A DNA stretch of 64,000 nt from Planctomycetota bacterium. Lineage in GTDB: Bacteria; Planctomycetota; Phycisphaerae; UBA1845; UTPLA1. How positions within the stretch are numbered: the first letter of the stretch is position 1; the number at the start of each line of letters is the position of its first letter. A program made the translations under genes and the position numbers. A model generated the notes under the pieces. It worked only from the letters and a program-made list of their open reading frames with translations, did no database searches and was not told where the DNA came from. The DNA is taken from positions 1-64,000 of the forward strand of contig JAATGM010000060.1 in assembly GCA_015654675.1 (NCBI GenBank). The letters are read 5' to 3'. Positions 1-64,000 of this stretch are shown one piece after another.

Positions 1-640
1 GGCGGGTTTGGGGGGGAGCCGGCGGAATCATAAGTAAGTGGTAATTAGTAATACATAATATCTCATTTTGCTCCTTTGTGGTCGGGATGGTGTTGCTTGT
101 TGTGGCGCGGGGCCGCGCGCAATTTGCGAGTTTGGTGAAGCGGGATTCGGAACTCGAACGGGGAAACGGCATTGGATCGTTGGCAGGCCGGGGGATGTGC
201 GGTGTGCGATGTCCGGTGGACGCGGGCTTGCGGCAGTCTTCGCGGCGAGGGTCGCCAGGGCGATTCCCAGAGTCGCGCCGCCGGTTCTGACGGCGCGTCG
301 CTCCGCGGCGCGGGGGATTCAGGATTGGGGGCGGGGCGGGGAATGAACTGGGGGTTGGGGGACGGGGGTTGGGCGTCAGGCGTCAGTTTGTGTGGGGGCG
401 GTCGGGGAGGGGCCGGGCGGATTGGTTGGGTGACGCGTCCGAAGAAGCGGGCGCGGGCTCGTGTTGGAATCGTGGTAGAAGTATGTGACCATTCGAAATA
501 GGTGGCTGTCCCGAACGGCATCGGTAGGAATTGTGATCGGCAGCGTTAGGCTCATGCTTCGTCAGCCCTAATTCGACACGCCCAGTTACAGAATTGCGCA
601 GCCCGTGTCGCGATAGCCTATAGAAACTAAGCACGGGCGG
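1..640. other. No recognisable gene
   Basis: I see nothing here that I can support as a gene. The stretch opens with an A+T-rich block at about 25-75, then becomes very G-rich on the plus strand to about 470. Open frames on both strands are low-complexity (Pro/Arg-rich on minus, Gly/Arg-rich on plus), as expected from base skew. The end of the adjacent minus-strand cassette lies just right of this region, so part of it may be its 3' flank; no clear hairpin-plus-T terminator was found. Confidence 0.5.
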
Positions 641-1837
641 TTATTCGTGTATGACGATTCGGTGCCCCAATAATTGGTGGCGCTCGATATCAAGCACGCT
701 TAGTTTGGACTCCGCACGCGGAGTTCTGGATATTCGCAATGCTCGGTGTAACGACCTAGAGCACACACGGACGTTATGCAGGAGCAACTTGTCGATTGGT
801 GTTCCGGACGGGGTCCGCGTCGCGTCCCAGGAAAGTTGCCCCTCCACGCGGTGAGCGCTTCGGCGCATTTTGGCCTTCATGTTCGGGGACGTATCGATGG
901 CGATTACTCGAGCGAATGCGCTTGAGAGCTCTGGAATGTGCGCAAACCCGGCTCGTAGCAATAGGGTAAGCGGACGACGCACCGCTCGTGCAAGCGTCGC
1001 GAGGTGGGCAGAGTGCCATGCGCGCCGTGGAGAAGATCTGCCCATAGTACCCATCTCATATGCCACGGCGTAGATTGACGGCGAGGCGTTTAGGTACTCA
1101 GCCCACCGATGAAAATCATGCGTCGTGCGTCCGTTCACGTGAAGGGCGGTAGGAAGCCCAGCGCTGGCAAACTCGTCAAAACATGACGCAATGCGGGACA
1201 TGCTCACTAGATTGTCATGGCGCACGACGTCGGCGTGCGTCGAGAAATTGGGCGTTGCGATCAGAGAAGGCCGCAGCATTCGGATCGCCTCGGCCGTCTT
1301 CTTCGCTCGGAAAACATGCCAGAACCGCTCCACATTCCGGTCTGATCCTGTCGCGGTGATGACTAGGCGAGCATCCGAATCGACCTTGAAACGAGCAAGC
1401 AGCTCATTGCGCGAGGTGAAGCGGGGGAGGCCGGTGTTAGCGTCAATGATCGAGTATAGGGAAATGGCAACAGCGGGAAGCGGAAGTGGCCCAACAAGCG
1501 TGCCCACATCCAGCATGCAGGGGACATAGTCAGGTATGACGAGCATTGGTGCGACGCGGCCCTTGTATGGCCTTAGGTCCAATCCGCCGGCTTCGTTAAC
1601 CATGTTGCTGTAGCGACGCTGATTTGGGCAAATGACACGTCGGCAACCGTTCGGAGTGCCACAGCATAAGTCCATGCAATTAAATGCGGAGGCGGCGATG
1701 CTCAGTCCCCCGCACTGGTGTAGCTCGGGACACTTCGTGCACCCAAGCTTTACTTCCTCACCTTCCTGGTGCCAGAGGGACGGATTCGCGAGCTTTTGTC
1801 GAACGTTCAAGCTTATGGAAAGCGTTCGAGGACTCAT
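641..1837 (-). CDS. Cysteine-cluster protein, possibly DUF4417-like (last gene of cassette)
   Basis: A 398-residue protein of unknown function. Eight cysteines lie within 38 residues near the N-terminus (C33, C36, C42, C54, C58, C59, C65, C70), a density that suggests a Zn or Fe-S site. The middle (about residues 190-260), with a TPNFSTHADV segment followed by a G-L-P-T-A-L-H-V strand and a YAVAYEMGTMG stretch, resembles by eye the DUF4417 family of phage and mobile-element proteins; this needs a profile search. There is no signal peptide or membrane segment, so it is probably cytoplasmic. ATG has a GGAG five bases upstream, and it starts two bases after the stop of the previous gene, so translation is probably coupled. 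It is the last of four co-oriented genes. Confidence 0.75.
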   Translation of the reverse strand: MSPRTLSISLNVRQKLANPSLWHQEGEEVKLGCTKCPELHQCGGLSIAASAFNCMDLCCGTPNGCRRVICPNQRRYSNMVNEAGGLDLRPYKGRVAPMLVIPDYVPCMLDVGTLVGPLPLPAVAISLYSIIDANTGLPRFTSRNELLARFKVDSDARLVITATGSDRNVERFWHVFRAKKTAEAIRMLRPSLIATPNFSTHADVVRHDNLVSMSRIASCFDEFASAGLPTALHVNGRTTHDFHRWAEYLNASPSIYAVAYEMGTMGRSSPRRAWHSAHLATLARAVRRPLTLLLRAGFAHIPELSSAFARVIAIDTSPNMKAKMRRSAHRVEGQLSWDATRTPSGTPIDKLLLHNVRVCSRSLHRALRISRTPRAESKLSVLDIERHQLLGHRIVIHE

Positions 1838-1839
1838 AG

Positions 1840-2187
1840 CTACTCCAGTTGTATTTCAGCCATTCCCGTCAAAGAAAAAACGCTGTTAACTGTGCCGAGC
1901 GCACTCGGAAACGCACACCGCATTGTGTTCACGAGGCTTGGAGGAGGGCGCTCGACGCGACCAATCACGGACACGCCGCGCACGACGAGTAGTCTCGATT
2001 CGTCATCGAGTGCCAAACGGCAATCTTCTCCGGCAGTAAATACATGGCCATTTTCGGGTGTGGCGACGACGGCGATTGAGAACTGCGGCGTACCGGTAAA
2101 AAGCGTTGGGTCTTCTAGCGCGTCAAGACATCTCCGTTGTTTTCGCTCGAAGCTGTCGGCCGCCTTTTCGATCATGTCGGTGCCCAT
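1840..2187 (-). CDS. Small unknown protein of the GHKL/STAS-like cassette
   Basis: A 115-residue protein that I do not recognise. The chosen ATG (MGTDMIEK) has a GGAG ten bases upstream; it lies inside the 3' end of the STAS-like gene, so the two overlap by about 65 bases. After an N-terminal charged helix (residues 1-25) the rest looks beta-rich (FSIAVVATP, RLLVVRGVSVIGRV, SVFSLTGMAEIQ). It contains C20, C56 and C90 but no recognisable metal-binding spacing. Position between the STAS-like regulator and the Cys-cluster protein suggests a partner or adaptor; that is inference only. Confidence 0.65.
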   Translation of the reverse strand: MGTDMIEKAADSFERKQRRCLDALEDPTLFTGTPQFSIAVVATPENGHVFTAGEDCRLALDDESRLLVVRGVSVIGRVERPPPSLVNTMRCAFPSALGTVNSVFSLTGMAEIQLE

Positions 2188-2752
2188 AGTGCAGGTTCTC
2201 CACAAGAGGTCGGTAAAGCCTGGAACGCCCCCGGCGCTCGGATGTGAGTATTCCTTTCGCTTCCAGCGCAGCGAGACGGTTATTAGCAGCGGACGCCCCT
2301 AACCCTCTTATTGCAGCCGACACAAACGTAGCATCGAATTCGAATTGACCTTCGACCGCGGCAAGTGCGGCTCCAAGGGCGGGATCGAGGCGCCCCAGTA
2401 ATACTGGATGTTGAAAGGAGGATTCGGTCGTCGAGCCCGTAGCTATCAGCACCTGTCCTGTGGCCTCAAGCGCTACTTCGAGCTCTTCCCGTACTGTTGA
2501 AGATAGGCCGGAGGCTACAAGATTGACGTCTTGTCGCATTGCTGCGGCGTACCTACAAAGCGCCAATGCGCCTTCGCGGAGCCAGCTAACGGTGGCGAGT
2601 CGGACGCCGGCGAAATCAATTGCACAAAACCCCGGCGGTGCGCTGTCGACAATCTGCCGTGCGGCTTGGAACCAAGCGAGACCATCAGTCGCGCCGGCGA
2701 GTTCGGCTGATCGTGCAGTTTTACGAACCGAGATGGACGTGCAGATGTTCAT
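2123..2752 (-). CDS. STAS-like (DUF4325-type) protein with C-terminal winged helix
   Basis: A 209-residue two-domain protein. Residues about 35-105 read as a STAS-like domain of the DUF4325 type: strand CAIDFAGV, then SWLREGALALC helix, second strand VNLVASGL and a further helix. Residues about 122-182 look like a winged helix-turn-helix, with recognition-helix-like GASAANNRLAALEAKGILT and wing SERRGRSRLYRPL. DUF4325 proteins commonly sit beside GHKL ATPases, and here a GHKL ATPase is immediately upstream (36-base gap). By analogy with partner switching, the ATPase may bind or phosphorylate the STAS-like domain to control DNA binding. The start codon lies in a perfect 16-bp palindrome and has no clear Shine-Dalgarno site, which suggests autoregulation or coupling to the upstream gene. 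Confidence 0.8.
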   Translation of the reverse strand: MNICTSISVRKTARSAELAGATDGLAWFQAARQIVDSAPPGFCAIDFAGVRLATVSWLREGALALCRYAAAMRQDVNLVASGLSSTVREELEVALEATGQVLIATGSTTESSFQHPVLLGRLDPALGAALAAVEGQFEFDATFVSAAIRGLGASAANNRLAALEAKGILTSERRGRSRLYRPLVENLHYGHRHDRKGGRQLRAKTTEMS

Positions 2753-2760
2753 ATGAACAT
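2745..2760. promoter_or_regulatory. Perfect 16-bp palindrome over the STAS-like gene start codon
   Basis: ATGTTCATATGAACAT reads identically on both strands. The minus-strand ATG of the STAS-like/winged-helix gene is within it, and a further A+T-rich ATGAATAT follows at 2761-2767. It is a good candidate operator for a dimeric winged-helix protein, most simply the product of the same gene. A role as an RNA hairpin masking the start is also possible. Confidence 0.4.
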
Positions 2761-2788
2761 ATGAATATACGTCGGCGTGGGGCCGCAG

Positions 2789-3613
2789 TCAACCCGATCT
2801 ACCAGAAATCGTCGAAATTTCGGCTGATACCACTACCCCTTGTTGGTGCGGTCTTTGTGAGCAGATACCCTCGTCCGGGCGGGCTTCGATTCCCGCAATT
2901 TCAAGGACTGCCTTCCCCGACCGCAATCGAATCGTGCCCTCGGCTGCGCGAAGTGGCAGAAAAACCGCGCGGTAGCCATAGCCATACCCCTTGTCTCGAC
3001 CGCGCCTGGATACACCTGCCGTAATCGCGAGCGGCAACGCTTCAAGGTCGTCGCTGAGGGAATGGAATTCATTGGCTCGTTGCAAACTCGCAAGCATTCC
3101 GATTCCGGAATCGCCGATTGCGTACTCAAACTTTCGGGGCGATCTGGCAAACGTAGCGATGCCTGAACTGGGCGCCTCACTGTGCTGCACGACATTGTCG
3201 GCAAGCTCTCCGATCGCGCCGGCAAGCCCCGCCGCGATCGAATCGGGAAAGCCAACGCTGCGCGCCGAAACTTCCGCGCGCTTTACAAATGCTGTCCAGC
3301 CAGGATGTCTGCCAAGAGACGACGGAATCGCGATGGCATCCGAGTCCGCAGGATGAAGGCTCAGGTTTATGTTCTCTGGTAATTTGCCGTCGAGCAGACA
3401 AATGATCCGGTGAGCGATTGGTGAGTGCGTATGGTCGCGAAGCGGTGGCAAATGAGTTCCGCCGTTTCGACGAAAAAGCTCGTACTCAAGCACGGGTCCA
3501 ACACGCTGACCGATTTGGGTGTCAAGGCAATTCACGACATTGAGTGCAATGGCTTTGGTCGCGAGTGTGATTTCATCTAGGAACTGCGCGGACCTGATTT
3601 TGTTTTTACTCAT
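2789..3613 (-). CDS. GHKL-fold ATPase (histidine-kinase/anti-sigma-like), first gene of cassette
   Basis: A 274-residue protein with a C-terminal Bergerat-fold ATPase. The N box is GAIGELADNVVQHS (E136, N140), the G1 box is YAIGDSGIGM (D168, G170, G172), and the G2-like loop is KGYGYGYRAVFLPL (about 208-221). There is no H-box dimerisation helix, sensor or membrane segment, so this resembles an RsbW/SpoIIAB-type or stand-alone GHKL protein more than a canonical sensor kinase. The N-terminal about 110 residues are unassigned. It begins the four-gene minus-strand cassette, and its proximity to a STAS-like protein suggests partner switching. No strong Shine-Dalgarno site precedes the ATG. The cassette has lower G+C than its neighbours (bases 3361-3420 hold 28 G or C of 60), compatible with horizontal acquisition. 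Confidence 0.85.
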   Translation of the reverse strand: MSKNKIRSAQFLDEITLATKAIALNVVNCLDTQIGQRVGPVLEYELFRRNGGTHLPPLRDHTHSPIAHRIICLLDGKLPENINLSLHPADSDAIAIPSSLGRHPGWTAFVKRAEVSARSVGFPDSIAAGLAGAIGELADNVVQHSEAPSSGIATFARSPRKFEYAIGDSGIGMLASLQRANEFHSLSDDLEALPLAITAGVSRRGRDKGYGYGYRAVFLPLRAAEGTIRLRSGKAVLEIAGIEARPDEGICSQRPHQQGVVVSAEISTISGRSG

Positions 3614-4045
3614 GACCGAAATGCGCCTGTGCTAGTTGAGGCAAGAAGTTCCGTTCATACCGCGCCTACGGAGTGCCCTCGTTGGAGTTGGTAACCAACC
3701 TATCCGTGGCTCCGGGCACCGATTCTAGCGGCGAATCAGTGTCGAGATGAGCTCAGTCGAATTGTGTCGGCGGGGCAAAAGGGGCGGGCGTGGATGTATC
3801 GGGGCGAGTCCACGGGCTGCCTACGCCGGGGCGTCGGACGGGACTGTGGACGCGACAGGATGGCCCTTACCCCGGCCTTTTGTCGCCTCGTCGCGGCGAG
3901 TCCCAGACTCGGCGGCACTGAGAAACAGGCGGCGGGCTTCCGGGAGGCGCGGGGGACCCGACCGGGGACGGTCGGGTTGAAGGTGGATGGAGTTACTGTT
4001 CGTCCGTTGGACGTTACGGGTTCGTCCGCGGCCTTGTGGACAGCG
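3614..4045. other. Intergenic region upstream of cassette, with nested inverted repeats
   Basis: No convincing gene. The cassette promoter must lie here or within the first gene, but I could not pick -35/-10 boxes with confidence. A structured element lies at 3673-3719: outer arms GTGCCC (3673-3678) and GGGCAC (3714-3719), with an inner near-palindrome GTTGGTAACCAAC (3687-3699). About 3760-4045 is G-rich sequence running into the 3' end of the dockerin/RTX gene; an open frame on the plus strand there has no protein-like character. Confidence 0.45.
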
Positions 4046-7000
4046 CTATTGATTTATGGTCAGCATGATCAGGGTGGTTACGTTGGGGTCGGGGGTGATT
4101 GTGTCTGCGCCGGCGTTGCCGTTGATGGTTAGGGAGTCGGTGGTGGGGTCTGAGTGCATGATTCGCACTGCGGCGGGGAGGCCGGTTACTTCCACGGCGT
4201 TGGCGATGGCGGCGACGTTGATCGCGTCGGGTTGGGTGGTGCCGTTGACGGTGATGGTGTCGGGTTGAGCGTCGCCGGTTGTCCCGCCGACTGATCCGGC
4301 CAGGTCGATGTTTACCTGGGTGATGGTGGTGGTGGTCAGGTCGTTGACGGTGGCGATGTCCGTGCCGCCGAGGGCGCGGAGGTCGAACTGTTCGAAGGTG
4401 TCGGCGTCCAGGGTGATGGCGCCGATGTTTCGCGTGAAGCGGAGGCGCGGGCCGTTGGCGGAGAGGTCGAAGGTTTCGTTGGCGTTTGAGCCGTTGAAGA
4501 CGATGGTGTCGTGGCCGGTGTCGCCGTCGACTGTGTCGCTGCCGTCGCCGGGGTCCCATTGGACGGTGTCATTGCCTGCGCCGCCGCGGATCGTGTCGTT
4601 GCCCTGATTGCCGTCGATGAAGTCGTTGTCGTCGCCACCGAGGAGTACGTCTGCGCCGTTGCTGCCGAGCAGGGTGTCGTCGCCGGGGCCGCCGTCGGCG
4701 GTGATCTGAATCAGGGCGGCTAAGTTGCCGGTGCAGGCGAGGGAGTCGTTGCCGCCGTGGGCGTTTAGGACGAGGTTTTCGCAGGCGGCAATATCTAGGA
4801 AGAATGGGGCGGGGCTGATTCGGTCGAAGCGGACGTTTGCCCCGTTGGCGGTGACGGTGAAGCTTTCGGGGCTGTCGTCGCCGTTGACTTCGACGGTGTC
4901 GATGCCGTCGCGGCCGTCGATGGTGTCGGTTCCGTCGCCGGGGTTCCAGATGAAGCGGTCGTTGCCGGAGCCACCCTGCAGGGTGTCGTCGTTGCCGCGG
5001 CCGATGAGGGTGTCGTTGTCTTCGTCGCCGTTGATGAGGTCGGCGGCGGCGCTGCCGGTGAGGGTGTCGTCGCCGAATCCGCCGTTGATGGTGAGGGCGA
5101 TGAAACCGGATGCGAGGCCGGCGGCCTGGACGGTGTCGTTGCCGGCGAGGGCATTGATGGTGAGCCCGTCATTGGCGGCTTCGGCCTTGGCGATGTTCAC
5201 GGTTGCGGAGAGGCCGACGACGAGCGTGCCGGTCAGGCCGCCGGCGACGGTGATGGTGTCGTCGCCGCTGGTGGCGTTGACGATGATGTTGTCGGCCTGG
5301 GCGTCGCCGGTGGGGCCGCCGATTGTGCCGGCGAGGTCGATGTTGATCTGGGCGAGGGCGGTTCCGGTGAGGTCGTTGATGGTGGCGATATCGGCGCCGC
5401 CGAGGGCGCGGAGGTCGAACTGTTCGAAGGTGTCGGCGTCGAGGGTAATTGCGCCGACGTTGCGGGTGAAGCGGAGGCGCTGGCCGGCGGCGGAGAAGTC
5501 GAAGGTTTCGTTGGCGGCTGAGCCGTTGAAGACGATAACGTCCTGGCCGGCGTCGCCGTCGACGGTGTCGCTGCCGTCGCCGGGGTCCCACTGGAAGGTG
5601 TCGTTGCCGGGGCCGCCGTGGACGGTGTCGTTGCCCTGGTTGCCGTCGAGGAAGTCGTTGTCGTCCCCACCGAGGAGCAGGTCGGGGCCGTTGCTGCCGA
5701 GGAGGGTGTCGTCGCCGGGTCCGCCGTCGAGCGTGATGGGGACGATGGCGGCGAGGTTGCCGACGCAAGTCAGCGTGTCGTTGCCGGCGAGTCCGTTGAT
5801 TACGAGTGACAATGCACCGCTGGCTCCGACGGCGGCGGAAAAGCCGGTGGCGTCGATGCGGGCCTGGGTGCCGTTGGCGGTGACGGTGATGGTGTCGGCT
5901 GCGGGGGAGCCGTTGATGTTCAGCGTGTCGCCACCGATTCCGGTGAAGACGAGCTGGTCGGAGGTTTCGTATCCGCGGACGCGGACGGCGGCCGAGCGAT
6001 CGACGACGACGAAGCCGGAGTCGGCGGAGACGTTGAAGGTGTCGGCTTGTGGGGAGCCGATGATGTTGACGGTGTCGGGTGCGGCGTCGCCGGTTGTGCC
6101 GCCGAGGGTGGCGGCGAGGTCGATGTTCAGCTGGGTGAGGGCGGTGGGGGTGAGGTCGTTGGCGTTGACGATGTCGGTGCCGCCCAAGGCGCGGAGGTCG
6201 AATTGTTCGACGGTGTCGGCGTCCAAGGTGATGGCGCCGATGTTTCGCGTGAAGCGGAGGCGCTGGCCGTTGGGGGAGAGGTCGAAGGTTTCGTTGGCGT
6301 TTGAGCCGTTGAAGACGATGGTGTCGTGGCCGGCGTCGCCGTCGATGATGTCGCTGCCGTCGCCGGGGTCCCATTGGACTGTGTCGTTGCCTGCGCCGCC
6401 GTGGATGGTGTCGTTGCCTTGATTGCCGTCGATGAAGTCGTTGTCGTCGCCGCCGAGTAGGACATCGGGGCCGTTGCTGCCGAGGAGGGTGTCGTCGCCG
6501 GGGCCGCCGTCGGCGGTGATCTGGATGAGGGCGGCGAGGTTGCCGGTGCAGGCGAGGGAGTCGTTGCCGCCTTTGGCGTTGAGGACGAGGTTTTCGCAGG
6601 CGGCGATGTCGAGGAAGAATGGGGCGGGGCTTATTCGGTCGAAGCGGACGTTTGCGCCGTTGGCGGTGACTGCGAAGCTTTCGGGGCTGTCGTCGCCGTT
6701 TACTTCGACGGTGTCGATGCCGTCGCGGCCGTCGATGGTGTCGGTTCCGTCGCCGGGGTTCCAGATGAAGCGGTCGTTGCCGGGGCCGAGGACGGCGGTG
6801 TCGTTGCCCGGGCCGCCGATGAATGTTTCGCCGCCGCTGCCGCCGATGAGCGTGTCGGCGCCGCTGCCGCCGTCGATGGTGGTGAGCTCGGTGTCGGTGA
6901 AGATGCCGTTTGATTCGTCGATGAAGACGAGGTCGTTGCCGCCGCGGGCGAAGACCTGGATGCAGGTGAAGAGGTCGCGGTCGAAGGCGAAGTCGGGGAC

Positions 7001-7396
7001 GCCGTCGTTGCCGACGTCGATGTCGAGGATGTTGGGGGCGCCGGCGCGGAGGCGGAGTGCGAGGGCTGAGTCGGCGGGGGTTCCGATGATTTGCAGGCAT
7101 CCGTTTTGAATCTGGGCGCGGTGTTCGCCGAGGATGCAGCGGACGAGCGGGGCGATATCGGCGGCGGTGACGCCGTTGGCGCCGTCGAGGTCGGCTGCGC
7201 AGGGCGAGCAACGGGACTGCGGGCCGCCGAGGAGGGTTGCCATGAATGCCTGGGCGTCGCGGCCGTCGATTTCGCCGTCGCAGTTGGCGTCGCAGGCGTC
7301 GCATGTGGGTGAGGGCGCGGTGGATTGGGCGCGGAGCGGGAGGGCGGCCGCGGCCAGGATGAGTGCAACGATGTAGAGTTCGCGGAATCGGGTCAT
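4046..7396 (-). CDS. Secreted dockerin/RTX-type calcium-binding repeat protein
   Basis: A 1116-residue extracellular protein. Residues 1-25 form a signal peptide ending ALPLRAQS. Residues about 31-92 resemble a planctomycete dockerin with two Ca loops (DANCDGEIDGRD and DLDGANGVTAAD) and Cys pairs. The rest is made of beta strands and hemolysin-type nonapeptides of the GGxGxDxLx kind (for example GGPGDDTLLGSNG, GNQGNDTIHGGAGNDT). A block of about 230 residues occurs twice (206-440 and 812-1043) with a shorter related copy between (about 545-700), and DNA is nearly identical between copies. No C-terminal sorting signal or catalytic domain is visible; it could be an adhesin or surface-layer-like protein. 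ATG has GGAG five bases upstream. Confidence 0.85.
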   Translation of the reverse strand: MTRFRELYIVALILAAAALPLRAQSTAPSPTCDACDANCDGEIDGRDAQAFMATLLGGPQSRCSPCAADLDGANGVTAADIAPLVRCILGEHRAQIQNGCLQIIGTPADSALALRLRAGAPNILDIDVGNDGVPDFAFDRDLFTCIQVFARGGNDLVFIDESNGIFTDTELTTIDGGSGADTLIGGSGGETFIGGPGNDTAVLGPGNDRFIWNPGDGTDTIDGRDGIDTVEVNGDDSPESFAVTANGANVRFDRISPAPFFLDIAACENLVLNAKGGNDSLACTGNLAALIQITADGGPGDDTLLGSNGPDVLLGGDDNDFIDGNQGNDTIHGGAGNDTVQWDPGDGSDIIDGDAGHDTIVFNGSNANETFDLSPNGQRLRFTRNIGAITLDADTVEQFDLRALGGTDIVNANDLTPTALTQLNIDLAATLGGTTGDAAPDTVNIIGSPQADTFNVSADSGFVVVDRSAAVRVRGYETSDQLVFTGIGGDTLNINGSPAADTITVTANGTQARIDATGFSAAVGASGALSLVINGLAGNDTLTCVGNLAAIVPITLDGGPGDDTLLGSNGPDLLLGGDDNDFLDGNQGNDTVHGGPGNDTFQWDPGDGSDTVDGDAGQDVIVFNGSAANETFDFSAAGQRLRFTRNVGAITLDADTFEQFDLRALGGADIATINDLTGTALAQINIDLAGTIGGPTGDAQADNIIVNATSGDDTITVAGGLTGTLVVGLSATVNIAKAEAANDGLTINALAGNDTVQAAGLASGFIALTINGGFGDDTLTGSAAADLINGDEDNDTLIGRGNDDTLQGGSGNDRFIWNPGDGTDTIDGRDGIDTVEVNGDDSPESFTVTANGANVRFDRISPAPFFLDIAACENLVLNAHGGNDSLACTGNLAALIQITADGGPGDDTLLGSNGADVLLGGDDNDFIDGNQGNDTIRGGAGNDTVQWDPGDGSDTVDGDTGHDTIVFNGSNANETFDLSANGPRLRFTRNIGAITLDADTFEQFDLRALGGTDIATVNDLTTTTITQVNIDLAGSVGGTTGDAQPDTITVNGTTQPDAINVAAIANAVEVTGLPAAVRIMHSDPTTDSLTINGNAGADTITPDPNVTTLIMLTINQ
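4268..4963 (-). repeat. Internal long repeat, copy C of dockerin/RTX gene
   Basis: Encodes residues 812-1043, nearly matching residues 206-440 (copy A). Runs such as DSPESF, VTANGANVRFDRISPAPFF and DIAACENLVLNA recur almost unchanged, and the nucleotides match closely, so the duplication is recent or homogenised by gene conversion. Confidence 0.8.
5297..5764 (-). repeat. Internal long repeat, shorter copy B of dockerin/RTX gene
   Basis: Encodes residues about 545-700 and corresponds to the second half of copies A and C (from GNLAA through FEQFDLRALGG to TGDAQ). It is more diverged, for example TFDFSAAGQRLRFTRNVG against TFDLSPNGQRLRFTRNIG in copy A. Confidence 0.75.
6077..6781 (-). repeat. 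Internal long repeat, copy A of dockerin/RTX gene
   Basis: Encodes residues 206-440, the N-terminal copy of the block seen again at 4268-4963. The pair are in the same orientation about 1.8 kb apart and could recombine to delete or add a unit. Confidence 0.8.
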
Positions 7397-7592
7397 TGGG
7401 TCTCCAGTTTGGAATCGTGCGAAAACCGGGGCTTGGGGGCGTCAGAAAATTTCTGCGGACCCGAGGGGCGACGGTGGGAATGTGGATTGAGGGGGCGGCA
7501 GGCGGTCGGAGCGAGCGGTTCGGCTTGCCCCGTGTGGGCGACCACGGCTAGACTCTTGGGATTCGATTGAGTTGATCATCACGGAGTTATGT

Positions 7593-8816
7593 ATGTCTGT
7601 ATTGTCTGCCCTCGTCGGCCTTCTCTGCCTCGGACAAGCCGGCCCCACGACCGAAAACATTGGCGCCAGACTGGAATTGAAGACGTCTGACGCGCGATAC
7701 ATTTTGCCGGCGCCGACGCCGCGGCAGATTGAGCTGAGCGACAAGGTTCCGGCGGGCGTGAAGAGTCCGGCGGCGCGGCCGGGCTTGATGTGGGGATCGA
7801 TTCCGTGGGGGCAGGATGAGAACGGGACGATTGCGCTGCTGGTGGACGAGTCGAGCCCGGCGACACCGGTTTTGCGGGCGGACGTGAATCAGAACGGCGA
7901 CTTGCTCGATGACGCGGCCGGGGAGTGGCGGGTTGTTGATGCGGATCGGGCTGAATCGACGCGATATGAGGGGAACCTGATGCTGCCGTTCAAGTCGGGC
8001 GGGCAGACGAAGCGGGTTCGCGTGATTGCGTATCGGTATCAGCCGGCGGCGGCGAAGGCGCGCGGGCTGGCGGAGAATTTGTTCTTCTACTTCCGCGATT
8101 ATTGCACGGTGGGCACGGCGACGATCGGCGTGCAGCCGTTGAAGATGGTTTTGTCTGACGAGCAGACGGTGGGCGATTTCCGCTTTCCGAACGGGCGATC
8201 GAAGGACATTCGCTATGGGATTGATGTCGACAACAACGGGGCGATGACGGCGGGCGGCGAGTGGTTTGAGGGTAACGGAATCGCGAATGTCGGAACGAAG
8301 CAGATTGTGCTGAAGACGGCATCGGCGGACGGTTCGACGGTGGATCTGATGGCGACGGCGCCGGGCATTCGGATGGCGCGGCCTTTTGAGGTGACCGGGA
8401 TCGACGGCAAGATGGTTCGATTCCCCGAGGACTACAAGAACAAGTTGGTGCTGGTGTTCTTCTGGGCGACGTGGTGCGGGTATTGCCAGAAGGAAATGCC
8501 GAACGTCATCGCGGTGGCGAACCAGTTCAAGGACAACAAGGATTTTGAGATTGTCGGCATCAGTCTGGATAAGCCGGGCGGCGAGCAGTTGGTGAAGGAC
8601 TACCTGAAGCAGAAGGGCATCAACTGGCGCCAAGCGTTTGACAGTATGCAGTTCACGGGGCCGGTGCCGAAGCAATACAAGGTGTCGTCAATTCCTTCGC
8701 TGTTTCTGGTGGATACGGCCAACATGACGATCGTGGCGGATGGGGGAAGTTGCCGCGGTCCGCAGTTGGCACCGACGATTACTAATTCACTTGCAGCGCG
8801 CGGCGCGAAGAAATGA
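7593..8816 (+). CDS. Secreted TlpA/ResA-like thioredoxin-domain protein
   Basis: A 407-residue protein with an N-terminal signal-like hydrophobic stretch (MSVLSALVGLLCLGQA), an about 250-residue N-terminal region of unknown fold, and a C-terminal TlpA-type thioredoxin domain (about 262-400) with the active site WATWCGYCQKE (C295, C298) and the cis-Pro loop SSIPSLFLVD. TlpA/ResA proteins reduce disulfides outside the cytoplasm. The N-terminal part has Ca-site-like turns (DVNQNGDLLDD, DVDNNGAMTAGGEW). The ATG at 7593 is preferred because GGAG lies six bases upstream; an upstream TTG has no such site. It is divergent from the dockerin/RTX gene and followed by about 300 bases without a protein gene. 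Confidence 0.85.
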   Translation: MSVLSALVGLLCLGQAGPTTENIGARLELKTSDARYILPAPTPRQIELSDKVPAGVKSPAARPGLMWGSIPWGQDENGTIALLVDESSPATPVLRADVNQNGDLLDDAAGEWRVVDADRAESTRYEGNLMLPFKSGGQTKRVRVIAYRYQPAAAKARGLAENLFFYFRDYCTVGTATIGVQPLKMVLSDEQTVGDFRFPNGRSKDIRYGIDVDNNGAMTAGGEWFEGNGIANVGTKQIVLKTASADGSTVDLMATAPGIRMARPFEVTGIDGKMVRFPEDYKNKLVLVFFWATWCGYCQKEMPNVIAVANQFKDNKDFEIVGISLDKPGGEQLVKDYLKQKGINWRQAFDSMQFTGPVPKQYKVSSIPSLFLVDTANMTIVADGGSCRGPQLAPTITNSLAARGAKK

Positions 8817-8865
8817 AGAATTCGCACCGGGAAAGCCCTTAATGCTTTAACGCTCGTTTGGGTAA

Positions 8866-8877
8866 GCACTTAAGTGC
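8866..8877. promoter_or_regulatory. 12-bp palindrome GCACTTAAGTGC
   Basis: A perfect inverted repeat in the 305-base gap between the TlpA-like gene and acylphosphatase, about 70 bases upstream of a good promoter. It could be an operator for the small RNA promoter; it is also short enough to be chance. Confidence 0.25.
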
Positions 8878-8944
8878 GATATTTCCATTTTGTCCACCGT
8901 TAGCACGCATATTCGCCACAGTCGTTAAAATTGGAACTTTTCAA

Positions 8945-8973
8945 TTGCGGCAGGCATTTGTGCCGACTATACT
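8945..8973 (+). promoter_or_regulatory. Sigma-70-type promoter of a candidate small RNA
   Basis: TTGCGG (8945-8950), a 17-base spacer, then TATACT (8968-8973), preceded by an A+T-rich stretch at about 8930-8944 that could serve as an UP element. No protein gene on the plus strand begins within reach before a strong terminator at 9045-9080. Confidence 0.5.
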
Positions 8974-8979
8974 TGCGTC

Positions 8980-9080
8980 CGGCTTAGGGCGGGAGCCAAT
9001 CGCGCTCTAACCCTTGCTAAATGGCTTCTTTCCCCTCCGGAAAGCACCCGTCCGCCTCGCGCGGCGGGTGTTTTCTTTTT
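8980..9080 (+). ncRNA. Candidate small RNA of about 100 nt
   Basis: Predicted from a promoter (8945-8973) and a hairpin-plus-T-tract terminator (9045-9080) on the same strand, with no start codon plus Shine-Dalgarno between them. Near its 5' end GGCT and AGCC could pair in GGCTTAGGGCGGGAGCC, with an unpaired CUAACCCUUGCUAAAUGG-type region following. It does not match SRP, 6S, tmRNA or RNase P signatures that I know. The exact 5' end is assumed to be about seven bases after the -10 box. Confidence 0.4.
9045..9080 (+). terminator. Rho-independent terminator
   Basis: A G+C-rich hairpin with arms CACCCG...CGC and GCG...CGGGTG around a short loop, followed directly by TTTTCTTTTT. The T tract is only on the plus-strand side, so it ends transcripts coming from the left (the candidate small RNA or the TlpA-like gene). 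Confidence 0.75.
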
Positions 9081-9121
9081 GTAGCACACCGTTTTTGTTG
9101 CCATCGCACAGTTCGAGAGAA

Positions 9122-9394
9122 TCAATAGCGGACGTTGAAGTCGGCGAACTCGCCCTGGGCGGGCTTGGTTGTTTCGCGGCATCCGCGGATGTGACTCTGG
9201 AAAACGGAGCGCAACTCGCTGATGAAGGCGTTGATTTCGGTGTCGGCGCCTTCGACTGCCAGCTCGACGTCGCCGTCGGGCAGGTTTCGGACGAATCCGC
9301 GGACGGCAAATCGCCGCGCGAGCGACGCGGTGGTGGCGCGGAAGCCGACGCCCTGGACGCGCCCGGAGAAGACGATGTCTCGGCGTTGATTCAT
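9122..9394 (-). CDS. acyP: Acylphosphatase
   Basis: A 90-residue protein of typical acylphosphatase length. It has the phosphate-binding signature FSGRVQGVGFR (catalytic Arg) and the second signature GFVRNLPDGDVELAVEG with the catalytic Asn. The enzyme hydrolyses carboxyl-phosphate bonds of small acyl phosphates in the cytoplasm. It appears to be a single-gene unit, divergent from a tiny basic ORF at 9517. Confidence 0.93.
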   Translation of the reverse strand: MNQRRDIVFSGRVQGVGFRATTASLARRFAVRGFVRNLPDGDVELAVEGADTEINAFISELRSVFQSHIRGCRETTKPAQGEFADFNVRY

Positions 9395-9516
9395 CGCGAA
9401 GGCGGCCTCTCGCGCGACTCGGTGCGGCGGTTGCGGATCGAACGTCCGGCGATTATCAGTAGTTGCGGACGGACGGACAAGTCGTATCGCCGTCCGATCC
9501 GAATGTGGAGTTGTTG

Positions 9517-9618
9517 ATGTATAAGAAGAAGAAGCTCGCCAAGAAGAAGCAGCGCAAGAACGTCATCCGGTTGAAGAACAAGCGCCGCTCGCGCCGCAAG
9601 TCGCCGTCGTCGAAGTAG
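9517..9618 (+). CDS. 33-residue very basic peptide, ribosome-associated-like
   Basis: An ATG with GGAG six bases upstream opens a 33-codon frame whose product is about half Lys and Arg, starting MYKKKKLAKKKQRKNVIRL and ending RRKSPSSK. The composition, the short tail and the clean stop resemble small ribosomal proteins such as bL36, bTHX or bL34, but the sequence matches none of those that I know (rpmH is present elsewhere in this window). It lies in a 237-base gap between acylphosphatase and Hsp20. Either a lineage-specific ribosomal or RNA-binding peptide, or a chance frame; the Lys-codon run and RBS favour a real gene. Confidence 0.6.
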   Translation: MYKKKKLAKKKQRKNVIRLKNKRRSRRKSPSSK

Positions 9619-9631
9619 CCTAGCGGCGAGG

Positions 9632-10093
9632 TCAGTCGCCGGCCGCGGTGATCTTGACGGTTTGAGCGCGCGCGGCGGCCGACTTGGGGATTTCAAGCTC
9701 CAGCACGCCGTTGCGGCAACTGGCGCGGATCGCGTCGGCCTGCACATCGGCCGGCAGGTCGATTTCGCGACCGAACGAGCCGTAGCGGCACTCGCTTCGC
9801 ATGGCTGAGCGCGGGTCGGACTTATCGCGCGGATTGGGTTTCGTGCCGCGAATGGTCAGCTTCCGGCCCGCCACCGACACGTCTATCTGATCGGCTGTGA
9901 GTCCGGGCACTTCGACGCGCATGCGGAACGCGCCGGGCTCGTCCGTCATATCTACGGGCGGGGCCCAGTCGTGGCCGTCGAGTGGGGGCGTGCTTAGTCC
10001 GCCATGCCAGAATCGATCGATCAGCCGATCGAACTCGCCCTGCAGATCGCGAATGGAGAAGACGCCCTCGCGCGAAAACGGATTGATCGACAT
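9632..10093 (-). CDS. Hsp20 / alpha-crystallin small heat-shock protein
   Basis: A 153-residue chaperone that would hold unfolding proteins in the cytoplasm. The N-terminal arm (1-40) is typical, including FDRLIDRFW. The alpha-crystallin domain runs from about 44 to 148: PPVDMTDEPGAFRMRVEVPG, then LTADQIDVSV, KLTIRGTK, and the terminal strand signature NGVLELEIPK. ATG has GGGAG six bases upstream. The stop is 14 bases beyond that of the convergent 33-aa gene. Confidence 0.92.
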   Translation of the reverse strand: MSINPFSREGVFSIRDLQGEFDRLIDRFWHGGLSTPPLDGHDWAPPVDMTDEPGAFRMRVEVPGLTADQIDVSVAGRKLTIRGTKPNPRDKSDPRSAMRSECRYGSFGREIDLPADVQADAIRASCRNGVLELEIPKSAAARAQTVKITAAGD

Positions 10094-10117
10094 GAGATGC
10101 TCCCTTCCGTCGGTGGA

Positions 10118-11101
10118 TCAGGCGCCGGCGGCCTTCAGCTCGGGCCAGCGACGAAGCTGCTTCATCTGAACGGGGCCCCAGCCCGGAACCAGCACTGACG
10201 AACCCGAGCGAACCTCGAACCACGGCGAGGCGGCTGATGCAGCGACCAGATGAAATGTCTGGGCGGGCGTTCCGCCCTGCCCCAGCAGGACGCGAACGTC
10301 GCCTGAGGGCGAAGTGGCCACATCGACCACCAGCACGGCGTGGCCGGGCCGGCCCGGGCTGACGAATACGTCGCCGGGTTGGATGGTTCCATCGGTTACG
10401 GGCTGTGTGTCCTGATGCAGACTGTAGATTGAACTGTACTTAAAGAGCGATTCCATGAAGCCGGTGAAGGCGGTTCGCGAATCGTCATGCGAATCGGTCT
10501 GGTTCCAGGTGACGTTCCGGCCGCTGACCGTCGGCCGCGCGCCGGCGCGATAGCGCGACCACTCGAAGGGCTGGCCGTTGGTGAAATGAAAACGAATGGC
10601 GTCGCGCGGGGCATCGGCCCAGAGATATTCGCTGCGCAGGCGGAGGACGATGTTGGCGGCGTTGAGCAGGTTGCCGTTACCGGGCTGCAGATCGATCACG
10701 GCGGCGAGTTGCGGGGAATTGCCGGCGATGACGGCCTTCTTGTTGCCAGCCAGCACGGCGGTGCCGGTCGGTCGAACGGGCAGATTCCGCAACCACTCGC
10801 CGAAACTTCGCGGGGCGACCTGGACGCGGGTGAAGTCGGCGGGCGTTGCGATGCGGCGCTCCAAGGGCGCATAGACCTTGGCAGACTGGCGCGAGAGCCA
10901 GGCGTAGTCCGAGGCGCGCTGCGCGTCGCTGCGCGCGGCGATGGGATCTTTCAGCGGGGTTGCGAGTGCCGGAACGGGCTGGGGGCTGGTGCGCGGCTTG
11001 GCGACGAGGACAACAACCAGCAGGGCGGTCAGAGCAATCCAGATGGTTGGGTGGCTTGGAAATGGCTCGCCGCCCTTGCGTGCGGGAAGACTTGCGAGCA
11101 T
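10118..11101 (-). CDS. DUF4846-family membrane-anchored protein
   Basis: A 327-residue protein with one N-terminal transmembrane or signal segment (IWIALTALLVVVLVA, about 20-35) and a large extracytoplasmic domain. The whole (DYAWLSRQ, RVQVAPRSFGEWLRNLPV, GNLLNAANIVLRLRSEYLW, IQPGDVFVSPGRPGHAVLVV) matches the DUF4846 family as I recall it; its function is unknown. The GRPGHAVLVVD motif near the C-terminus hints at a NlpC/P60-like or papain-fold relation, which I cannot establish. ATG at 11101 is chosen because AGGAG lies seven bases upstream; upstream in-frame starts lack a site. It follows a TPR lipoprotein gene by 50 bases on the same strand. Confidence 0.8.
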   Translation of the reverse strand: MLASLPARKGGEPFPSHPTIWIALTALLVVVLVAKPRTSPQPVPALATPLKDPIAARSDAQRASDYAWLSRQSAKVYAPLERRIATPADFTRVQVAPRSFGEWLRNLPVRPTGTAVLAGNKKAVIAGNSPQLAAVIDLQPGNGNLLNAANIVLRLRSEYLWADAPRDAIRFHFTNGQPFEWSRYRAGARPTVSGRNVTWNQTDSHDDSRTAFTGFMESLFKYSSIYSLHQDTQPVTDGTIQPGDVFVSPGRPGHAVLVVDVATSPSGDVRVLLGQGGTPAQTFHLVAASAASPWFEVRSGSSVLVPGWGPVQMKQLRRWPELKAAGA

Positions 11102-11151
11102 CGCGGTACTCCTGACATTCGGATTGTAACGTGGTTGGAGCGGTCGGCCAG

Positions 11152-12000
11152 TCAACGCGACATCGGAATGGCGAGCGAGGCGTCGTCAGCGGCTTGCGTG
11201 GCGGGAATGGGGAGGCCCACGGGCGCGGCGCCCGCGTTGGCGTTGGCGACAGCCGGGCTCGTTTCGCCGGTCGGGTCGCGCTGCTTGAGCATCGCGAGCC
11301 GGTCGAGCTGCGCTTTCGCCTCGCGGCTGGAGGGGTTGAGCGACAAGGTGTGTTTGAAGGCCTCCTCTGCGGCGGCGTAGCGTTTGTTGGAAGTGAGGAT
11401 CAGGCCGACGTCGTAAAAGGCGACCTCGCGCGGCACGACTTTTTCGAATTCGGCCACGGCGGCTTCGGTCCGGTTGGTCTGGGCCAACACAGCGCCGAGG
11501 TTCATGCGTGCACGCTTGTACTCCGGGTTGAGGGCGAGGGCCTGCTTAAAGGACTGCTCGGCCTTGGGCAATTCGCCGCGCAGGACGTAGCAGAATCCAA
11601 GATTGTTGTGCATGTAGGCCTTGTCGGGCTGAATTTCGATGGCGCGCATGAAGGCCTTGAGGGCGTCGTCGTAGCGTTGCAGGCGGTTGCAGGCGATGCC
11701 GAGGCGGGTGTAGGCCTCGACGTTGTTGGGCTCGACTTTGATGATTTCGCGATACTGTTCGACCGCGCCGACGAGGTTGCCTTCATTTTCGAGCATTCGG
11801 CCGGCTGACAGGCGGGTGGTGGCGTTTATGTCGGGCGCCGGGCTCTCCTTGGTGTCGGCCGCGTCGGGCGTGTCAGACTTGACCTGAGTGGTTTCTTTTA
11901 CGTGCGTGTTGCGATCGAACAAATTGCATCCGCCCGCGGCGACGCACGCGCCAAAGAGCAGGGCCAATCCGCGAAGTACCAGTCCCAGTCGTTCGCTCAT
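11152..12000 (-). CDS. TPR-repeat lipoprotein
   Basis: A 282-residue protein with a lipoprotein signal peptide (lipobox AAGGC, Cys25). From about residue 65 to 245 there are four to five tetratricopeptide repeats (RMLENEGNLVGAVEQYREII, AYTRLGIACNRLQRYDDALK, YMHNNLGFCYVLRGELPKAE, ARMNLGAVLAQTNRTEAAV). Such proteins scaffold envelope complexes, in the manner of PilW/NlpI. Its ATG overlaps the stop of the preceding lipoprotein gene by four bases (11997-12000), so the pair is translationally coupled, and a DUF4846 gene follows. Confidence 0.85.
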   Translation of the reverse strand: MSERLGLVLRGLALLFGACVAAGGCNLFDRNTHVKETTQVKSDTPDAADTKESPAPDINATTRLSAGRMLENEGNLVGAVEQYREIIKVEPNNVEAYTRLGIACNRLQRYDDALKAFMRAIEIQPDKAYMHNNLGFCYVLRGELPKAEQSFKQALALNPEYKRARMNLGAVLAQTNRTEAAVAEFEKVVPREVAFYDVGLILTSNKRYAAAEEAFKHTLSLNPSSREAKAQLDRLAMLKQRDPTGETSPAVANANAGAAPVGLPIPATQAADDASLAIPMSR

Positions 12001-12575
12001 CCGCCGCCTCCGCCACCGCCTCCCCCGCCGCCACTTCCTCCACCGGAGCCACCATTGCCAACGCCGCCCGAGATATCCAATGGCACAATGTCTGACTCGG
12101 ATGTGTTGGTCTTGGCTGAGCGGCTCAGCATCTGCTTGCGCCGCACGATTGCTTCATCGGCGGTCATTCCGCGGCCGCCCGGCAGGCCGGTCACGACAGC
12201 GATGCGGCTGTCATCCGGCACGTATTCGTTCACAAACGATTCGGCGGTCTGGAGCCGCGCGGCGATGAGATCGCCGTCGCTGAGTGACGTGTCGAACATC
12301 AAGGTCCCGCCGTGGCCGGCCAGAAGCTCGGCATAGCGCTCCAACCGCGCCCGGCCTGTTCCGTTCAGGTCGGCGGTGTGGGGGACAAAGTGCAGGTCGG
12401 TGATGCTCATGTCGGAGATGAGGGCCTGGTCCTGCATGTAGTCAAAGTTGGTGTGTATGTCGGGTTGGCGGACTGAGGCGCCCTGGGGCGGGGCGTTAAG
12501 TCGGGCCGGCTCGGGAGGGCAGCCCACGACGGCGGTCAGCAACAAGGCGGTCAGCAGGCAGATGGCGCGTGGCAC
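11997..12575 (-). CDS. Lipoprotein with OmpA-like segment and poly-glycine tail
   Basis: A 192-residue lipoprotein (lipobox TAVVGC, Cys19). The central part, HTADLNGTGRARLERYAELL followed by an AARLQTAESFVNEYV helix and RIAVVTGLPGG, recalls the helix-strand layout of OmpA/MotB peptidoglycan-binding domains, but key residues are not obvious; this is a weak similarity. The last about 25 residues are almost all glycine with a few Ser/Asn. The start is a GTG; GAGGA lies about 12 bases upstream. Coupled to the TPR lipoprotein by a 4-base overlap. Confidence 0.75.
   Translation of the reverse strand: MPRAICLLTALLLTAVVGCPPEPARLNAPPQGASVRQPDIHTNFDYMQDQALISDMSITDLHFVPHTADLNGTGRARLERYAELLAGHGGTLMFDTSLSDGDLIAARLQTAESFVNEYVPDDSRIAVVTGLPGGRGMTADEAIVRRKQMLSRSAKTNTSESDIVPLDISGGVGNGGSGGGSGGGGGGGGGGG
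12000..12055 (-). repeat. Glycine-codon repeat tract at a gene junction
   Basis: Low-complexity run of GGN codons encoding the poly-Gly tail, ending in a run of eleven glycines immediately before the stop that overlaps the next start codon. Replication slippage here would change the tail or the frame and could alter coupling to the TPR gene. Confidence 0.6.
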
Positions 12576-12740
12576 TGAGATTCGATCCTCGGCGGGTCTC
12601 GCGCCCGGCGTCGGTCGACGCGGCGCGGTCTACGGAGTTATCGGCATGGCGATCGACGCGCGGGCAGTCGGCCCGGCCTGGCGTGAAGGGTGGGTCGTCA
12701 GCGCAGCGCAGGAATTGCCGGGATGGCGAGGGCGAGCGGG

Positions 12741-14363
12741 CTACGGTGCGGGGTCTTCGCCGCCGTCGTCTTCGGAGTCGGCGGGCTTTGATGCGGCTGA
12801 CGGACGCCGATAGACGCCGCCGCTGTCGGTGGCGAGCTTTTGAAGCGCGGCATTGTCGTCGGAGCCGAGCCAGATGACGTTCATTTTCGCGGGGGTGTCG
12901 TGGAGCAGCTTGCCGAGGTCCTGCATGAAGGCGTCGTCGAACGGGCGCGATGCTACGAGAAAGAGCTGGCGCGGACGGAGCTCAAGGGCGTGAAGCATTG
13001 CGTCGCCGCCTTTGGCGGGATCGGCGCGTCCGGCTACGAGGCGCGTGAGAAACTGTTCGGCGCGAGAAGCGGAGTCGGCCTTGCCGCCGGTCGCGACGCG
13101 CCCGTCGGGATAGGCCGTCACCGAACCGCCGCGCATTCCGACGATGGCGAAGGATTGGTTCTCGCCGAGAGAGCGGATGAAGGCCCCGATTGCCCGCTGC
13201 ATTTCGGGCCAGCCATCACTCTTGAGGGCCGAGGGATCGATGACGATCGCGATGGCCGGGTCGGCGCATTCGATGTCGAGCAGGCGGGCGATGGCACGTC
13301 CCTCGGTGAGCGGGGCGTTGACGCCGCCATAGGAGAGCTCGAGGCGGATCATTCCTTTTCCGGTCATGTGCGCAAGGTCGGTCTCGGCCGAATCGGCGTC
13401 TTTGCTCACGTCGTCGGCGACGCCGGACTTGCCGGCGGTGCGCAGGGCGGCGCTCCATCGCCGCAGGGCCGCGGCGCGAAGGGCCTGATTGGCGCGGCGG
13501 GCGCTGTCGCGTTGATTTTCCGGGATCCAGTTGTCAATTTCCTCGCCGATTTGAGCGCTCAAGGCCGCCGCGGCGACATATTCGCCGCGATCCATCAACG
13601 CGCGGCAGCGCTCGAGGCGCGAGAAATAGTCGTATGGAATCGATCGGGCCGCGGTCCGCACGCGTGGCAGCAACTGGAGCGCGCGATCGGCCCGGCCGCC
13701 GCGCCGATAGGCGGCCGCCTGCCACAAGCGGGCACTGGCCGCCAAGCCTGGGTCGGCGGCATCTATGTATCCGGCGAGACCGCGACAGGCCTGCAAGAGT
13801 TTGTCGGCGGCGGCGGCGCTGGGCGCGGTTGCAGTGGGAGGAATTTCTGCGGCTGCGATGGCGGAGTAGACTTCGGCGAATGCCCGCGCCTGGGCGATTC
13901 GTTCGCGAAGCGCTTCGGAGTCGGCGTTGTCCTTGCCGGTACCGAGTTTCTTGGTGGCAGTGTTCAGCAGTTCGATTGCGGCCGGAGTTCGCTGTGCGAT
14001 CCACTTGCGGTCTTCAGGCGTCGCGATGTCGAGGATTTCCCGCGAGAGGGCGGGCTCGATCTGCCGTGCGAGTATGAATTCGGCCGCGCTCACGCATGCC
14101 TCCGGGCTGCCATCGGCCGCGGCGCGGACGAGGTCGGCGGTGCGGCGTGCTGTTCGCGCGCGGAGTGCTGATTCGGAGAGCGATTTCTCGTCGATCGAGA
14201 TTTCGGCGAGGCCGGTGAGCACTTCGGCCTGCGTCGTGGGCGGCTCGCCGGCTGTGGGGATACCGCCGGCGGTCGGGGTTGTGGCTCCGTCCGCGAGGGT
14301 CGGGCTGGAAACCGAGAAAATGATCCAAAAGGCCCCCCAAGCTGTCCGAATGGCCGTTTGCAT
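12741..14363 (-). CDS. Secreted protein with C-terminal VWA-like domain
   Basis: A 540-residue protein with a signal peptide (MQTAIRTAWGAFWIIFSVSS...LADG). The middle is helical and Ala-rich, resembling TPR-type helices (YFSRLERCRALMDRGEYVAA). The C-terminal about 180 residues look like a von Willebrand A / Rossmann-type domain: IAIVIDPSALKSDGWPEMQR, an FAIVGMRGG strand, PRQLFLVASRPFDDAF and MNVIWLGSDDNAALQKLA. A complete DxSxS MIDAS is not seen (DPSAL instead). I do not know the substrate. The ATG at 14363 starts the signal peptide; longer frames would give an implausible N-terminus. It may be functionally linked to the lipoprotein/TPR genes downstream. Confidence 0.75.
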   Translation of the reverse strand: MQTAIRTAWGAFWIIFSVSSPTLADGATTPTAGGIPTAGEPPTTQAEVLTGLAEISIDEKSLSESALRARTARRTADLVRAAADGSPEACVSAAEFILARQIEPALSREILDIATPEDRKWIAQRTPAAIELLNTATKKLGTGKDNADSEALRERIAQARAFAEVYSAIAAAEIPPTATAPSAAAADKLLQACRGLAGYIDAADPGLAASARLWQAAAYRRGGRADRALQLLPRVRTAARSIPYDYFSRLERCRALMDRGEYVAAAALSAQIGEEIDNWIPENQRDSARRANQALRAAALRRWSAALRTAGKSGVADDVSKDADSAETDLAHMTGKGMIRLELSYGGVNAPLTEGRAIARLLDIECADPAIAIVIDPSALKSDGWPEMQRAIGAFIRSLGENQSFAIVGMRGGSVTAYPDGRVATGGKADSASRAEQFLTRLVAGRADPAKGGDAMLHALELRPRQLFLVASRPFDDAFMQDLGKLLHDTPAKMNVIWLGSDDNAALQKLATDSGGVYRRPSAASKPADSEDDGGEDPAP

Positions 14364-14499
14364 CGTATAGACCGTAGTCGAACCGAGGGGCCCCGGCAAC
14401 GCCTGCGGCCAGGCGGGCGAGTCCCTCAAGTTGATTCCGCCCGGCCGCCGACGATAAAGTGGATTGAGTCCTTGCATCCTCGCCCGGAGGTCGTTCCCC

Positions 14500-14787
14500 A
14501 TGCTGCGTCAGGGGGCATTCGCCAAATGGTCTCGCCGATTGCTGCCCGTGGTGGCAGGACTTCTGATTTCGGGCTGCCAGGCGGTGGGCCTGCTGGCCGG
14601 TGACCCGATCGCATTTCCGTTGCCCAACGCGCCGGGCTTCACGCTTGAGAATCTTCGCGACATTCAGCGCGACCCCACCACGACGACCGACGAAAAGCGC
14701 GCGCTGATCCGCGACGCGATCGGCGTTCCAGACGACCCGGATGGCAATCGCATCGCGAACTTTCTGCTGAACCTGTTTGTTCCGTGA
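14500..14787 (+). CDS. Small lipoprotein of unknown function
   Basis: A 95-residue lipoprotein: basic N-terminus, hydrophobic core LLPVVAGLLIS and lipobox LISGC. The mature part (about 70 residues) is hydrophilic, with GFTLENLRDIQRDPTTTTDE and a C-terminal NRIANFLLNLFVP segment. No family recognised. ATG has GGAGG nine bases upstream. Divergent from the VWA-like gene. Confidence 0.7.
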   Translation: MLRQGAFAKWSRRLLPVVAGLLISGCQAVGLLAGDPIAFPLPNAPGFTLENLRDIQRDPTTTTDEKRALIRDAIGVPDDPDGNRIANFLLNLFVP

Positions 14788-14813
14788 CCGCACCGGGCCC
14801 GGCTTAGGCGGGC

Positions 14814-15710
14814 TTATGCGCTGCGACTCAGCCGGACGAAGCAGAGCTCGAAGCGGTCTTTGACCTGTTGCATGTTGGTCGGGCGATTGCGCCGCTCGGG
14901 CGCGAGGCAATCCTCTATTAGTTTGATCACCGCGGGATCGACGGCGGCTTCGCCATCGAGGCGGCGCGTCGTTCGGCGATCGAGCGTGATTTTTCCGTCG
15001 CGGCGGACGCTGCTGTCGTTCAGCTCGGTCTGGGCGGGACGGCCGAGCAGGATGAGATGAAGCGATGCGCCGAGGGCGAACACGTCGGTTCGTCCGTCGA
15101 GCGGTTCGCGATTGACCTGTTCGGGGGCGATGAAATCGGCGGTGCCCTGGATTCGCTCTTTTACGTGCATCATGGGGCAGCTCTGACCAAAGTCGATCAG
15201 CGTCGGCCTGCCATTTGCGGCGCAGAGCACGTTCTGGGGCTTCAAGTCGGCGTGCACGAGTCCGCGTGCGTGAAGATCGCCCAAGCCAGCGGCGACGTGC
15301 CAGCAGACCTTCAGGATGTTTGCGACGGAGTTGGACTCGGCCCACTGACCGAAGGGGACACCCTCGACATAGTCCAAGAGGAGATAGGCATCGGTGGCCC
15401 GCAAGAGCTTGCGATTGACTCCGAACTCGACGGATTTGCGCAGGGCGCGGTGGGCATTCAGCCGGCCGACATCAAATTCGTTTCGCATCTGGCGGAGCTG
15501 GGACTCCCAGTTGTCGGCGTCGGCAACGATGGACTTTTTGCAATAGAGCTGGTTGGTGGCGAGGTGTCGCACGAGCGTGACGCGCGCGTTGGCCTTGCCC
15601 AACTCACGAACAGTGACGAGATCGTCGGCGATTCGGCTCATTCCCGCTCTCAACAAACGAACAGCCGCCAGCAGTGTTTCAGCCGGCGGCGGATCGCGAG
15701 CCCGGGGCAT
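14814..15710 (-). CDS. Serine/threonine protein kinase with degenerate glycine loop
   Basis: A 298-residue single-domain cytosolic kinase without the membrane anchor and sensor domain usual in PknB-type enzymes. Visible motifs: ATP lysine in LYCKKS (K58/K59), alpha-C Glu E78, catalytic loop LVHADLKPQN (H153, D155, N160; Ala replaces the usual Arg of HRD, so it is a non-RD kinase), DFG as LIDFGQS (D173), and IAPEQ. The glycine-rich loop is poor (ELGKANARVTLV). The start could be 15710 or 15641 (MSRIADD); a promoter at 15839-15866 lies upstream of both. Target unknown. Confidence 0.82.
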   Translation of the reverse strand: MPRARDPPPAETLLAAVRLLRAGMSRIADDLVTVRELGKANARVTLVRHLATNQLYCKKSIVADADNWESQLRQMRNEFDVGRLNAHRALRKSVEFGVNRKLLRATDAYLLLDYVEGVPFGQWAESNSVANILKVCWHVAAGLGDLHARGLVHADLKPQNVLCAANGRPTLIDFGQSCPMMHVKERIQGTADFIAPEQVNREPLDGRTDVFALGASLHLILLGRPAQTELNDSSVRRDGKITLDRRTTRRLDGEAAVDPAVIKLIEDCLAPERRNRPTNMQQVKDRFELCFVRLSRSA

Positions 15711-16019
15711 ATTGGTGCCAGGCCCTACGACGGCGGCTCGTGCGGCGGGTCCTCGTTCGTCCGCACGGACCGCGGATCGTTTTTGTTCAGAGCATGTCTC
15801 GTCCGGGATTGACTTCGCTGACCGGCGTCGGGAGGAGGATAATATGAACGAGACCAAGGCTCGCAATAAACCCGACGTGTCGGCAGCCGGCTGACCCCGC
15901 CAGGGGGGGCCAGATTGGATTCCGGACGCGGGACGCTCTGAAGCTCGGATTCCCGCGATTCCTTGCCACCCCCAGAATAGGGCGACCCAAAGTGTCCGCC
16001 CATCTTTGGGGCTGGATGG
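15711..16019. other. Intergenic region upstream of kinase
   Basis: Holds the kinase promoter (15839-15866, minus strand). On the plus strand GGAGGAGG at 15831-15838 precedes an ATG at 15844 that opens only 16 codons, to 15894. From about 15895 to 16019 I see G+C-rich sequence with imperfect repeats of GGATTCC and CCCGCG but no gene. Confidence 0.5.
15839..15866 (-). promoter_or_regulatory. Sigma-70-type promoter for the kinase gene
   Basis: On the minus strand TTGCGA (15866-15861), a 16-base spacer and TATTAT (15844-15839). The transcript would begin near 15832, about 120 bases before the 15710 start, and this rules against a start as far up as 15866. Confidence 0.45.
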
Positions 16020-17288
16020 TCAGGCGGCTGACGTGGGGGGCGTGAGGGGCAGGGCTTCGACGGCCTTTAACTCGGGGAATTCGTCGTCTTTGGAGGTAGG
16101 TCCGAGTTCGGCTACGCGGCGGCCCGCAGGAAGGACGCGGCTCTGCCAGGAGCTGATTGCCTTGTTGTAGCTGGTCGTGGCGCGTTGCAGGTTTTCTCCG
16201 ACGTTTGAGAAGTGCTCGGCGTACTTCACGATGCGCTCGAAGAGTTCGCGGGCGGCGTCGGCGATTTGCTGGGTGTTGGCGGCGACTTCCTGCTGTTGCC
16301 AAGTATAGGCGACCGTTTGCAGGAGGGCGATCAGCGTGGTCGGCGTGGCGAGGATGACGCGGCTGCGGATGCCGTCTTCGATCAGCTCGCGGTCGTTTTC
16401 AAGCGCGGCGCTGAAGAACGATTCGCCGGGAAGGAACATGACGACGAAGTCGGGAGTTTCGTCGAACTGATTCCAGTACGCCTTGCTTGAGAGGGATTGC
16501 ATGTGTCCGCGGACTGCGCTGGCGTGCTTTTGCAGGGAGAGTTTGCGTGTGTCGTCGTCGGTGGCTTCGGTGGCATTGAGGTAATCGAGCAGCGGGGTTT
16601 TCGCGTCGACCACGACTGTGCGGCGGCCCGGCAGAGTTACGGTCATATCGGGGCGACGGCGGCCTTCGTCGGTGTCGGTTGAGGGCTGGGCGATGAAGTC
16701 GCAGTGGGCCGACATGCCGGCGAACTCGACGACGCGCTGCAGCGTGATTTCTCCCCAGCGGCCGCGGACCTGCGGGGCACGCAGGGCGGTCACCAGCTTC
16801 ATGGTCTGGTCTTGCAGCTTCTGGTTGGCGGCGCCCATCAGGTCGAGCTGCGTTTTGATGCCCTTGTAGGCCCCCTCGCGAGTTTTCTCGAGTTCGTTGA
16901 TCTGCTTTTCGTACTTCTCCAGGGCTTCCTTGAGTGGTTTGACTTTTTCCTCGGTTTGTTTTGCGAATGATTCGGTGTTGCTTTTGAGGGCTTCGGCGGA
17001 CAGTGCGGTGAAGGCGTCTTTCAGTTTCTTTTCGGCTTCTGACAGCAGCGAACGCTGTTCGGCAATCGAGTCCTGCGACGCTTTCAGTCGCGTCTCGGCG
17101 GCCACGCGGCGCTGCTGTTCGTCGGCGAGTGTTGTTCTGAGTTGCGCGAGGTCCTGCCCCAGGCCGTCGGTTTGTCGGCGCAGCTCTTCCATTCCGCCAG
17201 CCAGCGTGCGGCTGCGGCTGGTGGCCCAGAGCCACGCCACCAGCGCGCCGATCAGCAATCCGACGAGAAAGAACACCGCTTCGAGCAT
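16020..17288 (-). CDS. rmuC: DNA recombination protein RmuC
   Basis: A 422-residue protein of the expected RmuC layout: N-terminal membrane segment (VFFLVGLLIGALVAWLWA), a long coiled coil (about 30-150) and a C-terminal nuclease-like domain. Family hallmarks are visible: APQVRGRWGEITLQRVVEFAGM, PDMTVTLPGRRTVVVDAKTPL, ADVVMFLPGE-type FVVMFLPGESFFSAAL, and ILATPTTLIALLQTVAYTW. RmuC restrains inversion at short inverted repeats and in some bacteria contributes to phage defence. It follows mlaD on the same strand by 45 bases and could be co-transcribed with the mla genes. Confidence 0.95.
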   Translation of the reverse strand: MLEAVFFLVGLLIGALVAWLWATSRSRTLAGGMEELRRQTDGLGQDLAQLRTTLADEQQRRVAAETRLKASQDSIAEQRSLLSEAEKKLKDAFTALSAEALKSNTESFAKQTEEKVKPLKEALEKYEKQINELEKTREGAYKGIKTQLDLMGAANQKLQDQTMKLVTALRAPQVRGRWGEITLQRVVEFAGMSAHCDFIAQPSTDTDEGRRRPDMTVTLPGRRTVVVDAKTPLLDYLNATEATDDDTRKLSLQKHASAVRGHMQSLSSKAYWNQFDETPDFVVMFLPGESFFSAALENDRELIEDGIRSRVILATPTTLIALLQTVAYTWQQQEVAANTQQIADAARELFERIVKYAEHFSNVGENLQRATTSYNKAISSWQSRVLPAGRRVAELGPTSKDDEFPELKAVEALPLTPPTSAA

Positions 17289-17333
17289 GGCGAACTATCG
17301 GCCTCCAACCATGAAGCCATGATAGCCGCGCGG

Positions 17334-18383
17334 CTAGAACACGCGATACTTCAGCTCGCCCTTCTTCATCAGTGAGAGGATTTCGCGGATTTCGTCGATG
17401 GCTTTCGAGAGCCGGTCGGTCGTGAGCACCATCGACTCGTAGAGCCGGTTGTCGTTGAGGAAGAGGCCGGCTGTTCCTTTGCCTTCGTTCATCAACACGA
17501 ATGTTTTCTGGGCGGTGGTGAGCAGGCGGTCGGCCGAGTCGGCCACGTCGGCGAGTTTTCGGCTGCTGGTGTCGACGTTTGTCTTGACGGTGTCGAGGGT
17601 CTGGTCCCACTTGACGAGCGAGCCGCGAAAGTCTCTGGTCAGCAATGCAAACTCGTCACTTGTGCGGCGCACGTTTGCCATCGTGGCCGCGAAGTTTTCC
17701 TGGTTGTGCGGGTCGGAGACAATCATGTTCAGGCCTTTGAGGGTTGTGTCGAGGCGCTGCACGGCCGTGTAGAGGTTGGCGGTGAGTTGTTGGGCCTTGT
17801 CGCGATCGACGTCATCGATTGAGCGGACGTCGAGCAGGCGGTGCATGTCGGCAGCGACTGGCGTCAGGGCGTCGGCCAGCCGGCCGATTTGTTCGGTGGC
17901 GGTGGTGAGCGTCGTTTGCATTTGCGGCGGCAGGAGCTGGTCGAGCATTGGAACGAGATCGCCCAGGACTTCGCCCGATCCGTTTCGTGGCAACTCGGGG
18001 TTGTTGGCGATGTCTTTCGTCACGATCAGTTGGAGTGCCGGTCGTCCGAATCCCATGAGTGATGTCAAGACCTGGGCCTTGGTTCCGTGCGGAAGACCGT
18101 AACTGCCCTCGATTGCGACGGCGACGATGAGCCCATCCGCGGGTCGCTTCGGATTGCGGAAATCGATTGAGGTGGTCTGGCCGACGCGTTTTCCGTTGAG
18201 CGTTACCGCGGTGCCTTCGCGGAGGGCGGTTGTCGCGCCTTCGGGGAAGATGACATTGACCTTGTAGGTTTTGGCGGACAGGAAGGTGAGGACGTCGCCG
18301 AACATCAACACCAGAATCACGAGCACGCCGAGGCCGCCGAGGGCAAAGAGTCCCACGATCACATTTTGCCTGCGTTCGTTCAT
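17334..18383 (-). CDS. mlaD: MlaD-family (MCE domain) phospholipid-transport protein
   Basis: A 349-residue protein with one N-terminal transmembrane helix (VIVGLFALGGLGVLVILVLMF) and an MCE domain (about 38-125: YKVNVIFPEGATTALREGTA, NGKRVGQTTSIDF), then a long helical C-terminal region containing the pattern seen in MCE proteins (LDTVKTNVDTSSRKLADVA). MlaD hexamers bind lipid between inner and outer membrane; the long helix suggests a larger YebT/LetB- or Mce-like needle than E. coli MlaD (183 aa). ATG has AAAGGA seven bases upstream. Third gene of mlaE-mlaF-mlaD; mlaB and mlaC are not adjacent. Confidence 0.92.
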   Translation of the reverse strand: MNERRQNVIVGLFALGGLGVLVILVLMFGDVLTFLSAKTYKVNVIFPEGATTALREGTAVTLNGKRVGQTTSIDFRNPKRPADGLIVAVAIEGSYGLPHGTKAQVLTSLMGFGRPALQLIVTKDIANNPELPRNGSGEVLGDLVPMLDQLLPPQMQTTLTTATEQIGRLADALTPVAADMHRLLDVRSIDDVDRDKAQQLTANLYTAVQRLDTTLKGLNMIVSDPHNQENFAATMANVRRTSDEFALLTRDFRGSLVKWDQTLDTVKTNVDTSSRKLADVADSADRLLTTAQKTFVLMNEGKGTAGLFLNDNRLYESMVLTTDRLSKAIDEIREILSLMKKGELKYRVF

Positions 18384-18428
18384 TGCGGGTTCCTTTCGAT
18401 CCGGCCGCGGGCGGCGGACGGGGGCAAA

Positions 18429-19262
18429 TCAGTCTTCGAGCGCTGCCAGGTCTTCCGGGGACGCGCGGCCGTCGACGAAGCGGCGGATGCGGGGATCGTC
18501 GGTCGTTTTGAAAAATTCGGGCGGTCCGTCGGCGATGATCTTGCCGCGTTCGAGCATGACGATTCGGTCGCCGACTTTGTAGGCGCTGGTCATGTCGTGC
18601 GTGACCACCACGCTCGTTACGCCCAGCTCGCGTTGTAACTTGAGGATCAGTTCGTTGATCACGTCGGATCGCACCGGGTCCAGGCCGGTTGTCGGTTCGT
18701 CATAGAGAACGACGTCCGGCTCGAGGGCGATAGCGCGGGCGAGGGCCACGCGTTTTTTCTGGCCGCCTGAGATCTGGGCCGGACGCTTGGGCTGGAGGCC
18801 CTCGAGGCCGACCATTCGCAGCTTCTCGGCGACGATGGTTTCGATTTCTTCCTTCGATTTGTTGGTGTGCTCAGTCAGCGGAAAGCCGACGTTTTCGCCG
18901 ACTGTCAGCGAATCGAACAAGGCACTCATCTGGAACAGGAAGCCGAATCGCTGGCGATGGACCGCGAGGTCGGATTCGGGCAGATCGTCGATGCGCTTTC
19001 CGTTGAAGAACACTTCGCCGCGATCCGGTCTTAACAACAAAATGATGTGCTTAAGCAGCACGCTCTTTCCGGTGCCCGACTCGCCGATGACCACGGTCGT
19101 CTTGCCCTTTTCGAGGGCGAGCGACACGCCGGCGAGGACGCGCAGCGAACCAAAGCGCTTGTAGACGTTGCGCAGCTCGATCATGGCCGGTTCGCTGTTC
19201 GGCGTGTGTATAGCCGGCCGGGTTTGTTCGCGGGGATCAGTCATCGTCTTCAGGATGGACAC
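18429..19262 (-). CDS. mlaF: MlaF-type ABC transporter ATPase
   Basis: A 277-residue ATPase that powers the MlaE permease in the inner membrane. Walker A is GESGTGKSVLL, signature ISGGQKKRVALARA, Walker B VVLYDEPTTGLDP, H-loop VVVTHDM. The first about 26 residues before MIELRNVYKRFG are an extension. GTG at 19262 is chosen because GGAG lies five bases upstream; ATG codons at 19244 and 19184 are alternatives. It begins 15 bases after mlaE. Confidence 0.93.
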   Translation of the reverse strand: MSILKTMTDPREQTRPAIHTPNSEPAMIELRNVYKRFGSLRVLAGVSLALEKGKTTVVIGESGTGKSVLLKHIILLLRPDRGEVFFNGKRIDDLPESDLAVHRQRFGFLFQMSALFDSLTVGENVGFPLTEHTNKSKEEIETIVAEKLRMVGLEGLQPKRPAQISGGQKKRVALARAIALEPDVVLYDEPTTGLDPVRSDVINELILKLQRELGVTSVVVTHDMTSAYKVGDRIVMLERGKIIADGPPEFFKTTDDPRIRRFVDGRASPEDLAALED

Positions 19263-19277
19263 GTCCGCTCCGGGATT

Positions 19278-20108
19278 CTAGAGCAGCGAGCGAAAGCCCC
19301 AGATTCGGGTGGAAATCGACTGCAACAACACGGAGATGAAGAAGTCCATGACCAGGATGGCGACGAAGCTGGCGACGAACGCGTCGGTGCAGGCGCGGCC
19401 GACTCCCTCGGCGCCGGCCCGGCAATGAAAGCCCTTGTAGCAGCTCACTAATGAAAGAACGCCGCCGAAGGCGAAGCTCTTCGCGACGCCGCTGAAAACA
19501 TCAAACGCGCTGACGGCCGATCGCGTGTATTCCCAGTATGGTCCGCTGTCGACGCCGGACATTACCACCGTGACGAGCCAGCCGCCGAGCGAACCCATCA
19601 CGTCGCAATAGAGCGTCAGCACGGGGGTCAGCAGGAAGCAGGCCAGGAATCGGGGAACCACCAAGAAGCGGATCGGATCGGTTCCCATGCTTCGCAGGGC
19701 GTCGATCTGCTCGGTTACGTTCATGGTGCCCAGCTCGGCCGTCAACGAGCCGCCGATCCGGCCGGCGATCATGACGCCGGCGAGCACGGGTCCCAGTTCG
19801 CGCACGACCGAGAGATTGACCACGCCGCCCATCTGCTCTTCGAGGCCGACGGCGCGGAACTGCTCGATGGCCTGAACCGCCAGCACCATGCCGACGAAGC
19901 TGCCTGTGATGAGGATGACAGGGAGGGAACGGACGCCGACGTCCATGCTTTCGGCGAGGACGAGCTGCCAGGTGCGGGCCGAACCGCTGGCGTGCAGGAG
20001 CCATCGAAGCGTCTGGCCGGTGAATTTGAAGAAACGACCGAAGTCCGCCAGCGCGTCAAGCGTGTGGTCTCCGGTGCTGGCGATGAAATTGGCGACACGA
20101 CTCGACAA
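19278..20108 (-). CDS. mlaE: MlaE-type ABC transporter permease
   Basis: A 276-residue integral membrane protein with about five transmembrane helices. Family features: LPVILITGSFVGMVLAVQ, RELGPVLAGVMIAGRIGGSL, AELGTMNVTEQIDALRSMG and the C-terminal GVGRACTDAFVASFVAILVMDFF. First gene of the mlaEFD lipid-transport operon. The start appears to be TTG, as no in-frame ATG precedes the first conserved helix; the ribosome site is weak. Confidence 0.92.
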   Translation of the reverse strand: MSSRVANFIASTGDHTLDALADFGRFFKFTGQTLRWLLHASGSARTWQLVLAESMDVGVRSLPVILITGSFVGMVLAVQAIEQFRAVGLEEQMGGVVNLSVVRELGPVLAGVMIAGRIGGSLTAELGTMNVTEQIDALRSMGTDPIRFLVVPRFLACFLLTPVLTLYCDVMGSLGGWLVTVVMSGVDSGPYWEYTRSAVSAFDVFSGVAKSFAFGGVLSLVSCYKGFHCRAGAEGVGRACTDAFVASFVAILVMDFFISVLLQSISTRIWGFRSLL

Positions 20109-20191
20109 GGCGACCGTCCCTGTGCCTTATACGCGCCGCGTTTGTAGCCGTTGCGTCGCGGGGTGTCAATTTGGGGGCCGTCCGGCGGGCG

Positions 20192-22252
20192 TCAGAGAGG
20201 CAGATTGGACGGCGGCTTGCTGATGATTGCCGCCGCCTGCCAGTCGTAATGCGATCCGTTACTGTCGATCGACTGGCTGCCGGACGAGATGTTCAGGTTC
20301 CCGTCCAACGGAATCGTGATATTGAACGGGTGATTCTTATACCAATAACTGCCGTAGATTCCCGCACGCTGCACGACGGAATACGGTGGCGGGGCGACAA
20401 AGTTGATGATGCTGCCCCACGTCTCGGCGACGTGATTAACGATCAATTTGTGACTCTCGGGCAAGATCCACGCTCCGGCGCTGAAGTACTCGTCCAGCCC
20501 GTCTGTACTGTCCGGTGCGTACGTCGGTGATACCGCGTTCGGGCTCAACGTGAATTCGCGCGGCGTGGCATCCGTGGTCCAGCCGTGGCCGGTCACCGCG
20601 TCAAAGGAGAACGTCGCCCCGCGCCGTCCCATCGTTTGCTGGCCGCCTTCCGTTACGTTCTTTTCAATCTCATACCGCACCGGCGAGACGTCGGCCCGCA
20701 GTCGATACCGCCATGTCATGTCCCATTCACAATCGCTGCACACCTTGGGCGTGAACGGGTGCCGGCTGCATTTCACCGTCATGTCCCACGCCGAAATCCA
20801 ACGCTGATTGCTCCGCCGTCCGTCCACTTCGACATACACTTCGCCGACGTCGCCGCGTTGCAGTGTGCAATAGATCAGGGTTGGACTCCAGCCCGGCCCC
20901 GACAGCGATCGTTCGCTGCCACCCACAAACACTTTGCCCGGCATATCGCCGAAGTCGCCGGAGAGGATCAGCCGATCGTTTATTTCGTCCACCGCGACTG
21001 CCTCAATCCCCGGCCGAATCTGGCCGCCGGGCGATCCGCGGACCTTGAGTTGCTTCAGCTGCGCCGCGCTCGCCGCGATTGGCTGGCCCCAAAAGTCGAA
21101 GTCAATCGACGTATCGATCGGCTGGCCGTTGCGTCGCCGGACGGTTCGCATCGCCCCCATGACGGCGTCCAAATTGAACGGCCGCTGCGGGGGATTGCGG
21201 ATCGGGCCAACCGAATTTGCTCCGGTGAGGCGATCGAACAGAAACTTCGTCGTCAGGGCCGAGTCGCCGTCATTCGTCGGGGCTGACCAGCCGAGGTAGT
21301 AGTCGGCTCCCTGCATCTGGCATGCGGCCGAGGCGAGATTGTCGGCGCTTGAGCACGCGTCGATGTAGACGATCGAGTGCGGATTAGGCGAGCTGTTGGT
21401 TGATTTGAAGTGCCAGCCCATCCGCGAATCACGAATGAAATTCTCCGTGATCGCTACGTGCCGCTCCAGCGTCGGACGGTTGTTGGGCCCGCGGTTCCAT
21501 TTCCCGACTGCGTACACCAGCCGCCCCGCGCGAAAATCGGGTCGATACTGATTGATAATCTCGTTCGTCAGCGGTGTCGTCGTCCACAGCGCGAAGTGGT
21601 CGAGCCCGTCGATCGCGATCGATGTCGTGGGGGCCGGCGTGTCGACTCCCGGATCGGGATCGGGGGTGATTTGCAATCCGGAAATCGTTCCCAGCCGGAC
21701 GCGCATGCCATGGGTCGACAAATAGAAGATGCCGTCACCGTTGAGACCGATCAGGTTCGGCAGGGATGCTTCCAACTGGCTGATCTGGTAGCCCGAGTTT
21801 TCGATCCACGGCTTGATTTGCGGAATGACGTTGGTGTACCAGTTGCCCATTCCGTTGAGCAGCCGGGCCTTCTTCGGATTCGGAACGCGCGCGCTCGCTT
21901 CCCACGTCGGCTTGGCCCGCGCCGTCGGGGCGTCCGAGACGTCGTCGCTCAGCTCGCCCAAGTCGCGGTTGTTGTAGACGACGAGTACTTCGCCGTCCGC
22001 GAACTTCGCGTAGGCGCCTCCATCGTATTCTTCGGCGAGCGACACACCGGGCATCGCCGAGAGCTCGTTCACGACTCGCGCGATGTCGACCGCTCCGTCA
22101 TCCGCCATCGCAGCATCGACGATGTTCTGTGCCTGCTCAATGTCCGCCAGCCGCTGTTCGTCGTTGACGTCCGAGACCGGCGGCGCGGTTCCGCAGGTAA
22201 TGCCGCTCAGGAGAATGAGTGCTGCGATCAGTGTCAGTGCGAGCCGTGGCAT
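20192..22252 (-). CDS. Lipoprotein with clan CD (caspase-like) peptidase signature
   Basis: A 686-residue lipoprotein (lipobox LLSGITC, Cys20). A hydrophobic strand followed by His-Gly (GIFYLSTHGM, His181) and a second hydrophobic strand followed by Ala-Cys (HSIVYIDACSSAD, Cys300) match the His/Cys dyad pattern of clan CD peptidases (caspase, gingipain, CHAT, clostripain). Downstream, GADYYLGWSAPTNDGDSALT fits the same fold. The C-terminal about 300 residues contain an IPT/TIG-like beta section (LILSGDFGDMPGKVFVGG, with a VDGRRSNQ turn) and further beta strands. Likely surface or periplasmic; substrate unknown. ATG has GGGAGG seven bases upstream. Confidence 0.75.
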   Translation of the reverse strand: MPRLALTLIAALILLSGITCGTAPPVSDVNDEQRLADIEQAQNIVDAAMADDGAVDIARVVNELSAMPGVSLAEEYDGGAYAKFADGEVLVVYNNRDLGELSDDVSDAPTARAKPTWEASARVPNPKKARLLNGMGNWYTNVIPQIKPWIENSGYQISQLEASLPNLIGLNGDGIFYLSTHGMRVRLGTISGLQITPDPDPGVDTPAPTTSIAIDGLDHFALWTTTPLTNEIINQYRPDFRAGRLVYAVGKWNRGPNNRPTLERHVAITENFIRDSRMGWHFKSTNSSPNPHSIVYIDACSSADNLASAACQMQGADYYLGWSAPTNDGDSALTTKFLFDRLTGANSVGPIRNPPQRPFNLDAVMGAMRTVRRRNGQPIDTSIDFDFWGQPIAASAAQLKQLKVRGSPGGQIRPGIEAVAVDEINDRLILSGDFGDMPGKVFVGGSERSLSGPGWSPTLIYCTLQRGDVGEVYVEVDGRRSNQRWISAWDMTVKCSRHPFTPKVCSDCEWDMTWRYRLRADVSPVRYEIEKNVTEGGQQTMGRRGATFSFDAVTGHGWTTDATPREFTLSPNAVSPTYAPDSTDGLDEYFSAGAWILPESHKLIVNHVAETWGSIINFVAPPPYSVVQRAGIYGSYWYKNHPFNITIPLDGNLNISSGSQSIDSNGSHYDWQAAAIISKPPSNLPL

Positions 22253-22437
22253 GTGATAACCTCCCAGCGCCGGCCGAAGAGGACCGCTCCAGCCGCCGCC
22301 CAAGTGTTTGCGTATTCAGTTTATCAGTTTTGGCTGTCGCGGGTCAAACTGCGAGTGGCGAGCGGGGAGTCGATCATTCTCCGCTCATGATTCCTTGATT
22401 GGATGTGCCAGGACCGGACTTGCAATCCAGGGCATCG

Positions 22438-22968
22438 TCACCTGGTCGGCTTGGGAGGCAGGCGCGCGGGGAATTTTTCCATTAGCAGACGCACGCCCTC
22501 TTCCACTTTAGCGGTTCGTTTTTCAGGCGTGTCGGAGTCTTCGAGGCGCGACGTTGCTACTCCGCGCCAGATGAGTTTTTTGGTTCCGATCTCGAGGACT
22601 TCGACGATGAGCGAGCCCTCCTGCGTCATCTCAATGTGGGGATTGGATCGGCTGTCGGCCTTTTCGCGGCGGGTCACGCGATAGCTGATGGCGAAATCGG
22701 GCGGGTCGTTTCCGGCCGGCGAGAAGCCCTTCTTCGCCAAGCCGGCGGTGAGCTTACTTTCGATCAGATCACCGAGGCCTGCGGGATAGTTCTGCTGGGC
22801 CGTGCTCTTTTCGGCCCAGACGTAGTGCGAACCCAACCCTTGGAAGGTGATTCCGGGGCCGTAGGAGCTTGATACGGCCACGTAGCCAGCAGCGCAACCG
22901 GTCAGGCCGAGCAAACCCGTACAGATGAGAACCGCGGACTTAGACACCGATCGTTGCCAAGTGTTCAT
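22438..22968 (-). CDS. DUF4136-family lipoprotein
   Basis: A 176-residue lipoprotein (lipobox GLTGC) of DUF4136 type: TFQGLGSHYVWAE near the N-terminus, DLIESKLTAGLAKKGFSP, PPDFAISYRVTRREK and GSLIVEVLEIGTKKLIWRG in the expected order. The family is common in Bacteroidetes and other Gram-negatives and has no firm function; it probably sits in the outer membrane facing the periplasm. GGGA precedes the ATG closely. Confidence 0.85.
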   Translation of the reverse strand: MNTWQRSVSKSAVLICTGLLGLTGCAAGYVAVSSSYGPGITFQGLGSHYVWAEKSTAQQNYPAGLGDLIESKLTAGLAKKGFSPAGNDPPDFAISYRVTRREKADSRSNPHIEMTQEGSLIVEVLEIGTKKLIWRGVATSRLEDSDTPEKRTAKVEEGVRLLMEKFPARLPPKPTR

Positions 22969-23013
22969 GGTCCCGATGTTAGCCGAGATTTCGCCGCCGG
23001 ACGACTTCGCTGG

Positions 23014-23532
23014 TCAGCCCTTTTTTCGCTTGTACTTGAACGTGCCAACGTGCGACTGGCCGTCTGCTTTCCAGTTCCAGTCCTGCGTGAGGTGATCGGC
23101 GTCGATCAGGGTGAGTTTCAGGCCTTCCATGTGGCCGGCATCGGGTTTGGAGAGGTTTGAGACGTCGACGAACTCGAAATCGAACTCCTTCGGTGCGTCG
23201 CCGGTCGGCTTGCAACGCATGCGCGGCTGGTTACCGGCGCCGCAGTAGTGAGTCGCGAGGAGCGTGTCGCCGTCGAGGTGGTAGACGGTCACCATTTCGG
23301 TGGCGTCGGGCGAGTTGAGGCGCTCGAGCAGGCAGGTGCCGTTCGAGATCAGCTCGTAGGAGAGCTTCACTTTCGCCTTGTCGTAGCGCGTCCCGTCCCA
23401 CTTGCCAACGAGGGTCTTGAGCTTGTCGAAGGCGGCCTCGGCTTTGCTCGGCGTTACTTTTTCCGACGGCTTTTGCTTGCCGCTCATTCCGCAGGCCGAC
23501 AGCAGCGCGATTACCAACATGATTCGCTTCAT
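23014..23532 (-). CDS. Small secreted protein, DUF1579-like
   Basis: A 172-residue protein with a short signal or lipoprotein-like N-terminus (MKRIMLVIALLSACG). The mature part has the shape of a lipocalin-like DUF1579 domain: FDKLKTLVGKWDGTRYD, a strand KVKLSYELISNGTCLLERL, MVTVYHLDGDTLLATHYC, and HVGTFKYKR at the end. The ligand is unknown. AAAGGA lies eight bases before the ATG, which is 31 bases after the stop of the SRPBCC gene; likely third gene of the regulator operon. Confidence 0.75.
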   Translation of the reverse strand: MKRIMLVIALLSACGMSGKQKPSEKVTPSKAEAAFDKLKTLVGKWDGTRYDKAKVKLSYELISNGTCLLERLNSPDATEMVTVYHLDGDTLLATHYCGAGNQPRMRCKPTGDAPKEFDFEFVDVSNLSKPDAGHMEGLKLTLIDADHLTQDWNWKADGQSHVGTFKYKRKKG

Positions 23533-23563
23533 GGTCGTTTTCCTTTGCTCGCCAATTCGCAGG

Positions 23564-24448
23564 TTATCGATCAAACAACTTTGACATCAGGATTTCGTAG
23601 TTGTGCGTCAGCTTCGTTACTTCATCGTCGCTGAGGCCATAGGTTGAGATCCAGAGGTTTGCCTCGGGCTTCATCAGCGGGAAGCAGCCGCTGTCGATGC
23701 GGGCACGCAAGTAGGCGTTGTTCCACTCGGATGCGACGGCGGCGAAGTCTTTCGGTGGATTCCAGAATAATACCGTGCCGGTTATCCGGTCGCCCGCGGC
23801 GGTGCGGATGGTGTAATGGGCGCCCTCCTTCGCGCTATCGAGCGATCCTTCGGCGAGGAGGCCTTCGCGGCCGACCAGTCGGGTCCAGGCCTCTTCCGGG
23901 GAACAGGTGATGAATCGCCGGCAGGTGACGATGTTTCGCGGCTTGCCGCGGTGATGCTCGAGATAGAGCCGCAGGCCGCGCAACTCGGACTCCCAGCCGC
24001 GAACCGTGCCGTCAAACTGGTTGTCCCATGCAGGGTGCGAGCTGAAGCCGGAATGGACGATTCGCAGAACCGTCTTGCCGCCCCTGGCTTCGAGGTAGTA
24101 GTCGCACGCCACCTGGAAGGGGACCGGGAACATTTCCTTGCCGTCCGGGCCTTTGGTGCCGGGCGGGATGGGCTCGCAGTAGATGAGCTTGAGGTGTTTG
24201 TTTGGCTCCCATTCCGCGATGGGGGTCTCGAACTGATATTCATTTTTCCAGGAGGTGAAGATCGCGCCACCCTTGCCCGGCTTCACGCGGGCTTCGAGCG
24301 GAAACCAGCGTGTCAATTCTTCGGCGTCGGTGATGGCCTTCCAGACCTGCTCGATTGGCGCGTCGATCACGATCGAGGTTTCGATGCCGCGCGGCTTATC
24401 GACCGGCGGCGAGGCGGGGCCGGTGTTCGGGGTTGTCGTGGTACTCAC
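23564..24448 (-). CDS. SRPBCC / AHSA1-like domain protein (tandem)
   Basis: A 294-residue protein with a START-like N-terminal domain of the AHSA1/SRPBCC type: IETSIVIDAPIEQVWKAITD, ELTRWFPLEARV, LKLIYCEP and a C-terminal helix WESELRGLRLYLEHHRGKP. A second, shorter domain with ITCSPEEAWTRLVG suggests a degenerate tandem SRPBCC unit. Such proteins bind hydrophobic ligands or act as co-chaperone-like factors. The GTG start overlaps the ArsR-type regulator stop (24445-24448) and has AGGAG seven bases upstream, so the two are coupled; this pairing with an ArsR regulator is frequent. Confidence 0.88.
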   Translation of the reverse strand: MSTTTTPNTGPASPPVDKPRGIETSIVIDAPIEQVWKAITDAEELTRWFPLEARVKPGKGGAIFTSWKNEYQFETPIAEWEPNKHLKLIYCEPIPPGTKGPDGKEMFPVPFQVACDYYLEARGGKTVLRIVHSGFSSHPAWDNQFDGTVRGWESELRGLRLYLEHHRGKPRNIVTCRRFITCSPEEAWTRLVGREGLLAEGSLDSAKEGAHYTIRTAAGDRITGTVLFWNPPKDFAAVASEWNNAYLRARIDSGCFPLMKPEANLWISTYGLSDDEVTKLTHNYEILMSKLFDR

Positions 24449-25080
24449 GGTGTTTCTCCTTTCTGGGGTTTGGGCAGATCGTTGCCGTCTTCATCTTTGG
24501 TGATGGCCGGGTAGGCGCCGACGTAGAACTTCATCAGGCGGCCGGCCGGTGCCTGTTCGTCGTGATACTCGGCGGCGAGTTGCGCGACGGTGGCCGACAG
24601 GCGTTCGGTGAAGGCGTTTCGCGCGGCGGCGTCGGCGAAGCGGACGTCGACCTGGAGGGTGAACGTCGCGAGTTTCTGGTTGGCCTTGTCGGCGCGACGC
24701 TGCAGGACGGCGAGGTCGCTGATAGTTCGCGCGGCGACGGCGACCTGATACGCAGACGAAAGCTTGTCGGCGACGCGGCTGGGGTCGGTGGCCAGTGATC
24801 CGAGTGCGGCCGGGCTGATGACGTAGCTGCGAGCGGTGGCACAGACGAGGCGTTCGAGGCAGTTGCCTTTGCGACGCCTTTTGATTGTTCGCACCAGGCC
24901 GGCGCGTTCGAGTTCGCGGAGGTGGTAGTTGAGTTTTTGGCGTGGGAGCTTCATGCGGCGGGCGAGGCCGGCGGCGGAGTCGGGTTCGGCGAGATTTTCG
25001 AGGAGTCGCAGGCGGAGGGGGTGGAGGATGGCGGCCGCCTGGCGGGGGCCTTCGATTGTCCTTGCGGGAACGGCACTCAT
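24445..25080 (-). CDS. ArsR-type winged-helix transcription regulator
   Basis: A 211-residue cytosolic regulator. N-terminal winged helix: AAAILHPLRLRLLENLAEPD, SAAGLARRMKLPRQKLNYHL (recognition helix) and RELERAGLVRTIKRRRKGNCLER as wing. The C-terminal about 120 residues carry a helical effector or dimer domain. The gene has its own promoter so close that the mRNA should be nearly leaderless, and it is coupled to an SRPBCC gene, which may bind the signal. It probably regulates its own operon, but no clear dyad was found. Confidence 0.88.
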   Translation of the reverse strand: MSAVPARTIEGPRQAAAILHPLRLRLLENLAEPDSAAGLARRMKLPRQKLNYHLRELERAGLVRTIKRRRKGNCLERLVCATARSYVISPAALGSLATDPSRVADKLSSAYQVAVAARTISDLAVLQRRADKANQKLATFTLQVDVRFADAAARNAFTERLSATVAQLAAEYHDEQAPAGRLMKFYVGAYPAITKDEDGNDLPKPQKGETP

Positions 25081-25087
25081 GGGGTGT

Positions 25088-25116
25088 ACAATACAACCGA
25101 CTAATTAAGATGTCAA
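25088..25116 (-). promoter_or_regulatory. Strong sigma-70 promoter giving a near-leaderless mRNA
   Basis: On the minus strand TTGACA (25116-25111), a 17-base spacer, then TATTGT (25093-25088). Only seven bases separate the -10 box from the ATG at 25080, so transcription should begin at or next to the start codon, with no room for a Shine-Dalgarno site. Confidence 0.6.
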
Positions 25117-25284
25117 GAAAAAAATAATTGTCGGTAGATTGTTTTCACAAGTCGAGCAGCGGTACGGTCCTGCGGTGCGATTGCGAGGTCCGGCCGGGCG
25201 GATTTTCGAACAAAACAAAACGCGGGCTCGTATGATAGATGTGTTGCGAAACTCCTTTTTCCATCATGCCAAAGGAGGTATCGA

Positions 25285-25620
25285 ATGAACATTCACTATA
25301 CGGGTCGAAACGTCCGGGTTGACGGAGCGATGAAGCAATTCGTCGAACGACGTCTTGAGTATTCCATTGGGCGGTTTGCGCGGCGCATTACCGACGTGCA
25401 TGTCAGATTGGCGGACCTGAATGGTCCGCGCGGCGGTGTTGATCAGCATTGCCGCTTGACGATTCACCTGCATCCGCGCGGAGAGCTTTTGGTAGAAGAC
25501 TGCGCCGTTGACGCCGAGTCGGCAGTTACGCAGGCAGCGGCCCGCGCAGGGCAAGTCGTGCGACGCGAGTTAGACCGGCGGCGCACAGCGCGGACACGTA
25601 AGGCCGCGACCGCGGCCTGA
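25285..25620 (+). CDS. hpf: Ribosome hibernation promoting factor (short form)
   Basis: A 111-residue protein of the HPF/RaiA (sigma-54 modulation) family. It begins MNIHYTGRNVRVDGAMKQFV, as is typical, followed by RRLEYSIGRFARRITDVHV, RLTIHLHPRGELLVED and the C-terminal helix AVTQAAARAGQVVRREL. It would bind the 30S decoding site in slow growth and promote inactive ribosomes. It lacks the C-terminal dimerisation domain of long HPF. AAAGGAGG precedes the ATG by six bases; a TATGAT at 25231-25236 may be its -10 box. Confidence 0.92.
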   Translation: MNIHYTGRNVRVDGAMKQFVERRLEYSIGRFARRITDVHVRLADLNGPRGGVDQHCRLTIHLHPRGELLVEDCAVDAESAVTQAAARAGQVVRRELDRRRTARTRKAATAA

Positions 25621-25708
25621 CGTGATCTAAAATCTGAAGCACACCCCAAGTCGCACCCATTCCGGGCTTGCGTCCGGAATGGCTATCGGGTGATTGAGGA
25701 GCACACGC

Positions 25709-27805
25709 ATGCAGCTCAACCTCGGGAGAGTGATTCCCCACTCGTTTGCCGTTGTCATACTTTGTTGCGCTCTGCACGCCGAGGCAGCCGACGACCCACA
25801 GGCGTTCGTTGCTAAGGTGATCGATCATTACCGAGGCATGAAGTCCTACCAGGACCGGGTCACCTTTACGACGGAATATATTGGGAAAGACAGCGATGGA
25901 GACGACGAAAGCCAGACGAACGAAAGCATGGCATCGCTCTGTTTCAGTTCTCCCAACCGAGTCGCCTACAAGAGTCGTCAGAATGAACTGTACTGTGATG
26001 GAAAAACGCTGACGATTTTTTCACCCGATCTCGATCAGTTCATTCAGACCCCCGCACCCGCCAAATTGAATCTGGCCGATCTGCCGGGTAACTCGACGCT
26101 TGGATCGCGGAACACCAATCCCGTCCTTGCAGTGGTTGGGAAGCCGGGCGAGGCATTTGACCGACTGTTCCCCAATGTGCAGTCGTTGACCAGCGTGCGT
26201 GCCGAGACGCGTGATGGGGTGAAGGGACACCTGCTGGAAGGAGTGCTTTCGGCTCCGTTCGATTCGGACGACCAGACCGCTCCTTTTCGCGCCTGGTTTG
26301 ACGATCAGCTGCTGTTACGAGAAATCGAGATTGATCTGAAGAATGCGTCTCAAGAGTTCAAATCGCGTCGCGCGGCGCAGGAAGCTGATTCTGACGATGG
26401 AAAGCCGGCGTCCCCCCCGGTCGTCGATCGATACCTTATTCACGTCAAATTTGGAGACATCGTCACCAACGCAGATATGCCGGCGGATCGGTTTGAGTTC
26501 AAGCCCGAACCGGCGGCGAAGAGAGTCGAGGGATTTGATTGGTCCAGTCGCGGAAGCGCGGCCGACCTGGTCGGGCAGGTCGCTCCCGTTTTTTTCGGAA
26601 CGGGCCTGGGTGGAAAGGCCATCTCGCTGGCGGAACTGAAAGGTCGGGTGGTCGTGCTCGATTTCTGGGCGACGTGGTGTCACCCATGCGTGGAGGCCAT
26701 TCCCCACGTTCAAAAACTTGCTGATCAGTTCAAGGGTAAGAGCGTTACCGTGCTGGGAGTTAACCGGGACACCGGCCCCGGCCCGATCGCAGCGAAGAAA
26801 GTGCAGCGATTCCTCAACAAGAAGCAGATTACGCTTGAGCAGTTTCTCGACACGGAGGGCGGAATCGCCAAGGCCTACCACGTATCGGGAATTCCCACGC
26901 TGGTGCTGATTGATCAGAAAGGCATCATTCGTGATGCGCGGGTCGGCTTCGATGAAGGCGTCGAGGCGTCTTTCGCCGAGTCGATCGACAATCTGTTACA
27001 GGGAAAGCCGTTGGCGGCTTCGGCTGACGCAAAGCAATCGGCTGAGGGCGAGGGCAAAGATGACGAAGGCGACGAGGACGAGGATGAATCGGCGACAGCG
27101 AACGGCAAGAATGGGGCGAGCTCGCTGGCGAATCTGAACTCGGGTGCGATTGCGCCGACCAAAGGCACGCGAGTCTATTGCAACGGTTACAACGTTCGGT
27201 CCTTCGACATCGATGGCGACGGTCGGCCGGAATTCATCTCCACGGGTTTTCAGGGCGACATCATTGTCGTTGATCCTGACGGCAAGCAGAGCAACAGTAT
27301 TCATCTGAGCAAGACACCAGCCGGTGCGAGCATGTCCTTCGCGCAGCCGTTTCGCAACGGCAAGGAGACGTGGTGGGCCGTCATTTTTTCTCACTATCGC
27401 ACGGGAATGGATGAACGTTCGGAGGCCGCAGTTTACGACAGCACGGGCAAGAGATTGTGGGCATTCAAGCCGGAGTTGCCCAAGAAACGATCGGGCTCCC
27501 TGAAGCTCGCCGCCGGCGACTTGAACGGCGACGGCAAGCCGGAGATCGTGATTGCCTTGACGCACTATAAACGCGTTCCGATGGGCGATCGCTCGTTCTC
27601 GCTGGTTGATCAGAAGGCAAACCTGATCATCCTCGATTCTGCCGGGACGCAGCTTGCTCGTCGATTGGTGGGCACACGGGTCGACACACTCGCGATCGCG
27701 GCGCCGACCGACCGAACCAAACCGGCCGCGATCCTTTGCTTCGGTGATCAGGGTCTGCAGCGGTTCACATTCGACCTCGAAGCCGCTTCGAGCCAGGCGC
27801 GCTGA
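25709..27805 (+). CDS. Three-part secreted protein: LolA-like, TlpA thioredoxin, FG-GAP-like domains
   Basis: A 698-residue secreted protein with a signal peptide (SFAVVILCCALHAEA). Residues about 30-270 look like a DUF2092/LolA-type lipid-binding sheet (KVIDHYRGMKSYQDRVTF, VAYKSRQNELYCDGKTLTIF). Residues about 285-440 are a TlpA thioredoxin domain with WATWCHPCVEA (C324, C327) and SGIPTLVLID. A very acidic linker (EGEGKDDEGDEDEDE) leads to a C-terminal beta-propeller-like domain with FG-GAP/VCBS turns (DIDGDGRPEF, DLNGDGKPEIVI). Together this suggests a cell-surface or periplasmic redox protein. ATG has GAGGAG seven bases upstream. Confidence 0.85.
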   Translation: MQLNLGRVIPHSFAVVILCCALHAEAADDPQAFVAKVIDHYRGMKSYQDRVTFTTEYIGKDSDGDDESQTNESMASLCFSSPNRVAYKSRQNELYCDGKTLTIFSPDLDQFIQTPAPAKLNLADLPGNSTLGSRNTNPVLAVVGKPGEAFDRLFPNVQSLTSVRAETRDGVKGHLLEGVLSAPFDSDDQTAPFRAWFDDQLLLREIEIDLKNASQEFKSRRAAQEADSDDGKPASPPVVDRYLIHVKFGDIVTNADMPADRFEFKPEPAAKRVEGFDWSSRGSAADLVGQVAPVFFGTGLGGKAISLAELKGRVVVLDFWATWCHPCVEAIPHVQKLADQFKGKSVTVLGVNRDTGPGPIAAKKVQRFLNKKQITLEQFLDTEGGIAKAYHVSGIPTLVLIDQKGIIRDARVGFDEGVEASFAESIDNLLQGKPLAASADAKQSAEGEGKDDEGDEDEDESATANGKNGASSLANLNSGAIAPTKGTRVYCNGYNVRSFDIDGDGRPEFISTGFQGDIIVVDPDGKQSNSIHLSKTPAGASMSFAQPFRNGKETWWAVIFSHYRTGMDERSEAAVYDSTGKRLWAFKPELPKKRSGSLKLAAGDLNGDGKPEIVIALTHYKRVPMGDRSFSLVDQKANLIILDSAGTQLARRLVGTRVDTLAIAAPTDRTKPAAILCFGDQGLQRFTFDLEAASSQAR

Positions 27806-27828
27806 ACCTCGACTAGACGGATCAGTCG

Positions 27829-29349
27829 CTACCCGGTTACGGCTGGGTCGGCGGCGTCGATTATTTCGATTACTTCGGCGGGGGACTTGGTGCGGATCAG
27901 CCGTTCGCGGACGAACTCGCTGAGGGCGATGCTTGCGATTTGATTCAGCAGGAACACTTGCAGGTTTGGTCGATCGATCGGCGTTACGAGCAGGAATACC
28001 AGGCGCACGCCTTCGGCGGAGCGCTTGCTGAAGGGGATCGGCTCGGCCGATCGGCCGAACACGAGGGCGGGGGCGCGCAGCATGGGACAGCGCGCGTGAG
28101 GGATCGCGACGCCATCGCCCATGTCGGTCGGAAGTTCCTTTTCGCGGGCGAGGGCCAATTCGGCGACGTTCACGCCGGGCGGGAGTCGGTCGGCGGGGAT
28201 GAGCTTGGCTAACTCGCGAATCGCGGCTTCGGGCGTTGCGGCTTCGAAGTCGAGCAGTACGCCGCCGTTCGCGATCGCTTCCTTGAGGAACAGCTTGGGC
28301 AGCCGGGGGTATTCGTCTTCGATTCGGCCGACGATTTCCTCGAGGATGTCTTCGAGCGTGATCAGGCCGATCGGTCGGCCTTGCTCGATCACGACCGCCA
28401 TGTTTGCGCCGTCGCGCTGAAGCTGTTGCAGCATGCTTTCCAGCGTCTCGGCGGGCCCGGCCACGCGCAGCGGACGGATGAGGCGCTGCCAATCCGTGGG
28501 GTTGCCGCCCAGTGTCACGAGATCTTTCGCGAGGAGGTAGCCGACGGGTTTGGCGGCTTTGGCATCGAGGATCGGCCAACGGGAATAGCGGTGTTCGACG
28601 ACGGCGCGCAGGACGTCTTCGCTGGTGGCGGTCTTGGGTAGGAATTTGACGTCGGGCCAGGGGATCATGGCGTCGCGGACGGTTTCGGTGCCGAGGTCAA
28701 ATATGTTTTCCAAAACGAGCAGTCGATTCAGCGAAAACTCGCCGCGCGTCTGGGCGGTCGAGAGGAGCATCCGCAACTCTTCTTCGGAGTGGGCCACGTC
28801 GCCCTGGTCGGTGCCGAGGCCGATTTGGCGGAGCAGCCAGTTGCTGGCGCCGTTCAGGATTCGCATCGGGAGATAGAAGACGAAGTGCGCCCAGCGCAGG
28901 GGGTAGGCGATCGCCAGCGCGCTTTGCTCGGCGCGGCGGAGGGCCAAGCTCTTGGGGGCGAGTTCGCCGATCCAGATGTGCAGGAACGTGATGATGGCGA
29001 ATGCGGCCACGGCCGAGATCGAATGGCTGACGGCGGGCGACCACCAGTCCGGCAGATCGACGAATGCCTTGATGACGCGGCCGAAGGCCGGCTCACCGAT
29101 CCAGCCGAGACCGAGACTGGCCACGGTGATTCCCAACTGGGTGACCGACAGGTAGTTGTCGAGATGTTTGACCATCTCACCGGCGAGGCGGGCGCGGCGA
29201 TTGCCCTCCTTGGCGAGTTCCTCGATGCGCGTCGCGCGGACCTTCACCAGCGCGAACTCGGCCAAGACGAAGAATCCGTTTACCAGCACCAGGAGCAACG
29301 CGATCAGCACGTAGATCGGCGTGGTCCAATCCGGCGCGGTTCCTTCCAT
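27829..29349 (-). CDS. CNNM/CBS membrane protein fused to a PTS EIIA-like domain
   Basis: A 506-residue fusion. Residues 1-185 are a CNNM (DUF21) transmembrane domain: LVNGFFVLAEFALVKVRATR, LSVTQLGITVASLGLGWIGEP, IWIGELAPKSLAL. Residues about 225-345 carry a CBS pair (MIPWPDVKFLP, PVGYLLAKDL, GLITLEDILEEIVG). In HlyC/CorC relatives a CorC_HlyC domain should follow; here residues about 355-500 are instead a PTS EIIA type 2 (fructose/PtsN) domain with the phospho-acceptor signature GVAIPHAR (His418). It could be a Mg/Co transporter controlled by phosphorylation. ATG at 29349 has GGGAGG four bases upstream. No PTS EI/HPr genes occur in this window. Confidence 0.9.
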   Translation of the reverse strand: MEGTAPDWTTPIYVLIALLLVLVNGFFVLAEFALVKVRATRIEELAKEGNRRARLAGEMVKHLDNYLSVTQLGITVASLGLGWIGEPAFGRVIKAFVDLPDWWSPAVSHSISAVAAFAIITFLHIWIGELAPKSLALRRAEQSALAIAYPLRWAHFVFYLPMRILNGASNWLLRQIGLGTDQGDVAHSEEELRMLLSTAQTRGEFSLNRLLVLENIFDLGTETVRDAMIPWPDVKFLPKTATSEDVLRAVVEHRYSRWPILDAKAAKPVGYLLAKDLVTLGGNPTDWQRLIRPLRVAGPAETLESMLQQLQRDGANMAVVIEQGRPIGLITLEDILEEIVGRIEDEYPRLPKLFLKEAIANGGVLLDFEAATPEAAIRELAKLIPADRLPPGVNVAELALAREKELPTDMGDGVAIPHARCPMLRAPALVFGRSAEPIPFSKRSAEGVRLVFLLVTPIDRPNLQVFLLNQIASIALSEFVRERLIRTKSPAEVIEIIDAADPAVTG

Positions 29350-29430
29350 GTCGCCTCCCTTCAATCGGCCGAGAGTCTATACCGAACGGCTCGCCCGCGT
29401 ACCGGCGGCATCGACTACCATTTCGGGAGC

Positions 29431-30513
29431 ATGAGCACCGGCGACGAATCCGCTCCTTCGCCCGAACAGCCCGGCCGGCCGCGGCGCCGGAAGCGCTATG
29501 CCGGTACGCATCCGCGCCGATTTGACGAGCGCTACAAGGAATTGCAGCCCGGTAAGTATCCGGACATGCATGAGCACATTCGCGCGCAGGGGCGGACGCC
29601 GGCGGGTACGCATGTGCCGGTATTGATGGCGGAATCGTTGAAGGTGCTTCGGCCGGTGGCGGGGGAGGTGGTTGCTGATTGCACATTGGGGTTCGCGGGG
29701 CACGCTCGGGAGTTTCTAAAGCGAATTCAGCCCGGCGGGCGGCTGATTGGCCTCGATTGCGATGGCGTGCAACTGGAGCGTGCTCGGGCTCGGCTGGCCG
29801 AGATGAGCGGGGCGTATTCGTTGCATCGGACCAAGTTTGCCGGGTTGCCGAAGGTGTTAGAACGCGAGCAGGTTCGCGGTGTGGACATTGTGTTCGCGGA
29901 TCTTGGCGTATCGAGCATGCAGATTGACGATCCGGCGCGCGGGCTTTCGTACAAGCATGACGGCCCGCTTGACATGCGACTGGATGATCGGGCGGGTCGG
30001 ACGGCGGCGGACTGGCTGGCGCGGGCATCGGGGGGTGAGCTTGCGGGCGCGTTGCGAGAGTTCGCAGACGAACCGGATGCTGAGGTGATTGCCGAGGCGG
30101 TCGTTGCGCGGCGGCGCCGGGAAGCGCTTGCGACTACGGGACAGCTTGTCGATCTGGTGCTGGCCGCGAAGGGGCTGACGCGCCGGAATTGGCGTCTGGC
30201 CGGCGATTCGCATCCGGCGGCGCGGACGTTTCAGGCGCTTCGCATTCTGGTGAACGACGAGCTGGGGGCTTTGGCGGAGTTGCTGCGTGTCGCCCCGAAT
30301 TGTCTGAACCCTGGCGGTCGAATCGGCATTATCAGTTTTCACAGCGGCGAGGACCGGCTTGTGAAACGCGCGTTTTCCGCGGGCCGGGAGGGCGGGCTGT
30401 ATCGTGATGTCAGCGATGACGTTGTGCGCCCCAGCGCCGGGGAGCGGCGTGACAATCCGCGGAGCGGTTCGGCACGGCTTCGCTGGGCGGTTCGAGCCGG
30501 GAGCCCCGAATAG
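29431..30513 (+). CDS. rsmH: 16S rRNA m4C1402 methyltransferase RsmH
   Basis: A 360-residue protein; the enzyme N4-methylates C1402 of 16S rRNA using SAM. Conserved motifs: HVPVLMAESLKVL, VADCTLGFAGHAREFL (SAM-binding), LIGLDCDGVQLERA, DIVFADLGVSSMQIDD, RGLSYKHDGPLDMRLD, TFQALRILVNDELGAL and GRIGIISFHSGEDRLVK. RsmH is usually about 310 residues; here about 60 residues precede the conserved start, unless translation begins at MHEHIRAQ near residue 45. It is not followed by ftsL/ftsI as in most bacteria; the next gene is an efflux adaptor. Confidence 0.93.
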   Translation: MSTGDESAPSPEQPGRPRRRKRYAGTHPRRFDERYKELQPGKYPDMHEHIRAQGRTPAGTHVPVLMAESLKVLRPVAGEVVADCTLGFAGHAREFLKRIQPGGRLIGLDCDGVQLERARARLAEMSGAYSLHRTKFAGLPKVLEREQVRGVDIVFADLGVSSMQIDDPARGLSYKHDGPLDMRLDDRAGRTAADWLARASGGELAGALREFADEPDAEVIAEAVVARRRREALATTGQLVDLVLAAKGLTRRNWRLAGDSHPAARTFQALRILVNDELGALAELLRVAPNCLNPGGRIGIISFHSGEDRLVKRAFSAGREGGLYRDVSDDVVRPSAGERRDNPRSGSARLRWAVRAGSPE

Positions 30514-30676
30514 CGGCGGCGGGGGGGGGTGGGTACAATCCTGCCGATCTGAAAAAGGCCTTTCCCGGCGGCCCGGGCGTGTTCCGGTAACTTTTGCAGG
30601 AAAATATTGACCCCGGAAACCGCTAACTATCAGGGGCAGTGCAGTTTAGTCCTCGTCCTCGTCTAGGAATCGATGA

Positions 30677-32137
30677 ATGGCGTCCAGCGGAAAAAGTAGC
30701 ACCAAGTATTTCGTCATTGCGGCGGTCGTATTGCTTTTGGTGGGCGGCGGATTCATGTTCCGCGGCTTCAGTCTGGCGAGTTTTCTCGACGGCGAGACGG
30801 AGCAGATTTCTCGCGGCGACCTCACCATTCCCATTACCGCCAATGGCTCGATTGATGCGAATCAGCTGATCGAGATGAAGGCCAAGGCCAGCGGCGAAGT
30901 CCAGACGATTCACGTCGTTGAAGGCCAGATGGTCAAGGCCGGAGATCTCCTGATCGAGCTGGACCCAGTCGACGAGCAGCGCAATCTCGAACGTGCTGAA
31001 GCCACCCTGCAGCGTGCTGAAGCGTCGCTCATGCAGAACAAGATCGCGCTGTCCGAGCAGGAAAAGACCCTTCCACTCAACACCATACGCGCCAACGCAG
31101 CCCTGGACGATTCCAAGTCCCGCATGATGGTCGCCGAGGTTGATTGGAAAAAGACCGACGATCTCTACAACCGAAAGCCGCCAATCGCCAGCAAGCAGGA
31201 ATGGACGCTCCGCAAGTCCAATTTCCAGTCTGCCGAGGCCTCCGTGAAAACCGCGGAGGCGAACTACGAATCAGCCCAGGTCACCGAGAAAACCAATCTC
31301 CAAAACGCTCAGCAAAACGTCAAGATCGCCGAAGGCGCGTATAACGAAGCAAAGAAGAGCTTCGAAGAGACGCAGCTTCGTCTCAAGGAAACCCGCATCT
31401 TCGCCCCTGAGGACGGCATGATCTTTGCCGTCAAAACCAAGAAGGGCGAACTCGTCCAAAGCGGCAAGACCTCCATCACGGGAGGAACCCCGCTTCTCTA
31501 CATCGCCGATACTTCCAAGCTCGTCGTCATCGCTCAGGTCGATGAAGCCGACATCGGCGCCGTCCGCCGCGTTTCCCCAGAATATGCGCAGCCCGGGCAT
31601 ACTCGGCTCATGGAAACCGCCGAACTGCTCCGAGTCGCTCACGTCGACGACCTGCAGAACCCCACTTCTCAGTCGGCTCCAGCCGCCAACCCACTCGACT
31701 CGGTTGTCGGCCAGCGCGTCAAGGTGACCGTCGAGGCCTACCGAAACGACACCTTTGAAGGCATCATCGAGCGAATCCTTCCGCAGCCGCAGATGCTTAA
31801 TAACGTCCGCACGTTCGACGTGCGCATCGTGCTGCTCGGGAAGGACCTACAGAAGCTGCTGGGCATGCAGGCGGACGTTGAGTTCACCGCCGACAAGGTG
31901 TCCAACGCGCTACGGGTGAAGAACGAAGCCATCTATAGCGAGGGCAAGGAATCCTACGTATTTACACCGGTCGGCAAGGACAAAAAGGACGAGCGCAAGC
32001 ACCTGGTCAAAATCGGCGTGACGGACGGGATCTACACCGAAATTCGCAGCGGCTGGCCCGACAAAGAGACGGAGTATTTCGTGAAGCGGCCTAAGAAGAC
32101 GCAGCGCGAACAGGAAGAATCGGAAAAGAGCAAGTAG
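30677..32137 (+). CDS. HlyD/MacA-type periplasmic adaptor of an ABC exporter
   Basis: A 486-residue membrane-fusion protein: N-terminal membrane anchor (YFVIAAVVLLLVGGGFMF), first half of a lipoyl domain (MKAKASGEVQTIHVVEGQMVKAGDLLIELD), long alpha-helical hairpin (about 105-235, Lys/Glu/Ala-rich), second lipoyl half (KETRIFAPEDGMIFAVKTKKGELV) and beta-barrel (VVIAQVDEADIGAV). It should link the ATPase/permease pair encoded downstream to an outer-membrane channel. AGGA lies eight bases before the ATG; the ATPase gene follows by 24 bases. Confidence 0.93.
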   Translation: MASSGKSSTKYFVIAAVVLLLVGGGFMFRGFSLASFLDGETEQISRGDLTIPITANGSIDANQLIEMKAKASGEVQTIHVVEGQMVKAGDLLIELDPVDEQRNLERAEATLQRAEASLMQNKIALSEQEKTLPLNTIRANAALDDSKSRMMVAEVDWKKTDDLYNRKPPIASKQEWTLRKSNFQSAEASVKTAEANYESAQVTEKTNLQNAQQNVKIAEGAYNEAKKSFEETQLRLKETRIFAPEDGMIFAVKTKKGELVQSGKTSITGGTPLLYIADTSKLVVIAQVDEADIGAVRRVSPEYAQPGHTRLMETAELLRVAHVDDLQNPTSQSAPAANPLDSVVGQRVKVTVEAYRNDTFEGIIERILPQPQMLNNVRTFDVRIVLLGKDLQKLLGMQADVEFTADKVSNALRVKNEAIYSEGKESYVFTPVGKDKKDERKHLVKIGVTDGIYTEIRSGWPDKETEYFVKRPKKTQREQEESEKSK

Positions 32138-32161
32138 GGCGCGCGAAGCCGCTGAGACTCC

Positions 32162-32977
32162 ATGATTATTCGCATCCGGCAACTCACGAAGTTCTACGAG
32201 ATGGGCGACACGGTCGTTCGGGCGCTCGACGGCGTCGACCTGGACGTCGAAGAGGGTGCGTTCATCGCCATCGTCGGTCCGTCGGGCAGCGGCAAGAGCA
32301 CGATGATGCACCTCATCGGGGCGCTGGATCGGCCGACGTCCGGGACGTATGAACTGGACGGCGAGCTGGTGAGCGGCATGTCCGATGGGCAGCTTGCCAG
32401 CGTTCGGAATCGCAAAATCGGGTTTGTCTTTCAGACGTTTAATCTGATTCAGCGTACGAGCGCGGTGGACAACGTGGCGGTGCCACTTTTCTATGCCCGC
32501 AAGACTTCCGTCCGGGAGCCGGCCCTCAAGGCCCTCGCCCGCGTGGGACTCGAACAGCGGGCGTGGCACAATCCGAACGAGCTTTCCGGCGGCGAGCGTC
32601 AGCGGGTGGCCATCGCCAGGGGCATCGTGAACGACCCGAAGATTCTTCTCGCCGACGAGCCGACCGGAAATCTCGACTCCAAGACCGGCAAGCAGATCAT
32701 GGAGATCTTCCACGATCTGCACCGTTCCGGCGTCACGATCGTCCTCGTCACGCACGAACTTACTGTCGCCCTGCAGGCCCGCCGAATCGTCCGCATGCAC
32801 GACGGCAAGGTCCTCGACGATCGAATGGTGGACGACGCTCTCCGTCACGAGCTCACGACCAACTCGCTCGTCTCCGACGCGACACCGACGCCGAAGCCGC
32901 CGCCCCCGCCGGTTCAACCCCCTTCCGCCCAGCCGCCCGTGGCCCGCATCCCGGTTGCCCGGCCGGTAAAGGTGTAG
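32162..32977 (+). CDS. MacB/LolD-type ABC transporter ATPase
   Basis: A 271-residue ATPase. Walker A is GPSGSGKSTMMH, Q-loop FVFQTFNLIQRTSAVDNV, signature LSGGERQRVAIARG, Walker B ILLADEPTGNLD and H-loop VLVTHEL. MacB normally carries ATPase and permease in one chain; here they are separate genes. An unusual Pro-rich tail of about 45 residues (TPKPPPPPVQPPSAQPPVAR) follows the domain. Co-transcribed with the adaptor before and the permease six bases after. Confidence 0.93.
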   Translation: MIIRIRQLTKFYEMGDTVVRALDGVDLDVEEGAFIAIVGPSGSGKSTMMHLIGALDRPTSGTYELDGELVSGMSDGQLASVRNRKIGFVFQTFNLIQRTSAVDNVAVPLFYARKTSVREPALKALARVGLEQRAWHNPNELSGGERQRVAIARGIVNDPKILLADEPTGNLDSKTGKQIMEIFHDLHRSGVTIVLVTHELTVALQARRIVRMHDGKVLDDRMVDDALRHELTTNSLVSDATPTPKPPPPPVQPPSAQPPVARIPVARPVKV

Positions 32978-32983
32978 CGCCCA

Positions 32984-34216
32984 ATGTTTTTCCTCCGCAT
33001 TGTGCTCATGGCCTTCCGCAGTCTCCGTATTCACCCGCTGCGGACCATTCTTGCGACGGGCGGCGTGGTCATCGGCGTCGCGGCGGTGGTCGCGGCCATG
33101 TCCATCCTCGAAGGCACCCGTGCCCAGATGTCGGACCGCTTCGCCAGCATCGGCTCCACGAAGCTCTTCATCACCCCCGGCCTGCAGCGTGATCGCGGGC
33201 GGACGGTCGGCAACGTACTCACGCTGAAGCTTGAAGACGCTGACGCCCTCGCCACGCGCTGCCCGGCCCTCAAGAACGTCTCTCCGCAGACCTCGACCGG
33301 CAACACGCTCCTCAAGTATCTGGGAAAGAATACTTACGCCAACGTCCTCGGAACCACGGAAACCTACGCCGATGCGAACAACTACAATGTTGTCGACGGC
33401 CGGTTCATCAAACGCGACGACATCAACGGCGAAGGCAGCGTGATCGTGCTGGGCGCCAAGGTGAAAGAGGAACTTTTTGCCGGCCGGCCGGCGCTGGATG
33501 AGTACATCAAGGTCACCGGTCTGCTGGGTTCGCGGGCGTTTCGGGTCATCGGCGTGATGGAGAAGAAGGGCAATATCGGGTTCACGGATGTGGATCGACA
33601 GGCGATTATTCCGATTACGACGGCCATGAAGAAGCTTTATGGTCTCGATGCGGTTGGCGTCATCCTGTGCGATGCCATCACCCCGAATCAGAAGGACATC
33701 GACGAGGCCAAGTTCCAGATCAAAAAGACGATGCGGCAGCGGCACCGCATCCGGCCCGGACAGAAGGACGACTTTGAAGTCCAGGCGCAAGGCGAGTTTC
33801 TCAAGCAATTCAGCCAATTCCAGAATATCTTCGCGGTGGTGCTTTACTCGATTGCCGGCATCTCGTTGGTCGTCGGCGGCATTGGCATCATGAATATCAT
33901 GCTGGTGGCGGTCACCGAGCGGACGCGCGAGATTGGCGTGCGCATGGCGATGGGGGCGCGGCGCGGGGATGTGCTGCGGCAGTTCCTGGTTGAGGCGGCT
34001 GTCGTCTCGATGCTCGGCGGCGGGTTCGGCGTGTTGCTGGGCTGGGGCATGGCCAAGGCGCTGCAGCAGCTCACGCGTATTCTTGAAGTTTCGACCACTT
34101 CTTCGGCCGTGATCCTGGCTCTCGCGATGGCGACCGTCACCGGGCTGATCAGCGGCATTTATCCTGCCTATAAAGCATCCAAGCTCGACCCGGTCGAGGC
34201 GCTACGATACGAGTAG
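32984..34216 (+). CDS. MacB-type FtsX-like ABC permease
   Basis: A 410-residue permease with four transmembrane helices: one N-terminal (LRTILATGGVVIGVAAVVAA), a large periplasmic MacB_PCD domain (about 50-270), then three C-terminal helices (IFAVVLYSIAGISLVVGGIG, FLVEAAVVSMLGGGFGVLLG, VILALAMATVTGLISGIYPA). MNIMLVAVTERTREIGVRMA and the terminal PAYKASKLDPVEALRYE are family signatures. With the adaptor and ATPase it forms a tripartite exporter for a peptide, lipid or macrolide-like substrate; the substrate cannot be read from sequence. Confidence 0.93.
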   Translation: MFFLRIVLMAFRSLRIHPLRTILATGGVVIGVAAVVAAMSILEGTRAQMSDRFASIGSTKLFITPGLQRDRGRTVGNVLTLKLEDADALATRCPALKNVSPQTSTGNTLLKYLGKNTYANVLGTTETYADANNYNVVDGRFIKRDDINGEGSVIVLGAKVKEELFAGRPALDEYIKVTGLLGSRAFRVIGVMEKKGNIGFTDVDRQAIIPITTAMKKLYGLDAVGVILCDAITPNQKDIDEAKFQIKKTMRQRHRIRPGQKDDFEVQAQGEFLKQFSQFQNIFAVVLYSIAGISLVVGGIGIMNIMLVAVTERTREIGVRMAMGARRGDVLRQFLVEAAVVSMLGGGFGVLLGWGMAKALQQLTRILEVSTTSSAVILALAMATVTGLISGIYPAYKASKLDPVEALRYE

Positions 34217-34253
34217 ATACGTCGGCGGCGCCTGACTGCACGGAGGTTTTGCG

Positions 34254-34790
34254 ATGAAGCCCCTGGCCGGGAAGAAGATTCTTATTTTCATTTCGAAGGA
34301 CTACGAAGACCTGGAGGTCTGGTATCCGAAGCTTCGGTTCGCGGAGGCGGGGGCGGCGGTGACGCTGGCGGGGCCGGCGGCGAAGACGACGTACGCGGGG
34401 AAGCACGGCTATCCGGCAGTGAGCGACGCGGCGATTGCGGACATGCGCTCAGCTGATTTTGACGGGGTGGTGCTGGCCGGCGGGTGGATGCCCGATCTGC
34501 TGCGGCGCGACGCGAAGGTGTTGTCGCTGACGCGGGAGTTTGACGCGGCGGGGAAGCTGGTGGCGGCGATCTGCCACGGGCCGCAGATGAGCATTTCGGC
34601 GGGGATCTGCAAAGGCGTGCGGATGACGAGTTCGCCCGGGATCAAGGATGACCTGGTCCTTGCGGGGGCGAAGTGGGTGGATGAGGCGGCGGTGGTGGAT
34701 CGGCATCATGTGACGAGCCGGCGGCCGGGGGATTTGCCGGATTTTTGTGAGAAGTCGATCGAAGTGCTCCGCGCGCACGGCGGCGCATGA
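34254..34790 (+). CDS. DJ-1/PfpI-family protein (YhbO/PfpI-like)
   Basis: A 178-residue cytosolic protein with the DJ-1/PfpI fold. It begins GKKILIFISKDYEDLEVWYP and has FDGVVLAGGWMPDLLR, and the nucleophile elbow VAAICHGPQMSISAG in which the Cys sits in AICHG. The Glu of the triad is in the N-terminal DYEDLE. Members act as deglycases/glyoxalases or stress proteins. ATG has GGAGG seven bases upstream. It follows the exporter genes by 37 bases but may be a separate unit. Confidence 0.92.
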   Translation: MKPLAGKKILIFISKDYEDLEVWYPKLRFAEAGAAVTLAGPAAKTTYAGKHGYPAVSDAAIADMRSADFDGVVLAGGWMPDLLRRDAKVLSLTREFDAAGKLVAAICHGPQMSISAGICKGVRMTSSPGIKDDLVLAGAKWVDEAAVVDRHHVTSRRPGDLPDFCEKSIEVLRAHGGA

Positions 34791-34814
34791 ACCTGTCAGG
34801 TTCGCGATCCTCAC

Positions 34815-35774
34815 TTAGATTCCCAGAAGCGTCCGCCCCATGTGGAACGAGAAGGTAAGGAAGATTGCGATGACGGTTGCTCCCACACCGAGTCGTACGG
34901 CATTGGGGATTTTCAGGTAATACCTTAGTCCGGCAGTCAAGAACCAGGCGAACACGCAAGCATGCGCGCCGACAGCACCAAGAAACAGGGAAGTCTCAAA
35001 CTTATCCGTGCTCCGCGTGGCGGGCGGCGTCAGGTCATTAATACCGAATGCGAGCAATACGATAACGACCCAGAACAGGCAGACTGGATTCGCGATATAC
35101 GCGATTATTCGTAGGACCTGAGTCGTGCGCACTTTGCATCGCCCGAGGGTCTGTCGCATTGCGCATATCACCAATCCGGCCAGGCAGATGGACCCCACGG
35201 AAACCAACGCGAGCCCCACGGCGAGAGGGTGAAGCCCAACAACGACGAGATTGCTTCCGGGAAGGAGCGCGTCAAAGCTGATTCGAACCGGTCTGGATAC
35301 GCCGGTGGCGATCGCGACGGCCGTCGCCGTGATGGGTGTACCGCGTGCGGCATGATGGATGGTGACAATCACTGCCGCGAGTGCAACCAATGCGCAAAGA
35401 TAGCCCAGCGCAGCGGAGACGATGAGACAAATCAGCGGTGGTATCGAAATTCTGTCGTAGATTGAAACCTTCTGCCAGAATGATCTCGGTCGGAAACTCC
35501 GCCAGGCCGTCGCGAAGAAGGATCGAATCGGCCGCCGCCGCCATTGATGCTCGAAGAGGAAGTCGCTTTGGGAGGTGGCCTGGCGGAGCACCAGCGGCCA
35601 TTCGAATTCCAGGCCGCACTCGGTGCAGCGCGGGGCCGTCAGCATTCGCAGGTTGTAGCCGCAGCGGGCGCAGGTGACTTCGAAGTCGATAGCAGGCCAG
35701 TTGGGGTGGCCTTCGATCAGGAGATCGGCCGCTGGAGAGTCGGCCGATTGCGCTGCGTGATTGGTCGAGTTCAT
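34815..35774 (-). CDS. Zinc-ribbon multi-pass membrane protein (tandem paralogue 2)
   Basis: A 319-residue protein. Near the N-terminus (about 33-62) is a zinc ribbon, TCARCGYNLRMLTAPRCTEC, followed by GLEFEWP; then five or six predicted transmembrane helices. The upstream neighbour is the same length and has the same architecture and ribbon, so the two are tandem duplicates; the start overlaps the stop of the paralogue by four bases (35771-35774). Function unknown; small zinc-ribbon membrane proteins of this type are frequent in Planctomycetota genomes. Confidence 0.82.
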   Translation of the reverse strand: MNSTNHAAQSADSPAADLLIEGHPNWPAIDFEVTCARCGYNLRMLTAPRCTECGLEFEWPLVLRQATSQSDFLFEHQWRRRPIRSFFATAWRSFRPRSFWQKVSIYDRISIPPLICLIVSAALGYLCALVALAAVIVTIHHAARGTPITATAVAIATGVSRPVRISFDALLPGSNLVVVGLHPLAVGLALVSVGSICLAGLVICAMRQTLGRCKVRTTQVLRIIAYIANPVCLFWVVIVLLAFGINDLTPPATRSTDKFETSLFLGAVGAHACVFAWFLTAGLRYYLKIPNAVRLGVGATVIAIFLTFSFHMGRTLLGI

Positions 35775-36730
35775 TTCCAGATCAACCGCATGTTAAGCGC
35801 GAATTCGGCGAAGGCGGCGACGAAGCAGGTGACAGCGGCGACGGATCTGGCTGAAGGGATCCTGAGGTAGTCGGCGAGTTGGGGCTTGAGGCAGGCGTAG
35901 AGGATCATCCAGGAACAGACGAATAGCACGAATGTATCTTCGGTCGTCAAACCCATTGGAGAACGAAACGTGCCAGCGGGCAGACCGGGGGCCCCCAAGT
36001 CTTTGGCGGCGATCAACATGGCTGTAGTCAGCGTGCGCCAAGTGACGATCGGCACGCTCATGCAGGCGATCACGCGAAGAATCTGCGCCGATCGGACTTT
36101 GCACTGCATGCGGGTATCGGACAGCAGGACAAACACGACGAGGAGCATCGCGAGAACAAAGCATGACTTGAGCACCAGCGGTAAGGCGGGAGCGACCGAG
36201 ATTCGCGTCCAAGTTGTCGTCAGCATGTCGATGGGCTTCATGCCGAGGATTCCGCTGAGTGATGGGAATCTGTAGACGCCGGATTCCGTGGTCGGCGACC
36301 ACCAATTGCGGATGAACGGACGGCTGGCCGACCCGCCAGCCAAGCCAGCGGCTTCCGCCAGAGCCCAGATGAGGATGAGCTGAGCGAGCGGTGCCGACAG
36401 GAGCAGGAGCCAGAGCCCGGCAGGTTCAATGCGAGTCTGGATCGAGATGCTTCTGGCGAAGCGGCGCGGGCGCATCGCGGCGACGACCGTAAGGAACCAT
36501 GATTGTACGGGGCGGTGACGCCACTGGTGTTCGAAGAACGGGCTGGAGTTTTGCGAACGATCGAGAGCGTCGGGCCAATCGAAGTCGAGACCGCATTCCG
36601 GGCAACGCGGGGCCGTCAGCATTCGCAGGTTGTAGCCGCAGCGGGCGCAGGTGACTTCGAAGTCGATCTTGTCCCAATCCGGACATCCGTCATCGCGGAT
36701 TGGGCTGCTTCCGTCGGTGGGGGTGTGCAT
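35771..36730 (-). CDS. Zinc-ribbon multi-pass membrane protein (tandem paralogue 1)
   Basis: A 319-residue protein with the ribbon TCARCGYNLRMLTAPRCPEC at about residues 28-47, followed by GLDFDWP, an FEHQWRHRPVQSWF segment shared with the paralogue (FEHQWRRRPIRSFF), and then several hydrophobic helices. The ATG at 36730 gives an N-terminus parallel to the paralogue's. No enzymatic motif is visible; divergent from the inositol-phosphatase-family gene at 36960. Confidence 0.82.
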   Translation of the reverse strand: MHTPTDGSSPIRDDGCPDWDKIDFEVTCARCGYNLRMLTAPRCPECGLDFDWPDALDRSQNSSPFFEHQWRHRPVQSWFLTVVAAMRPRRFARSISIQTRIEPAGLWLLLLSAPLAQLILIWALAEAAGLAGGSASRPFIRNWWSPTTESGVYRFPSLSGILGMKPIDMLTTTWTRISVAPALPLVLKSCFVLAMLLVVFVLLSDTRMQCKVRSAQILRVIACMSVPIVTWRTLTTAMLIAAKDLGAPGLPAGTFRSPMGLTTEDTFVLFVCSWMILYACLKPQLADYLRIPSARSVAAVTCFVAAFAEFALNMRLIWK

Positions 36731-36887
36731 TGCTTTATCGTCACCGCTTAGGCGATTGCCAGTCAAATGCACTTGTTGCTGCCGCGGTTGTCTTGAGAAA
36801 TAAATTGTGCGGCAACGCAATTTTCGAGATTTCCGGATCGCAGTTCGTCACCAGTGCGAAGCGTTCTCGCTGCGTCGGGGGCACCGT

Positions 36888-36909
36888 ACCCGGGCTTACG
36901 CCTCGGGCT
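36888..36909. repeat. Extragenic inverted-repeat-like element
   Basis: ACCCGGGCTTACGCCTCGGGCT lies in the divergent gap between the zinc-ribbon and phosphatase genes (22 bases at 36888-36909; written in two parts it is ACCCGGGCTTACG then CCTCGGGCT). From memory, short GGGCTTACGCC-type elements are frequent between genes of planctomycetes; only one copy was noticed here. Confidence 0.3.
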
Positions 36910-36959
36910 CGGAGAGTGTGGGGTCGCTTCGTTTTGCCGGCAGGATTAGACTCGCTTGC

Positions 36960-37736
36960 ATGACTGCTCCGGCTGATCTGCGTCCGTTGCTGGACTTTGC
37001 AGTTGAGATTGCTCAGCAGGCCGGGTCTTTGACGTTGGCCTGGTTCAACGCCGGCGTCGCCGTCGATCTCAAGGCGGATCAGTCGCCGGTGACGATTGCT
37101 GATCGGTCGGCGGAGAAGCATCTTCGCGATCGCATCGAGGCGGCTTATCCGGAGCATGGGGTGCTGGGCGAGGAGTTTGGGGAGAAGGTGGGGCGCGTTC
37201 CGGCTCGTTGGATTCTTGATCCGATCGATGGGACCGTTTCGTTTATCAGCGGGGTTCCGCTTTACAGCGTGCTGGTAGGGCTGGAGTGGGGCGGCGAGAT
37301 GGTTGCCGGGGTTATTCATCTGCCGGCGCTGGGCGAGACGATTTATGCGGCGCGCGGACTTGGGTGCCATTGGAATGGCCGGCGGGCGCGGGTTTCGGAG
37401 GTGTCGGAGCTGTCGCAGGCGCGATTGCTGACTACCGGCACGAAGCACTTTGCGAAGTTCGGCAAGCAGGCGGGGTACGAACGATTGCTTGGGGCGTGCA
37501 AGGTGGATCGCGGTTGGTCGGACGCGTATGCGTATGCGCTGGTTGCGACGGGGCGGGCGGAGATTGTGCTCGATCCGGCCATGGCGATCTGGGACACGGC
37601 GGCGCTGCTGCCGTGCTTGACCGAGGCGGGCGGGACGCTCACTGATTGGAAGGGGAACAAGACGCACGCTGCACCAGAGGCGGTCGCCACGAACGGCCGG
37701 CTGTTTCCGGCTGTCATGGATTGTCTGGCCGGGTGA
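36960..37736 (+). CDS. Inositol monophosphatase family protein, histidinol-phosphatase-like
   Basis: A 258-residue cytosolic phosphatase with Mg/Li-sensitive family motifs: GEEFGEK (metal-binding Glu), WILDPIDGTVSFI (DPIDGT, two metal Asp) and WDTAALLPCLTEAGG near the C-terminus. The SFISGVPLYSVLVGLE continuation and the overall length resemble HisN-type histidinol-phosphate phosphatases more than CysQ or SuhB, but substrate specificity cannot be settled by eye. ATG at 36960 was chosen as the first in-frame ATG before the conserved LLDFAVEIAQQAG helix. Its TGA overlaps the next gene's ATG. Confidence 0.88.
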   Translation: MTAPADLRPLLDFAVEIAQQAGSLTLAWFNAGVAVDLKADQSPVTIADRSAEKHLRDRIEAAYPEHGVLGEEFGEKVGRVPARWILDPIDGTVSFISGVPLYSVLVGLEWGGEMVAGVIHLPALGETIYAARGLGCHWNGRRARVSEVSELSQARLLTTGTKHFAKFGKQAGYERLLGACKVDRGWSDAYAYALVATGRAEIVLDPAMAIWDTAALLPCLTEAGGTLTDWKGNKTHAAPEAVATNGRLFPAVMDCLAG

Positions 37737-39616
37737 TGTCGCCGCAGCGGCCGATCGTCGCTGAGTCGAAATCGATCGCGATATCGCGGCCGGCGGCGTT
37801 TGCGGTCTGTCTGCTGATTTTCAATCTGGCTTATATCGCGGCGCCTTACTGGCTTCCGCCGCCGTTTGCGTGGCAACGGTTCGGGTTGCTGGCGGGGAGC
37901 GTGGTTGTCGCGCTGATCTGGGCATGGGCGGCCTCGGATGCGATCACGCTGAAGGTTCGGCCGGCCGGGCTGGGCTGGCTGGTGGCCGCGCTGGCGACGG
38001 TGGCCGCGCTGAATGTTTTTTCGATGACACGCGAAGTAGCTTGGATGGGGGATGAGGACCATCACCTGCTGACCACGGTCGGGCTCGTGAAGCTGGTGCG
38101 TGCGTGGCCCGGGTCGTTTGCGGTGATGGCGGGGTTGCTTGTTGCCTTCGGTGTGGGCGCGGTGCGATTGCGATCGATTGCTTTTGTTGGGGCGGCGTTT
38201 GTTGCGCTGGCGGCGGTTGAGGCGATGGGGGCGTATCGCATCAACGCCATTCCGGCGAACCTGACGCGTTATCCGTATCTACTCTATTGGTTCATGGGTG
38301 GGCCGGTGTTGGCGATGCAGTCGCTGACGAATGTCCTACCGCCTTTTACGCGTGGGTGGGAAGAGGCGGTGTATCGGGTTGTGCCGCTTGTTTCGGTTGC
38401 GCTGCTGGCGCTGGTGGTGGGCTTGCGCGTGGGGCGCGATCGGCCGTTGGTGCGCTGGCTGGTCATGCTGGCCGTCGCGACGGTTCCGATCGTTTTCTAT
38501 TACTCGGCCATTGTCTATCTTGAGCTGCCGGCCGTTCTGCTGATGACGATTGTTTGTCTCGACGCGGATGCGCTGCTGACTGAATCGGCTGCGGATATTC
38601 GCGCGCGGCCTTCGTGGCTGGCGCTGGTGTTGATTGGCTTTTTGAAAGAGACGACGACGCCGTTTTTGTTTGTTTTTGTGGCCTGTCGGTTTGTATCGCG
38701 CTGCGGGCGTTCGAGATCGCCTGACCGCCTCATGGCCACGATTGACGACGAGATACGAACGGCCCTGGCCGTGCTGCTTCCGCTGGTGGTCTGGCTCGGT
38801 TATCGACAACTCTATCCCGGCCCGCGGGCGATTCCGTTTCAGTGGCGAAATCTGATCGACGTGCGGCTGATTGCCGTGTTTTTCGGCGCGTGGATGCGCC
38901 AGTTTGGGCCCCTGCTCGCGCTTGCGGTGAGTGGGATCGTGCTTCTCTTGCGCCAGCGCCGCATTCCTGCGCTGGTGTTCGCAATTCTTGTGTTCGGGGC
39001 TGATGCCGCCATCCACTTCATCGATCTGCCCGCTTTCGCCGGGCATGCGCGGTTCAGTCTGTTTCTCGTACCGCCGCTGGTGCTGCTTGGGGAGCCGGTG
39101 ATTGCCGCCGTGTGTCGCCGGCCGGCTGCGTTGGCACCGGTGCTGCTGGTCATTATCTCGGGCATCAATCTTTGGATGTCGCCGGTGAAACTGGACGGGA
39201 GCATCGTGCCGTTCTGGGCCGATCGGGTCGCGGCGGCGGGGGAGCATTCGTATCCGTTTCGGGAGGCGGTGGCGTGGCTGCGCGATAACGCGCGTGGCCG
39301 CCGCGTTGTCGTCGGTGACTTTCCGCATGCGTATCATTTTGATGTTTACGAGCCGGCGGGGATGCACATCGACCAGTCCGGGGCGTCGGATCCGATTCCG
39401 ATCGTTCCCGATCCGCAGCGCGACGCCTTCGATCTCGACGCCACGCTCGCATTTGCGGCCGAGAATGGCTACGACATTGCCATTCATCGGGTTAACGGAT
39501 CAGTCGAGCCGGCGATACCAAATCTGCACGGCTTTACCCCGACCATGCTCTTCCAAAACAAAGCCCATGCACTCGTCTTGTACGAGCGTACTCCGACTAC
39601 AAGGCCCGCGCCGTGA
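37736..39616 (+). CDS. Multi-pass membrane protein, GT-C glycosyltransferase-like
   Basis: A 626-residue integral membrane protein with about ten to twelve hydrophobic helices and a C-terminal soluble region of about 110 residues. An acidic cluster after the third helix (WMGDEDHHLLTT, D106-D108) is placed like the catalytic Asp/Glu of the first periplasmic loop in GT-C enzymes (PMT, ArnT). VYLELPAVLLM and FPHAYHFDVYEPAG may lie at the active face. It could be a lipid-linked-sugar glycosyltransferase; this is inference from topology. Overlaps the phosphatase stop (TGATG), so is translationally coupled. Confidence 0.7.
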   Translation: MSPQRPIVAESKSIAISRPAAFAVCLLIFNLAYIAAPYWLPPPFAWQRFGLLAGSVVVALIWAWAASDAITLKVRPAGLGWLVAALATVAALNVFSMTREVAWMGDEDHHLLTTVGLVKLVRAWPGSFAVMAGLLVAFGVGAVRLRSIAFVGAAFVALAAVEAMGAYRINAIPANLTRYPYLLYWFMGGPVLAMQSLTNVLPPFTRGWEEAVYRVVPLVSVALLALVVGLRVGRDRPLVRWLVMLAVATVPIVFYYSAIVYLELPAVLLMTIVCLDADALLTESAADIRARPSWLALVLIGFLKETTTPFLFVFVACRFVSRCGRSRSPDRLMATIDDEIRTALAVLLPLVVWLGYRQLYPGPRAIPFQWRNLIDVRLIAVFFGAWMRQFGPLLALAVSGIVLLLRQRRIPALVFAILVFGADAAIHFIDLPAFAGHARFSLFLVPPLVLLGEPVIAAVCRRPAALAPVLLVIISGINLWMSPVKLDGSIVPFWADRVAAAGEHSYPFREAVAWLRDNARGRRVVVGDFPHAYHFDVYEPAGMHIDQSGASDPIPIVPDPQRDAFDLDATLAFAAENGYDIAIHRVNGSVEPAIPNLHGFTPTMLFQNKAHALVLYERTPTTRPAP

Positions 39617-39673
39617 CCACGGCTTGGCGACAATGGATTCGTTCGAGTTGTAGTCTCAGAAAGGGGACCTGAA

Positions 39674-40234
39674 ATGAACCTTCGCACACTAGCTTCATCG
39701 AACGCACTGCTCGCATTCATCGCACTGGTAATCGCTCTGGGACTACTGCAATCGGCATCCACCCCACTCGCCGCCGAGCAGCCCGCGAAGCGACAGTCTG
39801 TTCTTGCATCGGAATTGGGCAGCAAGATCGATGTCGTCGGCCGCCTCGGCGTCCCGCTCGGACGACTCATCACTATAGAAGGCCGTGCTGCATCAGGTGA
39901 CATCCTGCGAGAGAAGTCGATGTCCAATGTCCTTATCCTCTTTGTAGAAGCGATTGGCGGTCGTCGCGTCGAAGCGAACTCTTGGATCGCCGTGTGTGAG
40001 CACGGTGTCAGTTCGGTTGCGGGCGTCAAGCCGGGCACTTGGTGCAAGCTTCGCGGTTACGAGACTGGCGGCTTTGAAGGATTCCCGCCCAAGCTGCTAA
40101 TTGCATCCGATCGAACTGCCGTGCCTGCGGGTTTCAGCTGGGAGTTTAGGACTTGGTTTGAATGTTCCACGATACTCGAATCAAAGCCAGACGACGTAAA
40201 CAAGCCGTACCCTAATGTGCACGGCGCTCGCTGA
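39674..40234 (+). CDS. Secreted protein of unknown function
   Basis: A 186-residue protein with a signal peptide (ALLAFIALVIALGLLQSASTPLAAEQ). The mature part has a compact beta-rich look (GVPLGRLITIEGRAASGD, VLILFVEAIGGRRVEANSWI, GTWCKLRGYETGGFEGFP), possibly an OB-like or small beta barrel, with Cys in KPGTWCK and WFECST. No family recognised. AAGGGG before the ATG serves as ribosome site. Codon use is less G+C-biased than in its neighbours. Confidence 0.7.
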   Translation: MNLRTLASSNALLAFIALVIALGLLQSASTPLAAEQPAKRQSVLASELGSKIDVVGRLGVPLGRLITIEGRAASGDILREKSMSNVLILFVEAIGGRRVEANSWIAVCEHGVSSVAGVKPGTWCKLRGYETGGFEGFPPKLLIASDRTAVPAGFSWEFRTWFECSTILESKPDDVNKPYPNVHGAR

Positions 40235-40250
40235 CATGTCGCCGGAAATA

Positions 40251-40604
40251 CTACGGTCCGATCGCCATGGCCCCGACTTCGCCGGTTCGGATTCGGATGC
40301 AGTCTTCCAGCGGGAGGACGAAGATTTTTCCGTCGCCTAGCTTGCCGGTTTCGCCTGAGCGGGCGCCGCGGACTACTGCTTCTACCGCCTCTTCCACGAA
40401 TGCGTCGTTGATTGCGATTTCCAGTTTCAGCTTGGGGACCAGCCGCTCTTCGTATTGCTCGGCGCGGTAGACTTCGACTGAGCCGTGCTGGCGGCCGCAG
40501 CCGAGGACTTCGCTCACTGTCATCAGATAGACGTCGCATTCGGCGAGGGCCTGCTGCACTGAGTCGAGCTTTTCCGGGCGGATGATGGCGACGATGAGTT
40601 TCAT
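40251..40604 (-). CDS. P-II nitrogen regulatory protein
   Basis: A 117-residue P-II protein. It starts MKLIVAIIRPEKLDSVQQAL, has a T-loop with the uridylylation Tyr51 (VEVYRAEQYEERLVPKLKLE), the B-loop GARSGETGKLGDGKIFVLP and the C-terminal CIRIRTGEVGAMAI. It senses ATP/ADP and 2-oxoglutarate and controls the Amt channel. The amt gene lies immediately upstream on the same strand (15-base gap), the classic amtB-glnK pair but in the order amt then P-II. AGGAG lies six bases before the ATG. GlnK is more likely than GlnB from context. Confidence 0.95.
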   Translation of the reverse strand: MKLIVAIIRPEKLDSVQQALAECDVYLMTVSEVLGCGRQHGSVEVYRAEQYEERLVPKLKLEIAINDAFVEEAVEAVVRGARSGETGKLGDGKIFVLPLEDCIRIRTGEVGAMAIGP

Positions 40605-40619
40605 GGGGTGCTCCTGCCG

Positions 40620-42278
40620 TCAGGCGTCCAGGCGGGCGGCCGCGGCCGGCGAGACCGTCTTGAACAGCGTTTCGAGGTTCCGCCGCATCTGTTCGCGTTC
40701 GCCGCCGCGGAAGCGGAACTTGTTGCCGCGAATGGTGGTGACGTTGGAATAGATCGACTTAAACGCGTCGCTGGGCGGGCCGGCCTGGGTGCCGCACAGC
40801 TCGCGCCAGCGCGACATCATGGCGGCCGGCTCGACGCCTTCGAGCGAGACGGTGAAGCGGTTGGCGCGGACGGGCGGCGTCATCGCGGCGCGTGGCTCGG
40901 ATGAGGTGGTCACGACGACGGGCTCGCTGCCGCCGATGGCGTAGGCGCGTTCGCTGTGCTGCGAGAGGTCCATGCCGAGGATTTCTTCGTCGTGCTCGGC
41001 GCGGACTTTGAAGAAGGCATTGATGACGATGAGCAGGATCAGCGTTCCGACGCCGCAGAATGCGAAGGTGACTAGGACGGCGACGCCTTGTTTCCACAAC
41101 AGGGCGGGGTGGCCGGTTACGAGGCCGCCGGGCAGGCCGAGGGTGAGTGTGCGAATGGTCGGGTTTACGAGTTCGGTGGCGAAGACGCCGGTGAGGAGAG
41201 CGCCGAGGGTTCCGCCGACCATGTGGACGCCTACTACGTCGAGGGCGTCGTCATAGCCGAAGCGGGGCTTGAGGGAAACGGCGGCGTAGCAGACGGCTCC
41301 GCCCGCCGCGCCGATGGCGAGGGCGGCCATTGGGGTGACGAAGCCCGCGCAGGGGGTGATTGCGACGAGGCCGGCGACTGCGCCGGAGGCCGCGCCGAGG
41401 AGCGTGGGGCGGCCGTGCTTGAAGCGCTCGACGATGAGCCAGGCGAGGGCGGCGGCGGCGGCGGCGGTGTTGGTGTTGACGAAGGCGACAGAGGCGAGTT
41501 CGTTAGAGCCGAGGGCGCTGCCGGCGTTGAAGCCGAACCAGCCGACCCAGAGTAATGATGCGCCGATGACTGTGAAGGGGAGATTGTGGGGGACCATGGG
41601 CTCGTGGCCGTGGCCGATGCGCTTGCCCAGATAGAGGGCGGCGACGAGGGCTGAAACTCCGCTGGCGATGTGGACGACGGTTCCGCCGGCGAAGTCGAGG
41701 GCTCCGATCTGGGTTTGGATCCATCCGCCGCCCCAGACCCAGTGGACCATGGGGCAATAGATCAGTACTGACCAGAGTAGCATGAAGATGGCGAAGGCCG
41801 GGAAGCGCATGCGCTCGGCGAATGCGCCGGAGATCAGGGCGGGTGTGATGATGGCGAACGTGGCCTGATAGGCGACGAAGAGCATGTGCGGGATGGTGGG
41901 TGCGAGCGGGCTGGCCGTGCCGAGGACGTGCCGCAGACCGAAGAACTCGACGCCGCCCCAGATTCCATTCTGGCTGGGCGCGAACGCCATCGAGTAGCCA
42001 AAGAGAATCCACACCACGCTCAGCAGGCCGGCGCAGAAGAAGCTGTGCATCAGCGTTGAGAGCACGTTTTTCGAGCGGACGAGTCCGCCGTAGAAGAGGG
42101 CCAGTCCGGGGATGGTCATCATGAGTACGAGGGCCGTGCTCGTGAGCATCCAGGCGGTGTCGCCGCTATCGAACTTCACGGAGGGTGCGCTGGTGGTTTC
42201 GGCGGCGGAGGCGGAGGAGTGAGCGATGCCGAGCGCGAGAATGGCGGCCATGGTCGGCCAGCGTGTGAGTCGTTTCAT
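40620..42278 (-). CDS. amt: Amt-family ammonium transporter with C-terminal extension
   Basis: A 552-residue protein: signal peptide (to about residue 26), 11 transmembrane helices typical of Amt (DTAWMLTSTALVLMMTIPGLA, ALFYGGLVRSKNVL, GWIQTQIGALDFAGGTVVHI, FGYDDALDVVGVHMVGGTLG) and the cytosolic tail DEEILGMDLSQHSERAYAI that contacts P-II. Beyond this, residues about 460-552 are an extra soluble segment (RANRFTVSLEGVEPAAMM, FRFRGGEREQMRRNLETLF) absent from E. coli AmtB and not recognised by me. ATG at 42278 has GAGGA nine bases upstream. The transporter carries ammonium/ammonia across the inner membrane when nitrogen is scarce. Confidence 0.94.
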   Translation of the reverse strand: MKRLTRWPTMAAILALGIAHSSASAAETTSAPSVKFDSGDTAWMLTSTALVLMMTIPGLALFYGGLVRSKNVLSTLMHSFFCAGLLSVVWILFGYSMAFAPSQNGIWGGVEFFGLRHVLGTASPLAPTIPHMLFVAYQATFAIITPALISGAFAERMRFPAFAIFMLLWSVLIYCPMVHWVWGGGWIQTQIGALDFAGGTVVHIASGVSALVAALYLGKRIGHGHEPMVPHNLPFTVIGASLLWVGWFGFNAGSALGSNELASVAFVNTNTAAAAAALAWLIVERFKHGRPTLLGAASGAVAGLVAITPCAGFVTPMAALAIGAAGGAVCYAAVSLKPRFGYDDALDVVGVHMVGGTLGALLTGVFATELVNPTIRTLTLGLPGGLVTGHPALLWKQGVAVLVTFAFCGVGTLILLIVINAFFKVRAEHDEEILGMDLSQHSERAYAIGGSEPVVVTTSSEPRAAMTPPVRANRFTVSLEGVEPAAMMSRWRELCGTQAGPPSDAFKSIYSNVTTIRGNKFRFRGGEREQMRRNLETLFKTVSPAAAARLDA

Positions 42279-42325
42279 GGGGCGCGTCCTCGCGGGGCAG
42301 AGTCCTGAAATCAGTCCTTCTCGGG

Positions 42326-42429
42326 TGATATCGGCTTGATAAAACGATTCATCGTCGCTCAATCGCGTGCGAATGATGGCGCAAATGTTTTCGGTCGCTG
42401 TTCGCGTTCGCCAATTCAGTTGATATCGG
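42326..42429. repeat. Direct 9-bp repeats upstream of amt
   Basis: TGATATCGG occurs at 42326-42334 and 42421-42429, 95 bases apart in the same orientation, upstream of amt and of the divergent metal-efflux operon. Each contains the palindrome GATATC. They may be regulator sites, but two 9-mers in 250 bases may be chance. Confidence 0.25.
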
Positions 42430-42479
42430 TTGCGACGGGGTGTGACTCGGCTTTCGGCGTCCGCAAATCGTGGGACAGT

Positions 42480-42508
42480 TTGCCTTCGACCCGACTGTGT
42501 GGCATAGA
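42480..42508 (+). promoter_or_regulatory. Possible promoter of the metal-efflux operon
   Basis: TTGCCT (42480-42485), a 17-base spacer and CATAGA (42503-42508), 23 bases before the TTG start at 42532. The match to consensus is moderate. Confidence 0.35.
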
Positions 42509-42531
42509 CTAAGTGGAGGGGAAGGAAGCTC

Positions 42532-42825
42532 TTGCCGCAGCCGCCGCCGATGGAGTCGTTCGCTTCGATCCTCGACGCCGCCTTGCCAGGTCCGGATCAA
42601 ATCCGCCTGCGTTTGGCGCAGGCGACGATCTACGCCGCCGTGCTGCGCGAGTCGGTTGCCGCCGTACTGTCCCCGGGTCGTCGCCGTGCACTCCTGCGGC
42701 GGGCCCGTTCGGCGGGAATCGACGATTTCGAGGCGAAACTGCTCATTTCGGGGGCCGAGTACCGAGCGGGAATACGGCGCGTGAGCGATCGTTGCGTGCT
42801 TCGACTGGTATATCCGGACGAGTGA
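42532..42825 (+). CDS. Small unknown protein at head of metal-efflux operon
   Basis: A 97-residue protein with a TTG start preceded by GGAAGGAAG; an ATG at 42550 is the alternative. The product is soluble and helical (DQIRLRLAQATIYAAVLRES, RRRALLRRARSAGIDDFEAK) and ends in RCVLRLVYPDE. No family recognised, and no Cys/His metal site. Its position ahead of a Cys-rich secreted protein and the efflux genes suggests a regulatory or accessory role, but it may belong to a separate unit. Confidence 0.5.
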   Translation: MPQPPPMESFASILDAALPGPDQIRLRLAQATIYAAVLRESVAAVLSPGRRRALLRRARSAGIDDFEAKLLISGAEYRAGIRRVSDRCVLRLVYPDE

Positions 42826-42875
42826 TGGCCGGCATTCCGCTCGACCCCGCACCCACACCCGGCTAGGATTCCGCC

Positions 42876-43238
42876 ATGCAGTTCGGTCGAACGCTTTCGG
42901 TGTTGCTGGTTTACGCCATTCTGGCGTGTCCGGCACTCTGTTCGACTGACTCCACCTGCAGTTCCTGTCTTGACGCGTGCGGTGATAGTTCGCCTGAATC
43001 GCACCATCCTGAACGCGACTGCAGCGATCATCCGTGTTTCTGTCATGCGCTTCAGTCGGCCGATCAGGGGGCGACACGGATAGCGGGCGCGACACAGGCG
43101 CTGACGCTGCCGGCGACGATGGATTGCACAATCGGGGCGATCAGCGCCGGGCTGGAAGTCGTCGGATTGACGCCGGCATTGCCTGATTTCCACGCGGCTG
43201 AGCGGCTGCAGTTCATTTCACTCCCACTTCTCATCTGA
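42876..43238 (+). CDS. Small Cys-rich secreted protein, metal-operon associated
   Basis: A 120-residue protein with a signal peptide (TLSVLLVYAILACPALCS). The first 45 mature residues are rich in Cys, His, Asp and Glu (STDSTCSSCLDACGD, HHPERDCSDHPCFCHAL), suggesting metal binding in the periplasm. Directly upstream of the CzcC-like gene (89-base gap). Short Cys/His-rich leaders of this kind often precede CzcCBA operons; the family is not named. Confidence 0.7.
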   Translation: MQFGRTLSVLLVYAILACPALCSTDSTCSSCLDACGDSSPESHHPERDCSDHPCFCHALQSADQGATRIAGATQALTLPATMDCTIGAISAGLEVVGLTPALPDFHAAERLQFISLPLLI

Positions 43239-43327
43239 TCCAAAGCCAGCGAACATCCGTCGGCGGTCGTCCGCGCGCTATGCGGCCGATTTTGTGATGG
43301 TTCGTCCTGGTTTTGGAGTCGGAGTCC

Positions 43328-44734
43328 ATGTTGACGCGAATTGTCGTGTGCGGCGCTCTGCTGGTTTTGGCGGGCTGTGCGTCGGTGAATCCGCGCGAGG
43401 ATTATGAGCGGACGGCGAATCTGATCACCGGGGCGGCGGGGCGGAAGGTGGTCGCGCCGCTGGAGATCGTTCCGGATGCTGCGCCGAACGTGGAGGAGAT
43501 TCTGCTGGACGGGCTGACGATGGATGAGTCGCTGCGGCTGGCGCTCATGAATAATCCGGGATTGCAGGCGGCGTTTCGCGACATCGGCGTGGCGCGGGCG
43601 GACCTGGTGCAGTCGGGGTTGTTCACGAATCCGTCGTTTTCGCTGGCGGTGGCGCTGCCGGCGCCGATGGACAACAACAATACGCAGGCGGCGATCGCGC
43701 AGAACATTGTTGAGCTGTGGGTGATTCCGGTGCGGAAGCGTGCCGCGCAGCACGCGCTGGACGCGGCGATCCTGACGGTGGCGCATCGAGCAGTGCAACT
43801 GGCGGCGGATACGCGGGCGGCGTACTACCTGGGAGTGGGGGCGGGGCACATCCGGCGGATCGCGGACGAAAACATTGCGGTGGCGAAGCGGCTGCTGGAG
43901 GCGGCCGAGGCGCGGCGGGCGGCGGGGACGTCGGGTGAGCTGGACCTGAATCTGGCACGGGGGTCGTTCGTGAATGCGGAGGTGGAGGCGGAGAAGGCGC
44001 GGCTGGATGAGATCGCGGCGCTTTACCAGCTCTCGCAACTGCTGGGGTTGAGCGTGCGGTCGGAGAAGCTGCAACTGTCTGATCCGCTGCCGCAGCCGCC
44101 TTCGGCGGCGCTGGTGGACACGCCGGTGGTGCAGTTAGCGAGGGTGTCGCGGCTGGACGTGCGGGCGGCGGACGAGGCAGTGGAGGCGGCGCGGGCGCGG
44201 GTTGAGCTGCAGAAGCGAAGCGTGTGGTCGAACGTCAGTCCGGGGGCGGCGTGGTGGGCGCCGGACGACGAGGGGCCGTCGATCGCGCTGACGCTGCCGA
44301 TTTTCGATCAGAACCAGGCGCAGATCGCGAAGGCGAAGTTCAACCTTGAGAAGGCGGAGAAGGAACGCGACGCGCTGGTGTTGACGGTGACGCAGGCGAT
44401 CCGGGAGACGCTGGTGCGGGCGGAGACGAACTGGCGGATCGCGCGAACGTTTGAGAACGAGCTGGTCCCGCAGACGGTGAAGAGCCTGGAGATGTCGCAG
44501 GAGTCGTACCGGGCGGGGCGGACGACGCTGCTGGTGGTGCTGGAGTCGCAGCGGGCGCTGCTGGATGCGCAACGGTCGAGCATTGCGGCGCGACAGGCGG
44601 CGGCGATCAGCGTGGCGGAGCTGGAGCGGGCGGTCTCGCGACGGCTGCCGGACATTCTGGATGCGACGGGGGAGCCGAACCGAATTGATTCGCCCACGTT
44701 CGTCAATCCCTCAATTTCGGGAGAACGACCATGA
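43328..44734 (+). CDS. czcC: CzcC/CusC-type outer-membrane efflux channel (TolC family)
   Basis: A 468-residue lipoprotein (lipobox LVLAGC, Cys16). Outer-membrane factor features: LTMDESLRLALMNNPGLQAA, a long helix pair rich in Ala/Glu, GAAWWAPDDEGPSIALTLPI near the barrel, and the second repeat ending TTLLVVLESQRALLDAQRS. It would form the exit duct for metal ions of the efflux system encoded downstream. Overlaps the adaptor gene by four bases (44731-44734). The symbol follows the operon order C-B-A. Confidence 0.9.
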   Translation: MLTRIVVCGALLVLAGCASVNPREDYERTANLITGAAGRKVVAPLEIVPDAAPNVEEILLDGLTMDESLRLALMNNPGLQAAFRDIGVARADLVQSGLFTNPSFSLAVALPAPMDNNNTQAAIAQNIVELWVIPVRKRAAQHALDAAILTVAHRAVQLAADTRAAYYLGVGAGHIRRIADENIAVAKRLLEAAEARRAAGTSGELDLNLARGSFVNAEVEAEKARLDEIAALYQLSQLLGLSVRSEKLQLSDPLPQPPSAALVDTPVVQLARVSRLDVRAADEAVEAARARVELQKRSVWSNVSPGAAWWAPDDEGPSIALTLPIFDQNQAQIAKAKFNLEKAEKERDALVLTVTQAIRETLVRAETNWRIARTFENELVPQTVKSLEMSQESYRAGRTTLLVVLESQRALLDAQRSSIAARQAAAISVAELERAVSRRLPDILDATGEPNRIDSPTFVNPSISGERP

Positions 44735-46215
44735 AACGATGGTTTGGGACGCTGGTTTTCGTGTCGGCGGTTGTGCTGCCGCTGGCGGCTTCTTGCGACA
44801 AGCCGCCACAGAGCGCGGCGGCGGCGACTTGTTCGGCGCACGGGCTTGGGGAGGCGGAGTGTCCATTCTGCCATCCGAATCGCGTGGCGGAGCTGGGCCA
44901 GTGTCGCGAGCATGGCGTGCCGGAGGCGCTGTGCTGGAAGTGCCGGCCGCAGCTTGTGGCGGCGTTTCAGAAAAAGGGGGATTGGTGCGCTGAGCATGCG
45001 CGGCCGGAGTCGCTGTGCGAGATCTGCAATCCGAAGGCGACTGCCGCCACGATGCCGGCTGGAGGGGAGGCGACGACGGCGGAAATGCCGCGGAGCCAAC
45101 GGGTTCCATCGGTGACGTGCACGACGGCGCAGAGCGTGGTGCGGCTGGCCTCGACCGACGTGGCGCGGAGCGCGGGGTTTGAGTTTGCGCGGGTGGAGCG
45201 GCGGCCGATCTCGCAATCGCTGACGTGCAACGCCGAGATTCAGTACGACGGGAACCGGTTCGCGCGGGTTGCGCCGCGTGTGTCGGGCGTGGTGCACGAG
45301 GTTTTGAAAGACGTGGGGGCGCCGGTTGCGGCGGGAGAGACGCTGGCGATCGTGGATTCGCCTGAGCTGGCGACGGCGCGGGCCGAGTATTTTCAGGCGA
45401 TGGAGCTCCTGGGGTTGTGCGAGCAGAACCACAAGGCGACGCACGAGTTGGTGGAGAAGGGCATCGCGGGGCGGCAGGAAGACCTGATCTCGGAGAGCAA
45501 GCTGGCGGAGGCGCGGATCACGTTGTCGCGGACGGCCCAGCATCTGCGAACGCTAGGGTTGAGCCAGGCGAACATCGACGAGCTGGCCAAGACGCGCGAC
45601 ACCAGCCCGCTGCTGGCTGTGGCGGCGCCGTTCGCGGGCGAGGTGGTCGAGCGGTCGGCGGTGGTAGGCGAGACGGCTAACGCGGCCCGGCCGTTGTTCG
45701 CGGTGGCCGATCCGCGGCGGATGTGGGCGAACCTCGACCTGTATGACGCGGACATCGCGGATGTGGCGGTGGGGCAGCCGGTGACGATCGCGGTGGACGG
45801 GCTGCGCGGCGAGACATTCGGGGGAAAGATCACATGGATCAGCCGGCAGATCGACCCCAAGACGCGGACGCTGCATGTGCGGGCGGAGCTGGACAACGCG
45901 GCGGGGCTGCTGAGGGCGAACATGTTTGGGCGGGCGACGATCGCAATTCATGAGCGGTCGCCGCTGCTGGTGGTGCCGGCGTCGGCGGTGCAGTGGGACG
46001 GGTGCTGCAACATCGCGTTTGTGCGGCGCGACGAGCTGACGTTCGAGCCGCGGAAGCTGCGGCTGGGGCGGGAGTCGGACGGCTATTACGAGGTGAAGGA
46101 CGGGCTGCACGAGGGGGACGTCGTGGTGACGCAGGGGAGCTTCATGCTCAAGACCGAGGTGATGAAGGGCAGCATCGGGGCGGGGTGCTGCGAGACGGGC
46201 GTACGCAAGAGCTGA
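44731..46215 (+). CDS. czcB: CzcB/CusB-type periplasmic adaptor with triple Cys/His motif
   Basis: A 494-residue membrane-fusion protein, lipoprotein-like at the N-terminus (VVLPLAASC, Cys22). Residues 34-99 hold three copies of the exact pattern C-x2-H-x6-C-x2-C (C34/H37/C44/C47, C58/H61/C68/C71, C86/H89/C96/C99), likely metal sites. The remainder is a standard adaptor: lipoyl (VAPRVSGVVHEVLKDVGAPV, IVDSPEL), helical hairpin (LLGLCEQNHKATHELVEKGI), and barrel (FAVADPRRMWANLDLYDADI). It couples CzcA to CzcC and may collect periplasmic metal. Confidence 0.92.
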   Translation: MKRWFGTLVFVSAVVLPLAASCDKPPQSAAAATCSAHGLGEAECPFCHPNRVAELGQCREHGVPEALCWKCRPQLVAAFQKKGDWCAEHARPESLCEICNPKATAATMPAGGEATTAEMPRSQRVPSVTCTTAQSVVRLASTDVARSAGFEFARVERRPISQSLTCNAEIQYDGNRFARVAPRVSGVVHEVLKDVGAPVAAGETLAIVDSPELATARAEYFQAMELLGLCEQNHKATHELVEKGIAGRQEDLISESKLAEARITLSRTAQHLRTLGLSQANIDELAKTRDTSPLLAVAAPFAGEVVERSAVVGETANAARPLFAVADPRRMWANLDLYDADIADVAVGQPVTIAVDGLRGETFGGKITWISRQIDPKTRTLHVRAELDNAAGLLRANMFGRATIAIHERSPLLVVPASAVQWDGCCNIAFVRRDELTFEPRKLRLGRESDGYYEVKDGLHEGDVVVTQGSFMLKTEVMKGSIGAGCCETGVRKS

Positions 46216-46233
46216 GGCGGGAGCCGAGACGCG

Positions 46234-49200
46234 ATGCTTGAAGCAGTCATATTGTGGTCGTTGCGACACCGGTTCCTGGTGATCGTGTTTGCGGTGTTGC
46301 TGGTTGCGACGGGCGTTTACGCGGCGATGCGACTGCCGATTGACGCGTTTCCGGATACGACGCCGGTGCAGGTGCAGATCAATACCTATGCGCCGGCGCT
46401 GTCGCCGACGGAGATTGAGCAGCAGATCACGTATCCGATCGAGCAGTCGATCGGGGGGCTTCCGAACCTGGGGGAGGTGCGGTCGATCTCGAAGTTTGGG
46501 TTGTCACAGGTGACGGCGATCTTCGCGGACGGGACGGACGTGTACCGGGCGCGGCAGTTCATCGCGGAGCGGATCGGGTCGGTGGAGTTGCCGGAGGGGA
46601 TTGAACGGCCGCGGTTGGGGCCGGTGACGACCGGGCTGGGGGAGATTTTTCACTATGTGTTGACGAGTCGGACGCGGCCGCTGGAGGAGTTGACGACGCT
46701 GCATGACTGGGTGGTGAAGCCGCGACTGCGGTCGGTGCGCGGGGTGGCGGAGGTGAATACGTGGGGCGGGCTGCGGAAGCAGTTTCACGTGTTGATCGAT
46801 CCGATCCGGCTGATCAAACACGACCTGACGATGGACGACCTGGTTTCGGCGCTGCGGCAGAACAATCTCAACGTTGGCGGTGGGGGGATCACGCGGGGAA
46901 GCGAGTTTACGCTGGTGCAGGGGGTGGGGATCACGACGAACCTGCAGCAGATCGGGGACATCGTTGTGGCGGCGCATGATGGGGTGCCGATCCGGGTGCG
47001 CGATGTGGCGAACGTGGAAGTGGGACACGAGATTCGGCGCGGGGCGACGACGGCGAACGGTGGCGGCGAGGTGGTGCTGGGGCTGGCGTTCATGTTGATG
47101 GGGGAGAACAGCCACGACGTGTCGGCGCGGCTGGAGCGCGAGCTGGAGGAGATTCGCAAGTCGCTGCCGGCGGGGGTGGAGATCCGGCCGGTCTATGCGC
47201 GGACGGAGCTGGTGCAGCATGTGCTGGCGGCGGTGAAGTCGAACCTGCTTGAGGGGGCGCTGCTTGTGGTTGCGGTGCTGTTTGTCTTTCTGGGGAACCT
47301 GCGGTCGGGGTTGATCGTCGCGGCGGCGATCCCGCTGTCGATGTTGTTCGCGACGAATTTGATGCTGCGGTCGGGGATTGCGGGGAGCTTGATGAGTCTG
47401 GGGGCGATCGACTTCGGGTTGATCGTCGATAGCTCGGTCATCATGGTTGAGAACAGCTTGCGGCGGTTGAGTGAGAACACGGCGGGGCGGCCGCGGATGG
47501 AGGTGGTACGCGACGCGTCGATCGAGGTGCGGCGGCCGACGATGTTCGGCGAGCTGATCATCATGATCGTGTATCTGCCGATCCTGGCGCTGGAGGGCGT
47601 CGAGGGGAAGCTGTTTCGGCCGATGGCGTGGACGGTGATCTTTGCATTGCTGGGGTCGCTGGTGCTGTCGCTCACGCTGATGCCGGTGCTGGCGAGCTTG
47701 TTTCTGCCGCGACAGGTGCGGCATGGGGACAACTGGCTGGTGCGGGGGTTGAAGGCGGTCTATGCGCCACTGCTGAGTATGGCGATTCGCGGGCGCGGGC
47801 TGGTGATGGTGGGCTGCGCTGCGGCGCTGGGGCTGGGGGCGTGGCTGGCGTTTCACACGGGGTTTGAGTTCATCCCGCGGCTGTCGGAGGAAGCGATCAC
47901 GATTAATACGGTGCGGCTGGCGGGGGTATCGCTGGACGAGTCGATCCGGGCGGGGACGAATCTGGAGCGGACGATTCGCGAAAAATTTCCGGATGAGGTT
48001 CGCGATGTGTGGACACGGACGGGGACGGCTGAGATCGCGACGGACCCGATGGGGCTGGAGGTGTCGGATGTTTTCATCACGTTGAAACCGCGGGCGAATT
48101 GGAAGGCGGCGCGGTCGCAGGATGAGCTGGAGCGGAAATTGAGCGAGGCGCTGGCCGGGGTTCCCGGGATGCGGATTGTGTTCAGCCAGCCGATCGAGAT
48201 GCGGATGAACGAGATGGTGGCGGGGATTCGGGCGGATGTCGGTGTAAAGATCTTTGGGGACGATCTGGAACTGTTGAAGGCGCTGGCGGCACAAGTGCGG
48301 GAGATTCTCGAGTCGATTCCGGGCAGTTCGGACGTGTACGCGGAACAGATCACTGGGCAGCCGGTGTTGGAGGTGCGGGTCGATCAGGCGGCGATTTCGC
48401 GGTATGGGGTGTCGGCGGCGCATGTGCTGGAATTGGTGGAGGCGATCGGGGGGCGAAAGGTGGGGGACATTCGCGAGAACCAGCGGCGGTTTGACCTCGT
48501 GCTGCGGATCGCGGAGCCGTATCGGCAGGATGTGGAGTCGATCGGGCGGATACTGATTCCGACGGCGCGGGGTGAACGGATTCCGCTGTCGAAGCTGGCG
48601 CACATCAGCCAGATTGAGGGGCCGTCGACGGTGTCACGCGAGTGGCAGCGGCGGCGGATCGTGGTGCAGTGCAACGTGGTGGGGCGCGACGTGGGGAGCT
48701 TTGTTGCTGAGGCGGAGCGGCGGATTAACGCCGAAGTGGTCTTGCCATCGGGGGCCTATGTCGCGTTTGGCGGGCAGTTTGAGCACTTTCAGCGGGCGAG
48801 CCGGCGACTGATGTTCGTGGTGCCGCTAGCGCTGGGGCTGGTGCTGGTGTTGTTGTATCTGACTTATGGTCGGGCGGCGGACGTGGCGCGGATTTTCATG
48901 ACGCTTCCGCTCGCGGCGGTGGGGGGGCTGGCGGGGCTGCATTTGCGCGGCATGCCATTCACGATTTCGGCGGGGGTGGGGTTTGTCGCGATGCTGGGTG
49001 TGTCGGTGCTGGGGGACATGGTGTTTGTGTCGTATTTGCGCGGCTTGCTGGCGCACGGGGTCGATCTGATTGAGGCAATTCAAGAAACGGCCCTGACGCG
49101 GCTGCGGCCGGTGCTGATGACTGGTCTGGTGGCGAGTCTGGGGTTCGTTCCGATGGCGCTCAACACGGGCGTCGGGGCGGAGGTTCAGCGTCCGTTGGCG

Positions 49201-49329
49201 ACGGTGGTGATCGGAGGCGTCGTGACGAGTACGCTGCTCACGCTCATCGTGCTTCCGGCGGTCTATGCACTCGTGTCCGGCGGCGTCAGTCGTCGGCCAT
49301 CGTCCCCGTCTTCGTCGCCGATTTCCTGA
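46234..49329 (+). CDS. czcA: CzcA/CusA-type heavy-metal RND efflux pump
   Basis: A 1031-residue RND transporter with 12 transmembrane helices and two large periplasmic loops. Start LEAVILWSLRHRFLVIVFAV and AMRLPIDAFPDTTPVQVQ are HME-RND-like; helix 4 has the proton-relay motif DFGLIVDSSVIMVEN (Ser where many CzcA have Gly), and GSSDVYAEQITGQPVLEVRV and SGAYVAFGGQFEHFQRA are conserved. It exports divalent or monovalent metals with CzcB and CzcC. The choice between Zn/Co/Cd and Cu/Ag cannot be made by eye. Its last 44 bases overlap the convergent patatin gene. Confidence 0.94.
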   Translation: MLEAVILWSLRHRFLVIVFAVLLVATGVYAAMRLPIDAFPDTTPVQVQINTYAPALSPTEIEQQITYPIEQSIGGLPNLGEVRSISKFGLSQVTAIFADGTDVYRARQFIAERIGSVELPEGIERPRLGPVTTGLGEIFHYVLTSRTRPLEELTTLHDWVVKPRLRSVRGVAEVNTWGGLRKQFHVLIDPIRLIKHDLTMDDLVSALRQNNLNVGGGGITRGSEFTLVQGVGITTNLQQIGDIVVAAHDGVPIRVRDVANVEVGHEIRRGATTANGGGEVVLGLAFMLMGENSHDVSARLERELEEIRKSLPAGVEIRPVYARTELVQHVLAAVKSNLLEGALLVVAVLFVFLGNLRSGLIVAAAIPLSMLFATNLMLRSGIAGSLMSLGAIDFGLIVDSSVIMVENSLRRLSENTAGRPRMEVVRDASIEVRRPTMFGELIIMIVYLPILALEGVEGKLFRPMAWTVIFALLGSLVLSLTLMPVLASLFLPRQVRHGDNWLVRGLKAVYAPLLSMAIRGRGLVMVGCAAALGLGAWLAFHTGFEFIPRLSEEAITINTVRLAGVSLDESIRAGTNLERTIREKFPDEVRDVWTRTGTAEIATDPMGLEVSDVFITLKPRANWKAARSQDELERKLSEALAGVPGMRIVFSQPIEMRMNEMVAGIRADVGVKIFGDDLELLKALAAQVREILESIPGSSDVYAEQITGQPVLEVRVDQAAISRYGVSAAHVLELVEAIGGRKVGDIRENQRRFDLVLRIAEPYRQDVESIGRILIPTARGERIPLSKLAHISQIEGPSTVSREWQRRRIVVQCNVVGRDVGSFVAEAERRINAEVVLPSGAYVAFGGQFEHFQRASRRLMFVVPLALGLVLVLLYLTYGRAADVARIFMTLPLAAVGGLAGLHLRGMPFTISAGVGFVAMLGVSVLGDMVFVSYLRGLLAHGVDLIEAIQETALTRLRPVLMTGLVASLGFVPMALNTGVGAEVQRPLATVVIGGVVTSTLLTLIVLPAVYALVSGGVSRRPSSPSSSPIS

Positions 49330-50572
49330 AGAGTTCGTCCGGGTCGAGGCCGGGCGGGGCTTTGAGCCAATCGTCGCCATCTTTTGCCATTTTGTAGCCC
49401 ACGTCGAAGAGCTTTTGCATTCCGGCCGAGTTGAAGTCGAGACTATCGAAGGTGAGCGGATAGTTGGCTGGAATGCAGCGCAGGTTGAAGGCGATGTGGT
49501 AGCGACTGGCCAGGACGTAGATGCGATACAAGCTGGCGGTGGAGCTGATTTTGAAAAGCTTTTCGATGGTGGCCGACGCGATGGAGACGGTGCGCGGTTC
49601 GACGGCGGCGTACATGTGCCGGTCGTCGGCCTTGCCGTTGCGGATGATGAAGAGGCGCGCCTTGACGCGGGCGAGATTGATTCCGGCATCGTTCAGAGCG
49701 TCTTCGAGGTCGAGCATGAATCCGCGGAAGAAGACCTGGGCTTCGGCGCCGCCGTCGGCGTGCATTTCGAAGTAGCGCTTTCCGCCGACGTTGACGTCGA
49801 AATAGACGGGCGGAAACAAGACCGGCACGGAACAGGACGCGACCAGGACGTCGATGTATCGCTGGCGCGCGTCGGGCCGTTTGCTGGCTGCGATCGCGCC
49901 CATGTCCCACATCACGAAATCTGAGGCGTCCATGTTCGTCGTACCGACGAACAGGCGATGTCCGCTGAGATGTTTGGCGGCCACCGCGGCGAGGACTTTG
50001 TCGTCGATGGCCTTATCGAGCAGCCGGCGCAGGGGGGCGGTGTCCATGGTTCCGTCCGAGATCAGACCGTCGATCAGTGATCGTTTTTCATAGATGTCAG
50101 CGCTTTCGATTTCGGTGTAGAGCCGGCGCATGAGGGCGTCGTAGTCTTTGCCGAGGAAGGCCGGCGTGGCCTGCAGCGAGCCGGTGCTGACTCCGGTCAC
50201 GACTTTGAAGTCGGGTCGCGTGCCGCGCTCAGACCAACCGCAGAGGACGCCCGCGCCGAACGCGCCGTACGACCCGCCGCCGGAGAGGGCCAACAGGTCA
50301 TATTCCTTGACGCCGTCGCGATTCGAGTCGAAGTCCGAGGCCTGTTCGGACTTGAACGAGGCCGCGATGGTTTCTTGAAGGCCAGAGGCATCGTCGGTGT
50401 GGAAGGTTTCGAGGTCTACAGCCCCCCAGGGTAGACTGGCCGGGACGTCCGGCGGGGGGGCGGGCGGGCGGACCTTGAGCGAATGGTAGAAGACGCCCAC
50501 TGTGATTCCGACCAGGGCGATGGGGATGCTCGCTCCGAGCAGGATGTAGCTGAGTTTTGATCGCCAGGTCAT
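49286..50572 (-). CDS. Patatin-like phospholipase, membrane-anchored
   Basis: A 428-residue protein with an N-terminal membrane segment (YILLGASIPIALVGITVGVFY) and a patatin domain: oxyanion loop LALSGGGSYGAFGAGVL, nucleophile elbow TGVSTG (Ser129) and catalytic Asp in HADGGA (Asp273). It would hydrolyse acyl esters at the membrane. ATG has AGGAG six bases upstream. Its 3' end overlaps the convergent end of czcA. A C-terminal about 120 residues (FNLRCIPANYPLTFDSLDF) form an additional lobe. Confidence 0.9.
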   Translation of the reverse strand: MTWRSKLSYILLGASIPIALVGITVGVFYHSLKVRPPAPPPDVPASLPWGAVDLETFHTDDASGLQETIAASFKSEQASDFDSNRDGVKEYDLLALSGGGSYGAFGAGVLCGWSERGTRPDFKVVTGVSTGSLQATPAFLGKDYDALMRRLYTEIESADIYEKRSLIDGLISDGTMDTAPLRRLLDKAIDDKVLAAVAAKHLSGHRLFVGTTNMDASDFVMWDMGAIAASKRPDARQRYIDVLVASCSVPVLFPPVYFDVNVGGKRYFEMHADGGAEAQVFFRGFMLDLEDALNDAGINLARVKARLFIIRNGKADDRHMYAAVEPRTVSIASATIEKLFKISSTASLYRIYVLASRYHIAFNLRCIPANYPLTFDSLDFNSAGMQKLFDVGYKMAKDGDDWLKAPPGLDPDELFRKSATKTGTMADD

Positions 50573-50723
50573 TGGGGGCTCCTATCCATCGTGTTTGTCT
50601 GGGCCCGCTACGTTCCATCAGGCCGGCGCGGGCGTCAAGGCAGTGCGCTTGTCGGCGAGGCGGACTTCGGCGAGATTCCCGGTACATCCCGGCGGTGCGC
50701 CGCGATCCTTGGAGATCTATCCG

Positions 50724-51554
50724 ATGACTATTCGCATTCGTTCGAGGTTTGGAGCCGTCGCGTTTGTTGTTGCCGCTGCGTCAGCCATTTCCGGCTGCTC
50801 GCTACCTGGACCTCTTCCGGACCACGACGAGCGCGTGAAGCGCGCATACATCTATTACCTTGATGGAGCGGGCGGCGGCTCGGCGGCTCGCAACTGGGCG
50901 GCGGGCCTGCGGCAGGGGTTGCTCGATGCGGGCTATCGCGGGTCGGGCGAGATGTTCCCCTGGCAGACGGGCGTGGGCATCACGGCGGACCAGATTTCAA
51001 GCTCGGACTATAAGCGCGGCAAGGCGCGCGAGCTGGCGGCGAAAATCGTTGAGTACAAGCGCGTCCATCCGGGCGCTCCGGTCGACCTGGTTGGGCTCTC
51101 GGCCGGTACGGCCGTCGCGGCGTTTACGCTGGAAGCGCTGCCGCCGGACGTGATGGTGAATACGGTTGTTTTCTTCGGCGCATCGATCGGAGCCGAATAC
51201 AACATGACGGCGGCGTTGAAGCACGTTTCAAACAAGCTCTACATCTTTACCTCGGAGCGCGACGCGGTGCTCAATGCCGCCGTCAAGACGATCGGAACGG
51301 CCGATCGCGAGAGCACGAGCGGAAATTCGGCCGGGCTGACTGGTTTCATCCTGCCGCGCGGCGCGAGTTCCGCGACACGCGCACTCTATGCGGAGAAGAT
51401 CAAGCGGATTGCCTGGCGGAGCGACTTCGAGCGGACGGGCAATTTTGGTGGTCACACGGACGGCGTGAAGGAAGCGTTCGTCAAGGAATTCGTGGCTCCG
51501 CTCATTACGGCGCATGGCTACGCCGAGCAGTCCGCCGGCAAGACGCCTTCCTAG
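50724..51554 (+). CDS. Alpha/beta-hydrolase-like lipoprotein
   Basis: A 276-residue lipoprotein (lipobox ISGC, Cys24). The mature part begins with a strand RAYIYYLDGAGGGSAARNWA and has the nucleophile elbow VDLVGLSAGTAVAAFTLEAL (GLSAG, Ser), DVMVNTVVFFGASIGAEYNM and KLYIFTSERDAVLNA (possible Asp), with a C-terminal FGGHTDGVKEAF that may supply the His. Family uncertain; probably an esterase or lipase on the periplasmic face. ATG at 50724 has GGAG nine bases upstream. Divergent from the patatin gene. Confidence 0.8.
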   Translation: MTIRIRSRFGAVAFVVAAASAISGCSLPGPLPDHDERVKRAYIYYLDGAGGGSAARNWAAGLRQGLLDAGYRGSGEMFPWQTGVGITADQISSSDYKRGKARELAAKIVEYKRVHPGAPVDLVGLSAGTAVAAFTLEALPPDVMVNTVVFFGASIGAEYNMTAALKHVSNKLYIFTSERDAVLNAAVKTIGTADRESTSGNSAGLTGFILPRGASSATRALYAEKIKRIAWRSDFERTGNFGGHTDGVKEAFVKEFVAPLITAHGYAEQSAGKTPS

Positions 51555-51596
51555 GGTCGTTTGCCGCGATCCCCGGCCGGGCGTATCTTGAAGGTG

Positions 51597-53435
51597 ATGA
51601 GCGACCCGGTTCGAACGCCAGTCGAGGTCCATCCCCGCCGCGCATGGGCGATTACATCGTTTGCCCTCGGGGCGTCGCTCGGGCTTGCTTGGGCTCTGGC
51701 GGACACGCGCACCGCTCCATTGCCGCTGGGTAAGAAAATCGTCCTGAAGGGCTGGCCGATCACGTTTCGGCTGCCGAACGGCTGGAAATACGAGCTGCAG
51801 GATGCCGATACGTGGTCGGGCGAGATCGAGGCGCGCCCGGCGACCGAATCAGGCATGCTCCGCATGATTATCCGGCATGATCGGCGTTACCAAGCGAGTA
51901 GCGCGGAAGACATTATCGCGGCCTATGTCGGGCAGCGCTATGGGGACGTCGCGCAGACATTTGTCTCGCACGAATCGGTCTCGCTGGGACCGGTTGCGGG
52001 AGTCAACGTCAGCGGCGATCGACTTACTGCTCATATGGTGATGCCGGTTTCCATCGCCGCGGCGGGGCTGCCGGGTGGGCCGGCGCTGGTGGTCGAGATA
52101 TTTGGGCAGTCGTCGAGCGCCGGGCCGATGCGGCGGACGCTGCGCAGCGTGTGTGAGTCCGTTGAGTTCGTTCGCCCGCGCCTGTCGCGTTCGTTGGGTG
52201 AACTTTCCGGTAAGGCGGGATTTGAGTGCGCGGTGCCTACCGGCCTTTGGTGCGTTGATGAATCGTCGGAGTATTCGGCGGGGATCGGCCTGGTCGCCGA
52301 CTCGGGCAATATTGCTCCCTGGAGCGCCCGGGCTTGGCGCACGTTTCTAGCTTCACCGCGAACGCTCGCGGATCTGGTTTACGACCAGGCGGCAGCGGGT
52401 CGGGTTGTCTTTGATTTGCCTCAGCGACCGAGTGAGACTTCGATCGCGGGCCGACCGGCGGCCAGTCTGACAAGTGCCAAATCCGGATACTTCACTGCGG
52501 TGTGGGCCGTCGAACTGGGCAACGGCGCGGTGGTCATGGTGCGGGGCGACGGGCCGGAATCACTTTCTGACGAGATCGACGGGGCTTGCCGGAAGATGGC
52601 CGAGTCGGCGCAGCGCCGCACGTCGGCTGATGAGTTTGATCTGGCCGCCGCGCGCAAGGCCGGCGATGAAGCGGTGGCGGCTGTTCGACGACGCGGGCTC
52701 GGGCGCGTGTGGGGCGCGGGGTCCAAGTCGATCTGGTACCTTTACGAGCGTTGCGGCAATCCGCTTGGATACTTGCACGTTCATCGCGAGCGAGCGACGA
52801 CGACGCACTCGACCGGAAAGCCGAGCTATGGCTATTCTGGCACCGACGATTTGCAGATTCGATTTCTGGATCAGCATCGGCAGGCGCAGCGCACGGTATG
52901 GACCATCGACGACGACGCGGTCGCGTACACGCTGGATCAGACGCTCACTGTCGGGCGCGGCGACGCGTCGCTCTCGATTGCGTCGCGATTCGGGCGCGGT
53001 TCATCTGACGCCGAGCTGGATGTCTCGACCACGTTTGAGAAACGCAAACGCTCGGCCAAGCTTAAGGTTGGCGAGGATTTTGCGGCTGACCCGATTGAAG
53101 ATATGGTTCTGCGCGAAGTCGGCGAGCGCGGCGTCGGCCAGGATGCGCTGATCCGCATGATCGGATCGGCGCCGTTCGCGGCAGCATACGTGCGCTGCTC
53201 GGTGGAGCGCGGTCCGGGCGGCGAGCGCCGGGTCCGCACGCAGTCGGACTGCGACCCCGATCGCTCGCTGTTTAACTTTGACGATGACGGCGAACTCGCT
53301 CGACAGGCGCTCGGCGAGGGCATCGTTCTCCGCCGCGCCAAGCACGCTGAAGTGGCCCGATCGCTCGACTGGTTCGGAAAGCCGGATGGGCAGCCCGAAG
53401 TCGATCCGACCTCGGTGATGGAGAATGACGAATGA
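51597..53435 (+). CDS. Large membrane-anchored protein of unknown function
   Basis: A 612-residue protein with one N-terminal membrane segment (WAITSFALGASLGLAWALA) and a large extracytoplasmic part. Two segments resemble the PsbP/DUF1795 small-protein fold (KGWPITFRLPNGWKYELQD; AGFECAVPTGLWCVDESS-type around residue 210). The rest is a long beta-sheet-rich region (YGYSGTDDLQIRFLDQHRQA). It overlaps the next gene by four bases (53432-53435), and that neighbour shares the FSIRPPADW-type motif, suggesting the two work together. Confidence 0.65.
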   Translation: MSDPVRTPVEVHPRRAWAITSFALGASLGLAWALADTRTAPLPLGKKIVLKGWPITFRLPNGWKYELQDADTWSGEIEARPATESGMLRMIIRHDRRYQASSAEDIIAAYVGQRYGDVAQTFVSHESVSLGPVAGVNVSGDRLTAHMVMPVSIAAAGLPGGPALVVEIFGQSSSAGPMRRTLRSVCESVEFVRPRLSRSLGELSGKAGFECAVPTGLWCVDESSEYSAGIGLVADSGNIAPWSARAWRTFLASPRTLADLVYDQAAAGRVVFDLPQRPSETSIAGRPAASLTSAKSGYFTAVWAVELGNGAVVMVRGDGPESLSDEIDGACRKMAESAQRRTSADEFDLAAARKAGDEAVAAVRRRGLGRVWGAGSKSIWYLYERCGNPLGYLHVHRERATTTHSTGKPSYGYSGTDDLQIRFLDQHRQAQRTVWTIDDDAVAYTLDQTLTVGRGDASLSIASRFGRGSSDAELDVSTTFEKRKRSAKLKVGEDFAADPIEDMVLREVGERGVGQDALIRMIGSAPFAAAYVRCSVERGPGGERRVRTQSDCDPDRSLFNFDDDGELARQALGEGIVLRRAKHAEVARSLDWFGKPDGQPEVDPTSVMENDE

Positions 53436-54982
53436 TCGCTTTCCTGGCATGGATGCTGTGGTCAGCCGGGGCAACCGGCCAATCGCCCACGTCGCAACCG
53501 AGCGCGGAGCGGGTCGTCCTCGCGGCACCGTACATTGACGGCACTTTCGGGTTCAGCATTCGACCGCCGGCTGACTGGATGATGCTGCGCGAGCGGAAGG
53601 CCAACGCGGTCGGCGTGACGGTTCTTCGCCTGCATTTGCAGATTGCGCAGGGGATATTGGCCGAGATCAGCGTCCGCATCTGCCAGACGAACAAGGCCGT
53701 GACGGTCGAGAGCACACTGGATGAACTGGCGGCCGGGATCAAGAAGGACATGCCGAATCCGGTGATCGCGGAGAAGGCGGTTCGGACGCTGGGGGGCAAG
53801 CCGAGTGGGTATCTGGCGGCCTCGTTCGTGCTGGGGGGCCAGCCGACAACGTTGCTTGAGACGATTATTCAGGCGAGGCGGAGTGAGTACTACCTGATCC
53901 AATTCTCCGGGCCGACTTCGGTCGCGCCGCAGTTGGAGCCGATCTACCACGCCGTTGTCGGCTCGTTTCGCATGCTCGAGGACGATTCGACTAACGAACT
54001 CATCCGTGATGCGCTGCTGGCTGCCAACGACTGGATGAACGGGCTGAGCACGGCGCGACTGGAATCGATCAAGCGCGTCGAGACGTGGATGGGCGTGCAT
54101 CGAGCCGGGAAGCTCATTGGATATATGCAGATCGTGAGTGATGTCACTGATATGCCGACGATCGTCAGCGCCGGCGACCCGGCCCGGTCGCGGAAAATCT
54201 CCGGTGTCGGTGTGTTCGAGCAGGGCTGGACGTTTGAGCCCGACGGATCGGCGCAGCGAGTCGTGAACGAGATGTTTCTCACGCCGGATCGGGCGCTCGA
54301 ACGCTGGAAGCAAACGACGCTGATCTGGTCGCCGGCTTCTGGAAAGACCAGCGCTGATGTCAATGTCGCGGTTGAAGAAGGGGCGCTTGAGTCGGGCAAG
54401 CTGTTTACTTCGCAGAGATTTGGCGCGGCGGCCGCGAGCATTCCCAACGATCCAGAAAAAGCCCCGAAGACATACGTGCCGCGGGCGCTGGTTCGGCTTT
54501 TGCCGCAATTGATCGGTGATCTTGGAAAGCGGCGGCTGCTGGCGTTCCATGAATACGATCATGAAGCCAAGGGCCTTGCCTTGCGGACCGTGGAGTTCCG
54601 CGATCCGGTAAAGGTGAAGGTCGGCCCCGCCGCGGGCAAGACTTACTTTGTTCTGCGCGAGCGCGAAGGGCTCTCGGGGCCGCCCACGGACATCTACGTC
54701 AATGAGTCAGGCCGGATCGTGAAGATCGTCACTGGGCTGACCATGCTCAAGGTGATGAGGCGGGAAGACCTGGAGCGAGAGTTCCTGCCGCGCGTCGAAG
54801 CGGCCGAGAAGGGGGTCGGCGAAGTCGAGCGTGAATACAACCAGTATCGTGATCGATTCACGACGAAGGCCGAGGTCGGCCTGCGTGCAGACCGGAGCCG
54901 CCCGCTGCCGGCTGACCTGCTTACGGCGCTGCGGAGTGGCAACGGGCTTTCGCCGACCACGCGCCCCGCTGCGGGACGCTGA
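53432..54982 (+). CDS. Secreted protein with PsbP/DUF1795-like N-terminal domain
   Basis: A 516-residue protein with a signal peptide (MIAFLAWMLWSAGATGQ). Residues about 30-170 have a PsbP/DUF1795 look: YIDGTFGFSIRPPADWMMLR, PSGYLAASFVLGGQPTTLLE, EYYLIQFSGPT. The remainder (IKRVETWMGVHRAGKLIGYM, YFVLREREGLSGPPTDIYVN) is a beta-rich region of the DUF-type often found in planctomycetes next to similar genes, ending in a helix. No catalytic signature. Coupled to the preceding gene by an ATGA overlap. Confidence 0.65.
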   Translation: MIAFLAWMLWSAGATGQSPTSQPSAERVVLAAPYIDGTFGFSIRPPADWMMLRERKANAVGVTVLRLHLQIAQGILAEISVRICQTNKAVTVESTLDELAAGIKKDMPNPVIAEKAVRTLGGKPSGYLAASFVLGGQPTTLLETIIQARRSEYYLIQFSGPTSVAPQLEPIYHAVVGSFRMLEDDSTNELIRDALLAANDWMNGLSTARLESIKRVETWMGVHRAGKLIGYMQIVSDVTDMPTIVSAGDPARSRKISGVGVFEQGWTFEPDGSAQRVVNEMFLTPDRALERWKQTTLIWSPASGKTSADVNVAVEEGALESGKLFTSQRFGAAAASIPNDPEKAPKTYVPRALVRLLPQLIGDLGKRRLLAFHEYDHEAKGLALRTVEFRDPVKVKVGPAAGKTYFVLREREGLSGPPTDIYVNESGRIVKIVTGLTMLKVMRREDLEREFLPRVEAAEKGVGEVEREYNQYRDRFTTKAEVGLRADRSRPLPADLLTALRSGNGLSPTTRPAAGR

Positions 54983-55060
54983 TTCGCCTTCGTCTGATTG
55001 ATTCCGCTTCCGCGTTGTCGTGCGGTACAATGGACATAAATGCGGAAGGAGGGGCCCGTT

Positions 55061-55564
55061 ATGTCCGCACAGACTTTTTTCGTTGCCGCCGACGACCGAC
55101 GCATCGTCTTCAAGCCGCAAGGGCATTGCTCGGCGCTGCTCGGGAACGCTATCCGCCGGTATTTCAATCGCCTCCCGCCGGATGCGGCCTGCGATGTCTA
55201 TTTCGATCTCTCCGGGGTTGACTTGCTCGAAAGCACGTTTGCCGGGCTGCTGCTCTCGCTCGCGCGCCAGCGTGGAAGCAAGGCCGTGGCCGCCGTTCAT
55301 CTCGTTCGGCCGTCGAGCGTCGCAGTCTCGTCGTTGCGCAACATGAACGTCTTGAGTTTATTTGATGTTTGCGAATCGACCGACGGCCTGCCGGATGCGT
55401 GGATCCCGCTTGCGGCCGACGCCGGTAGTCCTGACGAACTCGCCGAGCTGATCATTCGCGCCCACGAGACGCTGATCGCCGCGGATTCGCGCAATGAAGC
55501 GGCCTTCGGGCCGGTCGTTCGCGGCTTTACGGCCGCGCGTGATGCGCGTACGCCATCGGCGTAG
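55061..55564 (+). CDS. STAS-domain protein (anti-sigma-factor antagonist-like)
   Basis: A 167-residue cytosolic protein with a STAS domain. The core motif VYFDLSGVDLLESTFAGLLL carries a Ser-Thr at the position phosphorylated in SpoIIAA/RsbV (LEST), and AVAAVHLVRPSSVAVSSLR is the next strand and helix. The C-terminal about 45 residues (ELAELIIRAHETLIAADSR) are helical. There is no GHKL kinase next to it, unlike the cassette at 641-3613. Start 55061 has GGAGG eight bases upstream; 55040 is less likely. Confidence 0.85.
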   Translation: MSAQTFFVAADDRRIVFKPQGHCSALLGNAIRRYFNRLPPDAACDVYFDLSGVDLLESTFAGLLLSLARQRGSKAVAAVHLVRPSSVAVSSLRNMNVLSLFDVCESTDGLPDAWIPLAADAGSPDELAELIIRAHETLIAADSRNEAAFGPVVRGFTAARDARTPSA

Positions 55565-55598
55565 TCTTGCCCCACTCACCGCTGGAACGGTTTTCGTT

Positions 55599-56987
55599 CT
55601 ATCGAACGCGTGCCGGCTGGCCGTTTCCGCCGAAGATGCCTGAAACGAATGCTTTGGGGGGCAATGAGGAGCTGGGCGCGGCGCTCACGTTTACATCGGT
55701 GGTGTAGTCCGTTTCGGTTCCGTCGGGCAGTTCGACGTGAATTACGACCTGATAGGTTCCGGGGAGAAACTGGAATCCGTCGGTGCGCGAGACGTGGGTG
55801 TATCCGCTGTTGTGCCAGACGTGATATCGGTGTCGGGCCGTGGCTCCGCTTGGATCCGTGAGCGCGATGGTTCGAATCTCCACGGGGGCGTCGAACTGGT
55901 GCCGCAACACGAGATAGACGCGCGTGGTGCCGTCGGTCTCGGATTTAGTCCACTGGAAAGCGCGGGTGAGTCGGGCGTGCGGGGCGGATGGCTCGGACGG
56001 CGCGAGGTCGGCGAGGGCCGGCTGCGGGGCTGAGAGCGGTTCGGCCGAGTAAGTAGCGAGGATGGATTTTTCGAAGGTGTCGTAGGACATCCAAAGGTAG
56101 CCATCATCGCCCCAGCTTGTGCCGAAGCTGTTTTGAATGCGGTAGGCGCCGAGGCCTTTTGACGGGTCGCCGCGACTGTCGTCGTAGCCGATCAGCAGCA
56201 TGCCATGGCCGACGAGATTGCCGGTGTTGTGGTTCACCTCGAAGGGTCCGCTTCCGTAGTAGACATCGTTACCGACGAGATCGCCGAAGCCCTCGTATAG
56301 GTGGCCGGCGAAAGCGACGGCGTAGCCAGCGGCGAGGTGTTCTTTGATGAGGGTACGGTCGGTGGGCTTGATATAGACCCAGCTCCCGATTTTGAAAGTG
56401 GGATCGGGCGGGTCGTTGAGGTTGATTTCGTTGAGGTCGGTGCAATTCGCGATGTAGGGAGCGGTGGCGAAAGTGACGGCACCATTCTGGGCGAGATAGT
56501 CGAGGTAATGGATGGCTTCGGTACCGGTGGGGCAGGTTTCGTTTTGAAGATTGAGCACGTATTCATAGAGAAAAGCGGGGCTGATGAGGTGGGCTGGATC
56601 GTTGAGGCCCCAACCCTGCGCCAGATTGACGGTGTAGGAGCCCATTCCGTAGGCGAAGGACCATGAGATGCAGGAGCCGGGCGACCCCTGCGAGGTGCAG
56701 GCAGAGCAGGGGCCCTGCTGGCCGATGGGCGGCGTGTTGGACAGCATGGCGGAGTCGGGCGGCCCCGACGCGCCGAGTAACAAGTTGGGCCCGGCGGGTG
56801 GGTCGAAGGCGCGCGGGCTGATGGCTTTGGGATAGGAGTCGATTTCGCTTTGCGAAGGGAGGATCGCGCCGTAGAGCTGGTCGTCGTAGGGATAGGGCTC
56901 CTGCGGGAGCCCGTGGAAGTGGCATCCGGAGACGACGACGCACGCGATTAATGCGACTGAGACGCAGAGATATATTCGTTGTGTCAT
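55599..56987 (-). CDS. Papain-like (C1) cysteine peptidase lipoprotein
   Basis: A 462-residue lipoprotein (lipobox VSGC, Cys22). Residues about 88-305 are a papain-fold domain: GQQGPCSACTSQGSPGSC then ISWSFAYG (Cys106 as nucleophile, Gln90/100 oxyanion), GHGMLLIGYDD (His261) and YRIQNSFGTSWGDDGYLWMS (Asn286). Paired Cys residues near the active site suggest disulfides. The C-terminal about 140 residues look like a beta-sandwich appendage. Likely anchored at the outer membrane or cell surface, where it would cleave proteins. Convergent with the STAS gene. Confidence 0.88.
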   Translation of the reverse strand: MTQRIYLCVSVALIACVVVSGCHFHGLPQEPYPYDDQLYGAILPSQSEIDSYPKAISPRAFDPPAGPNLLLGASGPPDSAMLSNTPPIGQQGPCSACTSQGSPGSCISWSFAYGMGSYTVNLAQGWGLNDPAHLISPAFLYEYVLNLQNETCPTGTEAIHYLDYLAQNGAVTFATAPYIANCTDLNEINLNDPPDPTFKIGSWVYIKPTDRTLIKEHLAAGYAVAFAGHLYEGFGDLVGNDVYYGSGPFEVNHNTGNLVGHGMLLIGYDDSRGDPSKGLGAYRIQNSFGTSWGDDGYLWMSYDTFEKSILATYSAEPLSAPQPALADLAPSEPSAPHARLTRAFQWTKSETDGTTRVYLVLRHQFDAPVEIRTIALTDPSGATARHRYHVWHNSGYTHVSRTDGFQFLPGTYQVVIHVELPDGTETDYTTDVNVSAAPSSSLPPKAFVSGIFGGNGQPARVR

Positions 56988-57045
56988 CGCAGGATTGTAC
57001 GCACGCCCGCGGAGTTTCCAAAATCAGAGATGCGGCCGGCGGGGG

Positions 57046-57528
57046 TTAGTGGGCAGCGGTTGAGGTCGCGGCGGCGCGGGTCGGGCGATAGTGGCCGGGC
57101 TCGAGGCGAAAGCTGATCGCGAGTCGGTTCCAGAGATTGATGGCGGCGATGATCCAGGTGAGATCGACGATTTCCTTTTCGGAGAAGTGGGGCTGAAGAG
57201 CTTCGAAGACCTCGTCGCCGGCATGCGTTTTGGAGATGCGCGTCACGGCCTCGGTCCACTCGAGCGCGGCGCGTTCTCGGTCGCTGAAGAACGGGGTCTC
57301 GCGCCAGGCGTCGAGGGCGTAGAGGCGGTGCTCCTCTTCGCCATTTGCGCGCGCGTCTTTGCTGTGCATGTCGATGCAGTAGGCGCAGCCGTTGATTTGC
57401 GAGGCGCGCAACTTGAGGAGGTGGATCAGCTTTGGCTCGATGCCGCAGTCGTGGATGTACTTCTCCAATGCCATGGCGGACCGGAGCGGTTCTGGGGCGA
57501 CGGTTTGGAAGGCCAGTCTTTGCGGCAT
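57046..57528 (-). CDS. AhpD/carboxymuconolactone decarboxylase-family protein
   Basis: A 160-residue helical protein with the CMD/AhpD active-site motif INGCAYCIDMHSKDA (C48, C51, H55), preceded by LIHLLKLRAS and followed by ERLYALDAWRETP-type EHRLYALDAWRETPFFSDRE. These proteins are peroxidase-like or alkylhydroperoxidase cofactors and are frequent near redox genes. GAGGAG precedes the ATG by nine bases. Stand-alone gene in this window. Confidence 0.9.
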   Translation of the reverse strand: MPQRLAFQTVAPEPLRSAMALEKYIHDCGIEPKLIHLLKLRASQINGCAYCIDMHSKDARANGEEEHRLYALDAWRETPFFSDRERAALEWTEAVTRISKTHAGDEVFEALQPHFSEKEIVDLTWIIAAINLWNRLAISFRLEPGHYRPTRAAATSTAAH

Positions 57529-57627
57529 ACGACGGTTCTCCTCGGCTCGGGCTCCGATTGTAGCAAGGCGGCGGATGAAACCCGATGGGGATCATCCGCC
57601 GCCTCGGTCCTTGCGTAGGAAGTTTGG

Positions 57628-58524
57628 TCAGCGAAGCTTGCTGCGCCGAATGAGCCATCCACCTGCGATGAGCAGGGCCAGGGTGGCGGGTTCGGGGGCG
57701 ATTCCGATTTCAACCTCGACATTGGAACATACGGGAATGCCGGGATCCAACTGTTTGCTGTATTGCATGACGGCCGCGTAGTCGAGGTTGCCGGGCAGCG
57801 GGGCGGCGAGATCTGAGAAGTTGGTCGGGGTCGTGTTGAACATGGGAGTCAGTATGGACGCGCGACTCCCGGCGGTTCCAAAGTCGGCGCCATGGCCGAT
57901 CATGTTGGCGAAACCGAGACCGTCGGTGATTGAGAGAGTTCGATTGGGCGAGGAGACCACGACGGGGGCGTAGGCGTCGGCGAGGACCGTGGTCATCGCG
58001 TTGATGTCCAGCACGGCGAAGATGTCGATTGTGTGCGACTGAGTTCCGTAGTTTTCGACACAGAAGTCCATCGCCATTCTTGCGCGATCGACACCCGTGT
58101 CGACGACGCTGAAGTTGGTCCAGGCGCGGGTGAACGGTTGAATGACGCCGCGAGCGACGCCTGCGACCGGATCGGTATAGAGTTCGGGATAGTCATACCT
58201 GACCTGGTTGGTTCCGGTGAGGGTCATGATCGCGTTGTTGCTCACGTCCGCGAGTTGCCGCTCCATGTTCGTATTGTCGAAGCGGTAGAACCAATTGCCG
58301 GAGGCGATCCAGTTCGTGTTGGGGGCCAGCCATGAACCGCCGAGCTGGAAATTCATGGTGACGTTGCCGGACGTCCCGTTCGTCACGGTCGGCAGCGTGG
58401 TACCGGCTCCGTAATCCAGAATGGCATCGCCGTCGGTTAGATGGACGCCGGAAACCTGAGCGAGAGTCGGCATGCTGAAACAAGCAATGGTCAATCCGAT
58501 AACAATCGTCGAAGCGAGTCGCAT
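57628..58524 (-). CDS. PEP-CTERM sorting-signal secreted protein
   Basis: A 298-residue protein with a signal peptide (MRLASTIVIGLTIACFSMP) and a C-terminal PEP-CTERM signal: APEPATLALLIAGGWLIRRS (PEP motif, hydrophobic stretch, basic end), which directs sorting by an exosortase. The intervening beta-rich domain (ISIDRARMAMDFCVENYG-type, IDIFAVLDINAMTT) resembles PEP-CTERM extracellular proteins but not one I can name. Start 58524 has GGAGG six bases upstream. No exosortase gene is in this window. Confidence 0.88.
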   Translation of the reverse strand: MRLASTIVIGLTIACFSMPTLAQVSGVHLTDGDAILDYGAGTTLPTVTNGTSGNVTMNFQLGGSWLAPNTNWIASGNWFYRFDNTNMERQLADVSNNAIMTLTGTNQVRYDYPELYTDPVAGVARGVIQPFTRAWTNFSVVDTGVDRARMAMDFCVENYGTQSHTIDIFAVLDINAMTTVLADAYAPVVVSSPNRTLSITDGLGFANMIGHGADFGTAGSRASILTPMFNTTPTNFSDLAAPLPGNLDYAAVMQYSKQLDPGIPVCSNVEVEIGIAPEPATLALLIAGGWLIRRSKLR

Positions 58525-58716
58525 GATGGTCCTCCGTTGAGCACTTTGCCGTGGCACCGCTCGCAGGGCTTCGTGGCCCAACCGCCCTGAGGCGGTCCCG
58601 AACGAGCGGGTGTTCCTTAGGATGACGGCCCATACCAGCGAATTAGCCACCCAAAATAGTTCTGGCGCGACTTAGAATCCCGGGCCAGGGCTTTCTTGCA
58701 AGAGGCAGTTGGGAAG

Positions 58717-59661
58717 ATGAAGCGACTTTTGCTAGCTGGGTTTGTCATTTTCGCAGTCGCGAGCTGCCAGACGTCGCCGCGATTGCAGCAGGGCGACTAC
58801 GACTATTTGATTTCTTTTCAGGGCATTGATCGGAGCTATAAGCTCCACGTTCCGCCGCGCAGCCAGCTCTTTCGGGGGATGCCGCTGGTCATCATGCTGC
58901 ATGGCGCGACGGGAACGGCGAACGGCGCGGCTACCCTGTACGGATGGAATGAGCAGTCCGACCTCGCCGGATTTCTTGTCGCATATCCGCAAGGTGTGAG
59001 CGACACATGGAATGCCGAGCACTGTTGCGGGGGCGCCTATGAGGATGGGATTGATGACGTCGGTTTCCTGCTCGCCGTCATTGCCGATATTCAGGGCCGA
59101 GCGCCCATAGATGCGCGGCGGATATTTGTCACCGGCATGTCTAATGGAGGCATGATGACCTACCGGCTGGCGGCCGAGAGGCCCGACCTGATCGCGGCGA
59201 TCGGGCCGGTGGCCGGTACGATCGGCGGCCAGGCGACCGAGACGTCGCCAATACAAGTGATTCCGACGCCCAATCAGCCGGTGGCGGTGATGATTTTTCA
59301 CGGCACGGCGGACGAGAATGTTCGGTACGAAGGCGGCGAGACGATTGCCGGACTGGTTGAGGGGCGGATCGATATGTCGGTCGATCAGGCGGTCGATTTC
59401 TGGGTTCAGGCCAACGGCGCGAGTTCGACTCCGACGGACTCGGCCAACGAGACCGGCCACATCCTGCGGCGGGCTTATGCCAGCAGCGACGGTTATGGCG
59501 ATGTGGTGCGGTATGCCATCGTCGGCCAGGGGCATGCGTGGCCGGGCGGCGAGACGCCGAGCGTCGGCCCGATTCCGATCGGCGATACGCCGAGCACGGA
59601 GATTTCCGCCACGGCAACGCTGTGGGAATTCTTCGCGGCGCACCCCAAGCCGCAGCGGTGA
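58717..59661 (+). CDS. PHB-depolymerase-family esterase (LpqC-like) lipoprotein
   Basis: A 314-residue secreted alpha/beta hydrolase, lipoprotein-like (FAVASC, Cys17). Features of the LpqC/esterase-PHB family: MPLVIMLHGATGTANG, QSDLAGFLVAYPQGVS, nucleophile IFVTGMSNGGMMTYR (Ser142), catalytic Asp in FHGTADENV and His in GQGHAWPGG. It would cleave ester bonds in polyhydroxyalkanoate or feruloylated polysaccharide. Cys pair HCCGGAY is common in this family. Confidence 0.92.
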   Translation: MKRLLLAGFVIFAVASCQTSPRLQQGDYDYLISFQGIDRSYKLHVPPRSQLFRGMPLVIMLHGATGTANGAATLYGWNEQSDLAGFLVAYPQGVSDTWNAEHCCGGAYEDGIDDVGFLLAVIADIQGRAPIDARRIFVTGMSNGGMMTYRLAAERPDLIAAIGPVAGTIGGQATETSPIQVIPTPNQPVAVMIFHGTADENVRYEGGETIAGLVEGRIDMSVDQAVDFWVQANGASSTPTDSANETGHILRRAYASSDGYGDVVRYAIVGQGHAWPGGETPSVGPIPIGDTPSTEISATATLWEFFAAHPKPQR

Positions 59662-59725
59662 GGTCGCGGCGCGAGCGCGCGACTGCGGCGTTATAATCCG
59701 ATGAACAGACCGTGGAGAACCGGCG

Positions 59726-60955
59726 ATGATTCATCGGATGCAGATCGGCAAGGTGCCACCCAAGCCGCATACGACTTTTTACGACGAGAATAAAAAGCTC
59801 CTCATGGAGCACTGTCTGACGCGCGAGGGGTTCGAAGGCGCGTTTTCGATCATGTATTATCGCACGCCGCCCACCGACGAGAACGCCGTCGAGAAGCTGG
59901 CGGTACCGGGCTTCTGTCCGTTTGAGCCGCTGGCCGAGCAGCCGCTCTATCGCCGCCATATCAAGACTTTTGACTTGAAGGTGAAGGGCGATTTTCTCGA
60001 CGCGCGGCGAGTTTTGCTTTTCAACAGCGACGTTCAGATTTCGATGGTGAAACCGACCGAGCGTTCGACGCGATTCTTCTCGAATGGGGATGGAGACGAG
60101 CTTTACTTCGTTCACAAGGGTAAAGGGCGTTTTGAGACGCTGCTGGGTGTGCTGCCGTTCCGGGAGCATGACTACGTTTATGTTCCGCGCGGGATTCCTT
60201 ATCGCGTCGTCGCGGACCCGGCCGTGCCGTGCGAGATGATGGTTTTTGAAGGGTCGCAGTTCATTGATATTCCCAAGGAATGGCGCAATCGCACCGGGCA
60301 GATCACGATGTACGCTCCGTATACGCATCGGGATTTTCACGGGCCGGAGCGGTTACTGACGTACGACGCGGCTGAGCACGGAAAGGCGCCGTTCAAGCTG
60401 GTGGTCAAGCGCGAGAATGTGCTTACGGTCCACATCTTCCAGCATTTTCCGTATGACCTGGCGGGCTGGGAGGGGTTTGTCTTTCCGTTCACGTTCAACA
60501 TCCATGACTACCACCCGAAGACGTCGACGGTGCATCTGCCGCCGACGATTCACCTCACATTCGCGGGTAACAATTTTATTGTGTGCTCGTTCGTTCCGCG
60601 CAAGGTCGATTACCTCGATCGCGACGGGATGAAGTCGATTCCCTGTCCGTACGGGCATGCCAGCGTTCATATGGATGAGATTCTCTTTTACGTCGATGGC
60701 AACTTCACGAGTCGTCGCGGAATTCTGCCCGCATCGATCAGTCTGCATCCATCCGGAATTCCGCACGGTCCGCACCCGGGCACCTACGAGAAGAGCATCG
60801 GCACCGAGAAGACGAGTGAGCTGGCGGTCATGTGTGATACGTACAAGCAGCTCCATTTGACGAAGATCGCACACGAGATTGAGGACAAGGATTACCACCT
60901 CACCTGGGTCAGCAAGGAAGGCGGCGCCGAGAACCCGGTGACCTACATCCCCTGA
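59726..60955 (+). CDS. hmgA: Homogentisate 1,2-dioxygenase
   Basis: A 409-residue iron-dependent ring-cleavage dioxygenase of tyrosine/phenylalanine degradation that turns homogentisate into maleylacetoacetate. Bacterial-type signatures: DELYFVHKGKGRFETLLGVL-like cupin strand, then YGHASVHMDEILFYVDGNF (His and Glu iron ligands) and SLHPSGIPHGPHPG (third His). Length and the MIHRMQIGKVPPKPHTTFYD start fit the short bacterial form. GGAG precedes the ATG by eight bases. No maleylacetoacetate isomerase or fumarylacetoacetase is adjacent. Confidence 0.93.
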   Translation: MIHRMQIGKVPPKPHTTFYDENKKLLMEHCLTREGFEGAFSIMYYRTPPTDENAVEKLAVPGFCPFEPLAEQPLYRRHIKTFDLKVKGDFLDARRVLLFNSDVQISMVKPTERSTRFFSNGDGDELYFVHKGKGRFETLLGVLPFREHDYVYVPRGIPYRVVADPAVPCEMMVFEGSQFIDIPKEWRNRTGQITMYAPYTHRDFHGPERLLTYDAAEHGKAPFKLVVKRENVLTVHIFQHFPYDLAGWEGFVFPFTFNIHDYHPKTSTVHLPPTIHLTFAGNNFIVCSFVPRKVDYLDRDGMKSIPCPYGHASVHMDEILFYVDGNFTSRRGILPASISLHPSGIPHGPHPGTYEKSIGTEKTSELAVMCDTYKQLHLTKIAHEIEDKDYHLTWVSKEGGAENPVTYIP

Positions 60956-61128
60956 GCGGTCGCGGCGCCTAAGTTGATGCAATTTCACGTATTTGGATGG
61001 TGCTGGGGCAACACGTTTCCGGACCGTCGAAATCGCACGCTGCCTTTGGTAGGATGATCTCTTCCAACCTCGCTTGCTGAAATTGAAGTTCACCGTCGCG
61101 TCGTCCGATCGGTCCGATATGGCCGGCG

Positions 61129-61902
61129 ATGAAACGGCTGTCTGGAGAGTTTGCTGTGGTTTTTCGAGTCGGATGGAGATGGGCGGGAATTGGCTTGATT
61201 GCCGCGGCACTGGTCGTCGGAGGGTGCGACGCCATTCGGGTTGTCGCGGTGGCCTTTGATGACCAGCTTGATCAGTGCGATGTCCCGCCGACGTTTGACC
61301 TCACGGCCGGCGGCACGCGCCCGATCGGAACAGAATCGCATCTTCGCGTCTATCTGCTGCGCGGATTGGCGGGCGTGTTTTCACTGGGGTTTGAGCAGCT
61401 TGCCGAGGAAATGCGACTGGCCGGGCTGGATGCTAATGCGTTCGACGGCCCCACTTACTATGAACTTGCCGACGGGCTCATCGATGAACTGGCCAATGAA
61501 AGCAACCCGCCCGGAATCGTCCTGATCGGGCATAGTTATGGCGCGGACGACGCGATCCGCATGGCCCGACTTTTGCGGGATGCCGGGATTCAGGTGCAAT
61601 TACTTTATCTGCTGGATGCCACGTCGCCACAGCTGATTCCGGCCAACGTGGATCGGGTGGTGCATCTCTATCATCTGTGGCTGCCGGGCTATATTGCTCC
61701 GGCGGTTTTCTCGGGAAATCCGGTTGAGCTGGAGCCGGGGAACACGCATACGGAACTCGTGAACACCATCATCAACGAAGAGGATTTCGGCCCGGCCGCC
61801 GCGTGCATCAATCACTTCAACGTGGACGCGAGCAACCTCATCCAGCAGAAGATTCTCGATGAGGTGTTGAGCCTGGACGAAACTGACGCCGGCGGCTCGT
61901 AG
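61129..61902 (+). CDS. Lipoprotein with alpha/beta-hydrolase signature
   Basis: A 257-residue lipoprotein-like protein (ALVVGGCD, Cys33). A GIVLIGHSYGADDAIRMARL elbow carries the nucleophile motif GHSYG, and a preceding strand begins VYLLRGLAGVFSLGFEQ, whose Leu-Arg-Gly-Leu oxyanion segment is typical of lipase-type hydrolases. VHLYHLW and the HTELVN near the C-terminus may hold the His. Not identified to a family; the substrate is unknown. A second possible start lies within the first codons. Confidence 0.78.
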   Translation: MKRLSGEFAVVFRVGWRWAGIGLIAAALVVGGCDAIRVVAVAFDDQLDQCDVPPTFDLTAGGTRPIGTESHLRVYLLRGLAGVFSLGFEQLAEEMRLAGLDANAFDGPTYYELADGLIDELANESNPPGIVLIGHSYGADDAIRMARLLRDAGIQVQLLYLLDATSPQLIPANVDRVVHLYHLWLPGYIAPAVFSGNPVELEPGNTHTELVNTIINEEDFGPAAACINHFNVDASNLIQQKILDEVLSLDETDAGGS

Positions 61903-61941
61903 TTTCGAACGCCTCGGTGCATGGGACACTCATGAAAAGAA

Positions 61942-61980
61942 AAAGGGAGGCCGTTTGCACGGCCTCCCTTTGCGTTTTTG
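61942..61980. terminator. Strong bidirectional Rho-independent terminator
   Basis: A 13-bp perfect stem (61942-61954 and 61959-61971) with a four-base TTGC loop, flanked by a T-rich tail on the plus side (GCGTTTTTG) and, on the minus side, by T-rich sequence from the AAAAGAAAAA run at about 61935-61944. It separates the convergent hydrolase and RRM genes and can end both. Confidence 0.9.
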
Positions 61981-61992
61981 TGGGTGTGTAGC

Positions 61993-62316
61993 TTAGTAGC
62001 GGTTGCGACCGCCGCCGCCGCCGCCACCGCCGTAGCCGCCGCCACCACCGCCGCCACCTGGGCGACTCTCCTTCGGGCGGGCCTCGTTAACCTTGAGGGC
62101 CCGACCGCTGTGGTCCTTGCCGTTCAGGGCAGAAATCGCGGCCTGGGCCTCCTCATCGGAGCCCATTTCAACGAAGCCAAAGCCCTTGCTGTTGCCGGTA
62201 TCGCGATCGGAAATGACCTGCGCGCTTCGAACTGAACCGTGAGCCGAGAAGAGAGTTTCGAGGTCTGAGCCGGTCACGTTGTAGCCCAGATTCCCGACGT
62301 AAAGTTTCCTGCCCAT
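61993..62316 (-). CDS. RRM RNA-binding protein with glycine-rich tail
   Basis: A 107-residue cytosolic RNA-binding protein. One RRM (residues 1-80) has RNP2 KLYVGNLG and RNP1 NSKGFGFVEM, with aromatic contact residues. Then a Gly/Tyr/Arg tail (PGGGGGGGGYGGGGGGGGRN) as in cyanobacterial Rbp and eukaryotic cold-inducible RNA-binding proteins. Likely an RNA chaperone of the cold response, supported by a long leader preceded by its own promoter. GGAG lies five bases before the ATG. The 3' terminator at 61942-61980 is close. Confidence 0.95.
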   Translation of the reverse strand: MGRKLYVGNLGYNVTGSDLETLFSAHGSVRSAQVISDRDTGNSKGFGFVEMGSDEEAQAAISALNGKDHSGRALKVNEARPKESRPGGGGGGGGYGGGGGGGGRNRY

Positions 62317-62485
62317 ATGATCTCCAGAAATGCAGGATTCGGACCCGTTCTTTTGCTTTCAGGGTCGCGTTGAAAGAGGCCGAAGGTCGGCCCAAGCGGA
62401 AGGACAGGCGAGAGAGCGTACGAGGCGCAGAACGAACTCACGTGTTCGCAGACCTGAAACTCGATCGTCGAACCTACCGGGTTGC
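62317..62485 (-). promoter_or_regulatory. Long 5' leader of the RRM gene
   Basis: About 165 bases between the promoter and the ATG, with no gene inside. It contains a short inverted repeat CGAAC...GTTCG around a CACGTG core (about 62430-62450). Cold-shock mRNAs often have long leaders that fold differently at low temperature; here that is inference. Confidence 0.4.
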
Positions 62486-62514
62486 ATGATAGTCCCGGCC
62501 CGGCTGCGTGTCCA
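62486..62514 (-). promoter_or_regulatory. Sigma-70-type promoter of the RRM gene
   Basis: On the minus strand TGGACA (62514-62509), a 17-base spacer and TATCAT (62491-62486). Both boxes deviate at one or two positions from consensus but the spacing is ideal. Confidence 0.5.
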
Positions 62515-62634
62515 GTCCTGCTGAACCGGGAGGTCGCGTTGCCCCGTTCCGGGGAGGGTCCTATCATCGCCCCGATCCAGGTGTTGCAGTCGCCTTGGAA
62601 TAGGTGTTTTCCCTGAAACAGGAGTTCGTCCGGT

Positions 62635-63393
62635 ATGGCTGAGCAGCTCGATATCATTTTCACGGCACCCCATCCGGATGACCTTGAAATCGGGTGCGGC
62701 GGATGGATCGCAAAGCTCGTCAAACAGGGGTATCGCGTCGGGATGATTCATCTGACGACCGGCGAGCCAACCCCGCTTGGTTCGCTCGAGATTCGCGCGA
62801 AGGAATCGGCCGAGGCGGCGAAGGTGCTTGGGGCGACGCATGTCGAGACGCTGGGGCTGACCAATCGGGAGTTGATGGATGGGCCCACGACGCGATATGC
62901 GCTGGCGACCGTTTTACGTCGCTTCCGACCGCGCGTTTTGGTAGGCATTGCGGGCAAGACCGTGGCGGCTTCGCCCGACCATCTGCAGGCGCAGCTCATT
63001 ACCGAGGCGGCACGTTTCTATTCGCAATTGACCAAGTGGGATGACCGCTTTGGCCACACGGCGCCGCACCGCGTGGATCATCTGGTTTACCGGCCGATCG
63101 CCCGGACGGCGGAGAACATGCTTTTTCCGGCGTCGTTCGCGGTCGACATCAAGGACACGATTGAGCAAAAGATTGCGGCGGTGGCGTGCTACAAATCGCA
63201 GTTTCCGTCCGAGCGGTTTGCCGGGCTGCGGCACTGGTTGAATTCGATGGCGGGGTACGAGGGCGGGCTGGTGGGCTACGATTTTGGCGAACTGTATGCG
63301 CTGCCGCGGCCGCTCGGGTTTGAGGACCCGATGCCGCTATTTGGCGAGTGGCCGAGGATGAACCCGATCAAGATGAAGGCGGATCAGGAGTAG
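62635..63393 (+). CDS. PIG-L/LmbE-family deacetylase, BshB1-like
   Basis: A 252-residue zinc-dependent amidase-type protein. Zinc motif APHPDDLEIGCGG (His, Asp) near the start, LTTGEPTPLGSLEIRAKESA, and HRVDHLVYRPI with YKSQFPSERFAGLRHWLN at the C-terminal half, similar to BshB1, which deacetylates GlcNAc-malate in bacillithiol synthesis. Specificity within the family (bacillithiol, mycothiol or other N-acetyl sugar) cannot be read by eye. AGGAG lies ten bases before the ATG. It is convergent with rpmH. Confidence 0.9.
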   Translation: MAEQLDIIFTAPHPDDLEIGCGGWIAKLVKQGYRVGMIHLTTGEPTPLGSLEIRAKESAEAAKVLGATHVETLGLTNRELMDGPTTRYALATVLRRFRPRVLVGIAGKTVAASPDHLQAQLITEAARFYSQLTKWDDRFGHTAPHRVDHLVYRPIARTAENMLFPASFAVDIKDTIEQKIAAVACYKSQFPSERFAGLRHWLNSMAGYEGGLVGYDFGELYALPRPLGFEDPMPLFGEWPRMNPIKMKADQE

Positions 63394-63405
63394 GAGCGGG
63401 GCCTA

Positions 63406-63540
63406 TCAGTCGATGCTGACCTTCCGGCCGCGTCGTCGGCGCCGGGCGATCAGCTTTCGGCCGCCCTTGCGTTTCATGCGGGCGCGAAAACCCTGCTTTC
63501 GCTTGCGTTTGCGGTGGCTGATTCGATGTGGGTAATGCAT
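63406..63540 (-). CDS. rpmH: 50S ribosomal protein bL34
   Basis: A 44-residue very basic protein matching bL34: MHYPHRISHRKRKRKQGFRA then RMKRKGGRKLIARRRRRGRK. GAGGA lies five bases before the ATG. In most bacteria rpmH is followed by rnpA near the origin; here the gene downstream is convergent and unrelated, so no rnpA is linked, and no dnaA is in this window. A longer frame upstream is not needed. Confidence 0.95.
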   Translation of the reverse strand: MHYPHRISHRKRKRKQGFRARMKRKGGRKLIARRRRRGRKVSID

Positions 63541-63719
63541 GGGCTTCCTCGATTTCGTCTGTGATTTTCGGGGTGCAGTGTAGGGCCGGTTACGCATTTG
63601 GGCAAGAGTGACTTCGGTGCGAAAGGGTTTGACATGGCGAGTGGGCGAGATAAACTGGTTCGCTGATAGTTTTGGGACTAACCGATCCCGGGCTGGTCCC
63701 GGCGGGCGGAGATTCGGCG

Positions 63720-63929
63720 ATGAAGGAATACGACGCGTTGAAGCAGTTGGTAGAGGCCGCGGCGGACGACGTGGCGAAGGCCGAGGGCGGCAACAAGGCC
63801 GCCGGGACGCGCGTTCGCAAGTCGATGCAGGACATCAAGAACGCCGCACAGGAAGTGCGCAAGAAGATCCTCGAGGTTCGTTCCGCCGAGGGCAGCGGCT
63901 CGCCTGACAAACCGACGGCGGCCACGTGA
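63720..63929 (+). CDS. Hc1/histone H1-like DNA-binding protein
   Basis: A 69-residue protein whose KAEGGNKAAGTRVRKSMQDI segment strongly resembles the chlamydial Hc1 (HctA) pattern GNKAA-x-RVR, followed by KNAAQEVRKKILEVR and a short tail rich in Ser/Pro/Thr. It should bind DNA or RNA and compact the nucleoid; Hc1-type proteins are known in Chlamydiae and related PVC bacteria. GGAG lies eight bases before the ATG. The product lacks the long Lys/Ala tail of full Hc1. Divergent from rpmH. Confidence 0.8.
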   Translation: MKEYDALKQLVEAAADDVAKAEGGNKAAGTRVRKSMQDIKNAAQEVRKKILEVRSAEGSGSPDKPTAAT

Positions 63930-64000
63930 TCGCGTTTCGCTATCGGCACAAGCTTGGCGCCGGGGCGCCCAGTATTACTGCGCGTTAGCGACGGCGGCCA

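What the first reader, a model, noticed from the sequence alone, without database searches (positions are those of the whole stretch)
641..3613. Four-gene cassette: GHKL ATPase, STAS-like winged-helix regulator, small unknown, eight-Cys protein
Seen: four co-oriented genes with 2-base and overlapping junctions; an ATPase with N, G1 and G2 boxes, a DUF4325-like domain fused to a winged helix, a 115-aa unknown and a protein with eight cysteines in 38 residues. Base composition is lower in G+C than its neighbours. Known: GHKL ATPases and STAS-like proteins form partner-switch pairs. Inference: the fusion lets the switch act directly on DNA, and the Cys-cluster protein, perhaps DUF4417-like, is the sensor or effector. 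No nearby mobility genes and no named defence system with this set is known to me.
Basis: partly seen in the sequence, partly recalled or inferred. Interest (0 to 1): 0.75.

Follow-up and report, generated by a model that had tools for sequence, protein, structure and literature searches.

The report
Four-gene switch beside anti-phage systems
A four-gene cassette that looks like a phosphorylation-controlled gene switch occurs intact in 15 unrelated places in bacteria, usually welded to a different anti-phage immune system each time; its two core genes resemble a recently described immune regulator (CapK/CapS), while its other two genes are new parts whose job is unknown.

Summary
The four genes are real. 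I found the same set in 14 other loci (planctomycete genomes, rhizobial plasmids, one IMG/VR contig), searching by the Cys protein alone. All four proteins co-evolve.

Nine of the 15 cassettes directly abut a recognised defence system on the same strand: Gabija (twice), Kiwa (twice), Mokosh, Hma, SPARTA, type III R-M (one with TIR; one cut by a contig end). Three more abut candidate genes. Sister cassettes carry different systems, so it is a portable module.

The STAS-winged-helix protein is homologous to CapS (PDB 9z71/9z72) and keeps the serine that CapK phosphorylates. In 14 of 15 loci its gene has a consensus sigma70 promoter, in 13 overlapped by a TTCA/CTCA-N10/11-TGAA/TGAG palindrome. 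TTCA-N10 matches the CapS wide-palindrome spacing; the half-site differs.

Differences from CapKS: the kinase lacks CapK's HTH and the segment bearing the ssDNA-binding Trp; two conserved proteins are added, a 115-aa protein and an 8-Cys protein whose AlphaFold core is a TIM barrel resembling tRNA-guanine transglycosylases/DpdA (fold only; no sequence-profile support). The window copy has no adjacent effector.

Verdict: new variant of a known kind. Regulation of the neighbour is inferred, not shown.

The parts
2789..3613 (-). GHKL (HATPase_c_2-type) kinase-like protein, 274 aa; ~110-aa front part without HTH
   Evidence: Pfam HATPase_c_2 E 0.0043 below cut-off; N box E136/N140/H144, G1 D168/G170/G172, G2 G211/G213 invariant across relatives and CapK
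2123..2752 (-). CapS-like STAS-winged-helix protein, 209 aa; S56 = equivalent of CapS phospho-Ser54
   Evidence: family HMM hits CapS structures 9z71/9z72; AF2 pLDDT 86 with STAS 1-114 and wHTH 121-190; PF14213 DUF4325 in 7 of 15 family members; S56 alignment
1840..2187 (-). conserved small protein, 115 aa, unknown (starts MGxxFI/MI)
   Evidence: present in all 15 cassettes, co-evolves with the others; no Pfam/PADLOC/NCBIfam hit
641..1837 (-). eight-Cys protein (relatives named DUF4417 by NCBI), N-terminal Cys region plus predicted TIM barrel
   Evidence: Cys columns conserved in 14 proteins; AF2 barrel 88-316, structural neighbours all TGT/DpdA
2787..2792 (-). -35 element TTGACT of the STAS-wHTH promoter (overlaps GHKL stop codon)
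   Evidence: sequence; TTGAC found in 14 of 15 loci upstream of STAS
2764..2769 (-). -10 element TATATT, 17-bp spacer
   Evidence: sequence
2747..2766 (-). palindrome ATTCATATGTTCATATGAAC (TTCA-N10-TGAA, inner TTCA-N2-TGAA), proposed operator
   Evidence: within 3 mismatches this place is the only one in the whole genome

Best explanation
It is a self-contained, horizontally moving regulatory module of the CapK/CapS type. Proposed working: the STAS-wHTH protein dimerises through its STAS domain, binds the palindrome over its own promoter and keeps the operon (and, where it lies downstream, the immune operon) low; on a signal the GHKL protein phosphorylates S56, the dimer falls apart and the operon is expressed. 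Because the kinase lacks the CapK segment that carries the ssDNA-binding Trp, the signal is probably fed in by the two extra proteins, the eight-Cys barrel protein and the 115-aa protein. Shown here: gene set, conservation, co-evolution, adjacency to diverse defence systems, homology to CapS, conserved Ser and kinase boxes, promoter plus palindrome. Inferred from CapKS: repression, phosphorylation, derepression. Pure inference: role of the Cys and small proteins.
For: Set conserved in 15 loci and co-evolving (Mantel rho 0.61-0.87, permutation p<=0.0005). Adjacent defence: Gabija L003/L006, Kiwa L005/L036, Mokosh L008, Hma L004, SPARTA L013, type III R-M L022/L023. Sister cassettes carry different systems. 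CapS structures are the best full-length PDB hits; Ser54=S56; CapK catalytic N218=N140. TTGAC upstream of STAS in 14/15 loci against 6% of random windows, palindrome at the promoter in 13/15. CapKS biochemistry: PMC13373217.
Against: The extra operator that CapS binds at the downstream immune operon was not found; only one weak candidate lies before GajA in L006. In L022/L023 the R-M genes lie upstream of the cassette, and in L005/L006 the GHKL gene runs antisense between STAS operon and effector, so the palindrome-bearing promoter cannot simply drive those effectors. Three cassettes (window, L024, L009) have no recognised partner. Clustering with defence genes can also reflect defence islands in general. 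No expression or binding data.
Confidence: 0.68

Rival explanations
1. The cassette is itself a complete defence or toxin-antitoxin-like system: the barrel Cys protein is an enzyme held in check by the STAS protein and/or small protein and released by the GHKL kinase, as VapS restrains VapC in VapKSC; neighbours are just defence-island company.
For: Solo copies exist (window, L024). The barrel protein keeps polar residues at strand ends (D166, E170, N197, S199, R206, D241, E261, T264 invariant) and resembles TGT/DpdA enzymes by fold. Effectors in L005/L006/L022/L023 are not obviously under the palindrome. VapKSC precedent (PMC13373217).
Against: The STAS protein keeps an intact winged helix and a palindrome sits on its promoter, pointing to DNA binding rather than toxin neutralisation only. 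Tight operon-like joins (15-31 bp) to effectors in L003, L013, L025 are more than island company. The window barrel has no toxin-family match.
Confidence: 0.24
2. A general stress regulator unrelated to immunity; the defence neighbours are accidental.
For: CapKS authors note that some CapKS neighbours (Bub, yegP) may be general stress pathways (PMC13373217). Solo copies exist.
Against: 9 of 15 cassettes, found without using defence genes as bait, directly abut a recognised defence system, with six kinds represented.
Confidence: 0.06

Closest known systems
CapK + CapS (Controller of associated pathways; Chambers et al., EMBO J 2026, PMC13373217)
   Different: Kinase has no HTH and no segment with W68; half-site TTCA/CTCA instead of TTAA; gene order varies (GHKL first in 9, last or antisense in 6); two extra conserved genes; partners Gabija, Kiwa, Mokosh, Hma, SPARTA are not on the published list; second operator at the immune promoter not found
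VapKSC
   Same: GHKL + STAS pair in an anti-phage operon
   Different: VapS has no wHTH and partners a PIN-domain VapC; the cassette has no PIN gene
SpoIIAB/SpoIIAA and RsbW/RsbV partner switches
   Same: GHKL and STAS folds, Ser phosphorylation site
   Different: No sigma factor in the cassette; STAS protein is fused to a DNA-binding domain
tRNA-guanine transglycosylase / DpdA DNA preQ0 insertase
   Same: Predicted barrel of the Cys protein matches all top 50 structures (Z 13.3-14.7)
   Different: No sequence-profile similarity; Cys cluster is N-terminal; the position proposed for the nucleophile is not invariant
CapW/BrxR, CapH+CapP, RptR
   Same: Regulators attached to many defence systems
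   Different: Different protein families

Membership tests
CapK/CapS | STAS-wHTH repressor homologous to CapS over its length | tested here: met
   HMM of 14 relatives hits 9z71 E 9e-6 and 9z72 E 3e-5 over positions 3-173; AF2/VIA show STAS and wHTH
CapK/CapS | Conserved phospho-acceptor Ser (CapS S54) | tested here: met
   S56 aligns with S54 and is invariant in the 14 aligned relatives
CapK/CapS | GHKL kinase with conserved active-site Asn | tested here: met
   N140 aligns with CapK N218
CapK/CapS | CapK architecture HTH-STAS-GHKL with ssDNA-binding W68 | tested here: not met
   Window and relatives lack the HTH and the segment carrying W68
CapK/CapS | capK immediately followed by capS | tested here: not met
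   True in 9 of 15 loci (the window included), false in 6, so not a rule of this family
CapK/CapS | Palindromic operator in the capS promoter | tested here: met
   13 of 15 loci, other half-site; binding itself not tested
CapK/CapS | Second operator at the downstream immune operon | tested here: inconclusive
   No clear second site in any locus; one weak candidate in L006 at 7961
CapK/CapS | Located beside diverse immune operons | tested here: met
   the window copy itself has no visible partner
CapK/CapS | Kinase activated by ssDNA, phosphorylation dissociates the repressor | not testable with these tools
   needs bench work
VapKSC | PIN-domain VapC partner and STAS protein without wHTH | tested here: not met
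   No PIN gene in the cassette; wHTH present
Sigma-factor partner switch (SpoIIA/Rsb) | Sigma factor encoded with the switch | tested here: not met
   None among the four genes
Pfam DUF4417 (PF14386) | Score above the gathering threshold | tested here: not met
   No hit for P0004; 1 of 14 relatives, E 0.0085
TGT / DpdA | TGT-type TIM barrel | tested here: inconclusive
   AF2 core pLDDT about 80; top 50 VIA rows all TGT/DpdA, Z 13.3-14.7; three-row alignment only
TGT / DpdA | Sequence-profile similarity to TGT | tested here: not met
   hhalign probability 0.1% against 13 TGT proteins; set-up had no positive control
TGT / DpdA | Conserved catalytic Asp pair | tested here: inconclusive
   D166 invariant; D315 is E in L005/L006 and S in L025; correspondence to TGT residues is a guess from strand order

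The most novel reading that the evidence does not exclude
The eight-Cys barrel protein is a transglycosylase-like nucleic-acid sensor or enzyme that detects foreign or modified DNA or tRNA and, with the 115-aa protein, activates the GHKL kinase, so one interchangeable module couples a new kind of signal to Gabija, Kiwa, Mokosh, SPARTA, Hma and R-M systems.
Probability: 0.15. Interest if true: 0.85.

Novelty: new variant of a known kind. Interest (0 to 1): 0.62.

Why it matters
How bacteria keep costly immune systems off until needed is open for most systems. To my knowledge Gabija, Kiwa, Mokosh, Hma and SPARTA have no dedicated attached regulator; here one cassette sits against all of them and has been swapped between them. 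It extends the CapKS principle beyond ssDNA sensing by its own kinase, and gives two new conserved protein families, one with a metal- or Fe-S-type Cys cluster, that can be tested as sensors.

Tried and rejected
Pfam, PADLOC and NCBIfam scans of the four window proteins gave only weak GHKL and HTH matches; PADLOC's DrmA (GHKL) and Csa3 (wHTH) hits are domain-level cross-matches. Phage records: no relative of the Cys protein; IMG/VR: one locus, other scans empty. MADS genes considered from memory: the paper search was swamped by eukaryotic Mad1/Mad2, and PADLOC's mad models did not match the four window proteins. PDB search with the Cys family: nothing. hhalign with TGT: nothing. CapS is absent from the fold-search rows for the STAS model; its library stops at April 2026. 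Window operator elsewhere in the genome: none. Remnant of the type III REase in the window: none. L003-type GajA elsewhere in the genome: none, but without a positive control. The per-locus dyad test against shuffles is mostly not significant; only the sum over loci (76 against 66.2, sd 2.4) and the shared motif are.

Full report
Observation. Four minus-strand ORFs lie at 3613..641: GHKL, STAS-wHTH, a 115-aa protein and a 398-aa protein with eight Cys in residues 33-70. The last two genes are 2 bp apart and STAS overlaps the small gene by 65 bp, but GHKL and STAS are 36 bp apart. GC of 641-3613 is 0.568 against a mean of 0.625 (sd 0.023) for 3-kb stretches of the window, and none is as low; GC3 is 0.53-0.63 against 0.88 and 0.78 in two neighbouring genes. 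This and the patchy spread (none of the other same-family genomes listed; 4 of 114 in the order, the window's own included; 6 of 397 in the class, likewise) point to horizontal gain.

The set recurs. Searches that used only the Cys protein as bait found it in a Phycisphaerales MAG (L003), in further genomes of the phylum (L013, L022-L026), in plasmids of Aminobacter, Sinorhizobium, Rhizobium and Planctomyces (L004-L009) and in one IMG/VR contig (L036). In all 15 places, the window included, all four genes are present. Pairwise identities of the four proteins correlate (rho 0.61-0.87, permutation p<=0.0005) and three single-gene trees give the same sister pairs.

Partners. On the same strand and directly beside the cassette lie Gabija in L003 and L006, Kiwa in L005 and L036, Mokosh in L008, HmaC/HmaB in L004, TIR-APAZ plus short Argonaute (SPARTA) in L013, and type III R-M (with a TIR gene) in L023; L022 is cut by its contig end inside a REase 93% identical to that of L023. 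L025 has DUF6119 15 bp downstream, L026 a DUF3800 gene and L007 an upstream NACHT gene. The window, L024 and L009 have no recognised partner. Sisters differ: L005 Kiwa/L006 Gabija (73% identical Cys proteins), L004 Hma/L036 Kiwa, L007 NACHT/L008 Mokosh, L013 SPARTA/L025 DUF6119. Gabija and Kiwa each occur with two distant cassette lineages.

STAS-wHTH and GHKL. A profile of the STAS-wHTH family finds PDB 9z71 and 9z72/9z73 as its only full-length matches (E 9e-6 and 3e-5). I take these to be the CapS structures because the 9z71 sequence (over the aligned 160 residues) is identical to WP_001567865.1, the E. roggenkampii CapS named in PMC13373217. CapS Ser54, which CapK phosphorylates, aligns with S56, invariant in the 14 aligned relatives. 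The AlphaFold model (pLDDT 86) has a STAS domain and a winged helix matching STAS proteins including SpoIIAA, and ArsR/BlaI/MarR regulators. The GHKL protein keeps the N, G1 and G2 boxes, with N140 at CapK N218, but lacks CapK's HTH and the segment with W68, which CapK needs for ssDNA activation.

Promoter. TTGAC lies within 75 bp upstream of STAS in 14 of 15 loci, against 6% of random windows, also where STAS is the second gene, followed by a TAT-type -10. In 13 loci [C/T]TCA-N10/11-TGA[A/G] overlaps the -10 to start region. In PMC13373217 CapS binds TTAA-N10-TTAA and TTAA-N1-TTAA; the window has TTCA-N10-TGAA with an inner TTCA-N2-TGAA. The motif was read off these loci, so the count is descriptive; a dyad test against shuffles gives a summed score of 76 against 66.2 (sd 2.4), with most single loci not significant. 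A scan of the whole genome for the window palindrome finds only this place. A second operator at effectors was not found. Thus own-operon control is well supported, while control of the neighbour is plausible for L003, L013 and L025 (15-31 bp joins), possible for L004, L008 and L036, and not explained for L005, L006, L022 and L023.

Cys protein. The Cys columns are conserved. Three-row AlphaFold gave a confident barrel (about 88-316) and no model of the Cys region. All top 50 VIA rows are TGT-family, including DpdA (Z 13.3-14.7, 209-237 residues, 7-11% identity), and the BFVD search also lists phage queuine tRNA-ribosyltransferases. hhalign against 13 TGT proteins found nothing. I therefore claim a fold resemblance only. 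DUF4417 is reported fused to ParB-CTPase folds in phages (PMC12704722), and a Streptomyces plasmid DUF4417 gene lies next to a ParB-domain gene.

Assessment. The core works like CapKS and is homologous to it on the repressor side; the cassette fails the CapK architecture test and adds two genes. CapKS was published in June 2026 and the paper mentions neither cysteine, Gabija, Kiwa nor Argonaute. I rate it a new variant of a known kind.

Noticed in passing
L006 7033-7872 (-) and L005 7033-7932 (-): The GHKL gene lies on the minus strand, overlapping the end of the DUF4417 gene; the public records annotate a 299-aa 'hypothetical protein' on the other strand there, which looks spurious.
   Followed up: yes
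window 1-640: Contig start, no convincing ORF, strong G over C skew (0.39 in 1-500); whatever follows the cassette is not in this contig.
   Followed up: partly
window 4046-7396 (-): 1116-aa protein with haemolysin-type GGxGxD calcium-binding repeats, GC3 0.88, directly upstream of the cassette.
   Followed up: no
L025 1698-13878: Cassette sits between a type IIG R-M, NsnA-like and PDC-M30A-like genes upstream and DUF6119 plus a PsyrA-like phosphoribosyltransferase downstream: a dense defence island with untested members.
   Followed up: partly
L040 3995-4567: CapS-like gene on a Pseudomonas plasmid without an annotated CapK next to it, a few genes after a Cas3-annotated gene.
   Followed up: no
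L006 7961-7979: CTCA-N11-TGAA in the GHKL-GajA intergenic region, possibly a second operator; not conserved in L005.
   Followed up: partly
L010 3382-5807: Streptomyces plasmids carry a different DUF4417 branch; in the one read here it follows a ParB-N-domain gene.
   Followed up: no

Follow-up and report, generated by a model that had tools for sequence, protein, structure and literature searches.

A conserved CxxH-x6-CxxC repeat at the N-terminus of CzcB-type adaptors is linked to divalent-type RND pumps

Introduction

Do three short Cys/His units at the N-terminus of a CzcB-type periplasmic adaptor form metal sites that could load the adjoining efflux pump? The question is raised by an operon of a Planctomycetota bacterium (contig JAATGM010000060.1), lying in a stretch of 64,000 nucleotides that was analysed as a whole and is here called the window. 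How periplasmic metal reaches an RND pump is well documented for copper and silver, with CusF and CusB. For zinc and cadmium RND pumps we know of no dedicated periplasmic carrier; the periplasmic metal-binding accessory proteins CzcE and CzcI are described as acting on expression or activity.

Results

Three units precede the adaptor fold

The adaptor gene (44731–46215, + strand) encodes 494 amino acids and matches PF16576 at 2.1e-51. The protein has a HlyD/CusB barrel-sandwich core with an alpha-hairpin and its gene is adjoined by pump and channel genes, as expected of a CzcB/ZneB-type HME-RND adaptor. It scores 153.7 bits against TIGR01730, above the cut-off of 94.9, and 148.9 bits against TIGR00999, the NCBI CzcB/NccB subfamily, below the cut-off of 319.3; judged by these profiles it is related to the curated CzcB/NccB subfamily but falls outside it. 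A possible lipoprotein cysteine is found at residue 22 (LAASC-D, lipobox read by eye).

Translation of the gene places three CxxH-x6-CxxC motifs within residues 34–99, at exactly the residues named in the original prediction: C34/H37/C44/C47 in unit 1 (residues 34–47, 44830–44871), C58/H61/C68/C71 in unit 2 (residues 58–71, 44902–44943) and C86/H89/C96/C99 in unit 3 (residues 86–99, 44986–45027), all on the + strand. They stand, as had also been proposed, ahead of the standard adaptor fold, which begins C-terminal of the array at about residue 150 (HlyD_D23, TIGR01730). All nine cysteines of residues 23–105 fall in the three motifs. Shuffling the whole adaptor 200,000 times gave at least one motif in 74 shuffles and two motifs in none, and the same number of shuffles of residues 23–105 gave at least one motif in 610, two in 2 and three in none. 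The three-unit array is far above chance expectation. An array profile, applied at E up to 1, revealed no second copy of it in the genome, and the operon in the window has no separate repeat protein.

The array was modelled with high predicted confidence as turns, short helices and bridges only, flanked by stretches with pLDDT below 50 at residues 15–28 and 108–116. Foldseek with the array model returned two weak zinc-finger chains (E 7.6) and VIA-align against the PDB nothing at Z of at least 2, null fold searches being no proof of a new fold.

The repeat is conserved, and is fused to the adaptor or carried separately

The consensus of the unit is gdWCxEHgvPESqCxxCnPeL, and no Pfam or NCBIfam model for it matched the window adaptor or the repeat proteins tried. 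Sampling 294 genomes of the phylum turned it up in 50, one of them that of the window, and it reaches several other phyla. As far as these searches go, the repeat is undescribed, conserved, common in the phylum sampled and present in many bacteria. BLAST with the N-terminal 83 residues led to 49 other genomes, and strict units were present in the fetched regions of 48, within an RND operon or close to one; the exception (G210, locus L194) was a contig lacking both a strict unit and a pump. Absence of the repeat from close homologues had been named as grounds for rejecting the original prediction. It is carried by all three of the nearest homologues retrieved (55%, 52% and 47% identical), and in two genomes of the same family as that of the window (G295 and G323) the sole matches are adaptors of 34% and 33% identity without it.

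When the window array is compared with 65 others of the same spacing, invariance extends to 11 of the 12 ligand columns and to a P and a D-W pair, the first Cys of a unit being displaced by one in CxH forms; since the arrays were selected by motif, this ligand conservation is partly built in. The spacing from His to Cys in CxxH units is 6 in 178 of 179 cases in the phylum set, and 6 in 328 and 4 in 29 in a set of 79 loci, as counted in frames selected for at least two x6 units. Methionine is nearly absent from the units (0.16% of residues).

In CzcA-type RND operons the repeat stands on the adaptor, in one to nine copies, and in many relatives the operon additionally encodes a small secreted protein that bears it. 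Among 122 distinct cases there are 3 in which this separate protein alone has the repeat. Fifty-six distinct arrays of at least two units lie outside adaptor frames, a few of which are possibly broken adaptors (e.g. L061 and L125), so that the counts of separate proteins would drop. A pump adjoins 116 of the 122 distinct adaptor loci; of the six without an assigned pump, five lie where their contig ends, and at the remaining one, L068, a long overlapping frame takes the match to the pump profile. A plasmid of Planctomycetes bacterium K2D has the order czcC, hypothetical gene, czcB, czcA and repeat protein, then a hypothetical gene, an HMA protein, cadA, trxA and czcD.

Pumps and ATPases beside the repeat

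In the window the adaptor gene lies between an outer-membrane channel gene of the OEP/TolC type, CzcC-like (43313–44734, + strand, PF02321 1.1e-40), whose likely start is the ATG at 43328 followed by a lipobox read by eye, and a CzcA/CusA-family RND pump gene (46234–49329, + strand, TIGR00914 1163.7 bits). The pump has N558, V610 and E660 at the positions of CusA M573, M623 and M672, which we take to be substrate positions, with ZneA D658 at that of M672. With no Met triad, a carboxylate at the M672/D658 position and Asp-Phe-Gly in TM4 (DFGLIVD), the pump appears to be of divalent type, on the side of ZneA and CzcA and not of CusA, and its best solved relative is ZneA (4k0e).

In 106 of the 108 pumps beside the repeat the M573 position is likewise N; the M672 position is E in 105, and TM4 has DFG in 105. 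Met-Met-Met is found in none of these 108. It is present in 13 of 15 pumps next to the HMBD domain (PF19335), which are in this respect CusA-like, in a small comparison set of 20 regions taken from the strongest HMBD finds and picked by frame length. N/Q/E residues are also found in a second, small lineage of repeat-associated pumps (L077, L176 and L179). The repeat is linked, by these residues, to divalent-type pumps. Four changes on the pump tree (FastTree) suffice for the repeat and three for HMBD, so the association does not represent 108 independent cases. For eight adaptors that lack the repeat but have a repeat protein no more than 6 kb away, the pump residues are more mixed (NME 3, HVE 2, NVE, QIE and QAE); several of these eight are second adaptors and not true splits.

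Nearby CPx ATPases agree with this assignment. Those of the repeat set have CPCALVI(S/A)TP in 13 cases, SPCALA(I/V)(S/A)TP in 2 and CPCALGLATP in 0, a count that includes some ATPases closer to a second, repeat-less adaptor and a locus without a repeat adaptor (L251). In the HMBD set only CPCALGLATP was found, in 6 cases, this CopA count being biased for both L202 and L217, where the HMBD that picked the region sits in the ATPase frame itself. The Zn/Cd/Hg/Pb model outscored the CopA model in 7 of 7 repeat-set ATPases tested and the reverse held in 3 of 3 of the HMBD set, all scores being below both cut-offs.

Extra cysteines in the adaptor core

Repeat-bearing adaptors also have cysteines in common outside the array. 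In the window these are C130 (45118–45120), a position occupied by Cys in 95 of the 108 adaptors that bear the repeat, the pair C425-C426 in WDGCCN (46003–46008; Cys in 73 and 76 of 108) and the C-terminal pair C486-C487 in GAGCC (46186–46191; Cys in 104 and 75 of 108), all on the + strand; the model has pLDDT below 50 at residues 486–494. The adaptor shares its core with ZneB (3lnn), the best structural alignment of the model (Z 21.9, rmsd 8.3, 329 residues, 29% identity, model residues 134–479). The sequence alignment to ZneB spans residues 153–473 and sets C425-C426 opposite a Phe-Tyr of ZneB, which according to PMC4446572 binds zinc at the interface of the barrel and membrane-proximal parts.

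The upstream 120-residue protein and a predicted stem-loop

The operon in the window starts with a reading frame of 120 amino acids (42876–43238, + strand), two genes 5′ of the adaptor with the channel gene in between. It was originally described as secreted and Cys/His-rich, which agrees with its nine Cys and five His, but it contains no CxxH-x6-CxxC unit, and it gave no match to Pfam or NCBIfam at E up to 1, DUF2946 included. With a hydrophobic N-terminus and a CxxxC (by eye) it is CzcI/CutF-like in size, position and make-up, and is probably a leader or sensor protein distinct from the repeat. Similar fast-evolving Cys-rich leaders are present at other loci. Sequence homologues were scant, with five weak matches in 119 other genomes of the class and none in the first 40 loci, and the kinship of the leader therefore rests on position and make-up. 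A tail pattern was present in 27 of 57 leaders, some of which resemble other proteins, against 80 of 5394 control frames; defined after the tails were inspected, it is descriptive only.

A stem-loop is predicted at 43234–43323 (+ strand), with the 5′ arm (43234–43249) over the leader stop codon and the 3′ arm (43305–43323) over the GGAG at 43315–43318, nine bases 5′ of the channel ATG. The fold of 43225–43335 has −44.3 kcal/mol (z −3.27), and 1 of 200 shuffles was equally good. Regions 3′ of other leaders are often structured too, and no plasmid DNA similarity was found for 43200–44740.

Discussion

The original prediction of three metal sites that could load the pump is upheld in part. There is good indirect support for the units being metal sites, from their being kept, from the x6 spacing, from the confident model and from the fitting type of pump; the upstream Cys/His-rich protein proved to lack the repeat. 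We infer from CusF, CusB and SilB that such sites would load the pump. In the reading that we hold to be probable, the three units are periplasmic knuckles on the adaptor of a divalent pump that catch Zn2+ or Cd2+ and pass the metal on. Each unit would be a small metal-binding knuckle with one Cys3His site, tethered in the periplasm at the N-terminus of the adaptor and catching a borderline-soft divalent ion, most likely Zn2+ or Cd2+. The metal would then move via the adaptor, perhaps by the core cysteines C130, C425/C426 and C486/C487, to the periplasmic cleft of the pump. The separate secreted repeat protein, either soluble or anchored by a lipid, would serve as donor in the way that CusF does for CusB. 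A more extended version is offered tentatively: the repeat would be the missing periplasmic carrier of divalent RND pumps, corresponding for Zn/Cd to CusF and HMBD; fused or split, it would feed a Cys relay in the membrane-proximal part of the adaptor, leading to the Asn-Glu site of the pump, while a metal-sensing leader peptide opens the stem-loop.

The array might instead sense metal, the pump running only at periplasmic excess and the metal bound to the array not being pumped. Periplasmic metal sites in CzcB of C. metallidurans have been suggested to serve flux control, according to PMC10127602, and the low-confidence stretches set the array apart from its surroundings; one to nine copies and a repeat off the adaptor (as the only form in 3 of 122) are less suited to a fixed switch than to a carrier or buffer, and we consider such gating unlikely. 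Somewhat less likely still are structural zinc knuckles, in which metal only folds the units so that they can mediate contacts, either among adaptor protomers or to the separate protein that carries the repeat. The conserved non-ligand D, W, P, E and S and the high predicted confidence would fit a folded interaction module, and arrays on the adaptor and on the separate protein could pair, but the tight link to the metal type of the pump is unexpected for a pure scaffold and the copy number is loose. It is very improbable that the units are a redox module with CxxC pairs oxidised in the periplasm and an incidental His: the pairs could be disulfides in that compartment and a thioredoxin gene lies near the K2D operon, but 48 of the 49 genomes that BLAST found by similarity, and not by motif, keep the full CxxH pattern, and Cys3His leaves an odd Cys in each unit.

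The repeat offers a small domain on which the handing of metal to a divalent RND pump can be studied directly. It also marks pump type by sequence, and annotators could take x6 to indicate divalent-type and x10 Cu/Ag-type pumps.

Comparison with known systems

The leader agrees with CutF-like leaders, described in PMC9973294 as having fewer than 150 residues, a signal sequence and a Cys metal motif, and as lying upstream of a metal gene; it has 120 residues and lies 5′ of efflux genes. Like CzcI/CutF-like leaders it is short and secreted, has a CxxxC and opens a metal operon. PMC9973294 also reports, for cutF-cutO, a stem-loop that covers the following Shine-Dalgarno, the arrangement predicted in the window. 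The Pro-rich, stalling-like C-terminal motif of CutF-like leaders is absent from the window leader, which ends in SLPLLI, and reportedly also from CzcI (PMC9973294).

HMBD is likewise a small Cys/His unit with CxxH...CxxC, sometimes repeated, that in this phylum also precedes the fold of adaptors encoded in RND metal operons; it fronts CusB-like adaptor cores and also occurs in CopA ATPases. Its pattern is CPMH-x10-CPxCGM, with a His to Cys spacing of 10 in 54 of 55 HMBD-like units, whereas the window repeat has x6 and no CGM, and its partner pumps are MMM and CusA-like where those of the repeat are N-x-E. The HMBD model gave no match at E up to 1 in the window adaptor or in ten repeat proteins tried, and no adaptor of the repeat set has both. 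A shared origin was considered, and the profile comparison aligned the CxxC half alone (12 columns, probability 34%), an outcome compatible with homology and with its absence.

Precedent for stand-alone and fused carriers comes, according to PMC4446572, from CusF and from the CusF-like domain at the C-terminus of SilB, the carrier domain being found alone or joined to a metal RND adaptor as the repeat is. CusF is a beta-barrel that binds Cu(I)/Ag(I) with Met ligands (PMC4446572), whereas the repeat is Cys3His with modelled turns and short helices; the array is N-terminal on its adaptor and the domain of SilB C-terminal. The repeat is best read as a periplasmic metal-capture module for divalent pumps that would act as CusF does, the likeness proposed being one of role.

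Repeat units and adaptor fold

Four genes form a compact operon on the + strand of the window, namely an ORF for a 120-aa secreted, Cys/His-rich leader (42876-43238), an outer-membrane channel recognised by profile match (43313-44734), the adaptor with its three units (44731-46215; Pfam, NCBIfam) and a CusA/CzcA-family RND pump, also recognised by profile match (46234-49329). The last four bases of the channel frame are shared with the start of the adaptor frame. Upstream of the operon, on the - strand, lies a P-II signal protein gene (40251-40604, PF00543) adjoined by a gene that by eye is ammonium-transporter-like (40620-42362), and a patatin-like phospholipase frame (49286-50572, - strand, PF01734) converges on the pump gene and overlaps its end.

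The three CxxH-x6-CxxC motifs originally predicted in the adaptor were found exactly in its translation. When the adaptor protein was shuffled, at least one motif occurred in 74 of 200,000 shuffles and two motifs in none. The array was also correctly placed ahead of the standard adaptor fold, since the Pfam and NCBIfam matches, disregarding weak ones below cut-off, begin only at about residue 150. The modelled adaptor core (residues 134-482) aligned with ZneB at Z 21.9 (rmsd 8.3) and with CusB at Z 21.2 (rmsd 7.3). The array alone was predicted, from 66 sequences, as short turns and helices, with pLDDT averaging 87.4 and reaching at least 90 in 62 of its 83 residues, and no convincing match to this model was obtained among the solved structures searched.

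HMBD (PF19335), the nearest known domain, likewise precedes adaptor cores in this phylum and occurs somewhere in 204 of the 294 phylum genomes. Among frames selected to hold two or more x6 units, the H-to-C spacing of CxxH units was x6 in 178/179 from the phylum set; 328 units with x6 and 29 with x4 were counted in the genome-contig set, the latter in repeat-bearing frames of loci L109-L187. The CxH-x6-CxxC form, one residue shorter, had x6 in 18/19 CxH units of the phylum set and 42/42 of the genome-contig set. HMBD-like units have x10 in 54/55 instead, and none of the repeat-set adaptors contained both repeat and HMBD. Judged by sequence, the repeat is thus not HMBD, and spacing tells the two apart.

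Spread, fusion and splitting of the repeat

Used by themselves, the N-terminal 83 residues found matches in 50 of the 294 sampled genomes of the phylum, the window's own included, and in two plasmid records, both named Planctomycetes or Planctomyces. Close homologues have retained the repeat: at 55%, 52% and 47% identity over the whole protein, the three nearest ones sampled in the class all carry it; the sole matches in two genomes of the window's own family, G295 and G323, are repeat-less adaptors with 34% and 33% identity. With RND pumps and adaptors assigned by profiles of the window's own proteins, array frames lay in or near an operon with one of these in 48 of the 49 other genomes whose match surroundings were fetched, genome G210 being the exception. 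In genome G236 the adaptor lacks units, and the separate repeat protein is encoded behind genes for a pump and an ATPase.

Of 452 candidate stretches from a genome-contig scan that used ten arrays, 365 were confirmed, and the 79 loci kept were mostly Planctomycetota. Other titles, in which binning errors of MAGs are possible, were Armatimonadetes, Desulfobacteraceae and other Thermodesulfobacteriota, Krumholzibacteriia, Cloacimonadota, Holophagae and other Acidobacteria, Myxococcales and single Proteobacteria MAGs; a repeat locus also occurs in a named strain, Enhygromyxa salina SWB005 (Myxococcales). From these sequences the CxxH-x6-CxxC units are regarded as a repeat family. At the curated cut-off Pfam did not match the units of ten repeat proteins (eight separate, two adaptors), the eight separate ones had no NCBIfam match, and among open-licence papers, covered mostly by titles and abstract openings, none was recognised as treating the repeat.

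Pooling the phylum, class and genome-contig sets and the two plasmids, with identical adaptors counted once, gave 122 distinct adaptor loci. The units were in the adaptor only in 74, in the adaptor and a separate repeat frame before it in 25, in the adaptor and a separate frame behind the pump in 20, and confined to a separate frame in three. Adaptors carried up to 9 units, most commonly 3. By simple patterns, 32 of the 56 separate frames distinct by array, which may include a few broken adaptors, have a lipobox-like motif and the remaining 24 a hydrophobic stretch. At loci L071, L074, L075 and L076 a variant, RLWCxEHxRYEDRCWxCxP, occurs as many as 9 times within a single adaptor, and the neighbouring pumps form a separate tree branch.

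Pump type and likely metal

Pumps were aligned to the window pump and read, via the CusA alignment, at the positions of CusA M573, M623 and M672, which we take to indicate pump type. Beside repeat-bearing adaptors (108 distinct pumps) the triplets were NLE in 64, NVE in 30, NQE in 8 and others in six, with MMM in none, and TM4 was DFG in 105. Beside HMBD adaptors (n = 15) MMM was found in 13 and DFG in none; beside adaptors with neither domain (n = 11) triplets were mixed, two being MMM. They were also mixed in the eight pumps whose repeat-less adaptors have a repeat frame no more than 6 kb away (NME 3, HVE 2, NVE, QIE, QAE). The best solved relative of the window pump is the Zn pump ZneA, at 700.8 bits vs 571.8 for CusA.

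Nearby CPx-type ATPases at 147 repeat-set loci carried what we take to be the ZntA/CadA signature in 13 cases, another in 2 and the presumed CopA signature in none; in the HMBD set (20 loci, for two of which the ATPase had been the basis of selection) six had the CopA signature and none another. Ten of these ATPases were checked with NCBIfam. The Zn/Cd/Hg/Pb model outscored the CopA model for all seven of the repeat set and was outscored by it for all three of the HMBD set, none of the ten reaching the cut-off of either. Together, the pump triplets, the kinship to ZneA and the neighbouring ATPases make a divalent ion, for example Zn2+ or Cd2+, the most likely export substrate of the window operon.

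In a FastTree pump tree of 113 rows, 75 of 78 repeat-bearing pumps and four split cases fell in one strongly supported branch, and the 15 HMBD pumps in one branch with two others. The remaining three repeat-bearing pumps (L077, L176, L179) are a second, distant lineage with x6-repeat adaptors, an N/Q/E triplet and A-x-G in TM4. Four label changes suffice for the repeat and three for HMBD, and the association of repeat and pump type, though real, therefore rests on few evolutionary events.

Leader protein and predicted stem-loop

The upstream 120-aa protein is secreted and Cys/His-rich as predicted, but it is not a repeat protein. Elsewhere the operon often opens with a short secreted Cys-rich ORF barely alignable to the window leader. 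At many repeat loci (L062, L065, L072, L125, L130, L137, L199, L200, L201 and others) this first gene encodes a fast-evolving protein of 100-160 aa, in which the C-terminal residues LRSVVLTC, SDRPLLV or HPPRx recur and the remainder barely aligns; leaders with such tails are possibly arrest peptides.

Between leader and channel gene, at 43225-43335, a strong stem-loop is predicted (-44.3 kcal/mol, z -3.27), beginning at the leader's stop codon and covering the GGAG ahead of the next ATG. Behind 57 distinct leader candidates, selected on their length, cysteine content and a hydrophobic stretch and some apparently unrelated, the mean z was -1.57 with 22 below -2; controls taken behind the frames of channel, adaptor and pump were less structured (7/170 below -2), a comparison in which intergenic DNA in itself may differ. 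The modelled stem-loop is a candidate for leader-controlled translation of the metal operon. Its layout with the leader is that described for CutF-cutO, in which CutF, an exported leader, reportedly senses copper during its synthesis (PMC9973294). CzcI of C. metallidurans occupies the same operon position, and quenching of the pump by CzcI has been reported (PMC10127602). By these analogies the window leader is probably a regulator.

Extra cysteines and proposed mechanism

Repeat-bearing adaptors (n = 108) had cysteine at position 130 in 95, 425 in 73, 426 in 76, 486 in 104 and 487 in 75, and all five together in 64. The core pair 425-426 (46003-46008) and the C-terminal pair 486-487 (46186-46191) are conserved with the array but mostly missing from the HMBD and other adaptors compared: C130 was found in 5 and C486 in 3 of 15 HMBD adaptors, and C486 in 0/11 with neither domain. 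The eight repeat-less adaptors near a repeat frame had C130 in 6 and C486 in 4. The tail from residue 486 is predicted with low confidence. In the adaptor fold the membrane-proximal domain, next to the pump, includes the two ends of the chain as well as the strand that follows the barrel. The N- and C-terminal halves are moreover reported to build each domain together (PMC4446572). Given this domain make-up, the five extra cysteines could form a second site.

Beside what is directly observed, that is, the repeat, its conservation, linkage and splitting, the pump type and the extra cysteines, a mechanism may be proposed in which each unit would bind a single divalent ion through its Cys3His set. 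Whether free or tethered, the array would raise the local metal concentration at the adaptor, and the metal would pass to the adaptor core cysteines and then to the pump. The main rival is a flux gate, with the array as a metal-sensing control of the pump, and such a role in flux control has been suggested for the CzcB metal sites of C. metallidurans (PMC10127602). Delivery of metal from array to pump, the mechanism proposed here, is modelled on CusF/CusB and SilB, which are described as serving Cu/Ag (PMC4446572).
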